From the NCBI RefSeq assembly GCF_900129685.1, contig NZ_FQWM01000001.1, forward strand, positions 620,001 through 684,000: a stretch of 64,000 nucleotides of DNA, read 5' to 3'. Numbering within the stretch: position 1 is the stretch's first letter; each line of letters begins with the position of its first letter. Below are positions 1-64,000 of the stretch, in pieces. A program made the position numbers and the translations under genes. Under the pieces are notes generated by a model, which was not told the origin of the DNA, made no database searches, and worked only from the letters and a program-made list of their open reading frames with translations. The stretch comes from Cognatishimia maritima. GTDB lineage: Bacteria > Pseudomonadota > Alphaproteobacteria > Rhodobacterales > Rhodobacteraceae.

Positions 1-579
1 GGAGAGCGCGGGACCGAATACCATCAAACCCGCACTGTCATGCGCGATGGCAAGCCGCAGCAACAGACCGTGACCAAGGTCCGTTGGCGTCCGGTCTCTG
101 GCCGGGTGGCGCGGTTCTTTGACGATGTTCTGGTGCTGGCCTCCAAAAGCCTCCCGAAAAAATTCACCGACGCGCTGCCGCCTTGGGATCTTGATGCGCT
201 GGAACCTTACCGGCCAGAGTTCCTCGCCGGGTTTCGTGCCGAGGGCTACGCGGTGGAACTGAATGAAGGCTTTGTTGAAGCGCGCGCGCTGATGGATCGC
301 GTGATCCTGCGGGACGTGAAATTTGACATCGGCGGCGACCGCCAGCGGGTGCATGACATCAACACCGCCGTGTCGGATGTGACCTTCAAACATATCCTGC
401 TGCCTGTTTGGATGGCCGCCTACAAATACCGTGGCAAGACCTACCGCTTTGTCGTGAATGGCCGTACAGGCCGCGTTCAGGGCGAACGCCCTTGGTCCGC
501 TTGGAAAATCGCCTTTGCCGTGCTACTGGGCGCCATCGTGGCGGCTGGCATTGGATATGTGGTCGCAACGAACCAATAA
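1..579 (+). CDS. C-terminal part of a zinc-ribbon/membrane protein (5' end outside window)
   Basis: The frame is open from base 1, so the first ATG at 40 is internal and the gene begins left of the window. The visible part has a soluble region with a conserved-looking segment (RWRPVSGRVARFFDDVLVLA) and ends in one hydrophobic segment at about residues 165-187 of the visible part (IAFAVLLGAIVAAGIGYVV). From memory, this resembles the C-terminus of a roseobacter family often labelled primosomal protein N' or TFIIB-type zinc finger protein. I see no helicase motif in this part, so that label is doubtful. Its function is unknown. It lies 18 bp before dtd and may be cotranscribed with it. Confidence 0.7.
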   Translation, partial: GERGTEYHQTRTVMRDGKPQQQTVTKVRWRPVSGRVARFFDDVLVLASKSLPKKFTDALPPWDLDALEPYRPEFLAGFRAEGYAVELNEGFVEARALMDRVILRDVKFDIGGDRQRVHDINTAVSDVTFKHILLPVWMAAYKYRGKTYRFVVNGRTGRVQGERPWSAWKIAFAVLLGAIVAAGIGYVVATNQ

Positions 580-597
580 TTTCAAAAGGTTAAGACA

Positions 598-1047
598 ATG
601 CGCGCTTTGATCCAAAGAGTGTCCGAAGCCGCCGTGCGAGTGGATGGCGAAGGTGTGGGTGAGATCAATCAAGGCCTGCTAGTCCTGATCTGCGCCATGA
701 AAGGCGACACAGAGGCCGAGGCCGACCGGTTGGCCGCCAAAATCAGCAAACTGCGCATCTTCACCGACGAAAACGGCAAGATGAACAAATCCGTTCAGGA
801 CATCGGCGGCAGCGCGTTGGTCGTCAGCCAATTCACGCTTGCGGCCGATACAAAAACCGGCAATCGCCCCGGTTTCTCAACCGCCTGCGGTGCCGAAGAA
901 GGCAATGCCTTCTACGATTATTTCGCAGACGCTTTGGCGCAAACCGGTGTCCCAATTGCAAAGGGAGTATTTGGCGCGGACATGAAGGTTTCGCTTGTGA
1001 ATGACGGCCCGGTGACGATTTGGATTGATACCGATCAGTGGAAATAG
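598..1047 (+). CDS. dtd: D-aminoacyl-tRNA deacylase
   Basis: Hydrolyses D-amino acids (and misloaded Gly) from tRNA in the cytoplasm as a proofreading enzyme. At 149 aa it has the normal family length. It begins [18 protein letters not shown], typical of DTD, and carries the two active-site signatures: SQFTLAADT (SQFTL motif, about residues 80-88) and the [10 protein letters not shown] region near the C-terminus (Gly-cisPro-like NxGP motif, about residue 134). The ATG start has a short purine-rich AAAGG upstream. It is convergent with the PhnA-like gene, whose stop lies 9 bp away. Confidence 0.95.
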
Positions 1048-1056
1048 GCCCGAAGG

Positions 1057-1575
1057 CTAGCCTGTCTTTTTCACAAATTTGGTCAGGATGACGATACGCT
1101 GCCCCTCAACACGGCCTTCAATCTGCCCATCATTGTCCTGCACTAGTGAAATATTGCGCACAGGTGTCCCGCGCTTGGCCGTAAATCCTGCGCCCTTTAC
1201 GGGCAGGTCCTTTATCAACACCACATTGTCGCCCGCGCCTAAAACTGCACCGTTGCTGTCGCGGTGCACAATATCGCTGGCACTTGGCGTTGCTGCTTCC
1301 GCCCATTCAAGGGTCGCAGGGTCTAGGTACGCAATTTCTAAAAGATCTCGCGCCCAAGGCGCTTCTGGCAGAGCCTTCAATAGCCGGTAAGCGAGCACCT
1401 GAGTTGCCGCGTCTGTGGACCAAATCGCTTCGTGGAGGCACTGCCAATGCGGTGCATCGCTGATCTCCCCGGTTGCAGCTGCGTGACAAGTCGCGCAAAG
1501 CGCAAGGCTCTCATCGTGAGGCGCTATAGGTAGCTCGATCAGATCAAAATCAACAGAACATAGGGCGCAGGCCAT
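1057..1575 (-). CDS. PhnA/YjdM-like zinc-ribbon protein
   Basis: A 172-residue protein with two CxxC pairs near the N-terminus (CALC at 3-6, CATC at 27-30) forming a zinc ribbon. The C-terminal PhnA domain is visible in GAGDNVVLIKDLPVKGAG and ends ...ILTKFVKKTG. Family members are called alkylphosphonate utilisation protein PhnA, but E. coli YjdM is not needed for C-P bond cleavage and the role is unclear. The start at 1575 has AAGGAG upstream on the minus strand. It lies far from the real C-P lyase operon at 50-63 kb, so the phosphonate name should not be read as function. Confidence 0.85.
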   Translation of the reverse strand: MACALCSVDFDLIELPIAPHDESLALCATCHAAATGEISDAPHWQCLHEAIWSTDAATQVLAYRLLKALPEAPWARDLLEIAYLDPATLEWAEAATPSASDIVHRDSNGAVLGAGDNVVLIKDLPVKGAGFTAKRGTPVRNISLVQDNDGQIEGRVEGQRIVILTKFVKKTG

Positions 1576-1652
1576 GGCGGGCTCCTTGGCGAAATACGGC
1601 GGATCACGCCCGCTTATGGCCCCGACAGGAACTTAGATCCAGACGCAATCGA

Positions 1653-3137
1653 TTAGACCGACAATGTCGCTTGTACTGCCCGTTTCCATGCGGCGTATTT
1701 GTCTTCGCGGAAGGGTTCCTGCATTTTCGGCTCAAAAGTCCGGTCCAAGGCCCATGTTGCCGCAAAGCCGTCTTGGTCGGGGTAAACCCCTGCCCGCATG
1801 CCTGCCAACCACGCCACACCCAATGCTGTGCTTTCCAGAACGGTCGGGCGATCCACGGGCGCACCGGTGATGTCGGCGAGGAACTGCATCGCCCAATCGC
1901 TGGCGGTCATGCCTCCGTCGACGCGCAACTTTGCGTCCGCGCCCTCGCCCATGTCACCATGCATTGCTTCCAACAGGTCACGCGTCTGAAAGCCGACGCT
2001 TTCCAACGCCGCCCGCGCGAATTCGGCGGGACCAGAGCCGCGCGTCAGCCCATAGACCGCGCCCCGGCAATCCGGTGCCCAATACGGCGCGCCAAGCCCT
2101 GTAAAAGCGGGCACAAGGATCAGGTCCTGCGCCTTGTCGGCCTGTTCTGCGAGTGCCTGCGTTTCGCTGGCGTTTTCGATGATGCCAAGACCATCGCGCA
2201 GCCACTGCACCACCGCGCCAGCAATGAAAATCGCGCCTTCCAGTGCGTAGGTCGGTTTGCCGTCGAGCTGATAGCCAATGGTTGTCAAAAGCCGGTTTTT
2301 TGAGGTCACAGGCGTATCACCTGTGTTCAGAAGCGCAAAACAACCGGTGCCATAGGTGGATTTCAACATGCCTGGCTCAAAGCAGGCGTTCCCGATTGTG
2401 GCCGCCTGCTGGTCCCCTGCGACGCCAAGGATCGGCACCTCGGCCCCAAAAATACCTGCGTCTGTGGTGCCAAAATCGGCCGCGCAGTCCAACACCTCGG
2501 GCAGCATCGCTTGCGGGATGTCCAGAAGGTCACAAATCCGGCTGCTCCATTTGCCCTTGTGGATGTCATAGAGCATCGTCCGCGCGGCATTGGTGGCATC
2601 AGTGACATGGCGCTTGCCGCCGGTCAGGTTCCAGATCAGCCAACTGTCGACCGTCCCAAACGCCAATTGCCCCAGACGTGCGCGAGCGTGCAGACCCTCG
2701 TTGTGGTCCAAAATCCACTTCACTTTGGTCGACGAAAAATACGGGTCCAGCAAAAGGCCCGTCGTTTCGGTGATCAGCGGCTCGTGACCTTCGGTTTTCA
2801 GGATGCGGCAGATGTCGGCGGTGCGGCGGTCCTGCCAGACAATGGCGTTGTGCACAGGTTCGCCGGTCTGGCGATCCCAGACCAATGTCGTTTCGCGCTG
2901 GTTGGTGATGCCAATGGCGGTGATGTCGCCCATCGTCAGCCCGGCATCGGCCACCGCGGCCTTGCAGGTCGACAGCGTTGTGGTCCACAGGTCAATTGGG
3001 TCGTGTTCGACCCAGCCCGAGGCAGGGAAATGCTGTTTGAATTCTTCCTGGGCGCTGGTGACGATTTTCATCTGAGCGTCAAAGACAATCGCCCGTGTCG
3101 ATGTCGTCCCTTGGTCAATGGCCAGAATATAAGTCAT
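1653..3137 (-). CDS. glpK: Glycerol kinase
   Basis: Phosphorylates glycerol with ATP to sn-glycerol 3-phosphate. It is 494 aa, the usual length. It begins [20 protein letters not shown], the phosphate-1 motif of FGGY kinases. Further signatures are [26 protein letters not shown] split over residues 77-103, and the C-terminal [16 protein letters not shown] and [12 protein letters not shown] segments. No glpF, glpD or glpR lies beside it, so it stands alone here. The start has GAGGAC upstream. Confidence 0.97.
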
Positions 3138-3198
3138 GCGGTCCTCACCCTATCTTTGCAGCTTTCCCAGCATTCAAACGAACAATGGCGTTGTGTCA

Positions 3199-3232
3199 GG
3201 AGGGCGCAACCAGCACGGATGCTCCGCCCTCC
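3199..3232. terminator. GC-rich hairpin between acyl-CoA synthetase and glpK
   Basis: GGAGGGCG (3199-3206) pairs perfectly with CGCCCTCC (3225-3232) around an 18-nt loop, in the 210-bp spacer between two minus-strand genes. No clear U-run follows on either side, so it may be a factor-dependent end or simply a structured leader for glpK. Confidence 0.35.
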
Positions 3233-3347
3233 CAAACGCAACATGGGCCTTTCCTAGCGGCTTGATGCGCGTTTGAAAAGATATGAATGCAAAAACAACA
3301 TTCACATCGGGCCAAAATCACATCAAAATCTGATAAACACGGCGCAA

Positions 3348-5237
3348 TCACACCGCGTCGCCCGACCACTCCCAAGGTCTGGTGAAGTTACCCAGCACTT
3401 CGGCGACCGCTGCTTCCCTGGATTTATCGCCTGACAACTGCGCCACAAGTCCGCGCCGTTTGTCGTCAATCACCTCTGAAACCTGCACGTCCAGACCGGC
3501 CTCAGCCAAGGCCGCGTCATAAACGCGCGTAATGGCGCGCTTGCGCAAGTCAGGCTTAAACACCTTCCCCACAGCGGTCTTGGGCAATTCATCCAGAACC
3601 TCGACATGTTTCGGCTGCGCGGCGCGTTCATGCACATGTGTCTTGGCGTGCGCCATCAATTCTTCGGCGGTTGCCGAGGCACCTTCGACCAGTTCCACAT
3701 AGGCGCAGGGCAGTTCGCCTGAATGCTTATCAGGTTGCCCAATCACGCCTGCCATGGCGACGGCGGGGTGCAATACCAATGCTTCTTCAATTTCAGCCGG
3801 GTCAATATTGTGCCCGCCACGGATAATCAGGTCTTTGGCCCGCCCTGTGATCCAGACATAGCCGTCTGCATCAACGCGCCCAAGATCGCCCGTGCGAAGA
3901 AAACGATCCTGATAATAGAGGTCCTTGTTGTTCAACACGTCGGTGTAGGTACTGCCCACGTAGACACCTGGGCTGGCTATACAGATTTCGCCAACCTCAT
4001 CGGTCTTGCATTCCGCCGGTCCCTCATCTGTCTGAGCGACGATCTTGACCTCGGTATGTGGGAACGGGATGCCGACTGATCCGACCTTCTTTTTGCCATC
4101 AACCGGGTTGCAAGACACAAGGCAAGTCGCCTCTGTCAGCCCATAGCCCTCGACAATGGTAATGTCGGACGCCTTCTCAAACCGTTTGAACAATTCGATC
4201 GGCATGGGGGCAGAGCCTGAAAACGCCACTTCGACCGATGAAATATCGGCGTTTACGGGGCGTTGCATCAGGGCCGAAACCGCGGTGGGCACGGTGATAA
4301 TAAAAGTGATGTTCCATCGCTCGATCAGCTTCCAGAAATTGTCAAAGACGCCCTCGCCGCGATAGCCTTGCGGGGTTGGGAACACCACATGCGCGCCCGA
4401 GGCAATCGCCGACATCATAATGACCTGCACTGCAAAAACGTGAAACAGCGGCAGCGGGCACATGATCGTATCGTTTTCATCAAACAGCAGTCGCTGACCG
4501 ATCCAACCGTTGTAGACCATGCCTTCATAACAATGCTGGGCCACCTTTGGCATACCCGTGGTGCCGCCCGTGTGGAAATAGGCCCCGACCCGGTTGCCTG
4601 TGCTGTCATCAAAACTCAACGTGACGGGCTGCTTTGCCATCTCGGCCCGAAAATCCAGAACCTTGGCCTTATGACGAACAGGGTTCTTCGGGCGGATCAA
4701 CGGCACGATCCAACTTTTGGGCGGGGTAAGATACCGCAGCAGGTCGACCTCAAGCACCGTATGCACATCCGGCGCTAGCGCCACGGCCTCTGCCACTTTC
4801 TGCGGCACATCGGTCTTTGGAAACGCCTTAAGCGTCACCACAACCTTGGCCCCTGTTTCGCGCAGGATCGAGGCGATTTGTTCGGGATCAAGCAGCGGGT
4901 TGATTGGGTTGGCTACGCCTGCGATCATCCCACCAAAAAGCGCAAACAGCGTTTCATTGGCGTTGGGCAGCACATAGGCGACGCTGTCCCCCTCGTTGAT
5001 CCCAAGGTCCCGAAAAAGGTTCGCGGCTTGCACGGACTGGCGATGCAGGTCTGCCCATGTCAGGGTTTCCGCCTTGTCCTTCGGGCCTGAGGTCAGTTGA
5101 TAACTGACGGCAGGTCGATCCGGGAACTTGTCCATCACCCGTGTCAGAAAATCATAAAATGTGGTTGCGACATCGCGGTCTGCCCATGGCATTTCTTGCT
5201 CAATCGCGTTGCGTTCTTCCATTGATGCGAAAGTCAT
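3348..5237 (-). CDS. Acyl-CoA synthetase (AMP-binding, FadD-like)
   Basis: A 629-residue member of the adenylate-forming family, expected to activate a carboxylic or fatty acid to its acyl-CoA via an acyl-AMP. Visible motifs are the P-loop-like YFHTGGTTGMPKVAQH (about residues 218-233), EGYGLTEATC (A5, about 360) and the RTGDLGRVDADGYVWITGR region (A7/A8, about 445-463). The invariant C-terminal lysine lies in LPKTAVGKVFKPDLR. The long N-terminal lead (ERNAIEQEMPWADRDVATTF) is typical of roseobacter homologues. The start at 5237 is set by GGAGGAG on the minus strand. Substrate chain length cannot be read from sequence. Confidence 0.9.
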   Translation of the reverse strand: MTFASMEERNAIEQEMPWADRDVATTFYDFLTRVMDKFPDRPAVSYQLTSGPKDKAETLTWADLHRQSVQAANLFRDLGINEGDSVAYVLPNANETLFALFGGMIAGVANPINPLLDPEQIASILRETGAKVVVTLKAFPKTDVPQKVAEAVALAPDVHTVLEVDLLRYLTPPKSWIVPLIRPKNPVRHKAKVLDFRAEMAKQPVTLSFDDSTGNRVGAYFHTGGTTGMPKVAQHCYEGMVYNGWIGQRLLFDENDTIMCPLPLFHVFAVQVIMMSAIASGAHVVFPTPQGYRGEGVFDNFWKLIERWNITFIITVPTAVSALMQRPVNADISSVEVAFSGSAPMPIELFKRFEKASDITIVEGYGLTEATCLVSCNPVDGKKKVGSVGIPFPHTEVKIVAQTDEGPAECKTDEVGEICIASPGVYVGSTYTDVLNNKDLYYQDRFLRTGDLGRVDADGYVWITGRAKDLIIRGGHNIDPAEIEEALVLHPAVAMAGVIGQPDKHSGELPCAYVELVEGASATAEELMAHAKTHVHERAAQPKHVEVLDELPKTAVGKVFKPDLRKRAITRVYDAALAEAGLDVQVSEVIDDKRRGLVAQLSGDKSREAAVAEVLGNFTRPWEWSGDAV

Positions 5238-5416
5238 CGCACTCCTCCCCTTGCCTGACCGCCCCTTGATTTAGGGCTTGTTGGCCGCGTCTGAGTTCGC
5301 GACATCTCTGCCCACGACGCAAGCTTACCTATGGGTCAACCTTAGCGCTGACGTGGCGTCGGGCAACCTTGAAATGTGTGCTTAAAGGGAAAGAGTCAAC
5401 TTATGTGAGAAGTGAC

Positions 5417-7213
5417 CTAGGCCGCCATACCGTCTGTGAATTGCAGCCGGGCCAGCTTGGCATATAGCCCATCCTGCGCGACCAATTCGTCATGGCGGCC
5501 CTGCGCAACGATCTCACCCTGATCCATCACGATAATACGGTCTGCCTTCTTAACGGTCGCAAGCCTGTGAGCAACAATCACTGTCGTGCGGCTTTGGGCG
5601 AGGTCATCGACCGCCAGCTGCACCAAACGTTCGCTTTCGGCATCGAGCGCCGACGTCGCCTCGTCCAACAGCAACACCGGCGCATCGCGCAGAATGGCGC
5701 GCGCAATGGCAATCCGTTGCTTTTGCCCGCCCGACAACATCACGCCACGCTCGCCCACATAGCTTTCATAGCCTTCGGGCAGCTTCTGGATAAATTCATG
5801 CGCGGCAGCGGCTTTGGCGGCGGCTTCGACCTCGGCGTCGGTCGCGCCAGGGCGGCCAAAGCGGATATTCTCTCGCGCAGTGGCCGCAAAGATCACCGGG
5901 TCTTGTGGAACTAGGGCGATGTGCTGGCGGAAATGGTGGCGGTCCATTTCGGTCAGCGGGATACCGTCCAAAGCAACCTGCCCCGTCAGCGGATCATAAA
6001 AGCGCTGGATCAGTTGAATAATGGTGGTTTTGCCTGCGCCCGAGGGGCCGACCAAGGCCACGGTTTCCCCCGGCTGAATGGTCAGGTTCACATCCTTCAG
6101 GGCAGGAATATCCGGGCGCGCCGGGTAGTTAAAATTCACGTCCTCAAAACAGATTTCGCCCTGCACGCTCTCTGGCACAAAACGCGGCTCTGCCGGGTCT
6201 TTCACACTGTCTTCGGCCTGCAGCAACTCGACCAACCGTTCTGTTGCCCCGGCGGCGCGCTGCAATTCTCCCCAGATCTCAGACAGGGCGGCGACCGACC
6301 CTGCGACCATGACGGCATAGATCACGAATTGGATCAAAGAGCCGGGGCTCATCGTGCCAAGGCGTACATCATTGGCACCAATCCAAAGCACACCGACCAC
6401 GCCGGAAAAGATCAGGAAGATCACAATCGAGGTCATCAACGCTCGGGTATTTACGCGCCGCAGGGCTGATGCCAGCGACAGATCCGTGACCTCGGCAAAG
6501 GCCTGACGGCTTTCACGCTCATGGGTGAAGGCCTGCACGGTTTGCACTGACAACAGCGCCTCGGACGCATTGCCCGAACTTTCGGCGATCCAATCCTGGT
6601 TTTCCCGCGACAGCTTGCGCAGCTTTCGCCCCAAAACAAGGATCGGAACAATCACCATTGGCACGATCAGCAAGACAAGCCCGGTCAGTTTGGCCGAAGT
6701 AAACAGCATCAAGACCAGCCCGCCCGCAAAAATCAGCATATTGCGCAGCGCGATAGAGATTGAACTGCCGATGACCGACAGGATCAGCGTCGTGTCGGTG
6801 GTGATCCGGCTCAGGACTTCACCAGTCATTATGGTTTCAAAAAACCGGGGGCTCATGCCAATGATCCGGTCAAAGACAGCCTTGCGGATGTCTGTGACCA
6901 CGCGTTCCCCGAGCTTGGTCACCAGCATATAGCGCAGCGCGGTGCCTACAGCGAGCAAAGCCGCAATCCCTAAGGCGGACAGGAAATACTGATCCAGAAG
7001 GGCGGCATCTGCGGTGCTGAAGTTATCCACCACACGACGTACCGCGATGGGCATCACCAGCGAAATCCCTGCCGTCAGCACCAACGCAAGACCTGCCATC
7101 ACGGCTAGGGATTTGTATGGGCGCAGAAAAGGTGCAAGTTGACGCAAGGCGCCAACATTTTTGGACTTTGCCCTATCCTCATCGGTTTTCGCCGGGGTCG
7201 GAGTGCGCGCCAT
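5417..7213 (-). CDS. ABC exporter, fused permease-ATPase (MsbA/LmrA type)
   Basis: A 598-residue half-transporter. The N-terminal about 320 residues form six predicted transmembrane segments, and the C-terminal half is an ATPase. Walker A is GPSGAGKTT (about residue 390), the signature is LSGGQKQRIAIARA, Walker B is VLLLDEATSALD, and the switch His lies in VIVAHRLATV. It acts as a homodimer in the inner membrane, probably exporting lipid or drug-like substrates; the substrate is not deducible. GAGGAC precedes the ATG. It is not obviously in an operon: 179 bp separate it from the acyl-CoA synthetase. Confidence 0.92.
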   Translation of the reverse strand: MARTPTPAKTDEDRAKSKNVGALRQLAPFLRPYKSLAVMAGLALVLTAGISLVMPIAVRRVVDNFSTADAALLDQYFLSALGIAALLAVGTALRYMLVTKLGERVVTDIRKAVFDRIIGMSPRFFETIMTGEVLSRITTDTTLILSVIGSSISIALRNMLIFAGGLVLMLFTSAKLTGLVLLIVPMVIVPILVLGRKLRKLSRENQDWIAESSGNASEALLSVQTVQAFTHERESRQAFAEVTDLSLASALRRVNTRALMTSIVIFLIFSGVVGVLWIGANDVRLGTMSPGSLIQFVIYAVMVAGSVAALSEIWGELQRAAGATERLVELLQAEDSVKDPAEPRFVPESVQGEICFEDVNFNYPARPDIPALKDVNLTIQPGETVALVGPSGAGKTTIIQLIQRFYDPLTGQVALDGIPLTEMDRHHFRQHIALVPQDPVIFAATARENIRFGRPGATDAEVEAAAKAAAAHEFIQKLPEGYESYVGERGVMLSGGQKQRIAIARAILRDAPVLLLDEATSALDAESERLVQLAVDDLAQSRTTVIVAHRLATVKKADRIIVMDQGEIVAQGRHDELVAQDGLYAKLARLQFTDGMAA

Positions 7214-7324
7214 AGTGTCCTCATTTCACAGTCTTGGCGTGTTAGTGACCGCCCCGCCGCGCAAGGTCAAGAGTTGACCATCACCAAAGCGGCGAAGTGT
7301 CTCCCCGCCCAGCAGAGCATGTCC

Positions 7325-8353
7325 CTAAGGGACCGATGTAGGCTTCGCCAAAGAAGCGCGGAAAACGATCTTTGTAGCCAGTTTGACCGAGGCGACGTCC
7401 TCTGCTCCTTCGATCTGCTGAAGCAGCGTGCGCGCGGCCCTCTGGCCCATTTCATCATGCGGCACATAGACGGTCGTTAACGCAGGGGTAATGATCTGCG
7501 CCAGTTCCATGTCATCAAACCCTGTTATCGACACGTCACCCGGCACCGATAGCCCCATCCGGCTAGCCTGCCGCATTGCCCCTGCCGCGATGACGTCATT
7601 GCCGCACAGGATGACTGTGGGTGGGTGTGGTGCATCCATCATCTCGCGGAAATGAATCGCGCCTGCGCTGATGTCATAGTCTGCTTCTCTCAAGATCAGC
7701 TGGTCTCGTGGGATGCCCGCCGCCGCCAAAGCCGCGATGACGCCATCCACACGGCCCTTCGCGCGGTCGTTGCCTTCGGTTTTGCCTGCGATGAAGCCGA
7801 TGCGTTGATGGCCGTATGACAGCACTGCCTCTGTTAGCGATTGCATCGCAAGGTGGTTGTCAAAACCGACCGAGGGCACCGGCCCGTCTTCGCTGTAGGT
7901 CCAAGCGGCGACTGTGGGAACGCCGTGACGCTTCAGATAGTCATAGGTCTCTGGCTCTCGTTCAAAGCCCACCAGCAGAATGCCATCTACGCCGCGTGCA
8001 ACCAGATTGCGAATTTGCTCTCGTTCTGCAACGGGGTCATAGGCGGAACTGCCGACAAGCAGCATATAGCCGGCCTGGGCCAATTGATCCTGAAAGGCCT
8101 GCAAAGCACGCGCGAAGATCGCGTTGTTCATCGTGGGAATGACCGCGCCGATTGTCAGAGACCGTTTCGCCGCCATGGCGCGCGCGGCAAAGTTGGGTGT
8201 GTATCCCAGCTGATCGACCGCCGCCATGACGCGCTTACGGGTCGCCTCGATGACCCGGTTCGGGTCATTTAAGCAACGCGATACCGTTGCGGTCGACACG
8301 CCCGCCGCCTTGGCAACGTCCTCAAGTGTTGGGGCGGATTGGGATTTTGCCAC
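7325..8353 (-). CDS. LacI-family repressor, probable regulator of the hps/com operon
   Basis: 342 aa. An N-terminal LacI helix-turn-helix (LEDVAKAAGVSTATVSRCLN, residues 10-29) and hinge (YTPNFAARAMAAKRS) precede a periplasmic-binding-like effector domain with the usual IGFIAGKTEGNDR and VSITGFDDMELAQI segments. The gene diverges from the hpsN-comE operon. Two LacI-type palindromes lie in the shared 188-bp intergenic region, which argues that it controls that operon and itself. The effector is unknown; DHPS or sulfolactate is the natural guess. Confidence 0.9.
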   Translation of the reverse strand: MAKSQSAPTLEDVAKAAGVSTATVSRCLNDPNRVIEATRKRVMAAVDQLGYTPNFAARAMAAKRSLTIGAVIPTMNNAIFARALQAFQDQLAQAGYMLLVGSSAYDPVAEREQIRNLVARGVDGILLVGFEREPETYDYLKRHGVPTVAAWTYSEDGPVPSVGFDNHLAMQSLTEAVLSYGHQRIGFIAGKTEGNDRAKGRVDGVIAALAAAGIPRDQLILREADYDISAGAIHFREMMDAPHPPTVILCGNDVIAAGAMRQASRMGLSVPGDVSITGFDDMELAQIITPALTTVYVPHDEMGQRAARTLLQQIEGAEDVASVKLATKIVFRASLAKPTSVP

Positions 8354-8416
8354 GGCTCTCTCCTTTGGCGCGTTGCCGTCCTTCTATCACGCTTTCCGGC
8401 CTGTGCCACGCCCAAA

Positions 8417-8452
8417 TGTAAGCGCTTGCATTTGGTGATGTAAGCGCTTACA
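8417..8452. promoter_or_regulatory. Tandem LacI-type operators
   Basis: Two 14-bp palindromes, TGTAAGCGCTTGCA (8417-8430, 12 of 14 symmetric) and TGTAAGCGCTTACA (8439-8452, perfect), have centres 22 bp apart, about two helical turns, so two dimers would sit on the same face. The central CG with AAGCGCTT symmetry is the classic LacI/GalR-family operator form. They lie between the divergent LacI gene and hpsN. Confidence 0.85.
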
Positions 8453-8454
8453 TA
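8426..8454 (+). promoter_or_regulatory. Candidate sigma70 promoter of the hps/com operon
   Basis: TTGCAT (8426-8431) and TACATA (8449-8454) with a 17-bp spacer fit -35 and -10 elements. Both overlap the operators, so repressor binding would block RNA polymerase. Predicted by eye only. Confidence 0.5.
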
Positions 8455-8541
8455 TCCCCTCAGAAGTCGGACTTCTGATTCTCACCCAGAACCAGACATC
8501 CCAAAGCCGCCCCTGCTCATTGCCTTTACAGGATGCCCGCC

Positions 8542-9849
8542 ATGCCCCGTGAATATCTCAAGCAAGCCACGCTCACTCCAAAATCCCACGCGACGGAAAC
8601 CCATGACATCGTGAAGTCGATCTTGGATGAAATCGAAGCCGGTGGTGATGAGGCCGCTTTGAAATACGCGAAACAGTTTGACCGCTACGAAGGCAGCGTG
8701 ATCCTGGGCCAAGCGGAAATCGAAGCCGCCTGCGCGCTGGTGCCGGAAAAACTGCGTGCTGACATCCGCTTTGCCCATGACAATGTGCGCCGTTTTGCGG
8801 AACTCCAAAAAAGCACCGTCCGAGATGTCGAAACCGAAATCACACCGGGCTTTGTCGCCGGACAGAAAGCGATCCCGGTTGATGCGGCGGGCTGCTATGT
8901 GCCCGGAGGTCGCTATAGCCATATCGCCAGCGCGATTATGACCGTCACGACCGCCAAAGTTGCCGGCTGCCGCCATATCACAGCCTGTTCCCCACCCCGC
9001 CCCGGTGTGGGTGTGAACCCGGCCATCGTTTATGCCGCCCATATCTGCGGTGCGGATAAAATCATGGCGATGGGCGGCGTTCAGGGCGTTGCGGCAATGA
9101 CCTTTGGCCTTTTTGGCCTGCCCAAAGCAAACATACTGGTCGGTCCCGGCAACCAATTTGTCGCCGAGGCCAAACGCATTCTCTTTGGCCGCGTCGGCAT
9201 CGACATGATCGCGGGGCCGACCGACAGCCTGATCCTTGCTGACAAACAGGCCGACCCGCACATTGTGGCCACCGACCTCGTAAGCCAAGCGGAACACGGT
9301 TATAACTCGCCTGTCTGGCTGGTGACAGATGATCGCGTCCTTGCCGAAGAGGTCCTGCGCCGCGTGCCCGAACTGATTGCGGACCTTCCAGAGCTTAATG
9401 GTGAAAACGCCGCTGCCGCGTGGCGCGACTATGCCGAGGTGATCCTCTGTGAAGACCGCGAAGACATGGCCGCCTGTTCAGACGAATACGCGCCGGAACA
9501 CCTGACTGTACAGGCCGAGGACCTGGATTGGTGGCTGAACAGCCTGACCTGCTACGGGTCTTTGTTCTTGGGCGAGGAAACCACCGTATCCTATGGCGAC
9601 AAAGCCACGGGCACCAACCACGTGCTGCCGACCTCTCGGGCGGCAAGCTACACCGGTGGGTTGTCGGTGCATAAATACATGAAAATTGTAACTTGGCAGC
9701 GCGCGACCCGCGAAGGGTCCAAGGCGGTGGCTGAAGCCACGGCGCGGATTTCTCGGCTGGAAGGCATGGAAGGCCACGCGCGCGCGGCGGATGTCCGTCT
9801 GGCGAAATACTTCCCAAATGAAACCTTTGACCTAACCGCAGATGCGTGA
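8542..9849 (+). CDS. hpsN: Histidinol-dehydrogenase-family enzyme, probable sulfopropanediol 3-dehydrogenase
   Basis: 435 aa from ATG 8542 (ACAGGA lies 8 bp upstream; an ATG at 8533 is also in frame). It belongs to the HisD superfamily: PVDAAGCYVPGGRYSHIASA, GPGNQFVAEAKR, GPTDSLILAD and the DLVSQAEHG zinc/base region are all present. It is not in a his operon. It heads an operon with an SDR, a zinc alcohol dehydrogenase and sulfopyruvate decarboxylase genes. In Ruegeria and Cupriavidus, HpsN oxidises (R)-2,3-dihydroxypropane-1-sulfonate to (R)-sulfolactate with NAD. I infer that role from this context; HisD-like paralogues with other substrates exist. Confidence 0.8.
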   Translation: MPREYLKQATLTPKSHATETHDIVKSILDEIEAGGDEAALKYAKQFDRYEGSVILGQAEIEAACALVPEKLRADIRFAHDNVRRFAELQKSTVRDVETEITPGFVAGQKAIPVDAAGCYVPGGRYSHIASAIMTVTTAKVAGCRHITACSPPRPGVGVNPAIVYAAHICGADKIMAMGGVQGVAAMTFGLFGLPKANILVGPGNQFVAEAKRILFGRVGIDMIAGPTDSLILADKQADPHIVATDLVSQAEHGYNSPVWLVTDDRVLAEEVLRRVPELIADLPELNGENAAAAWRDYAEVILCEDREDMAACSDEYAPEHLTVQAEDLDWWLNSLTCYGSLFLGEETTVSYGDKATGTNHVLPTSRAASYTGGLSVHKYMKIVTWQRATREGSKAVAEATARISRLEGMEGHARAADVRLAKYFPNETFDLTADA

Positions 9850-10603
9850 CCCGCGCCATCTCTTTGATCTGACAGGCAAAGTCGCCTGTGTGACCGGGGC
9901 CAGTTCCGGCCTTGGTCGGCGCGCGGCTTTGGCGCTGGCGTCGGCGGGCGCGCAGGTCATTGTGGTGGCACGCCGCGCAGATGCTTTGGACAGCCTCTGT
10001 GCCGAGATTGGGCCAGAGTCAGCCGCTGTTGCCACCGACATCGCGGACCGCAGCGCGATGGAAGACATCGCGAAAGAGATCGCAGCGCCCTTTGGCGCGC
10101 CAGACATTCTTGTGCATGCCGCCGGGTTGAACACCCGCGAGGCCGCCGACGACGTTACCGATCACGGGTGGGATCAGACCCTCGCGATCAACCTATCCGC
10201 CCCATTTTTCCTCTCGCAGGCTTTGGTCCCCGCGATGAAGGAAAAGGGTTGGGGGCGCATTGTGAACTTTGCCTCTTTGCAGAGCACACGCGCCTTCCCG
10301 GGGGGGATTGCCTATGGGGCGACCAAGGGAGGGGTTGGCCAATTGACGCGCGCAATGGCCGAGGCCTGGTCGCCCCATGGCGTCACTGCAAACGCCATTG
10401 GGCCGGGGTTTTTCCCGACCGAATTGACCGCTGCTGTGTTCAATGACCCAGAGCGCGCGGCCCGCAATGCCGCGCAAACCTGCATTGGTCGCAATGGCAC
10501 ATTGGAAGACATCGACGGCCCGCTTTTGTTTCTTTGCTCTGATGCGTCAAGTTATGTAACCGGGCAAATCTTGATGGTTGACGGGGGGTTCACTGCGAAA
10601 TGA
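9842..10603 (+). CDS. hpsO: SDR-family oxidoreductase, HpsO-like
   Basis: 253 aa. The Rossmann nucleotide-binding motif is TGASSGLG (residues 18-25), HAAGLN is the NAAG-type motif, and the catalytic set is Ser in NFASLQS with Tyr and Lys in YGATKGG (the usual YxxxK). The C-terminal VTGQILMVDGG is standard. The ATG lies inside the hpsN stop region (8-bp overlap), so the two are translationally coupled. HpsO in known DHPS clusters is a DHPS 2-dehydrogenase that helps interconvert enantiomers. The assignment rests on position in the operon. Confidence 0.72.
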   Translation: MRDPRHLFDLTGKVACVTGASSGLGRRAALALASAGAQVIVVARRADALDSLCAEIGPESAAVATDIADRSAMEDIAKEIAAPFGAPDILVHAAGLNTREAADDVTDHGWDQTLAINLSAPFFLSQALVPAMKEKGWGRIVNFASLQSTRAFPGGIAYGATKGGVGQLTRAMAEAWSPHGVTANAIGPGFFPTELTAAVFNDPERAARNAAQTCIGRNGTLEDIDGPLLFLCSDASSYVTGQILMVDGGFTAK

Positions 10604-11580
10604 AAGCCCTTGTTTATGAAGGCGTTGAAACGCTTGGCTATCGCGATGTTGCGATGCCCGTGCCGCAGGGCGGCGAGCATCTGATCAAGGTCGAAGCGGT
10701 TGGCATTTGCGGCTCTGACATGCATGCCTATTTGGGGCACGATAACCGCCGCCCTGCCCCCTTGATCCTTGGTCACGAGGGCGCCGGCACCATTGTTGGC
10801 GGGCCAAAGGACGGCGCGCGCGTCACGATCAATCCGCTTGTCACCTGTGGCACCTGCCCGGCTTGCCGCGCGGGACGAGAGAACCTTTGCCCGGAACGAC
10901 AGATCATTTCGATGCCACCGCGCGAAGGGGCCTTTGCGCAATATGTGACCATGCCAGAGCGTAATCTGGTGCCTGTGCCGGATCACGTGTCCATGCAGGT
11001 TGCGGCCCTCGCAGAGCCTTTGGCGGTCAGTTGGCACGCGGCACGTCTGGCGCTTGATGCGCTGCATCCCAGCATGGATCGCCAAGCCCTTGTCATTGGC
11101 GGAGGTGCAATCGGGCTGGCTGCGGCGCTTGCGCTGACGGCGATGGACGTTTCGGATGTAACCATTGTCGAGTCGAACGCAAATCGGCGGCAGTTTCTGA
11201 TTAAGAACTGCGGTCAGACTGTTGTCGAAAAGGCCACTACAGCTTGCCCGATTGTCATCGACGCCGTTGGTTTCGCCGCGACGCGCGCCACGGCCTCAGC
11301 CTTGGCCCTGCCCGGTGGGGTGATTGCACACATTGGTTTGGGCGAAGACACCGGCGGGCTGGATGTGCGGCGCTTAACGCTGCAAGAAATCACCTTTGTC
11401 GGCACCTACGCCTATACAATGCAGGACTTCCGCGACACCGCGCAGGCGATTTTTGACGGCCGGTTTGGTGCGCTCAATTGGATTGAAAACCGACCGCTGT
11501 CTGACGGCGCGCAGGCCTTTGCCGACCTACGACGCGGGGCCGTGGCGACGCCGAAAATCATACTTGATCCATGGAACTAA
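10600..11580 (+). CDS. hpsP: Zinc-dependent alcohol dehydrogenase, HpsP-like
   Basis: 326-residue medium-chain dehydrogenase. The catalytic-zinc region is GICGSDMHAYLGHDN and LILGHEGAGTIV (Cys, His, Glu). The structural-zinc cysteines are in CGTCPACRAGRENLC, and the Rossmann motif is VIGGGAIGLAAA. It starts at an ATGA overlap with the SDR. In DHPS clusters HpsP works with HpsO on C2 of dihydroxypropanesulfonate. It is somewhat shorter than the 340-350 aa usual for the family. The precise reaction is inferred. Confidence 0.7.
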   Translation: MKALVYEGVETLGYRDVAMPVPQGGEHLIKVEAVGICGSDMHAYLGHDNRRPAPLILGHEGAGTIVGGPKDGARVTINPLVTCGTCPACRAGRENLCPERQIISMPPREGAFAQYVTMPERNLVPVPDHVSMQVAALAEPLAVSWHAARLALDALHPSMDRQALVIGGGAIGLAAALALTAMDVSDVTIVESNANRRQFLIKNCGQTVVEKATTACPIVIDAVGFAATRATASALALPGGVIAHIGLGEDTGGLDVRRLTLQEITFVGTYAYTMQDFRDTAQAIFDGRFGALNWIENRPLSDGAQAFADLRRGAVATPKIILDPWN

Positions 11581-11627
11581 ATGAACTGCTGCCCGGCACC
11601 GCCGGTGCCTCCTTGAAAGGGACCCCC

Positions 11628-12134
11628 ATGAATATCGACAAGAAGATCGCAGATGATTTTGTCGCCAACGGCGTTTCATTTGTCACCACCGTGCCCTGCA
11701 AGCAATTGGCGGGCGTCATCGAGGAAGTCGACAAACGCGACGACATTTTCCACATCCCGTCCAACAAAGAAGACGAAGGCATGGGCCTCTGTGCGGGCGC
11801 TTGGATGGGCGGAAAACGCCCCGCTATCATCATGCAAAACACCGCAATCGGTGTGACCCTGAACACTTTGGCGACGCTGATCCAATATTACCGCATGCCA
11901 CTGCCGATGCTGATCTCTTATCGCGGTGAATTACGAGAGCCGGTGGCCTGTCAGGTGGAAATGGCGGTGCATACCAAGGCACTATTGGCACAGCTGAACA
12001 TCCCGACCTACCACTTTCACTGGCAGAAAGACGTCGAGGAATTCGACAATATTCTGAAATACACGTTTATGTGCAACAAGCCCGTCGCGATCCTGACCGA
12101 CGCGAACTTTTGGGGAGGCTATGGCGACCAATGA
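11628..12134 (+). CDS. comD: Sulfopyruvate decarboxylase, alpha subunit
   Basis: 168 aa from ATG 11628, which has AAAGGGA 6 bp upstream. A longer in-frame ATG at 11571 would overlap hpsP and lacks such a site. This is the N-terminal (pyrimidine-binding) half of a thiamine-diphosphate enzyme: VTTVPCKQLAGVI, then the glutamate in SNKEDEGMGLCAGAWMGG, then MQNTAIGVTLNTL. With comE it decarboxylates 3-sulfopyruvate to sulfoacetaldehyde. The split two-gene form is characteristic of ComDE; phosphonopyruvate decarboxylase is the main relative and is usually one chain. Confidence 0.87.
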   Translation: MNIDKKIADDFVANGVSFVTTVPCKQLAGVIEEVDKRDDIFHIPSNKEDEGMGLCAGAWMGGKRPAIIMQNTAIGVTLNTLATLIQYYRMPLPMLISYRGELREPVACQVEMAVHTKALLAQLNIPTYHFHWQKDVEEFDNILKYTFMCNKPVAILTDANFWGGYGDQ

Positions 12135-12685
12135 TCCGTTCTGAAATTCTGAAAGACATCGCGCCGATCCTGCGGGACCAGCTTGTGGTTTGCAATATTG
12201 GCATTCCCAGTCAGGAATTGCATGCAATCGACGACCAGCCCAGCAATTTCTATATGCTGGGCACCATGGGGCTGGCCTCCTCCATCGGTTTGGGGCTGGC
12301 GTTGGCGCAGCCAAAACCGGTGATCGTGATTGATGGGGACGGTTCTGTTCTGACAAACCTTGGCACCTTGCCCACCATCGGCAACAATGCCCCGCCGAAC
12401 TATATATTGGTGATCATCGACAACGGCTCCTATGGTTCCACCGGGGATCAGCCAACCTATGCCGGGCAGAAGACAGATTTGGCCGGAATGGCTCGCGCTG
12501 CTGGGTGTGATCGCGTGGTTGAGGTACAAGATGTCGATACCGGCAAGGCGCTGAAAGAAGCGCTGGCGGCGGGTGAAGCCACCGTGCTTGTCGTGAAGTG
12601 CCAAAGCGGGAATGCTAAGATGCCTGTCATCACGATGGACCCGGTTGTCATCCGGGATCGCTTTATGAAAGCGGTGGCCGGGTGA
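12131..12685 (+). CDS. comE: Sulfopyruvate decarboxylase, beta subunit
   Basis: 184 aa, starting at the ATGA overlap with comD with GGGGAGG upstream; an earlier in-frame codon at 12071 lies inside comD and is unlikely. It carries the thiamine-diphosphate/Mg2+ motif, GDGSVLTNLG followed about 26 residues later by DNGSYGSTG. It forms the cofactor-binding half of the decarboxylase. The product sulfoacetaldehyde would go to Xsc and Pta, which are not in this window. Confidence 0.87.
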   Translation: MIRSEILKDIAPILRDQLVVCNIGIPSQELHAIDDQPSNFYMLGTMGLASSIGLGLALAQPKPVIVIDGDGSVLTNLGTLPTIGNNAPPNYILVIIDNGSYGSTGDQPTYAGQKTDLAGMARAAGCDRVVEVQDVDTGKALKEALAAGEATVLVVKCQSGNAKMPVITMDPVVIRDRFMKAVAG

Positions 12686-13788
12686 TACGCGGGTCAGCCA
12701 TCCATTCGGTCGAAGACGCGCGGCAGATCGCGAAACGACGCCTGCCATGGATGGTGTTTGACTATATCGACGGTGCGGCGGGACGCGAAACCGGAGCAGC
12801 ACGAGATCGTGCGGCGCTGGATCAGATCACACTGCGCCCACTCATCCTGCGCGATGTCAGCCAGCGCTCATTGGCGACGACCCTTTTTGGTGCACCAGCT
12901 CAACGCCCCTTCGGCATCGCGCCAATGGCGATGTGCAACCTTGCGGCCCCCGGGGCAGACCTGATGCTGGCGCGTTTGGCTGCAAGATACGAGATACCTC
13001 ATGGGATCTCGACCATCGCCACAACCCCCATGGAAGAGCTGATTGAGGCTGCAGAAGGCCATGCTTGGTTTCAGCTTTATTTCTCGGGCGATGGCAGCGG
13101 GACTTTCAAACTGGTTGAGCGCGCAAAAGACGCCGGGTTTGAAACGCTTGTCCTGACCGCAGATGTCCCGGAACTGGGTCGTCGCTCGCGCGAATTGCGC
13201 CATGGCTTTAAGATACCTTTCCGTTTGGGGCCGCGTCAGATGATTGATTTCGCCCTGCACCCGCGCTGGTCCTTGACGACACTGCGCGCAGGTCGCCCAG
13301 ATATGGCGAATTTCCATAAGCCGGGATTTCGGTTTGACCGTCGCGAAAGCCGGGGCCGTGCGACTTGGGACACGCTTGCGCGGCTGCGCGATGTTTGGCC
13401 CGGCAAATTGGTCGTCAAAGGCGTTCTGGACCTTTCGGATGCAACGCGGCTGCAGGCAGCCGGTGTAGACGCCATTCAGGTCTCCACCCATGGTGCGCGG
13501 CAGTTGGAAGCGGCGCCTGCGGCGATCAGCACTCTCGCTGAATTTCGGGCGGCTTTAGGCCCTGACTTCCCACTGTTTTATGACAGTGGTTTGCGCGGCG
13601 GCGAGGATGTATTGAAAGCCTTGGTGACCGGTGCGGATTTCACTTTTTTTGGGCGCGCATTGCTTTATGGAATTGCAGCGGCTGGCGAGGATGGGCTGCA
13701 GCAGGTCTGGGACGCTTTGACAGCGGAACTTAGCACCGCGATGGCTTTGACCGGGGTGACCGACCTATCGAAGGTACGATCGCAGTAG
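12682..13788 (+). CDS. FMN-dependent 2-hydroxyacid dehydrogenase/oxidase, candidate sulfolactate oxidase
   Basis: 368 aa, GTG start in a GTGA overlap with comE. It is a typical LldD/glycolate-oxidase TIM barrel: WMVFDYIDGAAGRETG at the N-terminus, FMN-site IAPMAMCNLAAPG, WFQLYFSGDG, LVLTADVPELGRR, LVVKGVLDLSDA. The catalytic His and substrate-binding Arg lie in STHGARQLE (normally SNHGGRQLD), and DSGLRGGEDVLKAL completes the barrel. Coupling to comDE places it at the step before decarboxylation. I infer that it oxidises sulfolactate to sulfopyruvate, a job given to SlcC/ComC or SlcD in described pathways. Plain L-lactate oxidation is the alternative. Confidence 0.75.
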   Translation: MIRGSAIHSVEDARQIAKRRLPWMVFDYIDGAAGRETGAARDRAALDQITLRPLILRDVSQRSLATTLFGAPAQRPFGIAPMAMCNLAAPGADLMLARLAARYEIPHGISTIATTPMEELIEAAEGHAWFQLYFSGDGSGTFKLVERAKDAGFETLVLTADVPELGRRSRELRHGFKIPFRLGPRQMIDFALHPRWSLTTLRAGRPDMANFHKPGFRFDRRESRGRATWDTLARLRDVWPGKLVVKGVLDLSDATRLQAAGVDAIQVSTHGARQLEAAPAAISTLAEFRAALGPDFPLFYDSGLRGGEDVLKALVTGADFTFFGRALLYGIAAAGEDGLQQVWDALTAELSTAMALTGVTDLSKVRSQ

Positions 13789-13907
13789 CAGGGAAGCGAA
13801 GGGCCTCCGCTCAACCGCGCTATCGACGATCGGCCGAATTTCCAATGCCAATGCCCATTTGCCTATTGACCTCGAAAACTGGATAAAATACTTCGTCATC
13901 CTACCGA

Positions 13908-13981
13908 GCGGGTATGGTGAAATGGTATCATAAGAGCCTTCCAAGCTTAAGGTGCGGGTTCGATTCCCGCTACCCGCTCCA
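13908..13981 (+). tRNA. tRNA-Gly (anticodon TCC)
   Basis: 74 nt with encoded CCA. Acceptor GCGGGTA pairs with TACCCGC, the anticodon loop is CTTCCAA (TCC), and the T-arm is GCGGGTTCGATTCCCGC. It closely matches the E. coli tRNA-Gly(TCC). The anticodon stem has one apparent A-A mismatch at its outer pair by my alignment. Confidence 0.95.
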
Positions 13982-14030
13982 CTTTAACTTTTCCGCGTAA
14001 AACGCTTATTTTGCTCTGAAAGATCAAAGG

Positions 14031-15410
14031 TTAGTTCAGTGGAACGACCTTGCCGGGATTCAGGATATTCTGAGGGTCCATCGCACGTTTGATGGCCGCC
14101 ATCACGCCCAGCGCCGCGCCGTGTTCTGCGGCCATATAGGGCAATTTTCCAACGCCAACACCATGTTCACCGGTCACCGTGCCGCTGTGTTTCAGCGCCA
14201 GTTCGTTCAACGAGTTCGCGATATTTTTGGCGGCAGCCATTTCCTCGGTACTTTTTGGATCGACAAGGATTTGTAGGTGAAAGTTCCCGTCCCCGACATG
14301 GCCCACAACAGGTGAGATCAGCCCCGCCTGCGCGATGCGTGCTTTGGCTTCGGCAATGCAGGGCGCAAGCGCCGAAATGGGAACACAAACGTCCGTCACG
14401 ACACCGACCGCGCCACTTCGCATGGCGCGTGCGGCGTAATAGGCGTTGTGACGCGCCGACCAGAGTTTCTTATGCGCCTCTGGCATGTCGGCCCATTGAA
14501 AATCAATGACGTTGTGGTCGTTCGCGATGTCTCGGAACAGATCGACCTGTTCAGCCACACCATTGGGGGAGCCATGAAACTCTAGAAACAGATGCGGCAT
14601 CTCGGGCAAGTCAAACGCTTCGTTATAGGCGTTCAGCCCGCGAATTTGCACCTCGTCGATCAATTCGATCCGCGCCATGGGCAAGCCGCTTTGGATGGCC
14701 ACAATTACGCTTTGGACCGCATCGTCAATCTGCTCAAACGCACAGGTCGCAGCCGACATGGTTTCCGGGCGGCCGAACAGGCGCACGGTCAGTTCGGTGA
14801 TGATGCCCAAAGTGCCTTCGGACCCCACGAAAAGGTGGGTCAGATCATAGCCCGCCGAAGACTTGCGTGCACGTGTACCCGTGCGAATGATGGTCCCGTC
14901 CGCCGTGACCACCTCAAGTGCCAAGACGTTTTCGCGCATTGTGCCATAACGCACCGAATTTGTGCCCGATGCCCGCGTAGCAGCCATGCCGCCCATTGTG
15001 GCGTCTGCCCCCGGATCAACGGTAAACATAAGCCCCGTGTCGCGCAGCGCTTCGTTAAGTTCAGTCCGCGTAACGCCCGGCTGAACCACAGCATCCAGAT
15101 CGTCTGGATGAATGTCGAGAACGCGGTTCATACGCATCATATTCAGGGTCAACCCGCCTTTGATCGGCACGACATGTCCTTCGAGCGACGTGCCGACCCC
15201 ATAAGGTACAATGGGGCAGCCGTGTTTGGCGCAGATCTTAACGATTTCTGAAACCTCTTGCGTGGTTTCCGGGAAGGCGACCGCGTCGGGCAAGACCGGT
15301 GTTGTATAGGCCTCATCATGGCTGTGGGTTTCACGGATGGATTGGCCGGTCGACAGCCGCTCTCCCAATAGATCGCGCAGCTCTGCAATGGCTTCTGAAT
15401 GACCCACCAT
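14031..15410 (-). CDS. FAD-linked oxidase, D-lactate/glycolate dehydrogenase (GlcD/DLD) type
   Basis: 459 aa from ATG 15410, which has GGGGAGA upstream. It has an N-terminal FAD-binding PCMH domain (VPYGVGTSLEGHVVP, then VDPGADATMGGMAATRASG), the GSEGTLGIITELTVRL segment and a C-terminal cap with HVGDGNFHLQILVDP and GTVTGEHGVGVGK. It oxidises a 2-hydroxyacid and passes electrons to quinone or cytochrome. It faces the hps/com operon across tRNA-Gly. A membrane-associated sulfolactate dehydrogenase (SlcD) has been described in Roseovarius, so a link to that pathway is possible, but ordinary D-lactate oxidation fits equally. Confidence 0.85.
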   Translation of the reverse strand: MVGHSEAIAELRDLLGERLSTGQSIRETHSHDEAYTTPVLPDAVAFPETTQEVSEIVKICAKHGCPIVPYGVGTSLEGHVVPIKGGLTLNMMRMNRVLDIHPDDLDAVVQPGVTRTELNEALRDTGLMFTVDPGADATMGGMAATRASGTNSVRYGTMRENVLALEVVTADGTIIRTGTRARKSSAGYDLTHLFVGSEGTLGIITELTVRLFGRPETMSAATCAFEQIDDAVQSVIVAIQSGLPMARIELIDEVQIRGLNAYNEAFDLPEMPHLFLEFHGSPNGVAEQVDLFRDIANDHNVIDFQWADMPEAHKKLWSARHNAYYAARAMRSGAVGVVTDVCVPISALAPCIAEAKARIAQAGLISPVVGHVGDGNFHLQILVDPKSTEEMAAAKNIANSLNELALKHSGTVTGEHGVGVGKLPYMAAEHGAALGVMAAIKRAMDPQNILNPGKVVPLN

Positions 15411-16305
15411 GGTCTCTCCCCTCATACTCCTTGGGGTATCCTCTGTGGTTTGGCGGAAAGTTCAAGGGCGCTTTTGAGGATCGACAGCTTCGAAGCTGTC
15501 ATTGACGTTGCCCCACCTGTCGCCCAATTGTCGCCCAATCCCATCTTCCTGATGACCCTCCCGCGCGTCAATCGCATGCGTCGATTGAACGGGCTCAGTC
15601 TGATATCAAACGACGAGGTCGACCCGGAGGGATCGTCCGGCTTGAAACCTACTAGCGTCTATTAGGGAGGCTTGCGCGTGGTTTCGCGTGCATTCTTTAG
15701 CGCCTAGGACAGAATGTTTTCATCCGCTCTTAAGCCGCGCGCCTAGACGCCGATTAACCCTGAGCAAGCCAAGACCACCGCGCGGCGCGTTGGGTTGAGG
15801 CGATCCGCCCGGCAGCGCGCCGCGCGTGAGCCGCGTCGGCATTCCCTTTGTGATCGCGCTGCCTCAACGCTACCCAGAAGCTCAGAAAGAGGCAAAGACA
15901 CCACCTTCTTGGCGTCTATCCACCTGTGACCCAACTTCTCAGCCAAGGTATCTGTGGCAGTAAAGCGCGCATCAACTAAGCGGTGTTGCTTGCTAGCTCC
16001 GCTTCCCAGCCTTCGGTCACCTTACTCTAGGCCTCGGTCGTTTGCGGTGCGCCTTCTCTTCTCTGTTCGCCCTCAATGTCCCCCAGACGTTCTCTCATGG
16101 CATAATTTCTTTGAAAATGTATGGGGGCACGAATCCGCATCGAGTAGCGGCGGGTGCATGAAAATTTCCATGACAAACTCCAACAAAATTCGGATTGATA
16201 TTTCAGACGAGCAGAGAAATGTGCTGCAAAATCGGCATTTTGGATACCGGAACGCCAAAATCATGACGTTAAGTCTTTGTTTTATTGGTTTTTTGGACTG
16301 GGATG
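15411..16305. other. Long region without an intact gene, next to tRNA-Ser
   Basis: About 890 bp with no convincing gene. A minus-strand open stretch at 15743-15946 (beginning MAEKLGHRWIDAKKVVSLPL, a sensible-looking N-terminal half that turns Arg/Cys-rich) looks like a decayed coding remnant. The short direct repeat TGTCGCCCAAT occurs twice near 15518 and 15529. The last 150 bp before the tRNA are AT-richer than the surroundings. Its place on the 3' side of tRNA-Ser is where integrated elements insert, but I found no integrase and no repeat of the tRNA 3' end. Confidence 0.5.
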
Positions 16306-16395
16306 TGGCGGAGGAGGTGGGATTCGAACCCACGAAGGGCGTTAACCCTTGCCGGTTTTCAAGACCGGTGCATTCAACCGCTCTGCCACTCCTCC
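16306..16395 (-). tRNA. tRNA-Ser (anticodon TGA)
   Basis: 90 nt on the minus strand with encoded CCA. It begins GGAGGAGTGGCAGAGCGGTT (class II D-arm), the anticodon loop is CTTGAAA (TGA), a long variable arm (about AAGGGTTAACGCCCTT) follows, and the T-arm is GTGGGTTCGAATCCCAC. Length and variable arm are typical of serine tRNAs. Confidence 0.96.
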
Positions 16396-16609
16396 GGTCG
16401 GGCCTGAGTAAAGGGCTGCGATTGATTCTGAAAGCCCGAATTGGGGAAATTTTGCCGATCCTAGTAAGCAGCCTTTTCACAAACCATGCAGCGCGATAGA
16501 CTGCGTAAAAAGCTGGGGTGCCCAAAATGGGGATGCCCCGGAAAGAACAAAAACGACAGCAAGAAAAGAACGCCGGCTACCGGCGCAACATTCAGGCAAA
16601 GGGCATGTC

Positions 16610-17494
16610 ATGACGCAGATCAACCAACAGCCAAGAACGACGGCGCGCATCGGGCGCGCGCTCTTGATGGTTTCGGCACTTTCAATCGTCGCCGCATGCG
16701 AGGATTTTCAAGGTTTCAACTTTGGCAAGGGCAGCGCGTCTGAGGAAGCCGCCCCCATTCAAAGCACCAAAACTACTTTTGTAGAGCGCGATGTAGAAGC
16801 GCCAGAGGTCTTTTCCGCCAGTGAGGCCGGGCTTTGGGATGGCCGCCCCTCGCTTGGCGGGGTCTGGGTTGCGCATCCTGACGTGTCCGACCCAGAGCGG
16901 GTGATCATTCGCAATCAGGCCAATGGCAATTTCGTGATTGGCGCGCTTTTCCGTCGCGAACGCGCCCTGCCCGGCCCGCGCTTGCAGGTCTCCTCTGATG
17001 CCGCGTCAGCGCTCTCGATGTTGGCAGGTCAGCCGGTTCAGCTAGAGGTCACCGCGCTGCGCCGGGAAGAGACACCCGTTGAGACCGACGTGGAACTGAC
17101 CGAAACGCCACTGGATGTGGCGGCAGAGGTGGAAACCGAAACGCTTGACCCAGTGGCTTCGGCAGCGGCGGCCATTGATGCCGCAGAAAGCGCAAGCACC
17201 GAGCCTGAGGCACCTACTGCGCCAAAGCCAGCGCCAGCTGCAGCGCCGAAACCCTCGAACCTCAGCAAGCCATTCATTCAAATCGGCATCTTCAGCGTGC
17301 AGTCCAATGCCGAAAACACCGCCGCACAGATGCGACGAGCGGGCATGGTGCCCACGGTCAAACCCGGCGAAAGCAATGGCAAGTCCTTCTGGCGCGTTGT
17401 GGTTGGCCCGGCGGCGACCTCTTCTGAACGGGCCGCATTGTTGAAAAAGATCAAGGAAACGGGCTTTACCGATGCTTATGCGGTCACCCATTAA
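16610..17494 (+). CDS. SPOR-domain lipoprotein
   Basis: 294 aa. The N-terminal signal ends in a lipobox (LSIVAAC, Cys at about residue 29), so it should be lipid-anchored. Residues about 60-145 resemble an RlpA-like barrel (GLWDGRPSLGGVWVAHP). A low-complexity Ala/Pro/Glu linker (about 150-215) follows, then a C-terminal SPOR domain (FIQIGIFSVQSNAENTAAQM to the end) that binds denuded glycan strands at the septum. It lies 68 bp before the D,D-carboxypeptidase gene, which supports a cell-wall role. A perfect 6-bp hairpin (16571-16585) lies just upstream. AAAGGG precedes the start. Confidence 0.85.
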   Translation: MTQINQQPRTTARIGRALLMVSALSIVAACEDFQGFNFGKGSASEEAAPIQSTKTTFVERDVEAPEVFSASEAGLWDGRPSLGGVWVAHPDVSDPERVIIRNQANGNFVIGALFRRERALPGPRLQVSSDAASALSMLAGQPVQLEVTALRREETPVETDVELTETPLDVAAEVETETLDPVASAAAAIDAAESASTEPEAPTAPKPAPAAAPKPSNLSKPFIQIGIFSVQSNAENTAAQMRRAGMVPTVKPGESNGKSFWRVVVGPAATSSERAALLKKIKETGFTDAYAVTH

Positions 17495-17562
17495 CTTGGC
17501 GATTGGGATATAATGCGTAGGGCAAAGCGATGGTCAGCGCAGCGGACAAACAGGGGAAACGA

Positions 17563-18735
17563 ATGATGATGTCTTCCGCGAAACACTTCCTTTTGGGGGT
17601 CGTGGCCTCCGCCATGATATCGGTGCCGGCCTGGGCTTTTGAGACCCGCGCCAAGGCGGCGTTTGTGCTCGACCAGACCACGGGCACGATCCTAATGGCG
17701 AAGAATGCGGATGATGCGCTGCCCCCGGCGTCGATGTCCAAACTGATGACGCTTTACATGGCTTTTGAAGCTGTGCGCGATGGCCGCCTGTCGATGGAAG
17801 AAAAGCTGCCCGTTTCGCAACACGCGATGAGCTATGGCGGCTCGACTATGTTTCTGGACACCACGGACCGGGTCAGAGTCGTGGATCTCCTGCGCGGGAT
17901 CATTGTGCTTTCTGGCAATGACGCTTGTGTTGTGATCGCAGAAACCCTTAGCCCGGATGGCACTGAGGCAGGCTTTGCACGGCAGATGACTTTGCGGGCG
18001 CGGCAGTTGGGTATGACAAATTCGACCTTCGCCAACTCCAACGGCTGGCCAGCACCCGGACATTTGATGTCAATGCGCGACCTTGCTTTGTTGGCCAATC
18101 GCCTGATCACGGACTTCCCCGAATTTTACCCGATGTTTGCGGAAACCGAATTTGCCTTTGACGGGCGCGCGCCGCGCAATGTGCAAAACCGCAACCCGCT
18201 GTTGAAACTTGGCATTGGCGCGGATGGTTTGAAAACCGGTCATACGCAGGAAGCTGGCTATGGGCTTGTTGGGTCGGCCAAACAGGCAGGGCGGCGTGTG
18301 ATCTTTGCTGTGTCAGGCATGGAAAGCGTAAGCGACCGCGCCGAAATCTCTGAACAGATCGTCAATTGGGCCTTCCGCCAGTTCAGCGAGCGGCAAGTGC
18401 TGCGGGCGGGCAAACGCATTGCGCAGGCAGATGTCTGGATGGGTGACACGACGAAAGTTGGGCTGGTGTCTGCAGAAGACGTCGACATCCTGCTGCCGGT
18501 GATTGGCCAAAACGATGTTGACGCCGAGGTGGTTTACAACGGCCCCGTACAAGCCCCGATCGCCAAGGGGCAGCAGATTGCGGAACTGGTGATCAGACCG
18601 ATGGACCTGCCTGAAATCCGGGTGCCACTGGTCGCTGAATCTGACGTTGCTGCGGGCGGATTTGCGGTACGCATGCGGACGGCGACCTCTGTTTTGATGA
18701 CACGCTTTGGGCTGACGGCCGGGGGCGCAACTTGA
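17563..18735 (+). CDS. dacC: D-alanyl-D-alanine carboxypeptidase (PBP5/6 type)
   Basis: About 390 aa from ATG 17563, chosen because AGGGG lies 6 bp upstream and the signal peptide (AKHFLLGVVASAMISVPAWA) then starts normally. An ATG at 17530 is in frame. It removes the terminal D-Ala of peptidoglycan pentapeptides in the periplasm. Active-site motifs are SMSK (in ASMSKLMTLY), SGN (in LSGNDACVV) and KTG (in GLKTGHTQEAGYG). The C-terminal PBP5_C beta domain and an end that could bind the membrane follow. It overlaps tmk by 4 bp. Confidence 0.94.
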   Translation: MMMSSAKHFLLGVVASAMISVPAWAFETRAKAAFVLDQTTGTILMAKNADDALPPASMSKLMTLYMAFEAVRDGRLSMEEKLPVSQHAMSYGGSTMFLDTTDRVRVVDLLRGIIVLSGNDACVVIAETLSPDGTEAGFARQMTLRARQLGMTNSTFANSNGWPAPGHLMSMRDLALLANRLITDFPEFYPMFAETEFAFDGRAPRNVQNRNPLLKLGIGADGLKTGHTQEAGYGLVGSAKQAGRRVIFAVSGMESVSDRAEISEQIVNWAFRQFSERQVLRAGKRIAQADVWMGDTTKVGLVSAEDVDILLPVIGQNDVDAEVVYNGPVQAPIAKGQQIAELVIRPMDLPEIRVPLVAESDVAAGGFAVRMRTATSVLMTRFGLTAGGAT

Positions 18736-19373
18736 CGGACGACACTGTGCCGCCCAAGGGCACCTTCATCACTTTTGAGGGCATCGATGGGTCTGGCAAA
18801 TCCACGCAAACGAAACGGCTTGCCAAACACCTCGAAGGCCTTGGCCATACGGTCGTTTTGACACGAGAGCCGGGTGGGTCTGTTGGGGCCGAGGAAATCC
18901 GCAGATTGGTTCTGGAGGGCGACCCGGACCGCTGGTCAGCAGAAACGGAGCTGCTGCTCTTCACGGCAGCGCGGCGAGATCATTTGGAACGCACGATCAA
19001 TCCTGCACTGGCCGCGGGGCACATTGTCATATGCGACCGTTTCGCAGACAGCACCCGCATGTATCAGGGCCTGTCGCGCGGCGATTTGCGTCATAAGGTC
19101 GACGCGCTGCACGATCTGATGATTGGAACAGAGCCTGACCTCACAATCCTAATCGACATGGATCCATCGGTTGGCCTTGCCCGCGCTAAGGGTCGCCAAA
19201 CAGCAGAAGAACGGTTTGAGGATTTCGGCCAAGACCTTCAGGTCAAAATGCGCGCGGGCTTCCTTGATCTTGCCAAACAATACCGCGACCGCTTTCGGTT
19301 GATTGATGGCAGCCGCGATATGGATGCTGTGGCCGCTGAGATACGCAAGGTTGTGCTGGACTATCTGACATGA
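18732..19373 (+). CDS. tmk: Thymidylate kinase
   Basis: Phosphorylates dTMP to dTDP. 213 aa. The P-loop is FEGIDGSGKSTQTKRL (residues 16-31), followed by LTREPGGS, the DRF motif in CDRFADSTRMYQG, and a lid-region Arg in RFEDFGQD. It starts with TTG in a TTGA overlap with dacC, which is unusual but is the only start that keeps the N-terminal residues. It is coupled to holB. Confidence 0.95.
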   Translation: MTDDTVPPKGTFITFEGIDGSGKSTQTKRLAKHLEGLGHTVVLTREPGGSVGAEEIRRLVLEGDPDRWSAETELLLFTAARRDHLERTINPALAAGHIVICDRFADSTRMYQGLSRGDLRHKVDALHDLMIGTEPDLTILIDMDPSVGLARAKGRQTAEERFEDFGQDLQVKMRAGFLDLAKQYRDRFRLIDGSRDMDAVAAEIRKVVLDYLT

Positions 19374-20491
19374 CAGATGATGCACTCACGGAAAGTGACC
19401 GCATCGAAGGCGCTCCGCACCCCAAAGAGACCCAAACACTCTTAGGGCAGGATCAGGCCATCGCCGCCTTTCTGGAAGCCTTCAATTCACAACGCTTGCA
19501 CCATGGCTGGCTCGTCACCGGGCCGCGTGGCGTTGGCAAAGCGACCCTGGCCTGGCAAATCGCGCGTTTTCTTTTGGCGACTCCGAAACCAAGCGCTGGC
19601 GGGTTGTTTGATGACGCACCGCAAATAGCGGGCAACCTGCAGATTGACGCCGAACACCCGGTTGCCCGACGCATCGCAGCGGGGGCTGAGCCGGGTCTTT
19701 TTGCAGTGCGCCGCCCCTACGATGACAAAACCAAGAAACTTAAAAGTCAGATCACCGTTGACGAAATTCGCAAACTGAAAAACTTCTTCGCGCTCTCTTC
19801 TGCTGATGGCGGTCGGCGCGTTGTGATTGTGGATAGCGCGGATGAACTCAACGTCAGTGCGGCCAATGCGCTCTTGAAGGTACTTGAGGAACCGCCTGCC
19901 GACACAACGCTTCTATTGATTTCGCACCAGCCGTCGCGGCTGCTGCCAACGATCCGGTCGCGCTGTCGGGAATTGCGGCTCTCGACCTTGAACAGCGCGG
20001 ATATGGCCAAGGCCCTGCGGAATGCAGAAATTGACGTCTCTAACCCAGAAGCCGTCGCAGAGCTTTCGGCAGGCTCTGTCGGGGACGCGATCCGGCTAGC
20101 ACAGTTGGGCGGTGCAGATATCTATGCAAACCTCATCTCCCTGTTTGCCGACATGCCGCGTCTTGATCGACAGCGCGCGCTTACATTGGCCGAAGCCGCC
20201 GTGGGGCGCGGGGCTGAAGAGCGGTATGACCTTTTGCTGACCCTGATTGACCTTTTGTTGACGCGCCTTGCCCGCACAGGTGCAACCGGTCAACCGCCGA
20301 TGCACGAGGCCGCCCCGGGAGAGGCCGCCCTGCTCGCCCGGCTTGCCCCTTCACCTCACCACGGTCGCAAATGGGCGGAAACGGCAGCGCTCGTCACGCA
20401 ACGCAGTCGCCACGGCAAGGCGGTAAACCTTGACCCCGCCGCGCTGGTGCTGGATACGGTCTGGAAAATACAAGAGACCGCACAAACCTAA
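19370..20491 (+). CDS. holB: DNA polymerase III subunit delta'
   Basis: 373 aa AAA+ clamp-loader subunit. Visible are the P-loop-like GPRGVGKATLAWQIARFL (residues 49-66), the Walker B-like segment VVIVDSADELNVSAANALLKVLEEPP, and the SRC motif in TIRSRCRELRL. The C-terminal collar region is less conserved. It starts at an ATGA overlap with tmk; the tmk-holB-tatD order is common across bacteria. Confidence 0.94.
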   Translation: MTDDALTESDRIEGAPHPKETQTLLGQDQAIAAFLEAFNSQRLHHGWLVTGPRGVGKATLAWQIARFLLATPKPSAGGLFDDAPQIAGNLQIDAEHPVARRIAAGAEPGLFAVRRPYDDKTKKLKSQITVDEIRKLKNFFALSSADGGRRVVIVDSADELNVSAANALLKVLEEPPADTTLLLISHQPSRLLPTIRSRCRELRLSTLNSADMAKALRNAEIDVSNPEAVAELSAGSVGDAIRLAQLGGADIYANLISLFADMPRLDRQRALTLAEAAVGRGAEERYDLLLTLIDLLLTRLARTGATGQPPMHEAAPGEAALLARLAPSPHHGRKWAETAALVTQRSRHGKAVNLDPAALVLDTVWKIQETAQT

Positions 20492-20493
20492 CC

Positions 20494-21300
20494 ATGACGC
20501 ATGTTCCCCTGATCACAGACAGCCATTGCCATCTGGATTTTCCTGATTTCGATGGCGAACACGACGCGCTGATCGCGCGCGCCGCAGAGGCGGGCGTGGC
20601 GCGAATGGTTACGATCTGTACGCGGCTGCGCAACGAACCCAAAGTGCGCGCCTTGGCAGAGGCTTATCCGCAGGTTTTCTACGCGGCGGGCACTCATCCG
20701 ATGAGTGCAGCTGATGAGCCGCTGGCGACGGTTGAAGAACTGGTTACGATGGCGCAGCATCCGAAGTTCGTCGGCATTGGCGAAAGCGGGCTGGATTACC
20801 ATTACACCGCCGAAAGCGCCGACATTCAAAAAGAGTCGCTGCGCATCCACATCGAAGCGGCACGCCAGACCGGCCTGCCTTTGATCATTCATGCCCGCGC
20901 AGCCGATGACGACATGGCGCGCATTCTGTCAGAGGAACACGCGGCCGGGGCCTATTCTTGTGTGATGCATTGCTATTGCTCTGGCCCGGAGTTGGCCAAA
21001 ACCTGCGTCGATCTTGGGTTTTACCTGTCGATGTCGGGCATCGCGACCTTTAAGAAAAGCCAAGAGGTCCGCGATATCTTTGCCGCGATCCCTGTTGATC
21101 GCGTGTTGGTGGAAACCGACAGCCCCTACCTTGCGCCAACGCCCTACCGGGGCAAACGCAATGAACCCGCCTATACCGCTCATACTGCAAAGCTGGGTGC
21201 CGAGGTTTTTGGCATGGACTACGCCGATTTCGCGGCACAGACCGAAGCCAACTTTGAACGGCTCTTCACAAAGGCTGCTGTCAAGGCGGAGGCCACATGA
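20494..21300 (+). CDS. TatD-family metal-dependent DNase
   Basis: 268 aa TIM-barrel hydrolase. Metal ligands are visible in ITDSHCHLDFPDFDGE (HxH), GIGESGLDYHY, PLIIHARAADDD, MHCYCSG and the late aspartate in LVETDSPYLAPTP. TatD proteins are 3'-5' exonucleases or deoxyribonucleases acting on damaged DNA. The gene directly follows holB and precedes the MBL-fold gene with an ATGA overlap. Confidence 0.93.
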   Translation: MTHVPLITDSHCHLDFPDFDGEHDALIARAAEAGVARMVTICTRLRNEPKVRALAEAYPQVFYAAGTHPMSAADEPLATVEELVTMAQHPKFVGIGESGLDYHYTAESADIQKESLRIHIEAARQTGLPLIIHARAADDDMARILSEEHAAGAYSCVMHCYCSGPELAKTCVDLGFYLSMSGIATFKKSQEVRDIFAAIPVDRVLVETDSPYLAPTPYRGKRNEPAYTAHTAKLGAEVFGMDYADFAAQTEANFERLFTKAAVKAEAT

Positions 21301-22097
21301 GCGACCAACTGACATTTACCGTGCTCGGCTGTGGTAGCTCCGGCGGCGTCCCGCGCTTGGGCGGGCATTGGGGTGAATGTGACCCCGAAAACCCAAAGAA
21401 CACGCGCACGCGGTGTTCTTTGTTGGTCGAACGCATAGGCCCAAAGGGCACGACGACTGTTCTGATCGACACCAGCCCCGATATGCGCCAGCAGTTGCTG
21501 CGTGAGGGGGTCGGTCGGCTGGATGGCGTGATCTATACTCATAGCCACGCGGACCACGTGCATGGGCTAGATGACCTGCGCATGATCGTCTTTAACATGC
21601 GCAACCGCGTGCCGGTCTGGGCAGATGGCCCCACGCAAGACGCCTTGTTGTCGCGGTTTGGCTATGCCTTTACCCAACCCGAAGGTTCCCCCTACCCGCC
21701 GATCCTGGACCTGCATGCCATTCGCGGCGATGTCACAGTTGATGGACCCGGCGGCCCGATCACCTTTGAACCTTTGGAAGTCACACACGGCGGCATCGAC
21801 GCCTTAGGCTTCCGCATCCATGACGTGCTTTACATGCCGGATGTGTCTGACATCCCTGAAGCGATCTGGCCACGTCTTTCCGGCCTACGCTGCTGGATCT
21901 TGGATGCCCTGCGCCGCACGCCACATCCGACCCATGTGCATTTGGATCGCGCCCTGGAATGGATCGACCGCGCCGCGCCTGCGGAGGCGGTGCTGACCAA
22001 TATGCACATCGATCTGGACTACGTGACGCTGGCTGCTGAAACCGCTGATCACATCCAACCCGCCTTTGATGGTCTACAACTGACCTATCCGGTCTAA
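21297..22097 (+). CDS. MBL-fold metallohydrolase, PhnP-like
   Basis: 266 aa. Metallo-beta-lactamase fold with the HxHxDH motif in THSHADHVHGLDDLR (about residues 80-94), a later EVTHGG histidine and LTNMHIDLDY. The N-terminus VLGCGSSGGVPRLGGHWG is typical of the PhnP subgroup. PhnP opens phosphoribosyl cyclic phosphate in C-P lyase metabolism, but this gene sits in the tmk-holB-tatD operon, where it is widely conserved, so its own substrate is unknown. Confidence 0.85.
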   Translation: MSDQLTFTVLGCGSSGGVPRLGGHWGECDPENPKNTRTRCSLLVERIGPKGTTTVLIDTSPDMRQQLLREGVGRLDGVIYTHSHADHVHGLDDLRMIVFNMRNRVPVWADGPTQDALLSRFGYAFTQPEGSPYPPILDLHAIRGDVTVDGPGGPITFEPLEVTHGGIDALGFRIHDVLYMPDVSDIPEAIWPRLSGLRCWILDALRRTPHPTHVHLDRALEWIDRAAPAEAVLTNMHIDLDYVTLAAETADHIQPAFDGLQLTYPV

Positions 22098-22103
22098 GCC
22101 CCC

Positions 22104-23033
22104 ATGCTGGATATCCTCAACGTTGTCCTTCCCGTCTTTCTCTTGATCGGGATTGGCTATCTGGCGCGTTGGACCGGGCTAGTTACAGATGTGCTGGTTG
22201 ACTCTCTGATGCGTTTTGCACTGAAGTTCGCAGCCCCTGCGTTGCTATTTCAAGCCGTCTCGACCCTGAATATCAGCGAAGAATTCAACACCCGAATGCT
22301 CGGCAGTTTCTACATTGCGGCCTTTGCGTCTTTCTGCCTTGGCGTGATGGGTGCACGGAAGCTATTCAAACGCGACCTGCAAGACAGCATTGCAATTGGA
22401 TTTGCCTGTCTCTTTTCCAACTCACTGATGCTGGGCCTCCCCATTGCAGAGCGCGCCTATGGATCAGACGGCCTTGCAGGCAACTTTGCCATCATCTCTG
22501 TGCATTCGCTCTTTGCCTATGGCATCGGCATCACCGCGATGGAGATCGCCAAGGCGCGCGGGAGGTCGACGCTGACCACCCTCCGCACCGTGGTGAAAGG
22601 CATGACGTCAAACGCGCTGGTCTTGGCGATTGCCTTGGGCTTTGCGGTGAACCTGACGCGCACACCGGTGCCCGAGGCGGTGATGGACGGCGTGGGTCTT
22701 TTGGCCCAAACCGCCCTACCTACGGCGCTTTTTGCCATTGGCGGTGTCCTACGACGTTACAAGCCCGAAGGCGACCTGCGCGTCGTCCTATTCATTTGTG
22801 CCATGTCGCTGCTCTTTCATCCGGGTCTCGCCTACCTTTTGGGACAGACACAAGGCCTGTCGCAGGATCAGATGCGCTCGGTGATCACCACGGCCGCGAT
22901 GGCACCGGGTGTAAATGCCTACCTCTTTGCCAATCTCTATGGTCGCGCCAAACGCGTTGCGGCCAGTGCGGTTTTGATCGGTACGGCGCTTTCGATCCTC
23001 ACGGTCTCGGGCTGGTTGATCATATTGCAGTGA
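22104..23033 (+). CDS. AEC-family (auxin efflux carrier-like) transporter
   Basis: 309 aa with about ten hydrophobic segments, beginning ILNVVLPVFLLIGIGYLARW, characteristic of the AEC family. The internal GLPIAERAYGSDG and the C-terminal half with MAPGVNAYLFANLYG fit the usual two-fold repeat. Bacterial members move small carboxylates such as malate or malonate; nothing here fixes the substrate. It may be read through from the MBL gene 6 bp upstream. Confidence 0.85.
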   Translation: MLDILNVVLPVFLLIGIGYLARWTGLVTDVLVDSLMRFALKFAAPALLFQAVSTLNISEEFNTRMLGSFYIAAFASFCLGVMGARKLFKRDLQDSIAIGFACLFSNSLMLGLPIAERAYGSDGLAGNFAIISVHSLFAYGIGITAMEIAKARGRSTLTTLRTVVKGMTSNALVLAIALGFAVNLTRTPVPEAVMDGVGLLAQTALPTALFAIGGVLRRYKPEGDLRVVLFICAMSLLFHPGLAYLLGQTQGLSQDQMRSVITTAAMAPGVNAYLFANLYGRAKRVAASAVLIGTALSILTVSGWLIILQ

Positions 23034-23106
23034 TCTGCCGGGTTAGCCCTTGCCACGCGCCGGGAACATGGCCAGTTTTCCCCCAACGCTAACAAAAGGA
23101 TCTGCC

Positions 23107-23745
23107 ATGCCGTTGCGCGTAGACATTATTTCTGACGTCGTATGCCCGTGGTGTGCTGTAGGCTACCGGCAGCTTAAGCAAGCAAGCGCAGAAACCGGCC
23201 ACGAGATCGGGGTCTATTGGCATCCCTTTGAACTGAACCCGGATATGGTGCCCGAAGGGGAAAACCTAAAGGATCACATCAAAGACAAATATGGCTCCTC
23301 CGACGAACAGTCCGCGCAGACGCGGGCGCACCTGAAAGCACTTGGCGATGACCTCGGGTTTGCTTTCAATTTCCAAGACGACAGCCGCATCTACAACACG
23401 CTGAAAGCGCACCAGTTGATCCACTGGGCAGGCGAAGACGGCAAATCGCATGACCTGAAGCAAGCGCTGCTGAAGGCCTACTTCACTGACGGCAAAGACG
23501 TCTCTGACGTCGACGTTTTGGTGGCAACGGCAGCCTCTGTTGGCCTTGACGCGGGAAAGGCGAGGACCGTTCTAGACACCGATGAGTTCGCGGAACTCGT
23601 GCGCAGCAAAGAAGCCTTTTGGCAAAACAAAGGTGTGCGCGGCGTGCCGGCGATGGTGTTTGCCGAAAAGTACCTTGTGACGGGTGCTCAGGGCACAGAA
23701 AACTACGCAAACATCCTAACGCAGCTCTCTGAAAATAAACAGTAA
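23107..23745 (+). CDS. DsbA-family oxidoreductase (FrnE-like)
   Basis: 212 aa from ATG 23107 (AAAAGGA upstream; a longer in-frame start at 23050 lacks one). Thioredoxin fold with the active site CPWC in DVVCPWCAVGYRQ (about residues 12-24) and the cis-Pro loop GVRGVPAMVF near the C-terminus. There is no signal peptide, so it acts in the cytoplasm, like FrnE and 2-hydroxychromene-2-carboxylate isomerase relatives. It is convergent with the urt operon. Confidence 0.9.
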   Translation: MPLRVDIISDVVCPWCAVGYRQLKQASAETGHEIGVYWHPFELNPDMVPEGENLKDHIKDKYGSSDEQSAQTRAHLKALGDDLGFAFNFQDDSRIYNTLKAHQLIHWAGEDGKSHDLKQALLKAYFTDGKDVSDVDVLVATAASVGLDAGKARTVLDTDEFAELVRSKEAFWQNKGVRGVPAMVFAEKYLVTGAQGTENYANILTQLSENKQ

Positions 23746-23770
23746 TGCGGCCAACAGTCTCGCCTGATTT

Positions 23771-24469
23771 CTAAATCGACACGCTCGCCAGCAACTTGTC
23801 GCGGCTGATCGTCTCGGCCTTGTCGCGCAGGGTGACCCGGCCCCGGTTCAGCACGACAAAATCGTCGCCAAGTTCATGCGCGAAGTCGAAGAACTGTTCG
23901 ACCAGCACAATCGCCATCTCCCCCTGATCACGCAGATAGCGGATCACATCACCGATCTGTTTGATGATATTGGGCTGAATGCCTTCTGTCGGCTCATCAA
24001 GCAAAAGCAGTTTCGGTTTCGTGACCAGCGCCCGCGCAATCGCAAGCTGCTGTTGCTGACCACCGGAAAGGTCCCCTCCGCGCCGGTTGCGCATGTCTTG
24101 CAGCACCGGAAACAGTTCAAAGATCTCATCCGACACCATGCGCTCAGCCGTATCTAGGCATGCATAGCCGGTCTCCAGATTTTCCCGCACCGTCATCAAT
24201 GGGAAAACGTCCCGGCCCTGCGGCACATATCCAACCCCCATTTTCGCAAGCGTATAGGGTTTGGCGGTACGCGCAACAGATTGGCCGTCCAAAGACATCT
24301 CGCCGCCAGAGCGCGGATGCGTGCCGGAAATGGCTTTCAACAGGCTGGTTTTGCCGACGCCATTTGTGCCCATCAGACAGGTGACTTTGCCAACCTCGGC
24401 GGACAATGAAACATCATAGAGAATTTGCGAATGCCCATAGTGGAGCGTCAGGTTTTCAATATTCAGCAT
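23771..24469 (-). CDS. urtE: Urea ABC transporter, ATPase UrtE
   Basis: 232 aa LivF-type ATPase. Walker A is MGTNGVGKTSLLK, the signature is LSGGQQQQLAIARAL, and Walker B is LLLLDEPTEGIQP. It is the last gene of the five-gene minus-strand urt operon, 3 bp after urtD. It energises urea uptake through UrtBC. Assignment as UrtE rather than an amino-acid LivF follows from the operon and from the divergent urease genes. Confidence 0.95.
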   Translation of the reverse strand: MLNIENLTLHYGHSQILYDVSLSAEVGKVTCLMGTNGVGKTSLLKAISGTHPRSGGEMSLDGQSVARTAKPYTLAKMGVGYVPQGRDVFPLMTVRENLETGYACLDTAERMVSDEIFELFPVLQDMRNRRGGDLSGGQQQQLAIARALVTKPKLLLLDEPTEGIQPNIIKQIGDVIRYLRDQGEMAIVLVEQFFDFAHELGDDFVVLNRGRVTLRDKAETISRDKLLASVSI

Positions 24470-24472
24470 CAG

Positions 24473-25213
24473 TTAGCGTCCCAGATAAACGTCAATGACT
24501 TCAGGGTTTTGAGTGACGTGGTCGATGGACCCTTCGGCCAAAACAGACCCTTCGTGCAGCACCGTGACCTTGCAATTCAGACGACGCACAAATTCCATGT
24601 CATGTTCCACCACCACAACCGCGCGGGTTTTAGCCGCTTCGACAAGGATCTCGGTCGTTTTCTCTCGTTCCGCCGGTGTCATGCCTGCGGCCGGTTCATC
24701 CACCAACAACAGCCGCGGGTCCTGCGCCAAAAGCATGCCGATCTCCAGCCACTGCTTTTGCCCATGGCTCAACTCGCCTGCTTTGCGCAGCAATTGTTCG
24801 GTCAGATTGATTTCAGCGGCCAACGCTTCAATACGTAAAGCGCCATCGGCGGACTTACGATAGAACAACACCTCAAACGGGCCGCGTGGGTTTTTCAGCG
24901 CCATGGCGAGGTTTTCGCGCACGGTCTGATCTTCGAACACCGTGGGTTTCTGGAACTTACGCCCGATGCCTTCGCGCGCGATTTGGCTTTCGGATTTACC
25001 GATCAGGTTGATGGATTTTTCACCCCACAGCACACGCCCTTCATCCGGTTTGGTTTTGCCGGTGATAATATCCATAAAGGTCGTTTTGCCAGCGCCATTC
25101 GGGCCGATGATGGCGCGCATTTCCGGCTCTCCGATCTGGAACGCCAGATTGTTGATCGCTTTGAAACCGTCAAAAGAGACCGAGACGCCAGAGAGTTCAA
25201 GAAGGGTGCTCAT
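24473..25213 (-). CDS. urtD: Urea ABC transporter, ATPase UrtD
   Basis: 246 aa LivG-type ATPase. It begins with a typical VSVSFDGFKAINNLAF segment. Walker A is GPNGAGKTTFMDIITGKTKP, the signature is LSHGQKQWLEIGMLLA (the LSHGQKQWLEI form is distinctive of UrtD), and Walker B is LLLVDEPAAGMTP. It overlaps urtC by 4 bp. Confidence 0.96.
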   Translation of the reverse strand: MSTLLELSGVSVSFDGFKAINNLAFQIGEPEMRAIIGPNGAGKTTFMDIITGKTKPDEGRVLWGEKSINLIGKSESQIAREGIGRKFQKPTVFEDQTVRENLAMALKNPRGPFEVLFYRKSADGALRIEALAAEINLTEQLLRKAGELSHGQKQWLEIGMLLAQDPRLLLVDEPAAGMTPAEREKTTEILVEAAKTRAVVVVEHDMEFVRRLNCKVTVLHEGSVLAEGSIDHVTQNPEVIDVYLGR

Positions 25214-26376
25214 GACGTGCCCTTTTTCAGTTTGTCAAAGATCATGCCAATGCCGCCGGGGAAGAACAGCGTGACCGCCACAAAAGAGGTGCCCAGCAAT
25301 ACAAGCCACCATTCGGTCCATTGGATTGTGTAGAACCCGAGGTTGATATTGGGTGCGCCACCGCCAGTGAACCAGCTTGAAAGCAGCGAAACAAAAGCCG
25401 TGCCAATCACCGCGCCATAAAGCCGCCCGCGCCCCCCGATGGCGACCCAAACGGCGAGGTAGATCGACGCAATCGGTGCGATTTCTGCTGGGTTGATGAT
25501 ACCCGCCTGCGGATAATAAAGCGCGCCCGCGATGCCAGCGACAATAGCCGTCAGGGTAAAGACGAAAAGCTTATAGCTTTCAACGTGGTATCCCAAAAAC
25601 CTTACCCGTGCTTCATCGTCGCGAATGGCGCGGATCACGCTGCCCATTTTTCCGGTCAGGACGCGGGCAAAAAGCACATAGCCCAAACCAAGCGCCAATG
25701 CGGAGGCCCAAAAGAAGCCCATGGAGATGACAGACTGCGGAACCGCCTCAAACCCCGGGATGTTCTGCAAACCGGATAGGCCATTGTTACCGCGCAGACC
25801 GCTGTCGTTTTGGAACAAGTACAGCGCCAGTGCCAAGGTCATCGCCTGTGTCAGGATCGACAGGTAGACGCCCGTGACGCGAGAGCGGAACGCCAGCCAG
25901 CCAAAGATCAGCGCCAACAGGCCCGGCACCAGCACAACCATCATAAGTTGCAGGATCAGACTGTGCGAAAACGCCCAGATCAGCGGGAATTCTGAAGCCC
26001 CAACCACGCCGAAAATCTGCGTCGCAATCGCGTCATTCAGTTCTGTCGCTGTGGGCGGGATGGTTCGCTCGGCTAGGCTTTGGATGACGATAGCCTCTGT
26101 GCGGGCATACATCAGCCACATGCCAACCGCGTAACCGCCGATCCCAAAGAATGCGAAATGACCCAGCGAAAGGATACCGCAATAGCCCCAGACCACGTCC
26201 ATGGCGACCGCGACGAGGCAGAGGCACAGCACCTTGCCCAAAGTTTTCACAAATGAGGTAGAGATCAGCCCGGCGCCTGTGGCTTCGGCCAGCACTGTCA
26301 CACCAAGGGTGAACAAGCCAAGGCAGGCGAGGAACCAAAGAACGGATGGGTTGTCGGCAAAGAAACTCTTACGCAT
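25210..26376 (-). CDS. urtC: Urea ABC transporter, permease UrtC
   Basis: 388 aa LivM-type permease with about ten hydrophobic segments. WGYCGILSLGHFAFFGIGGY and GLRGNNGLSGLQ are typical of UrtC. It lies 4 bp after urtB and pairs with it to form the membrane channel. Confidence 0.95.
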   Translation of the reverse strand: MRKSFFADNPSVLWFLACLGLFTLGVTVLAEATGAGLISTSFVKTLGKVLCLCLVAVAMDVVWGYCGILSLGHFAFFGIGGYAVGMWLMYARTEAIVIQSLAERTIPPTATELNDAIATQIFGVVGASEFPLIWAFSHSLILQLMMVVLVPGLLALIFGWLAFRSRVTGVYLSILTQAMTLALALYLFQNDSGLRGNNGLSGLQNIPGFEAVPQSVISMGFFWASALALGLGYVLFARVLTGKMGSVIRAIRDDEARVRFLGYHVESYKLFVFTLTAIVAGIAGALYYPQAGIINPAEIAPIASIYLAVWVAIGGRGRLYGAVIGTAFVSLLSSWFTGGGAPNINLGFYTIQWTEWWLVLLGTSFVAVTLFFPGGIGMIFDKLKKGTS

Positions 26377-26380
26377 CGGA

Positions 26381-28318
26381 TCAATCCCCTGCTGCGCGGC
26401 CTTTGAGGGCGATGATACCCTTTGGCCGGAATTGAATGAACAGGATGATAAAAAGGATCATATAGGTCTGCGCCGCCAGGGTGTTGGATGGGTTCAACCA
26501 CTCCACCCCTTTCTGGAAGGTGCCAATCATCGCGGCCCCCGCAAGCGTGCCCCAGACATTGCCGACGCCGCCGACAACCACGGTCATAAAGGACTGTACA
26601 ATGTAGTCTGATCCCATCTCGGACGTGACCTTGGCAAATAGGCCAATGGCAACACCTGCGATCCCGGCGATGCCTGAACCAAGCCCAAAGGTCATCATTT
26701 TGATCTTGTCAGGGTTGATACCCATCGAAGCTGCCATGCGCGGGTTCTGGGTGACAGCGCGCACTTCCAGACCCAGACGGGTCCGTTTCAAAATGAAGAG
26801 CAGCAGACCAAGGAACATCAGCGCCAGCACAAAGATCGCGATGCGGATATAGCTGATCTGCACGACGTCGTTGATGATCCATGCGCCATCGAGCCAGCCC
26901 GGAGAGGTCAGCGGACGCGCCTGCGTGCCAAAGATGTTCTTGGCAAGCTGTTGCAATGCAATGGAAATCCCAAATGTCGCGAGCAGCGTTTCAAGCGGGC
27001 GGTTGTAAAGCCAGCGGATGACCAGCCGCTCCATCGCGACGCCTGCTGCAAAGGTCACGATAAAGGCCAAGGGCAAAGCGACGATCAGCGAGGCGGTGTA
27101 ATTTGGCACGAATTGCTGCACCACATAGCCGGTGTATGCGCCCATCATAATGAACTCTCCATGGGCCATATTGATGACGCCCATAACGCCGAAGGTGATC
27201 GCGAGCCCCACCGCAGCAAGGAAGTAGATAGAGGCCAATGAAATCGCATCTAGGCTGAGGTCGAAGAACTGGTTTACGCCAACGCGGGTCTGAACCGAGG
27301 CCTGCGCCTCCAAAGCGGCTAGCGTCACCACCGGATCGTCTTCGACAAAGGCACGATGAATTTGGTAGGTTTCAAGCGCATCGGTCAGCATCGCCTCGGT
27401 GACACGCGGCGCGACCGCGCCCGCAGACGCGAGCACATCATAGGCGTTTTCGCGTTTGCTCAGATCGTTAAGCTGCTGCACCGGAATGCCACCGACCTTG
27501 CCGCCCTCGACATTGGCTTCAAGCGCAAGACGGATTTCGTTTTCCGACACCATCGGTGACAGCTTGTGCTGCTCAACAATCAGCGCATAGGCCTCTGGCG
27601 CGGAGATATCTTCGCCAATTTCAAGCGTTTCCAGAAGGTTGCGATCAGAGGCACCTTTGGTCACAACAAGCTCTGTTTCTAAAATCTGCGACAGGATGGC
27701 CCGGCCCTCAACGCTGAGGTCGCCAGCAATGTCTTGAATGGCCGCCACGCGGTGCGCCGGATCATCAGAAAACTTGGCGCTCAGGTAATTGGCCAATTGT
27801 TTTTTGCGCGCCAACAGCGTTGGGTCGTTTTCGTTGTCAATCGACCCCAAAAGCGGCGTCAACATCTGACCTGACATATCGCGCGCAATGGCGTTCACCG
27901 CATCCGTGCGTCGGGCAATATCCGGGTCGCTCAGTTGAAACTGCACCAATGCAGAGCCGATTTCTTTGCGCACCCCGCCGTTGGGTTTGATTTGCTTGGC
28001 GGCTTTCTTGTCAACCGTGGCAACCGTCTCCCCAGTGTCCACGTCAATTAATTCCAGAGTGTCACCCGCGGCTTTGCCATAGAAAAACAGCCCGTCGTCT
28101 TCGCGGCTGTAGACATCTTTGTTCTGCCAGTATTCCAGAAAAACGGGAACCGTCGGCAGACCAGAGGTCACAAGCGCCTCAAGCACGGGGCCGACGGATT
28201 TGCGTGACGGTTTGGCAATTGTCTTTTGATGGCTTTGCAGCAGACTTTGCAGCTCTTGCGCTTGCACGGTCAATGGCAGGCACAGCAAGGCCAGCGCCAT
28301 AGTGAGGATACGGATCAT
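26381..28318 (-). CDS. urtB: Urea ABC transporter, permease UrtB
   Basis: 645 aa from ATG 28318. This start gives a clean signal peptide (MIRILTMALALLCLPLTVQA). A longer frame to 28372 would run through a strong hairpin and adds a charged stretch, so I reject it. The N-terminal about 340 residues are a periplasmic extension rich in Ala/Asp/Glu, typical of UrtB but absent from LivH. The C-terminal LivH-type permease starts near DLSLDAISLASIYFLAAVGL and contains MGVINMAHGEFIMMGAYTG. Confidence 0.94.
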   Translation of the reverse strand: MIRILTMALALLCLPLTVQAQELQSLLQSHQKTIAKPSRKSVGPVLEALVTSGLPTVPVFLEYWQNKDVYSREDDGLFFYGKAAGDTLELIDVDTGETVATVDKKAAKQIKPNGGVRKEIGSALVQFQLSDPDIARRTDAVNAIARDMSGQMLTPLLGSIDNENDPTLLARKKQLANYLSAKFSDDPAHRVAAIQDIAGDLSVEGRAILSQILETELVVTKGASDRNLLETLEIGEDISAPEAYALIVEQHKLSPMVSENEIRLALEANVEGGKVGGIPVQQLNDLSKRENAYDVLASAGAVAPRVTEAMLTDALETYQIHRAFVEDDPVVTLAALEAQASVQTRVGVNQFFDLSLDAISLASIYFLAAVGLAITFGVMGVINMAHGEFIMMGAYTGYVVQQFVPNYTASLIVALPLAFIVTFAAGVAMERLVIRWLYNRPLETLLATFGISIALQQLAKNIFGTQARPLTSPGWLDGAWIINDVVQISYIRIAIFVLALMFLGLLLFILKRTRLGLEVRAVTQNPRMAASMGINPDKIKMMTFGLGSGIAGIAGVAIGLFAKVTSEMGSDYIVQSFMTVVVGGVGNVWGTLAGAAMIGTFQKGVEWLNPSNTLAAQTYMILFIILFIQFRPKGIIALKGRAAGD

Positions 28319-28343
28319 GGGAGAATGTCGCCGTTTAAAGTGA

Positions 28344-28370
28344 GGCCAAGGCGACAGTCTCGCCTTGGCC
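28344..28370 (-). terminator. Hairpin between urtA and urtB
   Basis: GGCCAAGGCGA (28344-28354) and TCGCCTTGGCC (28360-28370) form a perfect 11-bp stem with a 5-nt loop directly after urtA. No U-run follows. It could protect the urtA message from 3' decay or cause partial termination, giving more binding protein than permease. Confidence 0.75.
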
Positions 28371-28388
28371 ATAGGTCACAGGATCAGA

Positions 28389-29669
28389 TCAGTAGTTGGA
28401 TTTGATCTGAACGCAGCTTTCGGTCTCAGTGTTGTACATACCGCAGCCCAGCTCTTTCCAGTCGGACTTCAGAACCGCGGACGCTGGCAGGAAGTCTGTC
28501 CATGCATCGCCTGGAACCTCGGTGGTTTTGGAGATGATGTCGAACTGACCGTCTGCTTGGATTTCGCCAATCAGAACCGGCTTCGCCAAGTGGTGGTTTG
28601 GCAGCATAACAGCTGTACCGCCGGTCAGGTTCGGGAACTCTTGGCCGTACATTGCGGTGCGTACTGCATCCACATCGGTTGTGCCTGCTGCCTCAACTGC
28701 GTTCACCCACATGTTGAAACCAATGTAGTGTGCTTCCATCGGGTCGTTGGTCACGCGGTCTTCACCAGCAAAGGCTTTCCATGCGTCGATGAATTCAGCG
28801 TTTGCTTCGGTTTCTGCGGACTGGAAGTAGTTCCATGCCGCAAGGTGACCAACAAGGTTGGATGTATCCAGACCGGACAGTTCTTCTTCGCCAACAGAGA
28901 AGGCCACAACTGGGATTTCATCTGCAGAGATACCCGCCGCAGCCAGTTCTTTGTAGAAGCCAATGTTTGCGTCACCGTTGATGGTAGAGATAACGCCGAC
29001 GGACTTACCGTCTTCGCCCAGTGCGACAACATCTGCCACAATGGTTGCCCAGTCAGAATGACCAAACGGTGTGTAGTTCACAAAGATATCGTCGGCTGCA
29101 ATGCCGTTGTCTTTGAGGTACTGCTCAAGAATGTTGTTGGTTGTACGAGGGTAGACATAGTCTGTGCCCAAAAGCGCGAACTTTTCGACACCCAGTTCTT
29201 CTAGGAAGTAATCCACAGCTGGGATCGCCTGTTGGTTCGGCGCAGCACCTGTGTAGAACACGTTTTTCGAGGACTCTTCGCCTTCGTATTGAACAGGGTA
29301 GAACAGCAGGCCGTTCAGCTCTTCGATGACGGGCAGAACGGATTTACGGGACACAGATGTCCAGTTGCCGAAAATCACGTCAACTTCATGCGTGGTCAGC
29401 AGCTCACGCGCTTTTTCCGCAAACAGCGGCCAGTCAGACGCTGGGTCAACAACGACCGCTTCGATCTCGCAGCCCAAGACGCCGCCCTTGGCGTTCTGTT
29501 GATCGACCAGCATCAGCATGGTGTCTTTCAGAGTGGTTTCAGAAATCGCCATTGTGCCAGACAGAGAGTGCAGAACACCCACTTTCACAGGACAATCTGC
29601 GGCCATGGCAGCAGAGGCGGCGACGGTCAACGCGGCGGCACTGGTAAGAGTTTTAGCGAACTTGATCAT
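28389..29669 (-). CDS. urtA: Urea ABC transporter, substrate-binding protein UrtA
   Basis: 426 aa from ATG 29669, set by GAGGAG and a normal signal peptide (FAKTLTSAAALTVAASAAMA, cleaved before ADCPVKVG). It is a periplasmic type-I binding protein: VKVGVLHSLSGTMAISETTL, VFGNWTSVSRKSVLPV and NGLLFYPVQYEGEE are typical UrtA signatures. It binds urea and delivers it to UrtBC. It is the first gene of the operon and diverges from ureD. Confidence 0.96.
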   Translation of the reverse strand: MIKFAKTLTSAAALTVAASAAMAADCPVKVGVLHSLSGTMAISETTLKDTMLMLVDQQNAKGGVLGCEIEAVVVDPASDWPLFAEKARELLTTHEVDVIFGNWTSVSRKSVLPVIEELNGLLFYPVQYEGEESSKNVFYTGAAPNQQAIPAVDYFLEELGVEKFALLGTDYVYPRTTNNILEQYLKDNGIAADDIFVNYTPFGHSDWATIVADVVALGEDGKSVGVISTINGDANIGFYKELAAAGISADEIPVVAFSVGEEELSGLDTSNLVGHLAAWNYFQSAETEANAEFIDAWKAFAGEDRVTNDPMEAHYIGFNMWVNAVEAAGTTDVDAVRTAMYGQEFPNLTGGTAVMLPNHHLAKPVLIGEIQADGQFDIISKTTEVPGDAWTDFLPASAVLKSDWKELGCGMYNTETESCVQIKSNY

Positions 29670-30018
29670 ATTAACTCCTCGCGGAGGGCCTGCCGCATTG
29701 CACGAAAGCGCGCAAAAGCGTAGCAAGGACTCCGCAACGTTTGTTGCAATTCGTGTGGCGGTCTCCTCGAGGTCCAAATCGGTTGGCCGTCACACACCCG
29801 GTATCCCCAAACGAGCCGAAGCCCGCGATCAGGTGGCCTTATGAAGGTCACTGGCTGCGCGCCTTTCAACTATTGAACTCGGAACGATGTCCCTTTTGGG
29901 GTGAGTGGTTAAATTTTAGTCACTTTTGCCCGACTTCGACTATTTTTTAATCATACATCCGTGTCAGTGGAGCAAAAATAGCCGCGAACTGGTCACTTAC
30001 TGACGCATTTGATGAAGG
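29670..30018. promoter_or_regulatory. Divergent urt/ure intergenic region
   Basis: 350 bp with no gene, separating urtA from ureD. It holds an inverted repeat GCAAC-GTTT-GTTGC at 29734-29747 near the urtA side. An AT-rich stretch near 29905-29965 (ACTATTTTTTAATCAT) probably holds the ureD promoter. I cannot pick a confident NtrC or sigma54 site by eye. Confidence 0.45.
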
Positions 30019-30879
30019 ATGCAGCAGAACAGTTTCGGGAATCAGACCATACACACTGCTGCCACATACCAGATTGAAAATACGATGGGTCCAGTTCCAC
30101 GCACCAAAGGCGCGCTTTTGCTGTCGTCTAAGCGTGTCGCGGGGCGCAGCGGTATTGATCGGTTCCGCACGTCGGGCGCAATGAAGGCATTGTTCCCGCG
30201 CGCGGAAGACCTGCAGGCGATCTTGATCAATACCTCCGGCGGTCTGACCGGTGGCGACCAGATTGATATCGTCGCGCAGGCCGGTGCTGGCAGCTCCCTG
30301 ACGTTGACCACCCAAGCAGCAGAGCGCGCGTATCGTTCACAAGACGGTCGCGCGCGAATGCACACCGACCTGACCATTGATACCGACGCCCAGATTAACT
30401 GGCTGCCGCAGGAGATGATCCTGTTTGAAGGCTCGGCTCTGGATCGCCGTTTGACCGTCGATATCGCAGACAACGGGCGCTTCTTGATGGTCGAGCCCAT
30501 AATCTTCGGGCGCACCGCCATGGGCGAAACGCTGACCTCGGTTTCGTTCAAAGACCGCGTGCGGATCAATCGGCAGGGAAAGCCGCTTTACTGGGACGGG
30601 CTTGATCTGGACGGTCACACCATGCGGCACCTTGCCCAACGTGCCGTCGCGCAAGGCGGTCGTGCGATGGTGAGCCTTGTATACGTCGCCCCAGACGCAG
30701 AAGCCCATTTAGATGCGTTGCGCAGGTACCTGCCCGCAACCGGCGGTGCCAGCCTTTTGGCCCCTGACCTGCTGACCCTGCGTTTGGTGGCTGCGGACAG
30801 TTTTGAACTGCGCCGCGCGCTTATCCCTATTTTAGAGCGGTTGACCAAAGACCAGCTCCCAACCTCTTGGAGACTTTGA
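30019..30879 (+). CDS. ureD: Urease accessory protein UreD
   Basis: 286 aa. Part of the UreDFG complex that delivers nickel to apo-urease. Signatures are [35 protein letters not shown] and [12 protein letters not shown]. The start is uncertain: ATG 30019 has AAGG directly abutting it, and ATG 30085 ([12 protein letters not shown]) is an alternative. First gene of the plus-strand urease operon. Confidence 0.93.
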
Positions 30880-30883
30880 AGAC

Positions 30884-31186
30884 ATGAACCTGACCCCGAG
30901 GGAAAAAGACAAACTGCTGGTGGCCATGGCCGCCGAGGTGGCACGCAAACGCCTTGCGCGCGGCGTCAAGTTGAACCACCCCGAAGCCATCGCCCTGATC
31001 ACCGACGCGGTGGTCGAAGGCGCGCGCGATGGGCGTTCTGTGGCTGACATGATGGAAGCCGGCGCCGAGGTCATCAGCCGCGACCAATGCATGGCAGGCG
31101 TGCCAGAAATGATCCACGAAGTTCAGGTCGAAGCCACCTTCCCGGATGGCACAAAACTCGTGACCGTCCACAACCCCATTCGCTAA
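30884..31186 (+). CDS. ureA: Urease subunit gamma
   Basis: 100 aa, full family length. [40 protein letters not shown] and [15 protein letters not shown] are textbook UreA. It is a structural subunit of the cytoplasmic urease (alpha-beta-gamma)3 and lies 4 bp after ureD. Confidence 0.98.
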
Positions 31187-31197
31187 GGAGATCACCC

Positions 31198-31374
31198 ATG
31201 AAATTTGTTTTGCCCCTTTTGCTGACCGCATCACCAGCTTTGGCCCATACCGGCGTCCATATGCATCCGCACGGGTCCGAAAACTGGATCGCCGGGGCCC
31301 TGCTGGTCGGAACGTGCCTGTTTGTGGCGGGCGTCAAATACGTGTGCGTCAAACGCGCGGAGCAACGCACATGA
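31198..31374 (+). CDS. Small His-containing membrane protein in the urease operon
   Basis: 58 aa with AAGGAG before ATG 31198. It has a signal-like N-terminus ending ASPALA, then a short His motif ([13 protein letters not shown], residues 17-29), one hydrophobic segment ([20 protein letters not shown]) and a basic tail. It lies between ureA and ureB, and the ureB ATG overlaps its stop (ATGA), so it is translated with the urease subunits. I cannot name its function; I recall such proteins as an uncharacterised family (DUF6732-like) near urease in Rhodobacterales. A second copy of this architecture ends the guanidine hydrolase operon (45331-45483), which suggests a role tied to nickel. Confidence 0.85.
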
Positions 31375-31676
31375 TCCCCGGAGAGGTCTTTGCGGCCGAG
31401 GGTAAGTTGATCCTGAACGAAGGGGCGACTGCAATCACGCTTATGGTCGCCAACACCGGCGACCGCCCGGTGCAGGTCGGCAGCCACTACCATTTCGCCG
31501 AGACCAACCCAGCGCTCGATTTTGATCGCGACGCGGCATACGGAATGCGTTTGGACATTGCGGCAGGCACTGCTGTGCGGTTTGAACCGGGACAACGCCG
31601 CGAAGTGCAACTGATCCCCATTTCTGGCGCACGCAAGGTCTATGGCTTCAATCAGAGAGTCATGGGTGATCTGTGA
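31371..31676 (+). CDS. ureB: Urease subunit beta
   Basis: 101 aa from ATG 31371 at an ATGA overlap with the small protein. [33 protein letters not shown] and [18 protein letters not shown] are standard UreB. The longer frame back to 31314 lies inside the preceding gene and is not used. Confidence 0.97.
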
Positions 31677-31792
31677 TGTTGGGCACTTTGAGGCCCTCTG
31701 AAACGGTTGCGCCTAAGCCTCGGGGTGGGCGCAGCAACCGGGCTTGCAGCATGGAAGATGACCGTATGCGCAAGGTTCGCGCACTTTCGTAA
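31676..31792 (+). CDS. Possible 38-residue microprotein after ureB
   Basis: ATG overlaps the ureB stop (TGATG) and opens 38 codons ([18 protein letters not shown]..., ending VRALS). The product is basic with one Cys and no clear domain. Translational coupling is the only support; it may be noise in the ureB-ureC spacer. Confidence 0.25.
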   Translation: MLGTLRPSETVAPKPRGGRSNRACSMEDDRMRKVRALS

Positions 31793-31801
31793 CGGCGCAA
31801 A

Positions 31802-31850
31802 TGCGCCCTCCCCGTGGGGGAGGCTCGGGCGCAGACCGGCCTAAGGCCGG
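31802..31850. repeat. Two adjacent hairpins in the ureB-ureC spacer
   Basis: First hairpin: TGCGCC (31802-31807) with GGCGCA (31828-31833) flanks an inner CTCCCC/GGGGAG stem. Second: CCGGCC-TAA-GGCCGG (31836-31850), perfect. They lie about 30 bp before ureC. They could be an mRNA processing or stability element or a small mobile repeat. Confidence 0.6.
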
Positions 31851-31879
31851 GCAATAAGATAAATTCAGGGAGCATTCAC

Positions 31880-33592
31880 ATGCCAGCAACCATCAAACGA
31901 TCAGACTACGCGGCGATGTTTGGCCCAACCGTGGGCGACAAAGTCCGTCTTGCGGATACAGACCTGATCATCGAAGTCGAAAAGGACCTGACCGGCCCCT
32001 ACGGCGAAGAAGTGAAATTCGGCGGCGGCAAAGTCATTCGGGACGGCATGGGCCAAGCGCAGACCACTCGCGCGGACGGTGCGGTCGATACGGTGATCAC
32101 CAACGCGCTGATCGTGGACCACACCGGCATCTACAAAGCAGACGTTGGCCTGCGCGACGGGCGCATTCACAAGATCGGCAAGGCTGGGAATCCCGACACG
32201 CAGCCGGGCGTGAACATCATCGTCGGACCCGGCACCGAAGCCATCGCGGGCGAGGGCCGCATCCTGACCGCAGGCGGCTTTGACAGCCACATCCACTTTA
32301 TCTGCCCGCAACAGATCGAAGACGCGCTGCATTCAGGCCTGACCACCATGCTCGGCGGCGGCACCGGGCCAGCCCATGGCACCTTGGCCACCACCTGCAC
32401 CCCCGGAGCCTGGCACATAGGCCGTATGATGCAAGCTGCAGACGCCTTCCCGATGAACCTTGCGTTTGCCGGCAAAGGCAACGCCAGCCTGCCCGCCGCC
32501 TTGGAAGAACAGATCAAAGCCGGTGCATGTGCGATGAAACTGCACGAAGATTGGGGCACCACCCCAGCGGCGATTGACTGCTGCCTGACCGTGGCCGATG
32601 CGATGGACGTTCAGGTGATGATCCACACCGACACGCTGAACGAGTCAGGCTTTGTCGAAAACACCGTCGCCGCCATGAAGGGCCGCACCATCCACGCCTT
32701 CCACACCGAAGGCGCGGGCGGCGGTCATGCGCCGGATATCATCAAGATCTGTGGCGAAGAGCATGTGCTGCCGTCTTCCACCAACCCAACCCGCCCCTTC
32801 ACCGTGAACACCATCGAAGAGCATCTGGATATGCTGATGGTCTGTCACCACTTGGACAAATCCATTCCCGAAGACGTGGCCTTTGCCGAAAGCCGCATCC
32901 GGCGCGAAACCATTGCTGCCGAAGACATCCTGCACGACATGGGCGCGTTTTCCATCATCGCTTCCGACAGTCAGGCCATGGGCCGTGTGGGCGAAGTGTT
33001 GATCCGCACGTGGCAGACCGCCGACAAGATGAAGAAACAGCGCGGGCGTCTGGCCGAGGAAACCGGCGACAACGACAACTTCCGTGTCCGCCGCTACGTG
33101 GCGAAATACACGATCAACCCGGCGATTGCCCACGGGCTGAGCCAGCACATTGGCAGCATCGAAGAAGGCAAACGCGCCGACCTTGTCTTATGGAACCCTG
33201 CATTCTTTGGGGTCAAACCCGAAATGGTTCTGCTGGGCGGCACCATTGCCATGGCGCAGATGGGCGACCCGAATGCCTCGATCCCGACGCCGCAACCGGT
33301 GTACTCGCGGCCGATGTTTGGGGCCTATGGCCGCTCGGTTGAAAACTCTGCCGTGACTTTTGTCTCAGAGGCCGCGCAGGCTGAGGGGATTGCCGACAAG
33401 CTCGGCCTTGCAAAATTGACCGTCGCTGTGCGCAATACCCGCAATATTGGCAAGTCAGACCTAAAGCTGAACACCGCGACACCGAAGGTCGAGGTGAACC
33501 CAGAAACCTATGAGGTGCGCGCTGATGGTGAACTGCTAACCTGCCAACCTGCCACCGAACTGCCCATGGCGCAGCGCTATTTCCTGTACTGA
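31880..33592 (+). CDS. ureC: Urease subunit alpha
   Basis: 570 aa from ATG 31880 (CAGGGAGC upstream; the frame reaches back to 31814 but only over the hairpins). It is the catalytic subunit hydrolysing urea to ammonia and carbamate with two nickel ions. Visible are the first metal histidines in [14 protein letters not shown], the carbamylated lysine in [14 protein letters not shown], nickel ligands in [12 protein letters not shown] and [16 protein letters not shown], and the flap cysteine-histidine in [19 protein letters not shown]. Confidence 0.99.
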
Positions 33593-33599
33593 GACGACA

Positions 33600-34094
33600 A
33601 TGACAACACTCCCCCTCGCCCAAACGCTGCATCGGCATTCACATGCGGAATACGCGGCCAGCGTCACGCTTAGCTATGACGACCGGTTCCTGCGTCGCAA
33701 ACGGCTGGTCGCGGATGACGGCACGGCCTTTGTCGTGGACCTGGAAAAGACCACGTCGCTGGATCAGGGCGACGCGCTGGAACTGTCGGATGGGCGACTG
33801 ATCAACGTGCGTGCCGCTGCTGAGGACGTACTGATCGTGACCGGCCCGAACCTGCCGCGCCTTGCGTGGCACATTGGCAATCGTCACACGCCCTGCCAGA
33901 TCGAGGCCGACCGTCTGCTGATCCAACGCGATCCGGTGATAAAACACATGCTGGAGCATCTGGACGCCATCGTCGTTGAGGGCAAAGAACCCTTCACGCC
34001 CGAAGGCGGGGCCTATGGCCATGGGCGGACCCATGCGCATGAACACGGCCATTCGGCACATGATCACAGTCACGACCATAGCCATGCCCATTGA
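33600..34094 (+). CDS. ureE: Urease accessory protein UreE (nickel metallochaperone)
   Basis: 164 aa. The UreE N-terminal domain is followed by the metal-binding domain (LAWHIGNRHTPCQIEADRLLIQ, HMLEHLDAIV). A His-rich C-terminal tail (HGRTHAHEHGHSAHDHSHDH) stores or delivers nickel. Starts 7 bp after ureC and overlaps ureF by 11 bp. Confidence 0.96.
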   Translation: MTTLPLAQTLHRHSHAEYAASVTLSYDDRFLRRKRLVADDGTAFVVDLEKTTSLDQGDALELSDGRLINVRAAAEDVLIVTGPNLPRLAWHIGNRHTPCQIEADRLLIQRDPVIKHMLEHLDAIVVEGKEPFTPEGGAYGHGRTHAHEHGHSAHDHSHDHSHAH

Positions 34095-34731
34095 CGCGAA
34101 GCTTCTGACGCTGACGCAATGGCTGTCACCGGCCTTTCCAGTCGGCGCCTTTGCCTATTCTCACGGGTTGGAACAGGCGGTGTGCGATGGCTGGATACAT
34201 GACGCGTATACGCTGAATGAATGGTTGGTCGACATTGCACGCCATGGCAGTGGCATGTCAGATGCGATTTGGATACGGCTCGCCTATGCCGCGCAATCTG
34301 ACGCAGAATTGGACGCGCTGAACGCGCAGTGCCGCGCCTATGCGCCCTGCGCCGAACGACTGCGCGAAGGTCAGCGACAAGGACAGGCCTTTGCACGCGT
34401 TGCGTCAGAGGTTTGGGGGCTTGCGCTGCCAAATCTGCAGCTTCCCGTCGCCTTGGGCAGCGCCGCGCGGCAAATGGGTCTTTCGCCAGACAGCACCATC
34501 ACGCTTTACCTGCAGTCCTTCCTCGGCAATCTGGTGTCTGCTGCGCAAAGGTTGATGCCCCTGGGTCAGACCGAAGCGCAGACCGTGCTGGCCCAGTTGA
34601 ATGCAGACTGTATCGCACTGGCGCAGGCCAGCGACGGCAAGGCGCTGGAGGACATTACATCAAGCGCCTTCCTTTCTGATATCGCCGCCATGCGGCACGA
34701 AACACTCCAACCGAGAATATTTCAGTCATGA
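34084..34731 (+). CDS. ureF: Urease accessory protein UreF
   Basis: 215 aa from ATG 34084 ([20 protein letters not shown]); the frame further upstream lies inside ure[27 protein letters not shown] and [21 protein letters not shown] are UreF signatures. It is all-alpha and works as a checkpoint of UreG GTPase in the UreDFG complex. It overlaps ureG by 4 bp. Confidence 0.95.
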
Positions 34732-35342
34732 CAAAAATGAACGGTCCCCTACGCGTGGGCATCGGCGGCCCGGTGGGCGCGGGTAAAACGACTTTGACAG
34801 CGCGCCTGTCTGAGGTGCTGAAAGAGCGGTTTTCTATCGGCGTCATCACCAATGACATTTACACACAGGAAGACGCCGAGGCTTTGATGCGAATGCAGAT
34901 CCTGCCGCAGGACCGGATCATTGGCGTGGAAACCGGCGGTTGCCCCCATACAGCGATCCGCGAGGATGCCTCGATCAACCTTGCCGCCGTGGCAGAGATG
35001 CAAGAACGCCATCCAGACCTTGATATCGTGCTGATCGAAAGCGGGGGCGATAACCTGTCTGCCACCTTCAGCCCAGAGTTGGCAGATCTGACGATCTATG
35101 TGATCGACGTCGCTGCAGGCGAAGAAATCCCGCGCAAAGGCGGCCCTGCCCTCACGCGATCAGACATTCTGGTGATCAACAAAACCGACCTTGCCCCCCA
35201 TGTCGGGGCCTCTTTAGAGGTCATGCGGCGTGACGCAACCAAAGCCCGCGACGGGCGGGTCTTTCATTTTACCAACCTCAAGCAAAAAGAAGGTGTAGAG
35301 GCGGTTCTGGGCAGCGTCTTGGACCTTTCGGGGCTGGAATAG
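34728..35342 (+). CDS. ureG: Urease accessory GTPase UreG
   Basis: 204 aa SIMIBI GTPase. The P-loop is [17 protein letters not shown], followed by [17 protein letters not shown] with the nickel-binding CPH motif, [17 protein letters not shown], and NKTD ([12 protein letters not shown]). It hydrolyses GTP to drive nickel insertion into urease. Last gene of the ure operon and convergent with the MFS gene. Confidence 0.98.
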
Positions 35343-35363
35343 ACTGCAGCGAGCGCAGCGCCG

Positions 35364-36527
35364 TCAAAGACCGACGATACTCCGTGGGTCCTTCCGGATG
35401 CTGATCAGGATCACACCGGCTGCGAGGGCTGAAAACACGACTCCCGACAGGGGCAAATAGCCCAGGCCCACGCCGCCCGCCAGCAATTGTGCGCCCAAGG
35501 CTGCCCCGGCCGCAATCCCAAGATTGGCGGCTGTCGAAATCAGCGTTGATGCCAAATCTGGCGCAGCAGAAGCGCCTTCTAGCACTCGGTTCACAATGGA
35601 CGCTGCGGGCACAAACATGATCACCCCGAAGCCAAACAAAACGCCGCCCATTATGATGGGACCGGCCCCCGCAACAAACACCGCCAGAAAGGCCACGGCC
35701 TGCGCCGAGATGCCAATGATCAACGTTCTTTGCGGGATCTGATCCGCCAGTTTCCCGCCGATGAATGTGCCCAGCGTTGCCCCTGCTCCGAACAGAAACA
35801 GCATCACCGGTAAGGTGCGTTGGTCGACCTGCACCACCTCGGTCAGGAAAGGAGCAACAAAGGTAAAAAATGACCAGAACCCGATCAGCATGACGGCGAA
35901 TGTCAGATAGGCCATCAGCACCTGCTGATTGCCAATGGCTTTGACCTGTGACGCTATGCGGCTGCCCTCGGACGCGGTGGATTTATCCGCAGGCACCGTC
36001 CAGGCAATTGCGCCCATCACAAGCAAAGCTGCGCCGCCAATGATCCAGAATGTCGCCCGCCAGCCCAGCCAGTTGCCAATTGCGGTGCCCAGCGGGACGC
36101 CAAGGATGTTGGCGACACTGATCCCCGCAAAGAGCCACGCAATGGCCGCGCCGCGCTTGTTTTCTGGCACAAGGGACACGGCCACCACGCCAGCGACACC
36201 GAAGTAAGAGCCATGGCTTAAGGCCACCAAAAGCCGACCAGACAACAGCGACTCATAGGTGCCTGCCGTTGCGCACCAAAGGTGCCCAGCGACGAAAATC
36301 GCAAGCAAAAGCAATAGATTACGTTTGCGAGAGTATCGTGCAATCCCCAGAGTCAAGACTGGGCCACCAATTGCAACGCCCAGAGCGTAGGCGGTGATCA
36401 GATAGCCCGCCGCAGGAATTGTGACATCGAGATCGCGCGCGACTTCTGGCAGCAGGCCTGCAACGACAAACTCGGTTGTGCCGACGCAGAAGGCCCCAAG
36501 AAACAAGGCAATAACGGCAATTGGCAT
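35364..36527 (-). CDS. MFS transporter (DHA1, AraJ/YdhP-like)
   Basis: 387 aa with 12 hydrophobic segments. The N-terminus is IALFLGAFCVGTTEFVVAGL, typical of the AraJ/SotB/NepI branch of drug:H+ antiporters, which export sugars, nucleosides or drugs. Motif-A-like sequence between TM2 and TM3 is weak. It lies 84 bp downstream of the glycerate kinase on the same strand, so read-through from the mannosylglycerate operon is possible but not shown. Substrate unknown. Confidence 0.85.
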   Translation of the reverse strand: MPIAVIALFLGAFCVGTTEFVVAGLLPEVARDLDVTIPAAGYLITAYALGVAIGGPVLTLGIARYSRKRNLLLLLAIFVAGHLWCATAGTYESLLSGRLLVALSHGSYFGVAGVVAVSLVPENKRGAAIAWLFAGISVANILGVPLGTAIGNWLGWRATFWIIGGAALLVMGAIAWTVPADKSTASEGSRIASQVKAIGNQQVLMAYLTFAVMLIGFWSFFTFVAPFLTEVVQVDQRTLPVMLFLFGAGATLGTFIGGKLADQIPQRTLIIGISAQAVAFLAVFVAGAGPIIMGGVLFGFGVIMFVPAASIVNRVLEGASAAPDLASTLISTAANLGIAAGAALGAQLLAGGVGLGYLPLSGVVFSALAAGVILISIRKDPRSIVGL

Positions 36528-36611
36528 GATGTGTCCCCCTGCGATGATGGTCGCAGGTCGCGCCCGTTACCGCAAGGTCAGAGGTTTTTGCCCAAACGAC
36601 TAACGCTGGTG

Positions 36612-37889
36612 TCACGCTTTTGGTGGCAGGATCAGAAAGGCGCGGAAGTCGTTTACATTGGTCAATGTTGGCCCGGTCACAACCTGCGCAGCGGCCTTTT
36701 CAAAATAGGTATGCGCATCATTGTCGGCCAGCGCCGCCCGCGCGACGGCCAATCCGTTGGGCAAAGCAGCCAGCGTTTCAGGCCCGATACAGGCCCCAGC
36801 CACTTCTGCCGCGCCATCAACGCCGTCGGTGTCGCAGGCGATTGCATAAATTCCTTCAGCACCCTCAAGCGTCTGTAAGGCTGACAGTGCGAATTCCGCA
36901 TTTGGCCCGCCAACACCCTGCCCTCTGCGCGTCACGGTGCATTCGCCGCCAGACAGCAATAGAACCGGTGCATCGCCTGCCGTCATCTTTGCCCGAATAT
37001 CCAGCGCCGCCTGCGCCTGCGCCGCCCCTAGGTCTCTGGCTTCGCCCTCAAGGGCGTCGCCCAGCAGTTGCACCTCACTTTGGGCAGCGCGCGCGATCTC
37101 TGCTGCGGCCTGTAGCGATTGCGATGGCGCCGCAATGATGTGCACCTCTCCGTTGACGTACTGGCGTCGCTGCGGGGTCATGCCTGAACCGGCAGTTTTC
37201 AGATGTGTCATAACCGCGTCAGGCACGTCGACTGACCAGCGGTTCAGAATATCTAGCGCCTTTTGAGGCGTGCTTTGGCTGGCCACGGTTGGCCCAGAGG
37301 CGATCTCAGCGGGGTCATCGCCGGGCACGTCAGAAATGATCAGGCTGATCACGCGGGCAGGCGCACAGGCCGCCGCCAACCCGCCGCCTTTGACGCCGGA
37401 AAGCTGGGTACGCACCGCGTTCATTTCGCTGATCGGCGCGCCAGACGCCAACAACGCCGCGTTGACCGCTTGCTTATCTTCAAGGGTCAGCCCCGCCACT
37501 GGCGCACAAAGCAAAGAGGACCCACCGCCCGAGATCAGGGCAATCACAGTGTCCTGGGGTTCAAGGTCTTTCACACGTTCCAGCAGTTGCAGCGTCGCGT
37601 CGACCCCGGCTTGATCCGGCACCGGGTGCGCGGCTTCCACGATCTCGATCTGTTGACAGGGCCTGGCATAGCCATAGCGGGTGATTACGAACCCATCGCA
37701 GGGGCCATAGGCGGCCTCGACCGCCTCAGCCATGCGCGCACTCGCCTTGCCAGCACCAACAACAAGCAGCCGTCCCTCTGGCCGTTCAGGCAGGTGGTTC
37801 GCGACAACTTTCATAGGGTCAGCGGCGGCCACAGCGGTATCAAACAGCTGGCGAAGGAACCCGTTCGGGTCGGTGAACGTCGCTGACAT
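36612..37889 (-). CDS. Glycerate 2-kinase (MOFRL family)
   Basis: 425 aa from ATG 37889 (AGGAAA 12 bp upstream); a longer frame from a TTG at 37922 overlaps the isomerase gene. Family signatures are VVGAGKASARMAEA, ALISGGGSSLLCAP, IISDVPGDDPAEIASGPT and LLSGGECTVTRRGQGVGGPN. It converts D-glycerate and ATP to 2-phosphoglycerate for entry into lower glycolysis. It is the last enzyme gene of the operon with the GH63 hydrolase, where glycerate is a predicted product. In other settings this family serves glyoxylate, tartrate or serine-cycle metabolism. Confidence 0.9.
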   Translation of the reverse strand: MSATFTDPNGFLRQLFDTAVAAADPMKVVANHLPERPEGRLLVVGAGKASARMAEAVEAAYGPCDGFVITRYGYARPCQQIEIVEAAHPVPDQAGVDATLQLLERVKDLEPQDTVIALISGGGSSLLCAPVAGLTLEDKQAVNAALLASGAPISEMNAVRTQLSGVKGGGLAAACAPARVISLIISDVPGDDPAEIASGPTVASQSTPQKALDILNRWSVDVPDAVMTHLKTAGSGMTPQRRQYVNGEVHIIAAPSQSLQAAAEIARAAQSEVQLLGDALEGEARDLGAAQAQAALDIRAKMTAGDAPVLLLSGGECTVTRRGQGVGGPNAEFALSALQTLEGAEGIYAIACDTDGVDGAAEVAGACIGPETLAALPNGLAVARAALADNDAHTYFEKAAAQVVTGPTLTNVNDFRAFLILPPKA

Positions 37890-37903
37890 AGAGGGCGTGT
37901 TTC

Positions 37904-38596
37904 CTATCTTGGAGCAAGCCAATTGGCGTAATCGCTGACGAGAAGATGCCTTGGCGCTTCGTCTTCGTCAATATTGGCAAACCGCCCTATCGGATCACGG
38001 AACACATTGTCCGTTTCATCATCATTCACGGTCGAGACTTCGCCGATCAGCACATCACCACCTTCGCCCCAAAAGGCATGCCAATCGCCGGGTTGCAGCG
38101 TCACGCTTTCTCCGGGGGCGAAGGTCAGCTTTTCACCGGGCGCATAGTCTCGATGAATGCCGTCACACCAGACTGTGCCGCCTTTGTCTTCAGCGAAGTT
38201 GCCTTGATCGTCAGAGCCGTAAAGCTCCACCACCAAGGTTGCCCCACCGCGGTTGATAATGTCCTCTGCTTTGATCACATGGGTGTGCATGGGTGACAGC
38301 TGATCTTGTCGAGAAATCAGCAGCTTTTCGGCATAACACATGCCCCCACCCCGTTGCAGGTCCGCCAGGCGGCCATTGCGCAGGGTGAACAAAAACAGCC
38401 CCATCTGGTCAAAATCCCCGGCTCCGTAGTCAGTAATGTCCCAACCGCAGCGTGCATCGATCAGATGTTTGGCCTTGTCCGCATTGGCCGCAAAGTCTTT
38501 TGGGGACCAATAGGCAAAGGGCGGCAGGGTAAAGCCGTAGCTGCGGATCATGTCATCCGCCGCGCTCATAATGTCGTTGATGCGCGAACGCTTCAT
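37904..38596 (-). CDS. D-lyxose/D-mannose isomerase (cupin type)
   Basis: 230 aa from the ATGA overlap with the GH63 gene. Cupin fold: the metal-binding residues lie in QLSPMHTHVIKAEDI (HxH, then Glu) and a later His in LQPGDWHAFWGEG. Known D-lyxose isomerases of this fold interconvert D-lyxose and D-xylulose and also D-mannose and D-fructose. In this operon the mannose-to-fructose reaction fits, since the neighbouring hydrolase is expected to release mannose. Length agrees with the family (about 225-230 aa). Confidence 0.85.
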   Translation of the reverse strand: MKRSRINDIMSAADDMIRSYGFTLPPFAYWSPKDFAANADKAKHLIDARCGWDITDYGAGDFDQMGLFLFTLRNGRLADLQRGGGMCYAEKLLISRQDQLSPMHTHVIKAEDIINRGGATLVVELYGSDDQGNFAEDKGGTVWCDGIHRDYAPGEKLTFAPGESVTLQPGDWHAFWGEGGDVLIGEVSTVNDDETDNVFRDPIGRFANIDEDEAPRHLLVSDYANWLAPR

Positions 38597-39870
38597 GCGG
38601 GTTCTCCGGTCATCTTCAGGAACTCCATTACCATGGCCGCAGTCCATGTGAAATGCGGGCCACCACAGGGCGCGCCGTTCATGGGGTCAAAATATTCCGC
38701 AAAGCCACCAATGCGGATCAGTTCGACACTGTCGCTGACCACGCGCGCGGCCACCTGATCATACCCATCTCGTGCCAGACCGTCGGCGATCATGTAGTTC
38801 ACAATCAACCACGCCGGACCACGCCAATAGCGGCGACCGTCAAAGTCCTCTACATCGGGGTCATGGCTAGGGACGAGGTATTTCACGCGGTTCCCAAGCG
38901 TTTCAAGCCGCGCGGCGATGGCCGTGGCCCGTTCTTCTGGAATAGGTGCAAAGACTGGCAACAACCCACCAATGGACGGGCTATCAATCAGCGCCCCAAT
39001 CGCACGGTCATAACAGAGGTATTGCTTGTACTTGTCGCTCCAATGCGCCTCAAGCGCGGCAATCCCCTTGGCAACTCGCGCTCGTGACGTTTCGGCCAAA
39101 GCGGTTTCTCCAAGATCATCCGCCATATCCGCGAGATCCGCGCAGGACCTCAAAAGGATGGCGTTGAACCCCGGATCAACCACGCGGAAAGGCGATGCTT
39201 CGTGCAGCTTGCTGTTGTCCCATCCAAGGCTGCGGAAGCGTTCCACCAACCAGATATAGCGCTGATATTGCTCCTGCGTGGGGCGATGGGCGGGGTCTGT
39301 GTGCAGGGTATCGCGCCGGGTGAAGGCCCCCACCCCTTCGGTGGGAACGCGCGAAAAGGCGTCGTCCCAGTCAATCGAGTTATCGCGCCCGGATTCCCAA
39401 GGGTGGATGATTGCCACCAGCCCGGTTTGTTCCGGATCGCGATTGGCAAAGAACCAATCGTGCCAAGCAGCGATTTTGGGCAATAAGGCCGCCGCCCTGG
39501 TTCGCGCAGCTTCTTTGTCCTTTGCCCGGTTGAACAGCCGTCGAAGCGCAAAAGCTGCGACTGGCGGCTGTGTGATGCCCGACGTGGGGACAGGCCTGCC
39601 GGTCTGCCACACTTCGGGCCCGGGGAAATAGCCGTCATCTTCTTGATGGAAGATGATATGCGGCACCATCCCGTCCTCCCATTGATGAGAGAACAAAGTT
39701 TCGATTTCCGTCCAAGCACGGGGCTCGTTGATGTAGTTCAGACCAATCGCCGACAGCGCGCTGTCCCAATTCCATTGGAAGGGATAAAGCCCATGGGTTG
39801 GGACGGTGTAAGTCCCCTTGTCGTTCCGGGCCAGAATGTCGACAGCTTGATCAAATAGGTCACTGTTCAT
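38593..39870 (-). CDS. GH63-type glycoside hydrolase, probable mannosylglycerate hydrolase
   Basis: 425 aa, an (alpha/alpha)6-barrel enzyme of clan GH-G. Visible are YPFQWNWDSALSAIG (residues 29-43), MVPHIIFHQE, the general-acid region HPWESGRDNSIDWDD (acid probably D163) and the C-terminal GGFAEYFDPMNGAPCGGPHF (base probably E392). Length and lack of extra domains match bacterial mannosylglycerate/glucosylglycerate hydrolases rather than the larger processing glucosidases. No signal peptide, so it acts on imported substrate. Adjacent mannose isomerase and glycerate kinase genes favour mannosylglycerate over glucosylglycerate. The reaction is inferred. Confidence 0.8.
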   Translation of the reverse strand: MNSDLFDQAVDILARNDKGTYTVPTHGLYPFQWNWDSALSAIGLNYINEPRAWTEIETLFSHQWEDGMVPHIIFHQEDDGYFPGPEVWQTGRPVPTSGITQPPVAAFALRRLFNRAKDKEAARTRAAALLPKIAAWHDWFFANRDPEQTGLVAIIHPWESGRDNSIDWDDAFSRVPTEGVGAFTRRDTLHTDPAHRPTQEQYQRYIWLVERFRSLGWDNSKLHEASPFRVVDPGFNAILLRSCADLADMADDLGETALAETSRARVAKGIAALEAHWSDKYKQYLCYDRAIGALIDSPSIGGLLPVFAPIPEERATAIAARLETLGNRVKYLVPSHDPDVEDFDGRRYWRGPAWLIVNYMIADGLARDGYDQVAARVVSDSVELIRIGGFAEYFDPMNGAPCGGPHFTWTAAMVMEFLKMTGEPA

Positions 39871-39886
39871 CGGAGTTCACGATTTC

Positions 39887-40930
39887 TTAGGCCACAGCCT
39901 GTTGAGTGGATTTATCAAACCAGCGGATACGGTCTGCATGCGGAGCGAGATTGATGATCTCCCCGGTCTTCAGCTCAAGATCGCTTTCCAACACGGCGCG
40001 GAACATGGTGCCATCGACATCGCAGGTCACAAGAAGATGCGCGCCCAAAGGCTCGATCAGCCGGACTTTGGCGGGCAAGCCGCTTTCAGCAGGGGCGATG
40101 TCTTCGGGTCGGATGGCAAATTCAACTGACCCATCCGCCGCATGAGGGCCGTCATAGGTTTGCCCCGCCACAGTCCATTTCCCGGCGTCCGCACGGTTGG
40201 CCGGCAGGAAGTTCATGGGCGGGTTGCCGATGAAACCGGCCACGAAGCGTTCTGCCGGATTGCGGTAGACCTCAACCGGGGTCGCAGCTTGCACAATCCG
40301 TCCTTGGTGCATCACGGAAATCCGATCCGCAAGGCTCATGGCTTCGACCTGATCGTGGGTCACGTAAATGGCGGTAGTGTTGCTTTCCGCCAAAACGCCC
40401 TTCAGTTCGGCGCGCATTTCCAAACGTAACAACGCATCAAGGTTGGACAGCGGTTCATCCATCAGGATCACATCAGGTTCCATGGCCAAGGCACGGGCCA
40501 CGGCCACACGTTGGCGCTGACCACCGGAGAGTTCACCAGAGTAGCGCCCTAGAAGCTGCTCGATATGCATCAACTCGGCGGTGCGCTCGACCCGGCGTTT
40601 GACTTCGTCATTGGGCTGTTTCTGCATACGCAGGCCAAAGCCGATGTTTTCGAACACCGTCAGGTGCGGGAAAACCGCGTAGTTCTGGAACACCATCGCA
40701 ATGCCCCGGTCCTTGGGTGCGAGGTGATCCACACGACGCCCGCCGATCCAGACCTCGCCTTCGGTGGCGGTTTCTAGCCCGCAGATGATCCGCAGCAGCG
40801 TGGATTTTCCGCAGCCAGAGGCCCCCAGAAGCACCATGAACTCTTGGTCTGCAATGGTGAGGTTGATGTCACTCAGAGCTTGATATTCCCCAAAGCGTTT
40901 GGCGACGTTTTTGATTTGAATTTCAGCCAT
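39887..40930 (-). CDS. Sugar ABC transporter ATPase (UgpC/MalK type)
   Basis: 347 aa from ATG 40930, where AAGGAG gives the start (a longer frame to 40957 overlaps the permease spacer). Walker A is GASGCGKSTLLRII, the signature is LSGGQRQRVAVARAL, and Walker B is VILMDEPLSNLDALLR. The MalK C-terminal regulatory fold includes EFAIRPEDIAPAESG. It drives the importer encoded upstream in the same operon. Confidence 0.94.
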   Translation of the reverse strand: MAEIQIKNVAKRFGEYQALSDINLTIADQEFMVLLGASGCGKSTLLRIICGLETATEGEVWIGGRRVDHLAPKDRGIAMVFQNYAVFPHLTVFENIGFGLRMQKQPNDEVKRRVERTAELMHIEQLLGRYSGELSGGQRQRVAVARALAMEPDVILMDEPLSNLDALLRLEMRAELKGVLAESNTTAIYVTHDQVEAMSLADRISVMHQGRIVQAATPVEVYRNPAERFVAGFIGNPPMNFLPANRADAGKWTVAGQTYDGPHAADGSVEFAIRPEDIAPAESGLPAKVRLIEPLGAHLLVTCDVDGTMFRAVLESDLELKTGEIINLAPHADRIRWFDKSTQQAVA

Positions 40931-40957
40931 TTGTCGGCTCCTTTTCCATTTTGCCAA

Positions 40958-41803
40958 TCAGCGATTGGCAATGCCCCACATCGCAAACAGATATTTGCGG
41001 ACGGCAAAGATGAAGATCAGCGCTGGCACCACGAGGATGAACCCACCGGCGAATTTCAAATGCAGCGGAGATTCTGACAGGGTTTGCAGCAAGAATGCAG
41101 TCAGCGTCCGGTTCTCGATCGTCAGAACCGCTGCGGCGAAGACCTCGTTCCACGAGATCACGAAGGCGAAAATCGCAGAGGCAGTGATGCCCGGAAGGAT
41201 CAGTGGTAAGACCACTTTCTGAAACGCGGTGACCCGGTTACAGCCCAAGGTCCATGCGGCCTCTTCCAGTTCAATCGGGATGCCCGAAAAAAGCGAGAAA
41301 GTGATCAAGACCGAGAACGGGATCGCCAGTGTTGTGTGCACCAGCGCCAGGCCAAAGGCCGTGTCATCCAATCCCGTGCGGATGAAAAGCACCGCCAACG
41401 GAAGCGCCAGCAATGGCAGCGGAAAGGCGCGGGTCAACAGGATCAGCAGCCGGAACAGTTCTTTACCCCTAAAGTCAAACCGCGACAACGCGTAGCCCGC
41501 TGGTGCACCGATCAGGATCGACAGGACCATGGTGATCGCCGCCACAATGATCGAGTTTTTCAGCGCGACCAACATGCCGGAAAAGCCTGTGAAGAACTCC
41601 AGCGAGCCAAGGTCGAATTCTGGAATGAATGACTTTGGAAAGCTGTTCACGGTTTCCGGCGACGACAGGGTGTTCACCAGCAGCAGATAAAGCGGGATCA
41701 GCACCCAGGCGCAGAGCAACACCACCCCTGAGATATAGACATAACGCCCTGCCTTGCCCGGTGCTCTGGGAAGGGCGATTTCGGATACGGTCGCGTCACT
41801 CAT
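40958..41803 (-). CDS. Sugar ABC transporter permease (MalG type)
   Basis: 281 aa with six predicted membrane segments and the EAA loop in EEAAWTLGCNRVTAFQKVVL (coupling helix that contacts the ATPase). It overlaps the upstream permease by 4 bp. It belongs to the CUT1 family that imports di- and oligosaccharides and glycosylated compatible solutes. Confidence 0.93.
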   Translation of the reverse strand: MSDATVSEIALPRAPGKAGRYVYISGVVLLCAWVLIPLYLLLVNTLSSPETVNSFPKSFIPEFDLGSLEFFTGFSGMLVALKNSIIVAAITMVLSILIGAPAGYALSRFDFRGKELFRLLILLTRAFPLPLLALPLAVLFIRTGLDDTAFGLALVHTTLAIPFSVLITFSLFSGIPIELEEAAWTLGCNRVTAFQKVVLPLILPGITASAIFAFVISWNEVFAAAVLTIENRTLTAFLLQTLSESPLHLKFAGGFILVVPALIFIFAVRKYLFAMWGIANR

Positions 41804-42645
41804 ATCGTGGCTCCTTTCGGGACGCGCAGCGCGCGCAGGATGATCAGGGTGAAGAAGATCGAGATCGCCAGAACGATCAGCGCAAGCGCCGCCGCTGTGC
41901 CACTATTTTGCAGCAAGAACTGGTTCTCATAGATTTGCTCCATCAAGACCGGGAAGGTCGATCCGCCAAGGGCCGCAACCACTGCAAAGACTTCAAAGGC
42001 AAGGACGACGCGCAGGATCAGGGCCGTTTGCAGCGAGGGGCGCAGCAAGGGCAGCGTGACCTTGACAAAGCGTTTCCACGGCGATGCGCCAAAGACTTCG
42101 GCGGCCTCGTAGTATTCCTTGGGAATAAGGCCAATGCCTGCCACGATAATCACCAACATGATCGCCGTAGCGCGCCAGATTTCTGCAAGCATGATCGCAA
42201 TGAAGACGACCGTGAGGTTCTGATAGGACAAGAATGAGGTCGGCTGATCGACTACCCCAAGCCCATGCAGCATGGAATTCAGGAAGCCCGACTGCTCAAA
42301 GATGGCAAGCCAGATGATGCCTGCGGCAAGGTCTGAGATGCCCAGCGGAATGGTCCAGACATAAAGCACCAAATCACGTCCGCGTTTCATTTTGTTGACC
42401 ATTGTCGCCATCAAAAGCGAAAGCGCCAACTGGATCGGAACGACCGCAAGGGCAAGCAGGAAGGTGTTGCGCATCGAAATCGGGAACTTCCAGTAGCCCA
42501 CGACCTCGCGGAAGTTGTCCATGGTGAAGCCGTTACCTGTGGTAAAGGCCTGCTGCGCAACGAGGAAAAATGGGTACAGGAAGAAGACACACAGGAACGC
42601 TGTCACCGGTGCAATCAACACATAGGGTAGTAACCGAGCATTCAT
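41800..42645 (-). CDS. Sugar ABC transporter permease (MalF type)
   Basis: 281 aa from ATG 42645 with GAGGAG upstream. Six membrane segments beginning LLPYVLIAPVTAFLCVFFLY. The EAA loop is YEAAEVFGASPWKRFVKVTL. Forms the translocation pore with the MalG-type partner. Confidence 0.93.
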   Translation of the reverse strand: MNARLLPYVLIAPVTAFLCVFFLYPFFLVAQQAFTTGNGFTMDNFREVVGYWKFPISMRNTFLLALAVVPIQLALSLLMATMVNKMKRGRDLVLYVWTIPLGISDLAAGIIWLAIFEQSGFLNSMLHGLGVVDQPTSFLSYQNLTVVFIAIMLAEIWRATAIMLVIIVAGIGLIPKEYYEAAEVFGASPWKRFVKVTLPLLRPSLQTALILRVVLAFEVFAVVAALGGSTFPVLMEQIYENQFLLQNSGTAAALALIVLAISIFFTLIILRALRVPKGATI

Positions 42646-42711
42646 CAGAAAGCTCCTCGGATAAGATTTGCGAAGTTTAGATAATACACACCGTATCAGC
42701 GGTGGGGATGG

Positions 42712-42735
42712 GTCCGGGCCAAACTTGGCCCGGAC
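42712..42735 (-). terminator. Hairpin between binding-protein and permease genes
   Basis: GTCCGGGCCAA (42712-42722) and TTGGCCCGGAC (42725-42735) are perfect complements, a stem of 10 pairs with a 4-nt loop, in the 110-bp gap after the binding-protein gene. No U-run. Likely slows 3' decay or tunes transporter stoichiometry. Confidence 0.75.
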
Positions 42736-42755
42736 AGGAGGCAAAACCTTATCGA

Positions 42756-44024
42756 TTACTCGACTGGGCAGGCACCTTCAGATGGAGCATCAGGAGCCCA
42801 GCATGGCGCACCGGTTTCGTCCATGATTTTCTGCAAAGTTTTCTTTTGATCTGCAAGAACACGGTCGATCGGCTGACCGGCCAGAACGATACGCTCGAAG
42901 GTGTCGACGAACACACGGTTGAAGTCACCCCCCATCGAACCAAGACCTGCTGGCAGAAGACCTGGGTTCGCATCAGACGATCCGCTCATCTTGGCAACTG
43001 CATCGCCTGCCGCACGCACTGCCGGTGGCAGGTCATCAGGCAGATCAACATCGACCACAGGGAAGAAGCTGGTCGCACGCAGCGTTGCAATCTGAGTTTC
43101 AGGCTGCAGCAGATACTTCACCAATTCCTTGGCTTCATCCATATTTGGTGCTGTCTTCGGGATCGCGACACCTGCAAGCACAGGCATGAAGCCACGACCA
43201 GTAGGCCCTGCTGGCGCTGGGAAGGCTACAAAGTCATCAGGACGCTCGTTAAAGGCCTGTGCCAAACGTGAGGTGTGATCAAACACAATCCATGCATCGC
43301 CGGACAACAGTTGCTCTTGCAGGAAGTTGTAGTTTGTCGATGCTGGGTTGGTGTGTTCCCACAGTTCTTTGAATTTTTCCCACGCAGTGACGGCTTCGTC
43401 TGACGCGAAGGTACGCACAACGCCGTTTGTATAGGACGGGTACAGATAGCCTTGGAAGAACCGGTGCTTCAGCCCTTTTGGACCGGCAGGGAAGCCAAAC
43501 TTCGGCTGACCGACGGCTTCGTGCACATTCGCGGACCACTGGATCAACTCATCGTAAGTCAATGCATCAATATCAGCGCCTTCCGGCAGATACTGCAGCG
43601 CTTCTTTGTTGGCTGCCATGATGTAGCTTGCCTGCATCCAAGGCACATATTGCATGTTGTCGGTGCCAAGTTTTGCAAGATTGTTGAAGGTCGCGCTTGA
43701 AGACGAAACCCCGAGATCGTCAAGATCAACTAGGTCATCTGCATTCAGAGATGAAAACACCCCATGCAGCGACCCCAAAACCCCAATCGAACCAGAATTT
43801 GCTTCGATTTCTGCCTTCAGGCGGGTCAACCATGGCCCCTCTTCGTTTGGCTGATAGTCCACACCGGGACCAAAGCCAGCGAGAACATCCGTGCGCATGG
43901 CCTGCGCTTCTTCTGCCGGACGCGCTTGCGTTGACCAGAAGAGTGTTTCCGCGCTTACCGCTGCGGCTGATAGTAAGATTGACAGGCCCGATACGGCACC
44001 TGCCAGCTTGGCTGAAAGTTTCAT
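42756..44024 (-). CDS. Sugar ABC transporter substrate-binding protein (family 1)
   Basis: 422 aa. The signal peptide (AKLAGAVSGLSILLSAAAVSA) is followed by a type-II periplasmic-binding fold: DDLVDLDDLG, YVPWMQASYIMAANKEAL, GDAWIVFDHTSRLAQAF and FMPVLAGVAIPKTAPNMDEA. It is the first gene of the seven-gene operon and diverges from the LacI gene. I infer that it binds mannosylglycerate or a related glycoside; ligand residues cannot be read from sequence alone. Confidence 0.9.
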   Translation of the reverse strand: MKLSAKLAGAVSGLSILLSAAAVSAETLFWSTQARPAEEAQAMRTDVLAGFGPGVDYQPNEEGPWLTRLKAEIEANSGSIGVLGSLHGVFSSLNADDLVDLDDLGVSSSSATFNNLAKLGTDNMQYVPWMQASYIMAANKEALQYLPEGADIDALTYDELIQWSANVHEAVGQPKFGFPAGPKGLKHRFFQGYLYPSYTNGVVRTFASDEAVTAWEKFKELWEHTNPASTNYNFLQEQLLSGDAWIVFDHTSRLAQAFNERPDDFVAFPAPAGPTGRGFMPVLAGVAIPKTAPNMDEAKELVKYLLQPETQIATLRATSFFPVVDVDLPDDLPPAVRAAGDAVAKMSGSSDANPGLLPAGLGSMGGDFNRVFVDTFERIVLAGQPIDRVLADQKKTLQKIMDETGAPCWAPDAPSEGACPVE

Positions 44025-44162
44025 TTCATTCCTCCCTTATGAACAACGGTACCCATTCTCCCTTGGCACCATTCAGAGTTCAGGCGGTTTTCCAATTGCA
44101 GCGCCCCAGAAATCGTTTGCTGGAGGGCTCAAATGGAATCGCCGAATTCTCGCAGTCAGCTT

Positions 44163-44178
44163 GGTATAACGTTATACC
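44163..44178. promoter_or_regulatory. Perfect palindromic operator O1
   Basis: GGTATAACGTTATACC, 16 bp and fully symmetric around CG, about 140 bp before the binding-protein gene. A TTGACA-like -35 (minus strand, 44187-44182) abuts it, so a bound repressor should block the operon promoter. Confidence 0.8.
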
Positions 44179-44254
44179 TTCTGTCAACGATTTTTCCTGA
44201 CGCATGTTTTCGGTATAGGCGTGAACTGCCCTATCCCCTTGTTATTTGGGGTGT

Positions 44255-44285
44255 TGCAACGTTATGTTTGCAATAACGTTTAACC
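44255..44285. promoter_or_regulatory. Two further AACGTT operator-like sites, O2 and O3
   Basis: TGCAACGTTATG (core 44258-44263) and AATAACGTTTAA (core 44275-44280) share the AACGTT core of O1 and end 14 bp before the LacI ATG. They fit autoregulation of the repressor gene and looping to O1, about 90 bp away. Confidence 0.55.
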
Positions 44286-44298
44286 AAAAATCAGGCTC

Positions 44299-45315
44299 AT
44301 GGCACAAAGACCCAAGCTAGAAACTGTTGCCAAACGCGCGGGCGTCTCTGTCGCGACCGCGAGTCAGGTCATGCGCGGCACCGGTCGCATTTCGGACAAA
44401 ACCCGCAAAAAAGTTCTGGATGCCGCACAGACCCTGCACTACGTGCCTGATGCCCGCGCGGCGGCGATGCGGTCGGGCGACAACCGGGAAATTGGGTTTA
44501 CCATCCACCAGATCGCCAACCCATTTAACGCCGAGGTGATCAGCGGGGTGAGCGATCTGTTGGAGTCTGAGGGCTACCTTGTCTCTATTCTGGACTCCCA
44601 GGATGACCCCGAACGTCAGCGCCGTCAGCTTGAGGCATTTATTCGCGGGTCGCGCGGCGGGCTCTTGTGGGTGCCGGCCCATGACACGCCGAAATCAACT
44701 TTTGAGTTGCTCAGAAATCATCGAATCCCCACGGTGACGTTCCTGCGTCGAGAGGGCTTTGATGAATTTGACCACGTCGGAATACGCAACAGCGAGGCCA
44801 CACGCACCGCAACGACGCACTTGGCTGTACTTGGTCACCGCAACATCGCCTTCCTCGGCGGCCTTGCCAATGTCGAAACCCGCAATCAGCGGATCGCGGG
44901 CTACTTGTCAGTGATGCAAGAGCGCGACCTCGCCGATCCAATTGTTTGGGAATCCCCAGACGACAAAATGTCCGGCATGAAGGCGATGATGGCCCTGCAA
45001 AAAGCACATCCCGAAGTCACAGGAGTGGTTTGCAACGGCGACATGATCGCCCTTGGGGCGTGCCTTGCTTTGACGCGAATGGGCAAACAACCGGGCAAAG
45101 ATGTTTCGGTCGTGGGCTTTGACAATATCCAAGACGCGGCGGTCGCCACCCCGCCCCTTACGACCATGGCGGTCTCGCCCCGTCAACTCGGTCGTCGCCT
45201 CGCTCGCACGCTGCTGGACCGCATCCGAGAACCTGAAGGGCCACCTGCCGTGTCAGAGGTGTCTGCGGAACTGACTGTCAGGGATACAACGGGCGCTTTG
45301 ACACGCCCGTCGTAA
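44299..45315 (+). CDS. LacI-family repressor of the mannosylglycerate operon (proposed)
   Basis: 338 aa. The helix-turn-helix LETVAKRAGVSVATASQVMR (residues 7-26) and hinge YVPDARAAAMRSGDNR precede an effector domain with IGFTIHQIANPFNAEVISGV, NIAFLGGLANVETRNQRIAGY and VSVVGFDNIQDAAVATPPLT. It diverges from the GH63/ABC operon with palindromes between. Its stop lies 15 bp from the end of the guanidine operon, so the two converge. Confidence 0.9.
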   Translation: MAQRPKLETVAKRAGVSVATASQVMRGTGRISDKTRKKVLDAAQTLHYVPDARAAAMRSGDNREIGFTIHQIANPFNAEVISGVSDLLESEGYLVSILDSQDDPERQRRQLEAFIRGSRGGLLWVPAHDTPKSTFELLRNHRIPTVTFLRREGFDEFDHVGIRNSEATRTATTHLAVLGHRNIAFLGGLANVETRNQRIAGYLSVMQERDLADPIVWESPDDKMSGMKAMMALQKAHPEVTGVVCNGDMIALGACLALTRMGKQPGKDVSVVGFDNIQDAAVATPPLTTMAVSPRQLGRRLARTLLDRIREPEGPPAVSEVSAELTVRDTTGALTRPS

Positions 45316-45330
45316 TTTGCGTAAGCCGTT

Positions 45331-45483
45331 TTATCGACGCAGTGCGAAAATCGCGCCGGCTGCAGCAACCAAAGCCAAAATCAAAGTATTTTCAATGCCA
45401 TGGCTGTGAAATCCATTGTCAACGTGTGCGAGCGCTGGCGATGCAACGATCATCGCTACGAGTGAGAAAAGGCGCGTTTTCAT
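45331..45483 (-). CDS. Small His-containing membrane protein ending the guanidine operon
   Basis: 50 aa: a signal-like start (MKTRLFSLVAMIVASPALA), a His motif (HVDNGFHSHGIEN, residues 20-32), one hydrophobic segment (TLILALVAAAGAIFAL) and an RR end. Its ATG overlaps the stop of the His-rich gene (ATGA), so it belongs to this operon. It shares ASPALAH, HxHGxEN and layout with the 58-residue protein between ureA and ureB. Function unknown; a role in nickel handling at the membrane is the simplest inference. Confidence 0.8.
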   Translation of the reverse strand: MKTRLFSLVAMIVASPALAHVDNGFHSHGIENTLILALVAAAGAIFALRR

Positions 45484-45959
45484 GCCTCTATTTCCTTTTT
45501 TCTTTGATGCAAAAAGTCGCGAATATCCATGGTCGATTTCTCATCCATCGAGACATAGATCAGCGACATGTTGGTGCGTTCCTGAACCATTTCACCGGGA
45601 AACGGCAGATAGCTAAGCTCACGTGACCCAAAAGAGGGCGACGCGGTCCCGACCTGCCAGTCGGTTTTTAGCTCGACATCGATCAGCTTCAGCGATTTTG
45701 CGCCGTCCTTGGCCGGGCGTTCAAACGGGACACCGGCCAGTTTCAGGTAGCTGGATTTGTCCTTGGCTTGCAAAAAACCCTCGATGAATTGCGTGGCAAG
45801 CACCTGCAGGTCAGCCGCTTCATCTGCATTATGCATGTGGCTGTGCAGGTGGTCGCCGTGCGCGTGATTGTGGCCATGCCCCGCGTGGGAATGAGGGTGG
45901 GCATGATCGTGATCATGGTGGTGGTGGTGGTGGTCGTGATGGGGATGGTCGTGTGGCAT
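45480..45959 (-). CDS. His-rich N-terminal protein, candidate nickel chaperone for the guanidine hydrolase
   Basis: 159 aa. The first 43 residues contain 23 histidines (HHDHHHHHHDHDHAHPHSH and on), a typical metal-binding tail. The remaining about 110 residues form a compact, unrecognised domain (LQVLATQFIEGFLQAKDKSS ... SFGSRELSYLPFPGEMVQER). Its ATG abuts the stop of the ureohydrolase gene. In Synechocystis, the guanidine hydrolase needs HypA/HypB-like helpers; none is encoded here, so this protein may do that job. The assignment rests on composition and position only. Confidence 0.75.
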   Translation of the reverse strand: MPHDHPHHDHHHHHHDHDHAHPHSHAGHGHNHAHGDHLHSHMHNADEAADLQVLATQFIEGFLQAKDKSSYLKLAGVPFERPAKDGAKSLKLIDVELKTDWQVGTASPSFGSRELSYLPFPGEMVQERTNMSLIYVSMDEKSTMDIRDFLHQRKKEIEA

Positions 45960-47233
45960 CAGACACCCACCTTATGCGGACCGTCGTTGCGCCAGCGGCG
46001 ACCGTTGAATTCACCATGCGGTAAGCTGACCGGTTTATCGATGAACTTCTTATGCGCCCCAAGCTTGCCGTTGGACACCAGTGCCCCCAGCACGTCCACA
46101 ATCACACGCGTACCCATCAGCGCGGTAATATCAGACGTGTCGTAAGGAGGAGACACCTCTACCAGTTCGAGACCGCAAATACCTTCGGCCGCGATGCCCG
46201 ATGCCAGCGCCAGCGCCTCGCGTGGGAGGAACCCACCCGGTTCTGGCCAGCCTGTCCCGGGCACAAAGCCACAGTCGATGCTGTCGATGTCAAAGGACAT
46301 ATAGACCATGTCGACGTCCTTCCATGCCATCTCAAGCGCCATTTCGATGGTTTTATCGACACCCATTTTTTCCATGTCGCCCATGGTGATGATGTTGGTG
46401 TTGCGCTCTCTCGCTACTTTGACGGCCTCACGCGGGACCTGCCAGCCGCCGATGCCGATCTGCACGAGGTTTGTGGCAGGCACATTCGGTAGGTTGGTCG
46501 AATGGAACCAAGGCGTTGTGTGCATCCGTTCATCCAAGTCTTTCTCTTGGATGTCGGCATGGCGGTCAAAGTGCACGATGCCGATTTTCTTGGAGGTACA
46601 TTCCGCGATCCCGCGCACGCATGGGAAGCCAATCGAGTGGTCCCCACCAATCATGATCGGCAAGGAACCAGAGCTAAATACATGGCTGACGGCGCGGCTG
46701 ATCTGGTCAAAGGATTTTTCGATATTGGCCGGGATCGTGAACACATCGCCCGCATCGCAGAGCGTCATTTGCTCGCGAAGATCGACCCCAATTTCGTAGT
46801 TATAGGGCGTATAAAGCGCCGAGATTTTGCGGACCCCTTGCGGGCCAAATCGCGTTCCCGGACGATAAGTTGTCCCACCATCAAATGGGATACCAAGGAC
46901 CGTGGCATCATAGTCTGCGACCTCCAGAACGTCTTCGGCATAGGGTGCCTTTAGGAATGTGTTGATCCCAGCAAAATGCGGCAGTTCCCCGCGCGCAAAG
47001 GTCGGGATGGATTTGTCTTCAATGCTGTCCGCACCGGTCAACCCCATGCGCAGCGCCCACTGACGCTCTTCTTCCATGCGGCCTTCGGGCAGGTCCTTTT
47101 CCAAATGCATGGCCTTCCAGCCTGCCAGTTTGGTCAGATCCGGGTGGTGATGGCGTTTATCGCGCGCCTCGATGGTGCCCTGCAAATCAACAGGGTGGTG
47201 GGTTCGGGAACGGTCCCGATCATGCAGAAACAT
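45959..47233 (-). CDS. gdmH: Ureohydrolase-family enzyme, probable nickel-dependent guanidine hydrolase
   Basis: 424 aa, longer than arginase or agmatinase (about 300-350 aa), with a roughly 90-residue N-terminal extension as in cyanobacterial GdmH. Metal motifs are GGDHS (196-200), DRHAD (223-227) and SFDIDSID (313-320), followed by PGTGWPEPGG. It should hydrolyse guanidine to urea and ammonia in the cytoplasm. Support is the guanidine-I riboswitch ahead of the operon, the cotranscribed importer, a His-rich partner and the nearby urease. GGAGGA precedes the start, which overlaps the ATPase gene by 14 bp. Agmatinase is the alternative, but nothing else here concerns polyamines. Confidence 0.85.
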   Translation of the reverse strand: MFLHDRDRSRTHHPVDLQGTIEARDKRHHHPDLTKLAGWKAMHLEKDLPEGRMEEERQWALRMGLTGADSIEDKSIPTFARGELPHFAGINTFLKAPYAEDVLEVADYDATVLGIPFDGGTTYRPGTRFGPQGVRKISALYTPYNYEIGVDLREQMTLCDAGDVFTIPANIEKSFDQISRAVSHVFSSGSLPIMIGGDHSIGFPCVRGIAECTSKKIGIVHFDRHADIQEKDLDERMHTTPWFHSTNLPNVPATNLVQIGIGGWQVPREAVKVARERNTNIITMGDMEKMGVDKTIEMALEMAWKDVDMVYMSFDIDSIDCGFVPGTGWPEPGGFLPREALALASGIAAEGICGLELVEVSPPYDTSDITALMGTRVIVDVLGALVSNGKLGAHKKFIDKPVSLPHGEFNGRRWRNDGPHKVGV

Positions 47234-47978
47234 CTGCGTCCTCCTTCAATTGAAACGGGATGCCCCCATCGCGGGCATCGAAATCATATGTGATGGTCGC
47301 GCCATACATGCCTGGGTCATGTGGGTCCCAGCGCGGCTTATCAAAGACCAGAACACGGTCCCCGAGTTTGAACCCCTCCTGCAGGTCGTGCGTGACCATG
47401 AAGACCGTCATGTTGGTCTCGTCACGCAGTTCCAAAAGAAAATCGTGCATCTGTAGACGTGTGCCGGGATCAAGAGCCCCAAAGGGTTCGTCCAGTAGCA
47501 GAATGCGCGGCTTGGCGGTCATCGCTTGGCCAATCGCGAGGCGCTGCTGCATGCCGCCCGACAGTGATGCCGGATATTGATCGGCCACGTGGTTCAGGCC
47601 GATACGTTCCAGCATTGCATCGGCGCGCTCTGCCGCAGTTTTGCGTTTTTCGCCGGACAACCGGCCAAAGGCCGTGTCAAAGCTTTCCGCTGCAATCAGG
47701 TTCTCTCGTACCGACAGATGCGGAAAGACAGAGTATTTCTGAAACACCACCCCGCGTTCGCGATTGGGCTCCTTGGCAGTTACCCCGCCGTCGATGCTGA
47801 TCTCACCTTTGTGTGGACGTTCCTGCGCCAAAAGCATGCGTAGAAAGGTGGATTTGCCACAGCCCGAGGCCCCGACGATGGAAATAAATTCGCCCTCGTC
47901 AATCTCGACATTCACCCGTTCAAGGATCGACCGGTTGCCGTATTTCTGCCAGACATTTGAAACACTTACAAAGCTCAT
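47220..47978 (-). CDS. Guanidine-operon ABC transporter ATPase (NitT/TauT type)
   Basis: 252 aa from ATG 47978 in an ATGA overlap with the permease gene, with GGAGG upstream. Walker A is GASGCGKSTFLRML, the signature is LSGGMQQRLAIGQAM, and Walker B is ILLLDEPFGALDPG. By homology alone it would be called nitrate/taurine transport; the riboswitch and hydrolase point to guanidine. Confidence 0.88.
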   Translation of the reverse strand: MSFVSVSNVWQKYGNRSILERVNVEIDEGEFISIVGASGCGKSTFLRMLLAQERPHKGEISIDGGVTAKEPNRERGVVFQKYSVFPHLSVRENLIAAESFDTAFGRLSGEKRKTAAERADAMLERIGLNHVADQYPASLSGGMQQRLAIGQAMTAKPRILLLDEPFGALDPGTRLQMHDFLLELRDETNMTVFMVTHDLQEGFKLGDRVLVFDKPRWDPHDPGMYGATITYDFDARDGGIPFQLKEDADVSA

Positions 47979-48787
47979 AGGCCTGCCTCCATCCAAGGGA
48001 AGGCTTTGCGCGACAGGGTCTTGAGGAGCCAGTCGATCAGAAAAGCCAGAAAGGTGATCCAGATGACGTAGGTCAGGATGACATCCATGGCGAGATAGCG
48101 GCGCACAAGGAAGATGCGGTAGCCTAGCCCGACGTTAGACGCTACGGCTTCGGCGGCAATCAGGAAAAGCCAGGCAGAGCCGAGCGACAGGCGCACATTT
48201 GAAATCAGGCGCGGCAGCACTTGCGGCAGCGCGACGCGCAGGGCGATGACGGCTGAGGATGCGCCAAGCGTCTGGGCTTTGACAATCTGCTCTTGCGGAA
48301 TTTCAAGCACGCGCTGCGCGAGGTCACGGGTCATAAAGGGCGTGATCCCGATGACGATCAGAACCACTTTTGATGTCTCTCCAAGCCCAAAGACAATGAA
48401 CAGGATCGGCAGCAAAGCCAAGGGCGGCACCATGGACACAACAGCAATAAAACTCGACATGGCAGATCGCGCATAGGGTAAGAGGCCAATGGCGAGACCG
48501 ATCAGCAAAGAAAGCAGCGCTGATATCCCAACACCCCCCAAAAGCCGTGCGAGGCTGGCGAAAGTGTCGTTCCAAAGCAGAATTTCTTTGGACCGGCGGT
48601 CGGGTTCGGTAAACAGCCGCTGTGCGGTTTCAGCGATGGTTGAAGGGGCAGGCAGAAGTTTGTCTTGCGGGTTCGCGTCCAGTCGGATGTCAGAGCCAAT
48701 CGAATAGGCCGCAAAGAGCGCGATAAAAGGGAGCGCCGCCAAAAGGACCGCCAAGGGCTTGCCCGGAATATGGTTGATCAAACGCAT
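47975..48787 (-). CDS. Guanidine-operon ABC transporter permease (NitT/TauT type)
   Basis: 270 aa from ATG 48787, set by AAGGAGG; longer in-frame starts are not supported. About six membrane segments and the coupling loop QEQIVKAQTLGASSAVIALR. Members of this family lie behind ykkC riboswitches in many bacteria. Confidence 0.88.
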   Translation of the reverse strand: MRLINHIPGKPLAVLLAALPFIALFAAYSIGSDIRLDANPQDKLLPAPSTIAETAQRLFTEPDRRSKEILLWNDTFASLARLLGGVGISALLSLLIGLAIGLLPYARSAMSSFIAVVSMVPPLALLPILFIVFGLGETSKVVLIVIGITPFMTRDLAQRVLEIPQEQIVKAQTLGASSAVIALRVALPQVLPRLISNVRLSLGSAWLFLIAAEAVASNVGLGYRIFLVRRYLAMDVILTYVIWITFLAFLIDWLLKTLSRKAFPWMEAGL

Positions 48788-48807
48788 GCGCCGACCTCCT
48801 TTGTGGA

Positions 48808-48835
48808 TTGGAAGGGCCATGTGCGGCCCTTCCAA
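48808..48835 (-). terminator. Hairpin after the guanidine binding-protein gene
   Basis: TTGGAAGGGCC (48808-48818) and GGCCCTTCCAA (48825-48835) make a perfect 11-bp stem with a 6-nt loop in the short gap between binding-protein and permease genes. No U-run downstream. Confidence 0.75.
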
Positions 48836-48849
48836 AATCAACGGATGGA

Positions 48850-49917
48850 TTACAGCGCGCCGTCGGCGGCCATCTGCATGTAAGTCGTGTCAAAGCGGAA
48901 TTTGACGTTACCTGAATCGCCGGTTGTGGATCCGTCGGGGTAGGCAATCCCCACGAAATCCGCGCTTGGGGCGCCTTCGCCCAGAATGCCTTTATCAAAC
49001 AGGAACTCCGCGACACTGGTCATTGTGGTCGGCAAATCGGCGGAACTTGCCTGCGCGACGGCAGCTGCCGGGTCAAAGAACATTTCCGTCGCCGCCAGCT
49101 GCGCTTTGTACCCTGCAAGATCGGTACCGGACGCTTCTGCCATCGCGGTCAACGCGGCTTCGTCGCCTGCTGCCATCAGCGCCATAAGTTCGTACCACGC
49201 ACCAGCAACGGCTTTGCCAAATGCCGGGTTATCCGCGAGCGTCTCGGTGTTCACCACCATCAGGTCAAGGATTTCACCGGGGATGTCAGCACTGTCAAAC
49301 AGCACATTTGCATCTGCGTTGGAGCCGGTGATTTCAGACACCAGCGGGTTCCATGTCACCACAGCCTCGACATCATTGGTCGCGTAGGCCGCGATCATGT
49401 CAGCGTCTGAGGTATTGATGACGGCATCGAGATCGGATTCTTCCATGCCTACCGTGTCCAGCGCACGGGCGAGCAAGTAGTGCGAGACGGACAGTTCCAC
49501 CAGATTGACCGGCTTGCCTTTCAGATCGGCGATGCCGCCCGCACCTTTCATAATCACGGCGTCGTTGCCGTTTGAATAGTCGCCGACGATCAACGCGGTT
49601 GTATCGACGCCACCACCCGATGGGATCGAAAGCGTGTCCATATTGGTGGCCGAAACGCCATCAAACGCGCCCGCGGTGTATTGGTTGATGGATTCGACGT
49701 AGTCGTTGAACTGCACGATCTCGACATCAATGCCGTATTTCTCGGCCCATTTGTCCATGATCCCGCTGTCTTCCAGATAGCCCCATGGCATCCAGCCGAC
49801 GTAGATCGACCAGGCAAGTTTGAATTCGGTTTTTTCTTCTGCTGCGACAGGGGCGGAAACCCCGGCCAGAACACCCATCGCAAGGGCGGTCGCGGACATC
49901 AGTTTGGTGATCTTCAT
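48850..49917 (-). CDS. Guanidine-operon ABC transporter substrate-binding protein
   Basis: 355 aa from ATG 49917 (GGGGAAAG upstream) with a signal peptide (SATALAMGVLAGVSAPVAA). NrtA/SsuA-like fold: FKLAWSIYVGWMPWGYLEDS at the mature N-terminus, then GVSATNMDTLSIPSGGGVDT and NDVEAVVTWNPLVSEI. Aromatic and acidic residues at the start of the mature protein could bind a small cation, but this is a guess. First gene after the riboswitch. Confidence 0.88.
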   Translation of the reverse strand: MKITKLMSATALAMGVLAGVSAPVAAEEKTEFKLAWSIYVGWMPWGYLEDSGIMDKWAEKYGIDVEIVQFNDYVESINQYTAGAFDGVSATNMDTLSIPSGGGVDTTALIVGDYSNGNDAVIMKGAGGIADLKGKPVNLVELSVSHYLLARALDTVGMEESDLDAVINTSDADMIAAYATNDVEAVVTWNPLVSEITGSNADANVLFDSADIPGEILDLMVVNTETLADNPAFGKAVAGAWYELMALMAAGDEAALTAMAEASGTDLAGYKAQLAATEMFFDPAAAVAQASSADLPTTMTSVAEFLFDKGILGEGAPSADFVGIAYPDGSTTGDSGNVKFRFDTTYMQMAADGAL

Positions 49918-50007
49918 GTCTTTCCCCGTTGTTGCGTCCCGCCGAGGTCTTCGGTTTTGGGTCCACTGGCGGAACAAAGAGATCGGGCGCGGACAAACCT
50001 GCGCAGT

Positions 50008-50110
50008 AGTCTCCCGGGATTTTGCCCCGCCGTGTGCCTTACCGGAGTTTGCCGGTTCGGTGAAGCTTCTCGGACCTGACCCGCTGGGAATGCGGCGGAA
50101 CCCTAAGCGT
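50008..50110 (-). promoter_or_regulatory. Guanidine-I (ykkC) riboswitch
   Basis: Read on the minus strand, the leader contains AGGGTTCCGC, then GGTCAGGTCCGAGA, then ACACGGCGGGGCAAAA and ATCCCGGGAGA in order. These are the conserved blocks of the guanidine-I riboswitch class, with the variable stem ACCGGCAAACTCCGGT between the last two parts. It ends about 90 bp before the binding-protein ATG and should switch the operon on when guanidine is present. Exact edges are approximate. No obvious terminator was identified, so translation control is possible. Confidence 0.92.
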
Positions 50111-50145
50111 CCTGCAAGTCTAGTTCACGAGACCGTGGTATCTTC

Positions 50146-50162
50146 AGGCAATAAAATTGCCT
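50146..50162. promoter_or_regulatory. Inverted repeat upstream of the riboswitch
   Basis: AGGCAAT-AAA-ATTGCCT, 7-bp arms, fully symmetric, about 36 bp before the riboswitch on the minus strand. It overlaps a possible -35 (TTGAGG, minus strand 50166-50161), so it may be an operator for an additional transcription factor. Confidence 0.4.
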
Positions 50163-50311
50163 CAATTTCCGAGGAAATCGCCAATTCGCCGCGTTGTGAC
50201 GCCGGATATTCCCGCTTCTGCCCATCAATTAATCAAAAAGTGAAGGCTCGGCGTCGTTTGATCTTGCGAAGTTTGCCGGGGACGTCATCGGGTTTGAACG
50301 GCTCGGCTAAA

Positions 50312-51454
50312 CTAACCTACCTTGTGACCTTGGCTCCAAACCCCGCGTAGCAGCGGCGTTTGGCCGACTGGTCGCACCCGCAGGACGTCGCCACGCAGAC
50401 CAACTTCCAAAGCGCCGCGATCCGACAAACGCGCTGCTTTTGCCGGGTTGCGCGTCACAGTCGAAATGGCGCGGGGCATGTCATCCCAAATGCGCGCCAG
50501 TTGGAACGCTGACAGCAATAGCGCGGATGGCACATAGTCTGACGACACAATATCCAGCAGGTCCGCCTTTGCCAGATCTTCCGCCGCGACATTGCCGGAA
50601 TGCGACCCGCCCCGGATCAGGTTCGGCGCCCCCATCATAACGGCGATACCCTGATCGCGGCAGGCTTCTGCGGCTTCGACGGTGGTCGGGAATTCAGCAA
50701 AGCCCACGCCGTTTGACGCCGATATCACGACTTGCTCTTTCGTCGTGTCGTCATGGCTGGCCAACACAGACCCAAGGCGGTTTGCTTCCTTTACGGCGCC
50801 CGCCTCATGTTTCGCGCCAAACCGTTTCTGGAGGGACAGCAGGTTTTCGACATGTTCTTCAAACTCGGCGTTATTCATACCGCGTTTTTTGGCCACATAG
50901 GTCTTGAGCGCTGTCAGATCGCAGAATTGCCGTTGGCCCGGTGTGTGGTCCATTAGACTGACGATGCCCACCCGATCCTCCGGTCCAAAGGCGGCCAGTT
51001 CCTCTAGCAGGGTTTCTGAACAAATCTCTGCCCGCAGGTGCAGGAAGTGGCTGATCTTGAACAGCCCTTCGGCCCGCGCCGCCAGCAGCTCATCTGCAAG
51101 TTTGCGCGCATAGTCGATATAGCGCCCCTTGCCGCTGTGGATCGAACCGACACGCATCGCGTCAAACACGGTGGTGATCCCAACCGAGGCCAATTCTGCG
51201 TCATGGGCAATCAGGGCTGGTAGATGTGGCCAATCGACCTCTGGGCGTGGCTCAATATGGCGTTCAACATTGTCTGTATGCAATTCAACCAATCCCGGCA
51301 GCACCAAGTCGCCCTGGCAATCCACAGCGCCGTCTGGCACCCCTTCCCCTTCAGTAATTTCATTGATGATACCTTGTTCGATCTTCACCGCGCCTGTAAC
51401 CACACGGTCGGTCAGAACCAACTGTGCATTTGCAAGATGCAGGTGTCCTGACAT
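50312..51454 (-). CDS. phnM: Triphosphoribosyl phosphonate diphosphohydrolase PhnM
   Basis: 380 aa from ATG 51454 (MSGHLHLANAQLVLTDRVV). An in-frame ATG at 51505 would overlap the start of the opposite-strand gene. Amidohydrolase fold with metal-binding LPGLVELHTDNVERH, VSLMDHTPGQRQF and SSDYVPSALL. It removes diphosphate from ribose triphosphate phosphonate in the C-P lyase pathway. It is separated from the rest of phn by DUF1045 on the other strand. Confidence 0.95.
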   Translation of the reverse strand: MSGHLHLANAQLVLTDRVVTGAVKIEQGIINEITEGEGVPDGAVDCQGDLVLPGLVELHTDNVERHIEPRPEVDWPHLPALIAHDAELASVGITTVFDAMRVGSIHSGKGRYIDYARKLADELLAARAEGLFKISHFLHLRAEICSETLLEELAAFGPEDRVGIVSLMDHTPGQRQFCDLTALKTYVAKKRGMNNAEFEEHVENLLSLQKRFGAKHEAGAVKEANRLGSVLASHDDTTKEQVVISASNGVGFAEFPTTVEAAEACRDQGIAVMMGAPNLIRGGSHSGNVAAEDLAKADLLDIVSSDYVPSALLLSAFQLARIWDDMPRAISTVTRNPAKAARLSDRGALEVGLRGDVLRVRPVGQTPLLRGVWSQGHKVG

Positions 51455-51503
51455 GTCGTTGTCATAAGACTCTGGCAGGGACGGCACAGGAAAAGGGGAA
51501 TTC

Positions 51504-52175
51504 ATGTCATACTCTCGCTTTGCGATCTATTACGTTCCGCCCGAGGGCCCATTGGCGACGTTTGGCGCAACCTGGCTGGGCTGGGATGTTCTGCGCGGCC
51601 TCGAGGTGCCGCAGTTTGATTTGCCCGGTTTGGATGACATCACAATGACACCACGCAAATACGGATTTCACGGCACTCTGAAGCCGCCGTTCCGTTTGCA
51701 GACGGGCCATACGGTTGATGACCTTGCGTCGGCTGCTTCCAAGATGGCCGCCGCGCTGGCCCCGGCGACTTGTGATGGTTTGAAACTGACGCCCTTGGGC
51801 CGGTTTCTCGCCCTGACCCCGCAAGGGGATATGTCGCAATTGCAGCGCGTGGCCGAAACCTGTGTGCAGGAATTGGATGCTTTTCGTGCGCCTGCCAGCG
51901 AGGCGGAATTGGCGCGACGCCGCAAGGCTGGGCTGAATGCGCGGCAGGACGCCCTGCTGACGCAATGGGGCTATCCTTACGTGTTTGAAGAGTTCAAGTT
52001 CCACCTTACCCTGACAGGTCGGTTGCCCGCTGACATTCTGCCTGTCTGGGTCGACAACGTGCAAAGCTGTCTGCCGGACTTGCCGACGCCCTTTGTCGTC
52101 GATCAGATCGCCCTTTGTGGCGAACGCGAAGATGGGCGCTTTGAACTTCTGCATCGCTACACACTCGCGGGTTGA
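51504..52175 (+). CDS. DUF1045 phosphonate-metabolism protein (2H phosphoesterase fold)
   Basis: 223 aa. Two HxT motifs, HGT at 56-58 (KYGFHGTLKPPF) and HLT at 167-169 (FKFHLTLTG), are the catalytic pair of 2H phosphoesterases, which open cyclic phosphodiesters. Genes of this family accompany phnM and phnN in many alphaproteobacteria. It lies between divergent phnM and convergent phnN (19-bp overlap at the 3' ends). A role in opening the cyclic phosphate product of C-P lyase is a fair inference; it is not shown. Confidence 0.85.
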   Translation: MSYSRFAIYYVPPEGPLATFGATWLGWDVLRGLEVPQFDLPGLDDITMTPRKYGFHGTLKPPFRLQTGHTVDDLASAASKMAAALAPATCDGLKLTPLGRFLALTPQGDMSQLQRVAETCVQELDAFRAPASEAELARRRKAGLNARQDALLTQWGYPYVFEEFKFHLTLTGRLPADILPVWVDNVQSCLPDLPTPFVVDQIALCGEREDGRFELLHRYTLAG

Positions 52176-52702
52176 AGCAAGGCAACTGCCCGGGTGATGG
52201 TCTGATCCAGCGGACCGTCATTAGCGAGGTCGAGCACATCTAACCCGTCAGGAAGTGGCTTATTTGCCTGCGCCAGACGTTTGGCGATTTCTTCTTCGGT
52301 TTCCCGCCCGCGTCCAGCTAGCCGCGCTGCCAAGGTTTCTGGCTGCGCCGTGATATGCAGGACAGAAAAGCGCGGGAAAACATCAGCCCCACGCGTCAAT
52401 GCCTTGCGTGAGAAATTGGCGAGGCAATCCGTGCCCGCCTCAAGCAAAGACAGGACCGAGTTGGGAATGCCGTAGTAAAGCCCATGCGCGCCCCAATGAA
52501 CCGCGAAGGCACCGCTTTGGGCCATCTGTTCAAACTCTGCCACAGAAACGGCGTCGTAGTCTTCGCCCCCGAGTTCTGGCGCGCGCGTGATGACCCGACG
52601 CACCAGATGAAAGTTCGGCGCGCGGTCGTGAATGCCCTGCATCACGCTGTCTTTGCCTACACCCGATGGGCCAACAACCGCGATCAGACGCCCCTGTGTC
52701 AT
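52157..52702 (-). CDS. phnN: Ribose 1,5-bisphosphate phosphokinase PhnN
   Basis: 181 aa guanylate-kinase-like enzyme. The P-loop is [14 protein letters not shown] (residues 11-24), then [19 protein letters not shown] and [11 protein letters not shown]. It makes phosphoribosyl pyrophosphate from ribose 1,5-bisphosphate, the last step of C-P lyase salvage. ATGA overlap with phnL. Confidence 0.95.
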
Positions 52703-53382
52703 GCGGCAGCCTTTGGTGTAAAACGGCTGACGTCGATTTCACGGTCGCACACGCGGTCGCGCGCAGCTTCATCGTGGAAAATCCCAATGATTGCCGCACC
52801 GCGCCCTTTGGCCTCTTCGATCAGTGACAGGACGATTTCGCGGTTGGTCGCGTCAAGGCTGGCTGTTGGTTCATCCAGCAGCATCGCCGGATAGGTATGC
52901 GAAAACCCGCGAGCAATATTCACCCGTTGCTGTTCACCACCAGAAAAGGTTGTCGGCGAGAGGCTCCAGAGCCGCACTGGGATATTGAGTTGCGTCAACA
53001 GAGCACGCGCGCGTGCCTGTGAGGCTTCGGCGGACACGCCCAGCGCCCGTAAAGGTTCCGCAACAACATCCAAAGTCGGCACACGCGGCACAACCCGCAA
53101 GAATTGGCTGACGTATCCCAGAACCTCGCGGCGCAGGGCGATCACCTCGCGCGGCTCCGCTTGGACGAGATCAACATCGCCAATCCGAATGGCGCCGGCC
53201 TGCGTCAGGTAGTTGCCATAGATCATGCGCATTAGCGTGGATTTACCCGCGCCAGAGGCACCGGTCAGCGCCACACATTCTCCCGGAGCCACCGCAAAGG
53301 ACACATCGCTGATGACTTCAATAACCGCACTGCCTTGATTGTGCAGGGTGAAGGTCTTGGAAACGTTGGAAAGTTCAATCAT
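52699..53382 (-). CDS. phnL: C-P lyase complex ATPase-like protein PhnL
   Basis: 227 aa. Walker A is [18 protein letters not shown], the signature region is [15 protein letters not shown], and Walker B is [14 protein letters not shown]. PhnL associates with the PhnGHIJK core and supports transfer of the phosphonate to ATP. Follows phnK by 3 bp. Confidence 0.95.
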
Positions 53383-53385
53383 GGC

Positions 53386-54156
53386 TCACACCTGCAAAAC
53401 GGAACTGACAAGAAGCTGGCTGTAGGCATGCTGCGGATCATCCAGCACCTGATCAGTCAGGCCTGCCTCAACAACGCGGCCCGATTTCATCACCATCAAA
53501 CGATCCGCCAAAAGCCGCACCACTGCAAGGTCGTGGGTAACGATGATGGCCGAAAGCCCCATGTCGCGCACCAAACCGCGCAGCAGATCCAACAGCCGCG
53601 CCTGAACGGACACATCCAGCCCGCCTGTTGGTTCGTCCATGAACACCAGCCGCGGTCCGGTCACCAGATTGCGCGCGATTTGCAGACGTTGCTGCATGCC
53701 CCCCGAAAAGGTGGTCGGCCGGTCATCAACGCGCCCGGCGTCGATCTCAACACGTTCAAGCCAGTCGGTCGCCTTGGATCTTATGTCGCCATAGTGACGT
53801 TCGCCCACGGCCATAAGCCGTTCGCCCACGTTCCCGCCAGCAGAGACCCCCATGCGCAGCCCGTCCCGCGCATGTTGGTGCACAAAGGCCCAGTCGGTGC
53901 GGCTCAGCATGCGGCGCTCGGGTTCGGACATAGTCACAGTGTCGCGCGGCCCATCGGCGCGCGTGTCAAACACGACCTGCCCCGCATCCGGTGTCAAGTG
54001 CCCCGCCATACAGTTGAGCAGGGTTGATTTGCCAGAGCCACTTTCGCCCACGATGCCCATGACCTCGCCGGGGTAAAGCTCAAACGAGACATCCGCGCAG
54101 CCGATATGAGCACCGTAGCGCTTGGTGACGCCTTGAACAGAAAGCAAAGGTGTCAT
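53386..54156 (-). CDS. phnK: C-P lyase complex ATPase PhnK
   Basis: 256 aa from ATG 54156 in an ATGA overlap with phnJ. Walker A is GESGSGKSTLLNCMAGHL, the signature is FSGGMQQRLQIARNL, and Walker B is VFMDEPTGGLDVS. It resembles dipeptide-transporter ATPases but docks on the PhnJ subunit of the lyase core. Confidence 0.95.
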   Translation of the reverse strand: MTPLLSVQGVTKRYGAHIGCADVSFELYPGEVMGIVGESGSGKSTLLNCMAGHLTPDAGQVVFDTRADGPRDTVTMSEPERRMLSRTDWAFVHQHARDGLRMGVSAGGNVGERLMAVGERHYGDIRSKATDWLERVEIDAGRVDDRPTTFSGGMQQRLQIARNLVTGPRLVFMDEPTGGLDVSVQARLLDLLRGLVRDMGLSAIIVTHDLAVVRLLADRLMVMKSGRVVEAGLTDQVLDDPQHAYSQLLVSSVLQV

Positions 54157-55010
54157 GCTGCGTCCTTCCCTTTGTAGCCTGCCGCCTGGCGCGCATCGCA
54201 ATAATCTGTGTCCGAGCAGACAAACATCCGCCCACCGGCATCATCCACGATCACCTCATCCAAATAGCTTTCTTCGGCGCCGCACAGCCCACATGGATGG
54301 TCAGCCTTGGAGGCCTCAAACGGGTGATCTTCGAAATCTAGGCTGACGACCTGCGTGTAAGGCGGCAAAGCGTAAATCCGTTGTTCGCGCCCAGCGCCGA
54401 ACAGCTGAATTGCCGCCATGTCGCCCAGTTTTGGGTTGTCAAATTTTGGAATGGGCGATGGGTCCATGACATAGCGCCCTTCGACTTTGACAGGATAGGC
54501 ATAAGAGGTCGCGATATGGCCGTGGCGGCTGATGTCCTCATAAAGTTTCACATGCATCAGCCCGTATTCTTCAAGCGAATGCATCTTGCGTGTTTCGCTT
54601 TCGCGTGGCTCCAGAAAGCGCAGCGGTTCCGGGATGGGCACCTGATAGACAAGGATTTGATCCTCGGTCAGCGCCTCTTCGGGGATGCGGTGACGGGTCT
54701 GAATCACGCTGGCGTCGGAGGTCTTTGTGGTGGTGGTAACGCCTGCCGTGCGCTGAAAGAAAGAGCGGATCGAAACCGCATTGGTCGTGTCGTCCGCACC
54801 TTGGTCGATCACCTTGAATGTGTCTTCGGGTGTCAGCACAGCCGCAGACACCTGCACGCCGCCGGTGCCCCAACCATAGGGCATCGGCATTTCGCGGCTC
54901 GCAAACGGCACCTGATAGCCGGGGATTGCCAAACCTTTGAGGATCGCGCGACGGATCATGCGTTTGGTCTGTTCGTCAAGGTAGGCGAAGTTGTAATCTT
55001 GGTCGGTCAT
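54153..55010 (-). CDS. phnJ: Carbon-phosphorus lyase, PhnJ
   Basis: 285 aa radical-SAM enzyme that cleaves the C-P bond. The iron-sulfur cysteines are CGLC near residue 246 plus two later cysteines in FVCSDTDYC, matching the atypical C-x2-C-x21-C-x5-C pattern. Early residues NFAYLDEQTKRMIRRAILKG and VPFASREMPMPYGWGTGG are diagnostic. Overlaps phnI by 4 bp. Confidence 0.97.
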   Translation of the reverse strand: MTDQDYNFAYLDEQTKRMIRRAILKGLAIPGYQVPFASREMPMPYGWGTGGVQVSAAVLTPEDTFKVIDQGADDTTNAVSIRSFFQRTAGVTTTTKTSDASVIQTRHRIPEEALTEDQILVYQVPIPEPLRFLEPRESETRKMHSLEEYGLMHVKLYEDISRHGHIATSYAYPVKVEGRYVMDPSPIPKFDNPKLGDMAAIQLFGAGREQRIYALPPYTQVVSLDFEDHPFEASKADHPCGLCGAEESYLDEVIVDDAGGRMFVCSDTDYCDARQAAGYKGKDAA

Positions 55011-56095
55011 TCCGCAGCCTCCGGCACCTGATCGGCCCCTGCTTCGCGCCGCAGTTTACGCACCAGTTCCAGTTCGGATTGGAAATCGACGTAATGCGGC
55101 AGTTTGATGTGTTCGAGGAACCCCGTCGCCTGAATATTGTCGGCGTGGTAAAGCACGAATTCTGCGTCCTGCGCCGGGGCACCAACATTGTCCTCGCCCA
55201 GTTCCTCCCACCGCAGCGCCCGGTCGACCAGCGCCATGGATATGGATTTGCGTTCACTTTGGCCAAAGACCAGCCCATAGCCGCGCGTGAATTGCGGCGG
55301 TTCGGTTTTGGAGCCTTTGAACTGGTTCACGGTTTCGCATTCGGTCAGGGTGATTTCCCCGATCTCAATCGCGAAGCCCAGTTCGGGGATCTCCATCTCC
55401 ACCGGCACCATGCCAATCCGCAATTCACCGACAAATGCGTGGTTGCGCCCGTAGCCGCGTTGGGTGGAATAGGCGAGGCCCAGCGTGAACCCCTCATCCG
55501 CACGTGTTAGCGCCTGAAGCCGCAGCGCACGGCTGGCGGGCATTTCAAGCGGTTCGCGTGTCAAATCAGGCGGCGTGGTGTCCTCGGCGGGTGCTTCTTC
55601 GATCAATCCCTCACGGTTGAGGAATTCGGTCACATGCGGCACATCGCCTGGGGCGACATCGCGCGAAGGCGCTTCGGGCACTTCTCCGTCTGCGGCCAGT
55701 TTGAAATCCAGCAAGCGGTGCGTGTAGTCAAAGGTTGGCCCCAAGACCTGCCCGCCGGGCAAATCTTTGAAGGTCGCAGAGATACGCCGGTCGCAGGCCA
55801 TTTCGCCAGTGGACACCGGCTCTGACGCGCCAAAGCGCGGCAAGGTGGTGCGGTACGCCCGGATCAAAAAGATCGCTTCGATCAGGTCGCCGCGCGATTG
55901 CTTGATCGCCAACGCCGCAAGGTCGGGATCGTATAGCGACCCCTCAGCCATTACCCGATCAACAGCCAGTTTTAGCTGCTCGCGGATCTGCGTAACGCTG
56001 AGGTCGGCCACATCGGTATCACCACGGCGCTCTTCGGCCAGCCAAGCATGGGCGTTTGCAATGGCGCGTTCACCGCCTTTGACTGCAACGTACAT
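55007..56095 (-). CDS. phnI: C-P lyase subunit PhnI
   Basis: 362 aa. MYVAVKGGERAIANAHAWLA is the standard N-terminus, followed by AVDRVMAEGSLYDPDLAALA and GFTLGLAYSTQRGYGRNH. As nucleosidase, with PhnGHL, it replaces adenine of ATP by the phosphonate. Its start overlaps the phnH stop by one base. Confidence 0.97.
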   Translation of the reverse strand: MYVAVKGGERAIANAHAWLAEERRGDTDVADLSVTQIREQLKLAVDRVMAEGSLYDPDLAALAIKQSRGDLIEAIFLIRAYRTTLPRFGASEPVSTGEMACDRRISATFKDLPGGQVLGPTFDYTHRLLDFKLAADGEVPEAPSRDVAPGDVPHVTEFLNREGLIEEAPAEDTTPPDLTREPLEMPASRALRLQALTRADEGFTLGLAYSTQRGYGRNHAFVGELRIGMVPVEMEIPELGFAIEIGEITLTECETVNQFKGSKTEPPQFTRGYGLVFGQSERKSISMALVDRALRWEELGEDNVGAPAQDAEFVLYHADNIQATGFLEHIKLPHYVDFQSELELVRKLRREAGADQVPEAAE

Positions 56096-56658
56096 CAGGA
56101 CACCTCTGTCGTTCTTGGCAGCGCGGCCAATTGGCTGCCGCTGGTCAGGATAAAATCAAGCCCCAAAGGAAAGAGCGCGCGGTTCTGTTGGAAGGCCTGC
56201 ACCGATGGCAATGACAGCGCCGCATTGGTTTTGATCCCCGGACCGCTGAGCGTCGCACCGGACTGCGTCAGCGCCTCACATTCTACGATCAACGTGGCAG
56301 ATCGGTCAGGATATTCAGACGTACCAACGGGATAGACCGAAAGCGGGTTCAGGGCCTCCCACGTGCCAACCGCGAACATGCAGTGGCTTGGCCCGGTCAA
56401 TGGCGCGCCGGTGTGAAAGGCCAGCCACGCACGCACGGCGTCGCAATCGGCGTCCCCGGCCAAATAGACCGGCGTGTCGGTGTCACAAAGCGTCAGCAAC
56501 ACGCTGCCTGCCGCTTTGGACAACGGCGCGGGGGGTTCAGCACCGGCGATATCCTGCAAAGTCCCGGGGCGCGCCATGGCTTCCATTACGCTGCGAAATG
56601 CATGGGCCGATTGGACGGCTGGGTTGGCAAAGCCACCGGAAAGGGTTTCTGCCTGCAT
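56095..56658 (-). CDS. phnH: C-P lyase subunit PhnH
   Basis: 187 aa. GGFANPAVQSAHAFRSVMEA and MARPGTLQDIAG are typical. A core subunit of the PhnGHIJ complex without known catalytic residues. It shares a base with phnG at 56658. Confidence 0.95.
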   Translation of the reverse strand: MQAETLSGGFANPAVQSAHAFRSVMEAMARPGTLQDIAGAEPPAPLSKAAGSVLLTLCDTDTPVYLAGDADCDAVRAWLAFHTGAPLTGPSHCMFAVGTWEALNPLSVYPVGTSEYPDRSATLIVECEALTQSGATLSGPGIKTNAALSLPSVQAFQQNRALFPLGLDFILTSGSQLAALPRTTEVS

Positions 56659-57113
56659 CAGTCCTCTCCTCGTGCCATGGTGAAAAACTCGACCTTGGTG
56701 GCCGCCGCTTTGGCCGCGCGCGCGGCCTTTTTGGCGGCCATTTCTTCTTCAAGCGGGGTCAAAACAGCAGAACGCACGGCCTCTGCTTGTGGTCCCTGCA
56801 TCAGGGCATCCACCAGCGCTGCGGCCTCAGTATCTGCTTTGCGGCGTCCTTGGATATAAGCGTGCCCGACCTCTCCGGTCTCTAAGGTCAGCGCACAACG
56901 CGTGACGGTCATTTCGCCCAAATTGAATGGCGCGCCCGTGGCCCCTGCCCGACCGCGCACCATGGTACTGCCGATCTCCGGCGCACGCAGCCAAGTAAAC
57001 AGGGGGCGCTCCATGGCGGCATCCAGAAGGGTTGCTACCCGCCCCGCTGGCGCTTTTGCCAGCAGGCCCATCCAATGTTTGCGCAGCGCATTTTCGTCGA
57101 ATGTATCTTTCAT
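56658..57113 (-). CDS. phnG: C-P lyase subunit PhnG
   Basis: 151 aa from ATG 57113 (MKDTFDENALRKHWMGLLAK); the frame continues to 57149 but overlaps the operator region. LTWLRAPE-like FTWLRAPEIGSTMVRGRAG and GEVGHAYIQGRRKADTEAAA are family signatures. The Lys/Ala-rich C-terminus (KKAARAAKAAATKVEF) is typical. First gene of the phnGHIJKLN operon, divergent from phnF. Confidence 0.95.
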   Translation of the reverse strand: MKDTFDENALRKHWMGLLAKAPAGRVATLLDAAMERPLFTWLRAPEIGSTMVRGRAGATGAPFNLGEMTVTRCALTLETGEVGHAYIQGRRKADTEAAALVDALMQGPQAEAVRSAVLTPLEEEMAAKKAARAAKAAATKVEFFTMARGED

Positions 57114-57133
57114 CTCGACAACTGTTCCGTTCC

Positions 57134-57148
57134 CTATACAACTATACA
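57134..57148. promoter_or_regulatory. Candidate PhnF operator
   Basis: CTATACA occurs twice, 57134-57140 and 57142-57148, 8 bp apart, just upstream of phnG in the phnG-phnF intergenic region. GntR/HutC-family sites often contain TATAC. An AT-rich -10-like TTAAGATATG (minus strand) is adjacent. Confidence 0.4.
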
Positions 57149-57187
57149 TATCTTAACATTTTCGCGGCAAGAAGACAGCGAAGATTT

Positions 57188-57205
57188 GTGAAACTTGCGT
57201 GACAA
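57188..57205. promoter_or_regulatory. Weak Pho-box-like sequence between phnG and phnF
   Basis: On the minus strand TTGTCAC-GCAA-GTTTCAC has the 7-4-7 layout of a PhoB site (CTGTCAT repeats), with about 5 and 4 matches per half. It overlaps the phnF leader. Tentative. Confidence 0.3.
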
Positions 57206-57215
57206 GGAGACGACA

Positions 57216-57926
57216 ATGCAGGCCAAAACGCCCATCTGGAAGGCGATTGCCGACGCCTTGCGCAGCGACCTCGCCGAGGGGCGCTACGCCCCCGGCGACA
57301 AGCTGCCGACCGAGGCGGCCTTGGCAGAGCGGTTTGGCGTCAATCGGCATACGGTGCGGCATGGGATCTCTGCTTTGATTGATGAAGGTCTTGTCCGCAC
57401 CCGGCGCGGGGCTGGGGCGTTTGTCGCGACGACACCGACCGACTACCCCATCGGCAAACGCGTGCGGTTCCATGAGAACCTGATCGCTGCAGGGCGGCGA
57501 CCCGAAAAAACCGTACTGCACCTAGAGGAACGTGCAGCCACCGATGGCGAAGCCAAGGCACTGCAAATCGCTCCGGGCACGCTGATCTGCGCTTATCACG
57601 GGCTATCGCTGGCCGATGGACAACCCATCGCTGTGTTTGAAAGCCTCTTCCCGCTGGATCACCTGCTGGGCATCAGCCAAGCATTAACAGAAATCAGCAG
57701 CGTAACCGAAGCGTTGGCTGCTGTAGGCGTACATGACTACACACGCGCTTCGACGCGCTTGACCGCTGTGCGCGCCTCTGCAACGCAGGCTTTGCACTTG
57801 CAAGTGGCAGAGGGTGATCCCCTCTTGCGGTCTTCCAGTGTGAATGTGGACATGTCAGGCATGCCCATCGAATACGGGCGCACGTGGTTTGCGGGGGACC
57901 GGGTGACTTTGACGCTGGAAGGTTAA
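57216..57926 (+). CDS. phnF: GntR-family regulator PhnF
   Basis: 236 aa from ATG 57216 with AAGGAG upstream. The winged helix ([20 protein letters not shown], then [20 protein letters not shown], residues about 12-60) is followed by a UTRA effector domain (from [18 protein letters not shown] to the end). It is divergent from phnGHIJKLN and probably represses it when phosphate or phosphonate status is low-demand. Its stop overlaps that of the convergent hexapeptide gene. Confidence 0.93.
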
Positions 57927-58540
57927 CCTTCGTATTTTTCCAAGAACGCTTCGGCGGACAGCGCACGGAAATCCTCCAGCGCCGCGCGCAAAGCCTCATG
58001 CGGCCAATCCCACCACGCAAGCGCCATCAAACGCTCTGCGATGTTGAGTGGTTGGCGCAGACGCAAGGGTTTGGCCGGCGTCCCGGCGACAATGGTGTAG
58101 GGATCGACGTCCTTGGTCACAACCGCGCCTGAGGCCACAACAGCGCCGTCGCCCAAAGTGACTTCTGGCTTGATCTGCGCGCCTGCCCCAATCCAAGTGT
58201 CATGCCCGATATGTGCGATCCGTGATCGGCGATGGGCAAAGAATTTCGCATCGCGGTCCGCGTCGTCCCAATAGTCGTCAGAGCGATAGAGGAAGTGGTG
58301 ACAGGCGGCGGTGTCCAGCGGATGATCCGTCGCACCGATCCGAGAAAAGGCGGCGATATTGGCAAACTTCCCGATCTTGGCGTTGGCAATATCAGCATAG
58401 CGGTCGCAATAGCTGTAGTCGCCAAACTCCGAATGCGCGACCCGGCTGCCTTTGCCGATTTCGACAAAGGCACCGAAAGTGCTGTCGGTGATTTCACATT
58501 CGGGGTGGATAAACGGCTTTTCGGCGGAGAGGCGTGCCAT
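57923..58540 (-). CDS. Hexapeptide-repeat acetyltransferase-like phosphonate-metabolism protein
   Basis: 205 aa left-handed beta-helix protein with imperfect hexapeptides (residues about 14-70 and 110-150, for example [20 protein letters not shown]) and the [20 protein letters not shown] segment of xenobiotic acetyltransferases. Family members are commonly found in phn operons; acetylation of aminoalkylphosphonates (as PhnO does) is a possible but unproved role. Last gene of the phnCDE operon. Confidence 0.85.
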
Positions 58541-58542
58541 GA

Positions 58543-59184
58543 TCAGAAGTCCCTTTCTTCGCCGGTAAAGCGAAAGAATTTACCTGTGTCGGCCATTTGC
58601 AGGCCAAGTGCGATGTCAAGAATACCCTTGGCGACCTCTGTCGGGTCTTCTTCGGCGTCCGCTCCGCCCATGTCAGTGCGCACCCAGCCGGGATCGACCA
58701 AAGCCACAGGGATGCCTTCCGGGTCTAGCGCTGTCGCGAGGCCCTGTATGACTTTGTTCACCGCCGCCTTGGACGCGCGATAGGCGATCCGGTCGGCCTT
58801 GCGATAACCCATCCAGGCCATTTGCGAACTTATCGTCACAATCTTGGGCGCTGCACTGGTGCGCAACTGCGGTAGCACCGACTGGGCGACGGCCAAAGGC
58901 GCGATGCTGTTCACCGTCAGCGTATGGGCGAAGCCAGCAAAATCCATATCCAGCGGCGATTGACGCGTGGGTGTTATCACGCCTGCGTTGTTGATCAGAA
59001 TGTCGACCGGACCGAGGTCGGCCAGCTGGTCTGCAATTGTCTCTGGCGTATCCAGCGTCAAGGCAATGCTGCCATCGCGCCCGTCCCTCGTTGTGCCAAT
59101 TGGATCGTGCCCGGCTGCTTTTGCCGCCACAAACAGCGCAGCACCAATACCGCGGTTGGTTCCGGTAATCAGAATGCGTGCCAT
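58543..59184 (-). CDS. SDR-family oxidoreductase in the phn operon
   Basis: 213 aa. Rossmann motif [13 protein letters not shown] (residues 5-17), NNAGV, catalytic Ser in ISSQMAW and YRASKAA (YxxxK). Its ATG overlaps the end of phnE2 by one base and it ends 2 bp before the hexapeptide gene. Substrate unknown; it may act on carbonyl products of phosphonate breakdown or simply ride in the operon. Confidence 0.85.
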
Positions 59185-60497
59185 TAGTCTTTGCGGTCAA
59201 TCAGTTTGCCACGCAGCCAGCCCGAGAACCAATCCATAAACATCACCATGACAACGATCAGAACGATGTAATAGGCAACTTCTTCCCAGTCTTTCTGGGT
59301 CTGGATCGCTTGCGTCAACATCAAACCAATGCCGCCGCCGGTGATCGCCCCGATAATAGTGGCCGAGCGTGTGTTGGATTCCAAGAAGTATAGGATCTGT
59401 GCCAGCAGCACCGGTACGACCTGTGGGATCACGCCAAAGCGATACCTCTGTAGCGGCTTGGCCCCGGTCGAGGACACACCTTCGATCTGCTTTCCGTCTA
59501 CGTTTTCCAGCGCTTCAGAGAATATCTTGCCAAATGTACCTGTGTCCGTAATCAGGATCGCCAGTGCCCCAGTCAATGGACCTGGCCCAAAGGCGCGAGC
59601 CAAAACCACGGTCCAAATCAAGGCATCCACACCGCGCAAGAAGTCAAACAACCGACGCGTTGCCGCCCGCAAAACCATCACTGGGGAAAACCGCTTGGCC
59701 GCAAGAAAAGCCAGAGGCAAAGCAATGATCGCGGCCCCCATGGTGCCCAGAAACGCCATCAGAATGGTTTCTCCGATAGCCCAGGCCACGTCTTTGTGTC
59801 GCCACATCGGATTGTTCCACCAATCCGAGATCGCACCAGCAATGTTGCTGCGCGCCGGGTCGATCTGTTCGCCGAACAAGATCGTGGCAAGGCCCTGCCC
59901 GTGGTACGGGCTGTCCAGCGTGAACCAAAAAAGTTCCCAGCCGGGGAAATAGTTGAACACTTCGGTGCGCGATCCGGTCAGCGTGATGCGCCCTTCCGGG
60001 GTGGTAATGCCAATGCGACGGTTAGAGGCGGAAATCCAATCTGGAAGGTCTGTGGGCAGATTGCTGATCAGGCTGCGCCCCTCAGCCTGCACTTCGATCA
60101 TCGGAAAGCCCGGAAGTTCGATTTCTGTCCGGTTTTCTGGCAGATAGCGCACGATGTGGTTGCCACCCAGATCAATGATGATGACCTCGTCCCCAGTCAC
60201 CCAATCGGGGCGCTGACCTTCGGGATATGTGCCTTTGCGTTCGCCTTCGACGGCATAGGTGATCTCTCCTGAGCGGTTGTCGCGGGTGACATGCACCTTA
60301 TGAGACCAGCTGTCAGAGGCCAGCGTGACCGCATTGTTAAGATTGGCGCGTCCGGCAAGGCCCGGCAGATCAAAGGCGAAAAAGATATAGATCAGATAAA
60401 GCAGGATGACCGCAGGGATGGCATAGCCGATCAGCCGTTTGCGCTGAAACAGCCTGTCCGCATTTTCTTTGGCGAAACTCAGATCAGTTGCGGTCAT
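59184..60497 (-). CDS. phnE: Phosphonate ABC transporter permease PhnE2
   Basis: 437 aa. One N-terminal membrane segment (LIGYAIPAVILLYLIYIFFA), a large periplasmic region (about residues 45-235), then five C-terminal membrane segments with the EAA-like loop GKIFSEALENVDGKQIEGV. The second, longer PhnE of a pair, typical of alphaproteobacteria. Overlaps phnE1 by 4 bp. Confidence 0.93.
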   Translation of the reverse strand: MTATDLSFAKENADRLFQRKRLIGYAIPAVILLYLIYIFFAFDLPGLAGRANLNNAVTLASDSWSHKVHVTRDNRSGEITYAVEGERKGTYPEGQRPDWVTGDEVIIIDLGGNHIVRYLPENRTEIELPGFPMIEVQAEGRSLISNLPTDLPDWISASNRRIGITTPEGRITLTGSRTEVFNYFPGWELFWFTLDSPYHGQGLATILFGEQIDPARSNIAGAISDWWNNPMWRHKDVAWAIGETILMAFLGTMGAAIIALPLAFLAAKRFSPVMVLRAATRRLFDFLRGVDALIWTVVLARAFGPGPLTGALAILITDTGTFGKIFSEALENVDGKQIEGVSSTGAKPLQRYRFGVIPQVVPVLLAQILYFLESNTRSATIIGAITGGGIGLMLTQAIQTQKDWEEVAYYIVLIVVMVMFMDWFSGWLRGKLIDRKD

Positions 60498-61369
60498 TGG
60501 CCCTGCCCCTCTGTCAGTCGATTGCGATAGCGGCTGGACACCTGATCGAAGAAGACAATGGTGCCAAACAGCAGGATGAAAATTGCCGCGGCTTCGTCAA
60601 AGCGGCCCGGCCCCCAAGCCATCGCATTGCGCAGCTCGTAGCCAAGGCCGCCAGCGCCGACAAAACCGAGAATGGCCGACGCACGGATGTTGATCTCAAA
60701 ACGCAGAAGCGCATAGCTGATGTAGTTTGGCGCGACCTGTGGCAGGACACCCAACAGCATGCGCTGCGACCAAGTCGCCCCGGTGGACGCCAACCCTTCG
60801 ACAGGTTTCAGGTCCGCATTTTCCGCAACCTCGGAAAACATCTTGCCCAACGCGCCAGCCGTATGGATCGCAATGGCAATCATTGCAGGCACCGGTCCGC
60901 CGCCAAGAACAAAAATCAAAACAAGCGCAATCACGATCTCTGGCACGGCGCGCATGATGTCGGCCACACGGCGGAAGAGCGGGATCAGCCGTGGCCATCT
61001 GGCCAAACCACGTGTTCCCAAGAGCGAAAGGAACAGGCCGCCGATGGCCCCAATCAGAGTAGAAACAGCAGCGATATTGATGGTTTCCACTAAGGCTGGA
61101 AAATACTTTGCAATCAAAGACGGCAGATCGGCGCGTTTTTCCCAGGCCTCAGACAGAACATCAGCCGGGTAGTCCCCGATCTGGTGCAAACCTTCCCAGA
61201 AGCCGCCCGCGTTGCGGTCATCGGCAACATTGAAGCCCGACACCATCAGAACGGCAAAGATCAAAAGCGCCAAGCCACCATAAAGCCTGCGTCGTTGGAC
61301 CTGCGCCATATAGCTTGCTTGGATGCTGTCCACGCTGTCCGGCGCGCCGCTGAGTGAGATTTCTGCCAT
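60494..61369 (-). CDS. phnE: Phosphonate ABC transporter permease PhnE1
   Basis: 291 aa from ATG 61369 (GAGGG upstream; a TTG at 61384 is in frame). Membrane segments start at LYGGLALLIFAVLMVSGF; the EAA-like loop is GKMFSEVAENADLKPVEGLA. It pairs with PhnE2 to form the importer for phosphonates. Confidence 0.93.
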   Translation of the reverse strand: MAEISLSGAPDSVDSIQASYMAQVQRRRLYGGLALLIFAVLMVSGFNVADDRNAGGFWEGLHQIGDYPADVLSEAWEKRADLPSLIAKYFPALVETINIAAVSTLIGAIGGLFLSLLGTRGLARWPRLIPLFRRVADIMRAVPEIVIALVLIFVLGGGPVPAMIAIAIHTAGALGKMFSEVAENADLKPVEGLASTGATWSQRMLLGVLPQVAPNYISYALLRFEINIRASAILGFVGAGGLGYELRNAMAWGPGRFDEAAAIFILLFGTIVFFDQVSSRYRNRLTEGQGQ

Positions 61370-61391
61370 GCTGCCCTCAACCAAAAAAATA

Positions 61392-61415
61392 CCGGCGGCC
61401 CCAGAGGGCCACCGG
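61392..61415 (-). terminator. Terminator-like hairpin between phnD and phnE1
   Basis: CCGGCGGCCC (61392-61401) pairs with GGGCCACCGG (61406-61415), 9 of 10 pairs with one C-A mismatch and a 4-nt loop. On the minus strand it is followed by TATTTTTTT. This fits an intrinsic terminator that would reduce expression of the permeases relative to phnC and phnD. Confidence 0.75.
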
Positions 61416-61433
61416 ACACGTCATTGAAATGGC

Positions 61434-62345
61434 TTAGCCACCGATTTTCGCTTTGCGCGCTTCAACGATGGAGACGTAGGTGTCGTGCGTGACAGGCTGG
61501 AAGCCAAGCGTGTCCCCCGCTGCAACGCCATAGGCGCAATCCGCGTCACGCTCATGCAGGCCGTCAACCAGTGCGGTCATGGTTTCACGCACGTCCGCTG
61601 GCAGAGCCTTGCGCAGAACAACCGGACCTTCTGGGATCACGTTGGATTTCCAGATTTGAACCATGTCGTTCATGTCAACCAGACCCGCGTCAACTGCTTT
61701 GCGCAGCGCGCCAGAGTTGTAGCCGTCTTCCCAGTTGCCTTGACCGTCAGCCCAGGTCACGCCGCCGTCGATGTCGCCGTTGTTCACTGCAACGATGGTC
61801 TGCTCGTGGCCACCGGTGAATTTCACTTCGCCGAAGTATTCGCCGGATTCCATTGTGATGCCGTCTTTGTACTGCGGGATCTCGATGGATGGGATCAGGT
61901 AACCGGATGTGGAGTTCGGGTCGCCAAAGCCAAAGACTTTGCCTTCCATGTCATCCAAAGAGGTAACGCCGCTGTCTTTGCGTGCAAACCCGATGGAGTG
62001 ATAACCGATGGAACCGTCAACGTTCACTTTGATCAGAACAGGCTCTACTGCTTCTGGGTCTTGCAGATATGTCGCTGCATAAGATGATGCGCCCAACCAT
62101 GCCATGTCGATGGTGCCGCCCAACAGGCCTTGGATCACGCCGTTATAATCCGCAGGCGCGAACAGTTTGGTTTCAACACCCAGCGCTTCGGTGGTGTAGT
62201 CTGCCAGACACTGGTAAGAGTTCATACGGTCCTGCGCGTTTTCACCACCCAGAATGCCGATACGGAATTCAGTGATGTCTGCGGCAAAAGCACCGGTGGT
62301 CAGGGCAGTCGTGGCGACAAGCGCCATTGCAAAGGTCTTTTTCAT
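61434..62345 (-). CDS. phnD: Phosphonate ABC transporter substrate-binding protein
   Basis: 303 aa from ATG 62345 with GGAGAA upstream (an ATG at 62357 lies inside that site). The signal peptide (FAMALVATTALTTGAFA) precedes FRIGILGGENAQDRMNSYQC. FGFGDPNSTSGYLIPS and VTWADGQGNWEDG are PhnD family signatures. Binds organophosphonates in the periplasm. Confidence 0.95.
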   Translation of the reverse strand: MKKTFAMALVATTALTTGAFAADITEFRIGILGGENAQDRMNSYQCLADYTTEALGVETKLFAPADYNGVIQGLLGGTIDMAWLGASSYAATYLQDPEAVEPVLIKVNVDGSIGYHSIGFARKDSGVTSLDDMEGKVFGFGDPNSTSGYLIPSIEIPQYKDGITMESGEYFGEVKFTGGHEQTIVAVNNGDIDGGVTWADGQGNWEDGYNSGALRKAVDAGLVDMNDMVQIWKSNVIPEGPVVLRKALPADVRETMTALVDGLHERDADCAYGVAAGDTLGFQPVTHDTYVSIVEARKAKIGG

Positions 62346-62402
62346 CAGTTTCTCCATTAGGTTAGATGAAGGTCGCCTGCATGAGGCGCAGGGTTTACTG
62401 GC

Positions 62403-63218
62403 TCAGATGAAGGCTTCCGCCTCGCGGACTTCCGGTCTGTCCAGGGTCTCAATTTCTGTCGATGTGGCGGCTTCGGAGAAATCCGAACCGGCCCCATAGA
62501 TGTCGCGTGCAACGCCGGTGGTCAGTTGCTCTGGCGTGCCATCAAAAACGATGCGCCCGTCGCGCATGCCGATCACACGGTCGCAATACCGGCGCGCGGT
62601 GTCGAGCGTATGAAGGTTCGCAATCACCATGCGCCCGTCTTCTTCGTGAATGGTCCGCAACGACTGCATCACAACCTGCGCGTTCATCGGGTCAAGCGAG
62701 GCAATCGGTTCATCTGCCAAGATAATTTTGGGGTCCTGCATCAGGGCGCGCGCAATCGCGACGCGCTGTTGCTGGCCACCCGACAGCGCTTCGGCGCGCT
62801 TTGGGGCCTGTTCAGCGATGCCCAGACGATCGAGAATTTCAATCGCTCGGTGGATGTCAGACTGGGGATACAGATTGAACATGGTCGCCAATGTCGAGCG
62901 TTTGTTCAGCGTGCCATGCAAAACGTTTGAAACAACGTCCATGCGCGGCACAAGGTTGAATTGCTGAAAGATCATCGCGCAGCGCGATTGCCAGTCTCGC
63001 TTCGCTGCGCCCCGCAACGCGGTGATCTCTTCGCCTTCAAAGGTGATTGTTCCGCTGGTCGCGTCACTCAGCCGGTTGACCATGCGCAGAAGCGTGGATT
63101 TGCCCGCCCCTGACCGGCCAATGATGCCGATCATTGTCGGCTTATCGACCGTGATATTGGCCGCGTCTACAGCCGTGTTTTGCCCAAATTGCTTGGTCAG
63201 CGCGTCTATCTTCAGCAT
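62403..63218 (-). CDS. phnC: Phosphonate ABC transporter ATPase
   Basis: 271 aa. Walker A is [17 protein letters not shown] (residues 34-50), the signature is [16 protein letters not shown], and Walker B is [15 protein letters not shown]. Energises phosphonate uptake. First gene of phnCDE1E2-SDR-hexapeptide, with two Pho-box-like sites in front. Confidence 0.95.
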
Positions 63219-63255
63219 ATTGCCCCCATGTCCGAAGGCTGGCTAACGGCTGAAA

Positions 63256-63273
63256 ACAACAGTCACGTGACAT
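63256..63273 (-). promoter_or_regulatory. Pho-box-like site near phnC
   Basis: On the minus strand ATGTCAC-GTGA-CTGTTGT shows the 7-4-7 layout of PhoB sites, about five of seven matches per half, 38 bp before the phnC ATG. Confidence 0.45.
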
Positions 63274-63298
63274 AAATATTTCGGTTTTGTTGCATTTT

Positions 63299-63316
63299 AT
63301 GACGAAACGCTGACAA
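63299..63316 (-). promoter_or_regulatory. Pho box upstream of phnC
   Basis: On the minus strand TTGTCAG-CGTT-TCGTCAT gives two PhoB half sites (consensus CTGTCAT) with 4-bp spacing and five matches each, 81 bp before phnC. Supports phosphate-starvation control of phosphonate uptake. Confidence 0.6.
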
Positions 63317-63423
63317 AACACGCCTTAAGCTGCGCTGAAGCATTGCTTTCAACTAATCCGTGCATGATGCCTGCGCGTTACAAATTTGTTACAACTGCCG
63401 CAATGTCGCGCTATCGTGGCTTT

Positions 63424-63717
63424 ATGAGTTTTCGTTTCACTCTCTGTCTGAGCCTCGGGCTGACACTGCCAACACTCGCCCTCGCCAATTTGGTCGAGGT
63501 ATCCTGCGATGACAGCGCGCGGATGGTCAAAACATTGGAACGGGTCATGGGCGCACAGCGTCAGGGCATGGGGCTGCGCGACCCAGAGACCATGCTGGAG
63601 GTCTGGGTGACCCCGCGAAACGGAGACTGGCTGATCGTGCAGAATTACGCCAACGGCACATCGTGCATCGTCGCAATGGGCGAACATTGGGAGGCGATCC
63701 CAGCAGACCCCGTTTAG
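63424..63717 (+). CDS. Small exported protein of unknown function
   Basis: 97 aa from ATG 63424, chosen because the signal peptide (FRFTLCLSLGLTLPTLALA) then starts normally; ATGs at 63403 and 63343 are in frame. The mature part has two Cys (SCDDSARM and GTSCIVAM) that may form a disulfide, and no motif I recognise. The GTSCIVAMGEHWE end resembles small periplasmic proteins of Rhodobacterales. It diverges from phnC. Confidence 0.7.
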   Translation: MSFRFTLCLSLGLTLPTLALANLVEVSCDDSARMVKTLERVMGAQRQGMGLRDPETMLEVWVTPRNGDWLIVQNYANGTSCIVAMGEHWEAIPADPV

Positions 63718-64000
63718 CGCTTGGCTTATGTGAGGCGATCTTTTGTTGGGGCGGGTCAAGGCGATAACGCTTCAATGCGGGCGTAATCATTGTCACGCAG
63801 CTATAAAGCCGGCGCATTCATGCGGTTTGAGCTGGCCGCATGTTCCAGCTTCCTGATTTGCCCAAAGCAAATGTCCTCTAACGGATGGAATCGGAGTGAA
63901 CACGTGTCCTATGCCCAAGTTTAAACTCGCGCCCAAAAGGGCTACCGGTTCAAGAGATCTGCGCACCAATCAATATCAAAGGGGTCCCTGGCCATTGCCG
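63718..64000. other. Window end, no supported gene
   Basis: 283 bp. An open frame begins at ATG 63911 (MPKFKLAPKRATGSRDLRTN...) and runs off the window, but there is no good ribosome site and nothing recognisable in its 30 codons, so I do not call it a gene. Confidence 0.4.

Follow-up and report, generated by a model that had tools for sequence, protein, structure and literature searches.

What does a compact set of transport and catabolic genes in Cognatishimia maritima bring into the cell, and how is it broken down there? In the window, the whole 64,000-nucleotide stretch analyzed here, seven close-packed minus-strand genes occupy positions 36612-44024 with a divergent LacI gene upstream. 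We consider it likely that they form an inducible operon for scavenging alpha-mannosylglycerate (MG), and glucosylglycerate (GG) may be a second substrate. MG is digeneaside, a solute of red algae, which may be the natural source.

Operon organization and conservation

An earlier note had described seven minus-strand genes encoding a CUT1 importer, a GH63 hydrolase, a cupin isomerase, and a glycerate 2-kinase. All seven were found in the order stated, and domain matches support the identities given to them. The features, from the regulator to the end of the operon, are as follows.

44299-45315, plus strand: predicted LacI-family repressor, divergent from the operon (PF00356, 55.7 bits; PF13377, 114.8 bits)
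44164-44177, no strand: putative palindromic operator GTATAACGTTATAC, the sole exact site in the genome
42756-44024, minus strand: CUT1 substrate-binding protein (PF01547, 74 bits; AlphaFold model with a MalE-type fold)
41800-42645, minus strand: ABC permease A, PermA (PF00528, 70.1 bits)
40958-41803, minus strand: ABC permease B, PermB (PF00528, 55.3 bits)
39887-40930, minus strand: MalK/UgpC-type ATPase with a TOBE domain (PF00005, 122.5 bits; PF08402, 37.1 bits)
38593-39870, minus strand: MGH1-like GH63 hydrolase, predicted mannosylglycerate hydrolase (PF22422, 374.7 bits against a gathering cut-off of 27; TTHA0978, 381.8 bits)
37904-38596, minus strand: cupin D-lyxose/D-mannose isomerase (PF07385, 334.9 bits against a gathering cut-off of 20.8; 3kmh, 187.8 bits)
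36612-37889, minus strand: MOFRL-type glycerate 2-kinase (PF13660, 284.9 bits; PF05161, 104.1 bits)

Gene starts were re-set; the isomerase (247 aa) and kinase reading frames were over-long as first called. Neighboring genes overlap by four bases at two junctions (PermA/PermB and hydrolase/isomerase), and the widest intergenic gap, between the binding protein and PermA, is 110 bases. The binding protein, both permeases, the ATPase, and the hydrolase occur together in 75 of 80 related loci by tblastn counts; this recurrence indicates that the five-gene grouping is not due to chance. The full set is absent from L002, L039, L065, L074, and L081, some of which are short contigs. Relatives of the operon are found in many soil and marine bacteria. 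We rejected an MFS gene on the same strand (35364-36527, 84 bases downstream) as an eighth member, since it had a tblastn match in none of the 80 related loci. Terminator and sigma-70 scans scored no better than shuffles.

The four transport proteins have the composition of a CUT1 importer: a pair of permeases, a substrate-binding protein, and an ATPase that carries a TOBE domain and scores 408.4 bits against the UgpC model (cut-off 432). The binding protein model (pLDDT 86.7) matches MalE-type folds with a best Z of 32.2. By single-sequence search it had nine weak matches at E 1e-3, the best (2.5e-5) to CbpB, and a profile search of solved proteins gave no match at E 1e-5. Because maltose-, glucan-, and glycerophosphodiester-binding proteins are recovered with similar scores, the fold does not specify the ligand, and no MG-binding structure is among the fold matches listed. 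With weak sequence matches and fold matches to general sugar-binding proteins, we dropped the naming of a ligand for this protein.

A putative local operator for the LacI-family protein

The divergent LacI gene (44299-45315) and the conserved operator (44164-44177) were absent from the earlier note. On the minus strand, four bases separate GTATAACGTTATAC from a preceding TTGACA hexamer (44182-44187). In relatives that share the layout of the window (type I), a divergent LacI gene lies in the same place, and the operator is present within two mismatches in 54 of 55 such regions. A search for a wider LacI regulon in the window's genome was negative: sites with at most one mismatch numbered two forward and one reverse, versus four and three for the reversed control. 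One site with a single mismatch lies at G000:C12:7017. Likewise, genome G057 carries the exact operator at the operon only and not at its distant isomerase gene. We infer that the LacI protein acts as a repressor at this single local site and would hold the genes off until an inducer appears.

Hydrolase, isomerase, and glycerate kinase

The hydrolase belongs to the MGH1-like GH63 family, and its nearest solved structure is Thermus TTHA0978 (residues 6-415). Of the 18 residues that PMC6608630 assigns to catalysis or substrate contact in the mycobacterial enzyme MhGgH, it retains 17, and 16 of the 18 positions are invariant across the window hydrolase and 106 relatives. The catalytic residues D182 and E419 and the substrate residue D43 of MhGgH correspond to D163, E392, and D36, unchanged in all 106 relatives. 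The sole departure is Q434, which is replaced by F407, a phenylalanine as in TTHA0978. Against the NCBIfam glucosylglycerate hydrolase equivalog (NF047898) the protein scores 365.3 bits, below the curated cut-off of 550, and its relatives in database records are often labelled only trehalase-like or hypothetical. The characterized relatives cut both MG and GG (PMC6608630), so the enzyme alone cannot name its substrate. We predict from sequence that it acts on MG, a reading favored by its neighbors, since predicted mannose isomerases and MOFRL glycerate kinases recur beside the hydrolase.

In the 76 loci where the sequence extends at least 800 bp beyond the hydrolase, the cupin isomerase follows in 27, including 23 of the 47 loci of type I. 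The window isomerase scores 235.8 bits against the NCBIfam D-lyxose/D-mannose isomerase equivalog (NF051472; cut-off 350). Two loci picked by eye encode proteins of the AGE family: in L060 the AGE protein takes the place of the isomerase directly after the hydrolase, and in L102 it lies at the far end of the cluster. Among NCBIfam families both match D-mannose isomerase best, though below its cut-off, and the L102 protein also closely resembles a sulfoquinovose isomerase. When these two proteins served as queries, no further AGE gene adjoining the hydrolase was found among the 106 loci. At the genome level, PF07385 is present in 12 of 14 family genomes with a full-length hydrolase versus 15 of 47 others (p 5e-4), and in 11 of 13 hydrolase-bearing genomes once that of the window is removed (p 0.001). 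The two genes are adjacent in only two of the 12 family genomes holding both.

The kinase has both domains of a MOFRL glycerate 2-kinase and is the only PF13660 match in the genome; its scores against the NCBIfam equivalogs NF041176 and NF040791 (200.1 and 177.5 bits) fall below their cut-offs (550 and 670). Hydrolase, isomerase, and kinase occur together in seven of the 47 type I loci and in L082 and L097, and a MOFRL glycerate kinase also adjoins the hydrolase in Deinococcus. The earlier claim that each hydrolysis product has a dedicated next enzyme is supported for mannose, through the recurring cupin isomerase and the two AGE loci, and for glycerate, through the recurring MOFRL kinases.

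If substrate, direction of flux, and inducer are as proposed, the binding protein and ABC importer would carry MG into the cell, where the GH63 hydrolase would convert it to D-mannose and D-glycerate by an inverting mechanism, as proposed for MhGgH. The cupin isomerase would turn mannose into fructose, to be phosphorylated by a PfkB kinase encoded elsewhere, and the MOFRL kinase would convert glycerate to 2-phosphoglycerate. Calling the operon "complete", as had been done, overstates its content, because fructose phosphorylation lies outside it and has one weak candidate, the PfkB protein L109 (144.9 bits, cut-off 450). The genome has seven PfkB matches, six of them annotated; L115 was left out.

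Alternative substrates

A different and, in our assessment, unlikely reading takes GG as the natural substrate, with a glucokinase feeding glucose into central metabolism and the isomerase either a hitchhiker or serving another sugar. GG is common in marine cyanobacteria, which counts toward this reading, and no isomerase follows the hydrolase in 49 of the 76 relatives. With glucose as the product, a mannose/lyxose isomerase would have no obvious task, yet it occupies that position in the remaining loci. The Deinococcus locus lacks an isomerase, and the gene after its glycerate kinase encodes a ROK kinase whose best match is the ROK glucokinase family (73.1 bits, cut-off 260.35). A search of the window's genome for ROK kinases found none. 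As for the enzymes themselves, MhGgH prefers GG, and the Thermus and Selaginella mannosylglycerate hydrolases cut MG and GG with similar efficiency (PMC6608630). Counting against GG, F407, at a position that may bear on the choice between the two substrates, matches TTHA0978 rather than MhGgH.

It is likewise improbable that the substrate is a modified or larger relative of MG, for instance an acyl ester, an amide, or an oligosaccharide, with MG arising as an intermediate after an initial trimming step. Genes that could fit such trimming do occur in relatives: a PIG-L deacetylase gene follows the hydrolase in L069, L077, L091, L096, L107, and L017, and a GDSL/SGNH hydrolase gene lies between two hydrolase genes in L036 and L058. 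The window operon has neither, however, and L017 is the only one of the 47 type I loci with the PIG-L gene in that place. Finally, it is very doubtful that the hydrolase cuts a different hydroxy-acid glycoside whose sugar, D-lyxose or another, is the one on which the isomerase acts: PF07385 and the only solved relative found, 3kmh, are named for D-lyxose isomerase, but the NCBIfam family name is D-lyxose/D-mannose isomerase, the AGE proteins at two loci best match D-mannose isomerase, and the MhGgH residues that contact the hexose and the glycerate are retained.

Implications and comparison with known systems

Returning to MG as the preferred substrate, we tentatively extend the proposal, with somewhat less than even confidence, to a widespread and so far undescribed pathway that lets alphaproteobacteria, together with some gammaproteobacteria, subsist on MG released by algae and other organisms. 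Two unrelated D-mannose isomerase folds would have joined this type of hydrolase independently, and the deacetylase and esterase variants would extend the pathway to modified MG. If so, many genomes are already equipped to use a negatively charged osmolyte whose study has centered on protein stabilization, and the bacterial D-lyxose isomerase family gains a physiological role as the mannose isomerase of osmolyte catabolism. Testable functions would follow for the hydrolase, labelled trehalase-like or hypothetical in database records, for the MalE-type binding protein, which lacks close relatives of solved structure, for the LacI regulator and its defined operator, and for the cupin D-lyxose isomerase family. 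The operon would also serve as a genetic marker for digeneaside turnover by planktonic and seaweed-associated bacteria.

Several known systems resemble parts of this operon. The GH63 mannosylglycerate hydrolase of Thermus thermophilus (TTHA0978; PDB 2z07, 4wva) is alike in sequence and shares the phenylalanine found at position 407 of the window hydrolase; it was compared as a protein alone, whereas the window hydrolase sits in an import operon. MhGgH, the mycobacterial glucosylglycerate hydrolase, shares 17 of the listed residues described above but is thought to mobilize an internal store (PMC6608630).

The MngB protein of E. coli is a GH38 mannosidase, and neither a PTS transporter nor a GH38 mannosidase is among the seven genes of the window operon. 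For E. coli MngA/MngB, as for the proposed pathway, MG is external and a sole carbon source; E. coli takes it up by a PTS (PMC8490865), whereas the window operon combines ABC-type import with a GH63 hydrolase and a LacI-family regulator. Closer in phylogeny is a red-alga-derived roseobacter for which the glucosylglycerate phosphorylase GGaP (GH13_18) is predicted (PMC10608839). This enzyme likewise degrades a sugar-glycerate osmolyte, but by phosphorolysis of GG and as a member of a family other than GH63.

The earlier note knew of no described operon of this makeup, and we found none among the papers listed by searches of the open-licence PMC literature. A plasmid locus of Loktanella salsilacus (NZ_CP072993.1), known from its record annotation, has the gene order of the window together with a divergent LacI gene, the isomerase, and the glycerate kinase, and its hydrolase is labelled a trehalase family glycosidase. 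The parts of the proposed pathway are known, and their combination appears to be new.

Gene content and boundaries

The seven minus-strand genes that the earlier note had placed at 36612-44024 are all there and fill that span. Their Pfam assignments are SBP_bac_1, two BPD_transp_1 permeases, ABC_tran with TOBE_2, MGH1-like_GH, Lyx_isomer, and DUF4147 with MOFRL. The enzyme genes, together with a regulator absent from the earlier account, are as follows:

Minus strand: hydrolase, MGH1-like_GH (PF22422), 374.7 bits
Minus strand: isomerase, Lyx_isomer (PF07385), 334.9 bits
Minus strand: kinase, DUF4147 and MOFRL
44299-45315, divergent from the operon: LacI gene

With corrected starts, the isomerase and hydrolase genes overlap by 4 bases and the kinase begins 14 bases past the isomerase stop. 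The binding-protein (SBP) model (pLDDT 86.7, from a 30-row alignment) has a MalE-type fold, with a best Z of 32.2 over 362 residues at 3.9 A; identities are 10-17% among the matches listed, and the ligand is therefore not readable from known structures. Directly past the kinase, on the same strand, lies an MFS efflux gene (35364-36527; best model Cmx/CmrA, 284.9 bits, cut-off 400), which was rejected as an operon member for having no counterpart in 80 related loci.

Distribution and locus layouts

The 80 loci were kept from a scan of GTDB species genomes that returned at least 590 stretches, at least 586 of them encoding a relative of the hydrolase. They include Rhodobacterales and Hyphomicrobiales (many Mesorhizobium), along with metagenome-assembled genomes labelled Granulosicoccus, Thiotrichaceae, Geminicoccaceae and Gammaproteobacteria. 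Plasmid loci, chosen from an annotated match list (8 of 60 rows, 177 records in all), are illustrative and not a count. Within the genus, six of nine genomes, the window's own among them, have hydrolase matches, with identities of 75-100% in two of the six and 40-46% in the rest; across the family sample, PF22422 occurs in 20 of 61 genomes, 14 of them with full-length matches above 300 bits (counted by hand). Three layouts are found. Type I is that of the window, with a divergent LacI gene; in type II (Mesorhizobium and others) LacI is co-oriented; in type III the ATPase lies past the hydrolase, which shares about 45% identity with that of the window, and the transporter is less related.

The hydrolase and its candidate substrate

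Among solved structures, Thermus thermophilus TTHA0978 comes closest (381.8 bits), followed by chains of the mycobacterial glucosylglycerate hydrolase MhGgH (236-244 bits). PDB 4wva, given in PMC6608630 as Tt8MgH, the mannosylglycerate hydrolase of known structure, grouped with TTHA0978 in the structure search. That paper names 18 MhGgH positions as catalytic or substrate-contacting, and the window hydrolase retains 17 of them when aligned to chain 6g3n, the sole departure being F407 at Gln434. TTHA0978 likewise has F there in the structure-search alignment; for MhGgH itself, chain 6g3n has F at 434, another chain has Q and the text gives Gln434. When the window enzyme is compared with 106 related hydrolases, variation is confined to two of the 18 positions, 82 (Y in four) and 101 (D in one), and the other 16 are invariant; F407 is present in the window and in 106/106 relatives. 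Mannosylglycerate is a well-supported candidate substrate of the operon. According to PMC6608630, the mannosylglycerate hydrolases of Thermus and Selaginella are similarly efficient on mannosylglycerate and glucosylglycerate; thus, the active site alone cannot tell the two apart.

Isomerases for the sugar half

Isomerases were counted in the 76 of 80 loci whose sequence runs on for 800 bp or more past the hydrolase; L016, L033, L072 and L081 were left out, the last of which does carry the cupin isomerase. A cupin isomerase comes next after the hydrolase in 27/76 loci (type I 23/47, type II 1/22, truncated loci 2/5, other 1/2). In a further set of 18, the cupin isomerase follows in 2/3 type I, 0/12 type III, 0/2 type II and 0/1 other loci, and in the type III locus L086 the cupin isomerase adjoins the LacI gene.

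Two loci carry a gene for an AGE-family protein, a fold unrelated to that of the cupin enzymes. It lies directly after the hydrolase in L060; in Limimaricola variabilis (L102) it stands at the cluster end away from the hydrolase, on the far side of both the glycerate kinase and a second LacI gene. Both proteins match PF07221, with D-mannose isomerase as top NCBIfam match (233 and 371 bits, respectively; cut-off 600). The nearest structures to the L060 protein, 3gt5 and 5x32, carry the deposited names N-acetyl- or N-acylglucosamine 2-epimerase. Those nearest to the L102 protein are isomerases of the YihS type and include a sulfoquinovose isomerase, which makes the substrate of the L102 protein less certain. 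These genes were first spotted by eye; when they then served as queries against the 106 loci, the one further AGE match was in L062, on the opposite strand and 6.6 kb upstream, and was left uncounted.

At the genome level, PF07385 is present in 12/14 genomes with a full-length hydrolase versus 15/47 without (p 5e-4, kinship ignored; 11/13, p 0.001, minus the window's genome), with G028, which has only fragmentary hydrolase matches, placed among the 47. The two genes are adjacent in only 2 of the 12 genomes with both; in the other 10, the distant copy shares 55-84% identity with the isomerase of the window.

The acid half and onward metabolism

The order hydrolase-isomerase-MOFRL kinase recurs in 7/47 type I loci of the 80-locus scan (with a small gene before the kinase in L020 and a gap in L014) and in L082, L097 and Loktanella salsilacus. 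The clusters of L074, L095, Limimaricola and Deinococcus peraridilitoris also include a kinase and have no adjoining cupin isomerase. In the window's genome, the single PF13660 gene is the operon kinase. This genome has no ROK kinase; among its seven PfkB matches (six annotated), one annotated gene, L109, best matches fructokinase, far under the curated cut-off. It is thus possible that mannose is turned into fructose 6-phosphate by way of fructose, and glycerate into 2-phosphoglycerate, although which kinase would act on fructose is a guess.

Regulation

A palindrome, RTATAACGWTATAY (44164-44177), emerged from those shared among LacI/SBP-gene intergenic regions. Among 55 type I regions, the window included, the best site has 0 mismatches in 26, 1 in 22, 2 in 6 and 4 in one. 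Of the shuffled regions, 12/1100 have a site with at most two mismatches. As the palindrome was derived from the regions scored, these counts measure conservation and are no independent test. The LacI-to-SBP-gene regions scanned in types II (0/29) and III (0/11) have no site at up to two mismatches; in co-oriented layouts the operator may sit upstream of LacI, outside those regions. The exact site occurs once in the window's genome, four bases after a TTGACA hexamer, and the regulator therefore looks local to the operon. Near the LacI start (44257-44281) are two imperfect half-site-like stretches, AAACGTTATT and CATAACGTTG, perhaps auxiliary operators.

Neighboring genes and variant loci

Urease accessory genes ureE/F/G, recognized by eye, lie at 33600-35342. 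On the other side, an arginase-family gene (PF00491, 255.6 bits; under agmatinase cut-offs) and, after it, one for a His-rich protein with no family match occupy 45480-47996; by analogy with a parallel case, they possibly encode a guanidine hydrolase and a nickel chaperone. L019 and L025 have an 86% identical arginase-family copy near the operon.

In L069, L077, L091, L096, L107 and L017, the gene right after the hydrolase encodes a PIG-L deacetylase (in L017, it lies between hydrolase and cupin isomerase), a hint of a modified substrate in these related operons. In Devosia and Chelativorans (L036 7260-11263, L058 7887-11266), a GDSL/SGNH hydrolase gene separates two hydrolase paralogues. In Roseomonas gilardii (L104 9254-11840), two amidohydrolase genes and a Rieske protein gene follow the hydrolase in place of the isomerase.

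Comparison with described systems

The earlier note knew of no described operon of this makeup, and none was found by title or abstract start among the matches listed from open-licence PMC papers. The nearest described systems found are E. coli MngA (PMC8490865) and GGaP, which acts on glucosylglycerate and has been predicted in a red-algal Rhodoalgimonas (PMC10608839). The constituent enzymes are each already known, and the operon is a new combination of known parts.
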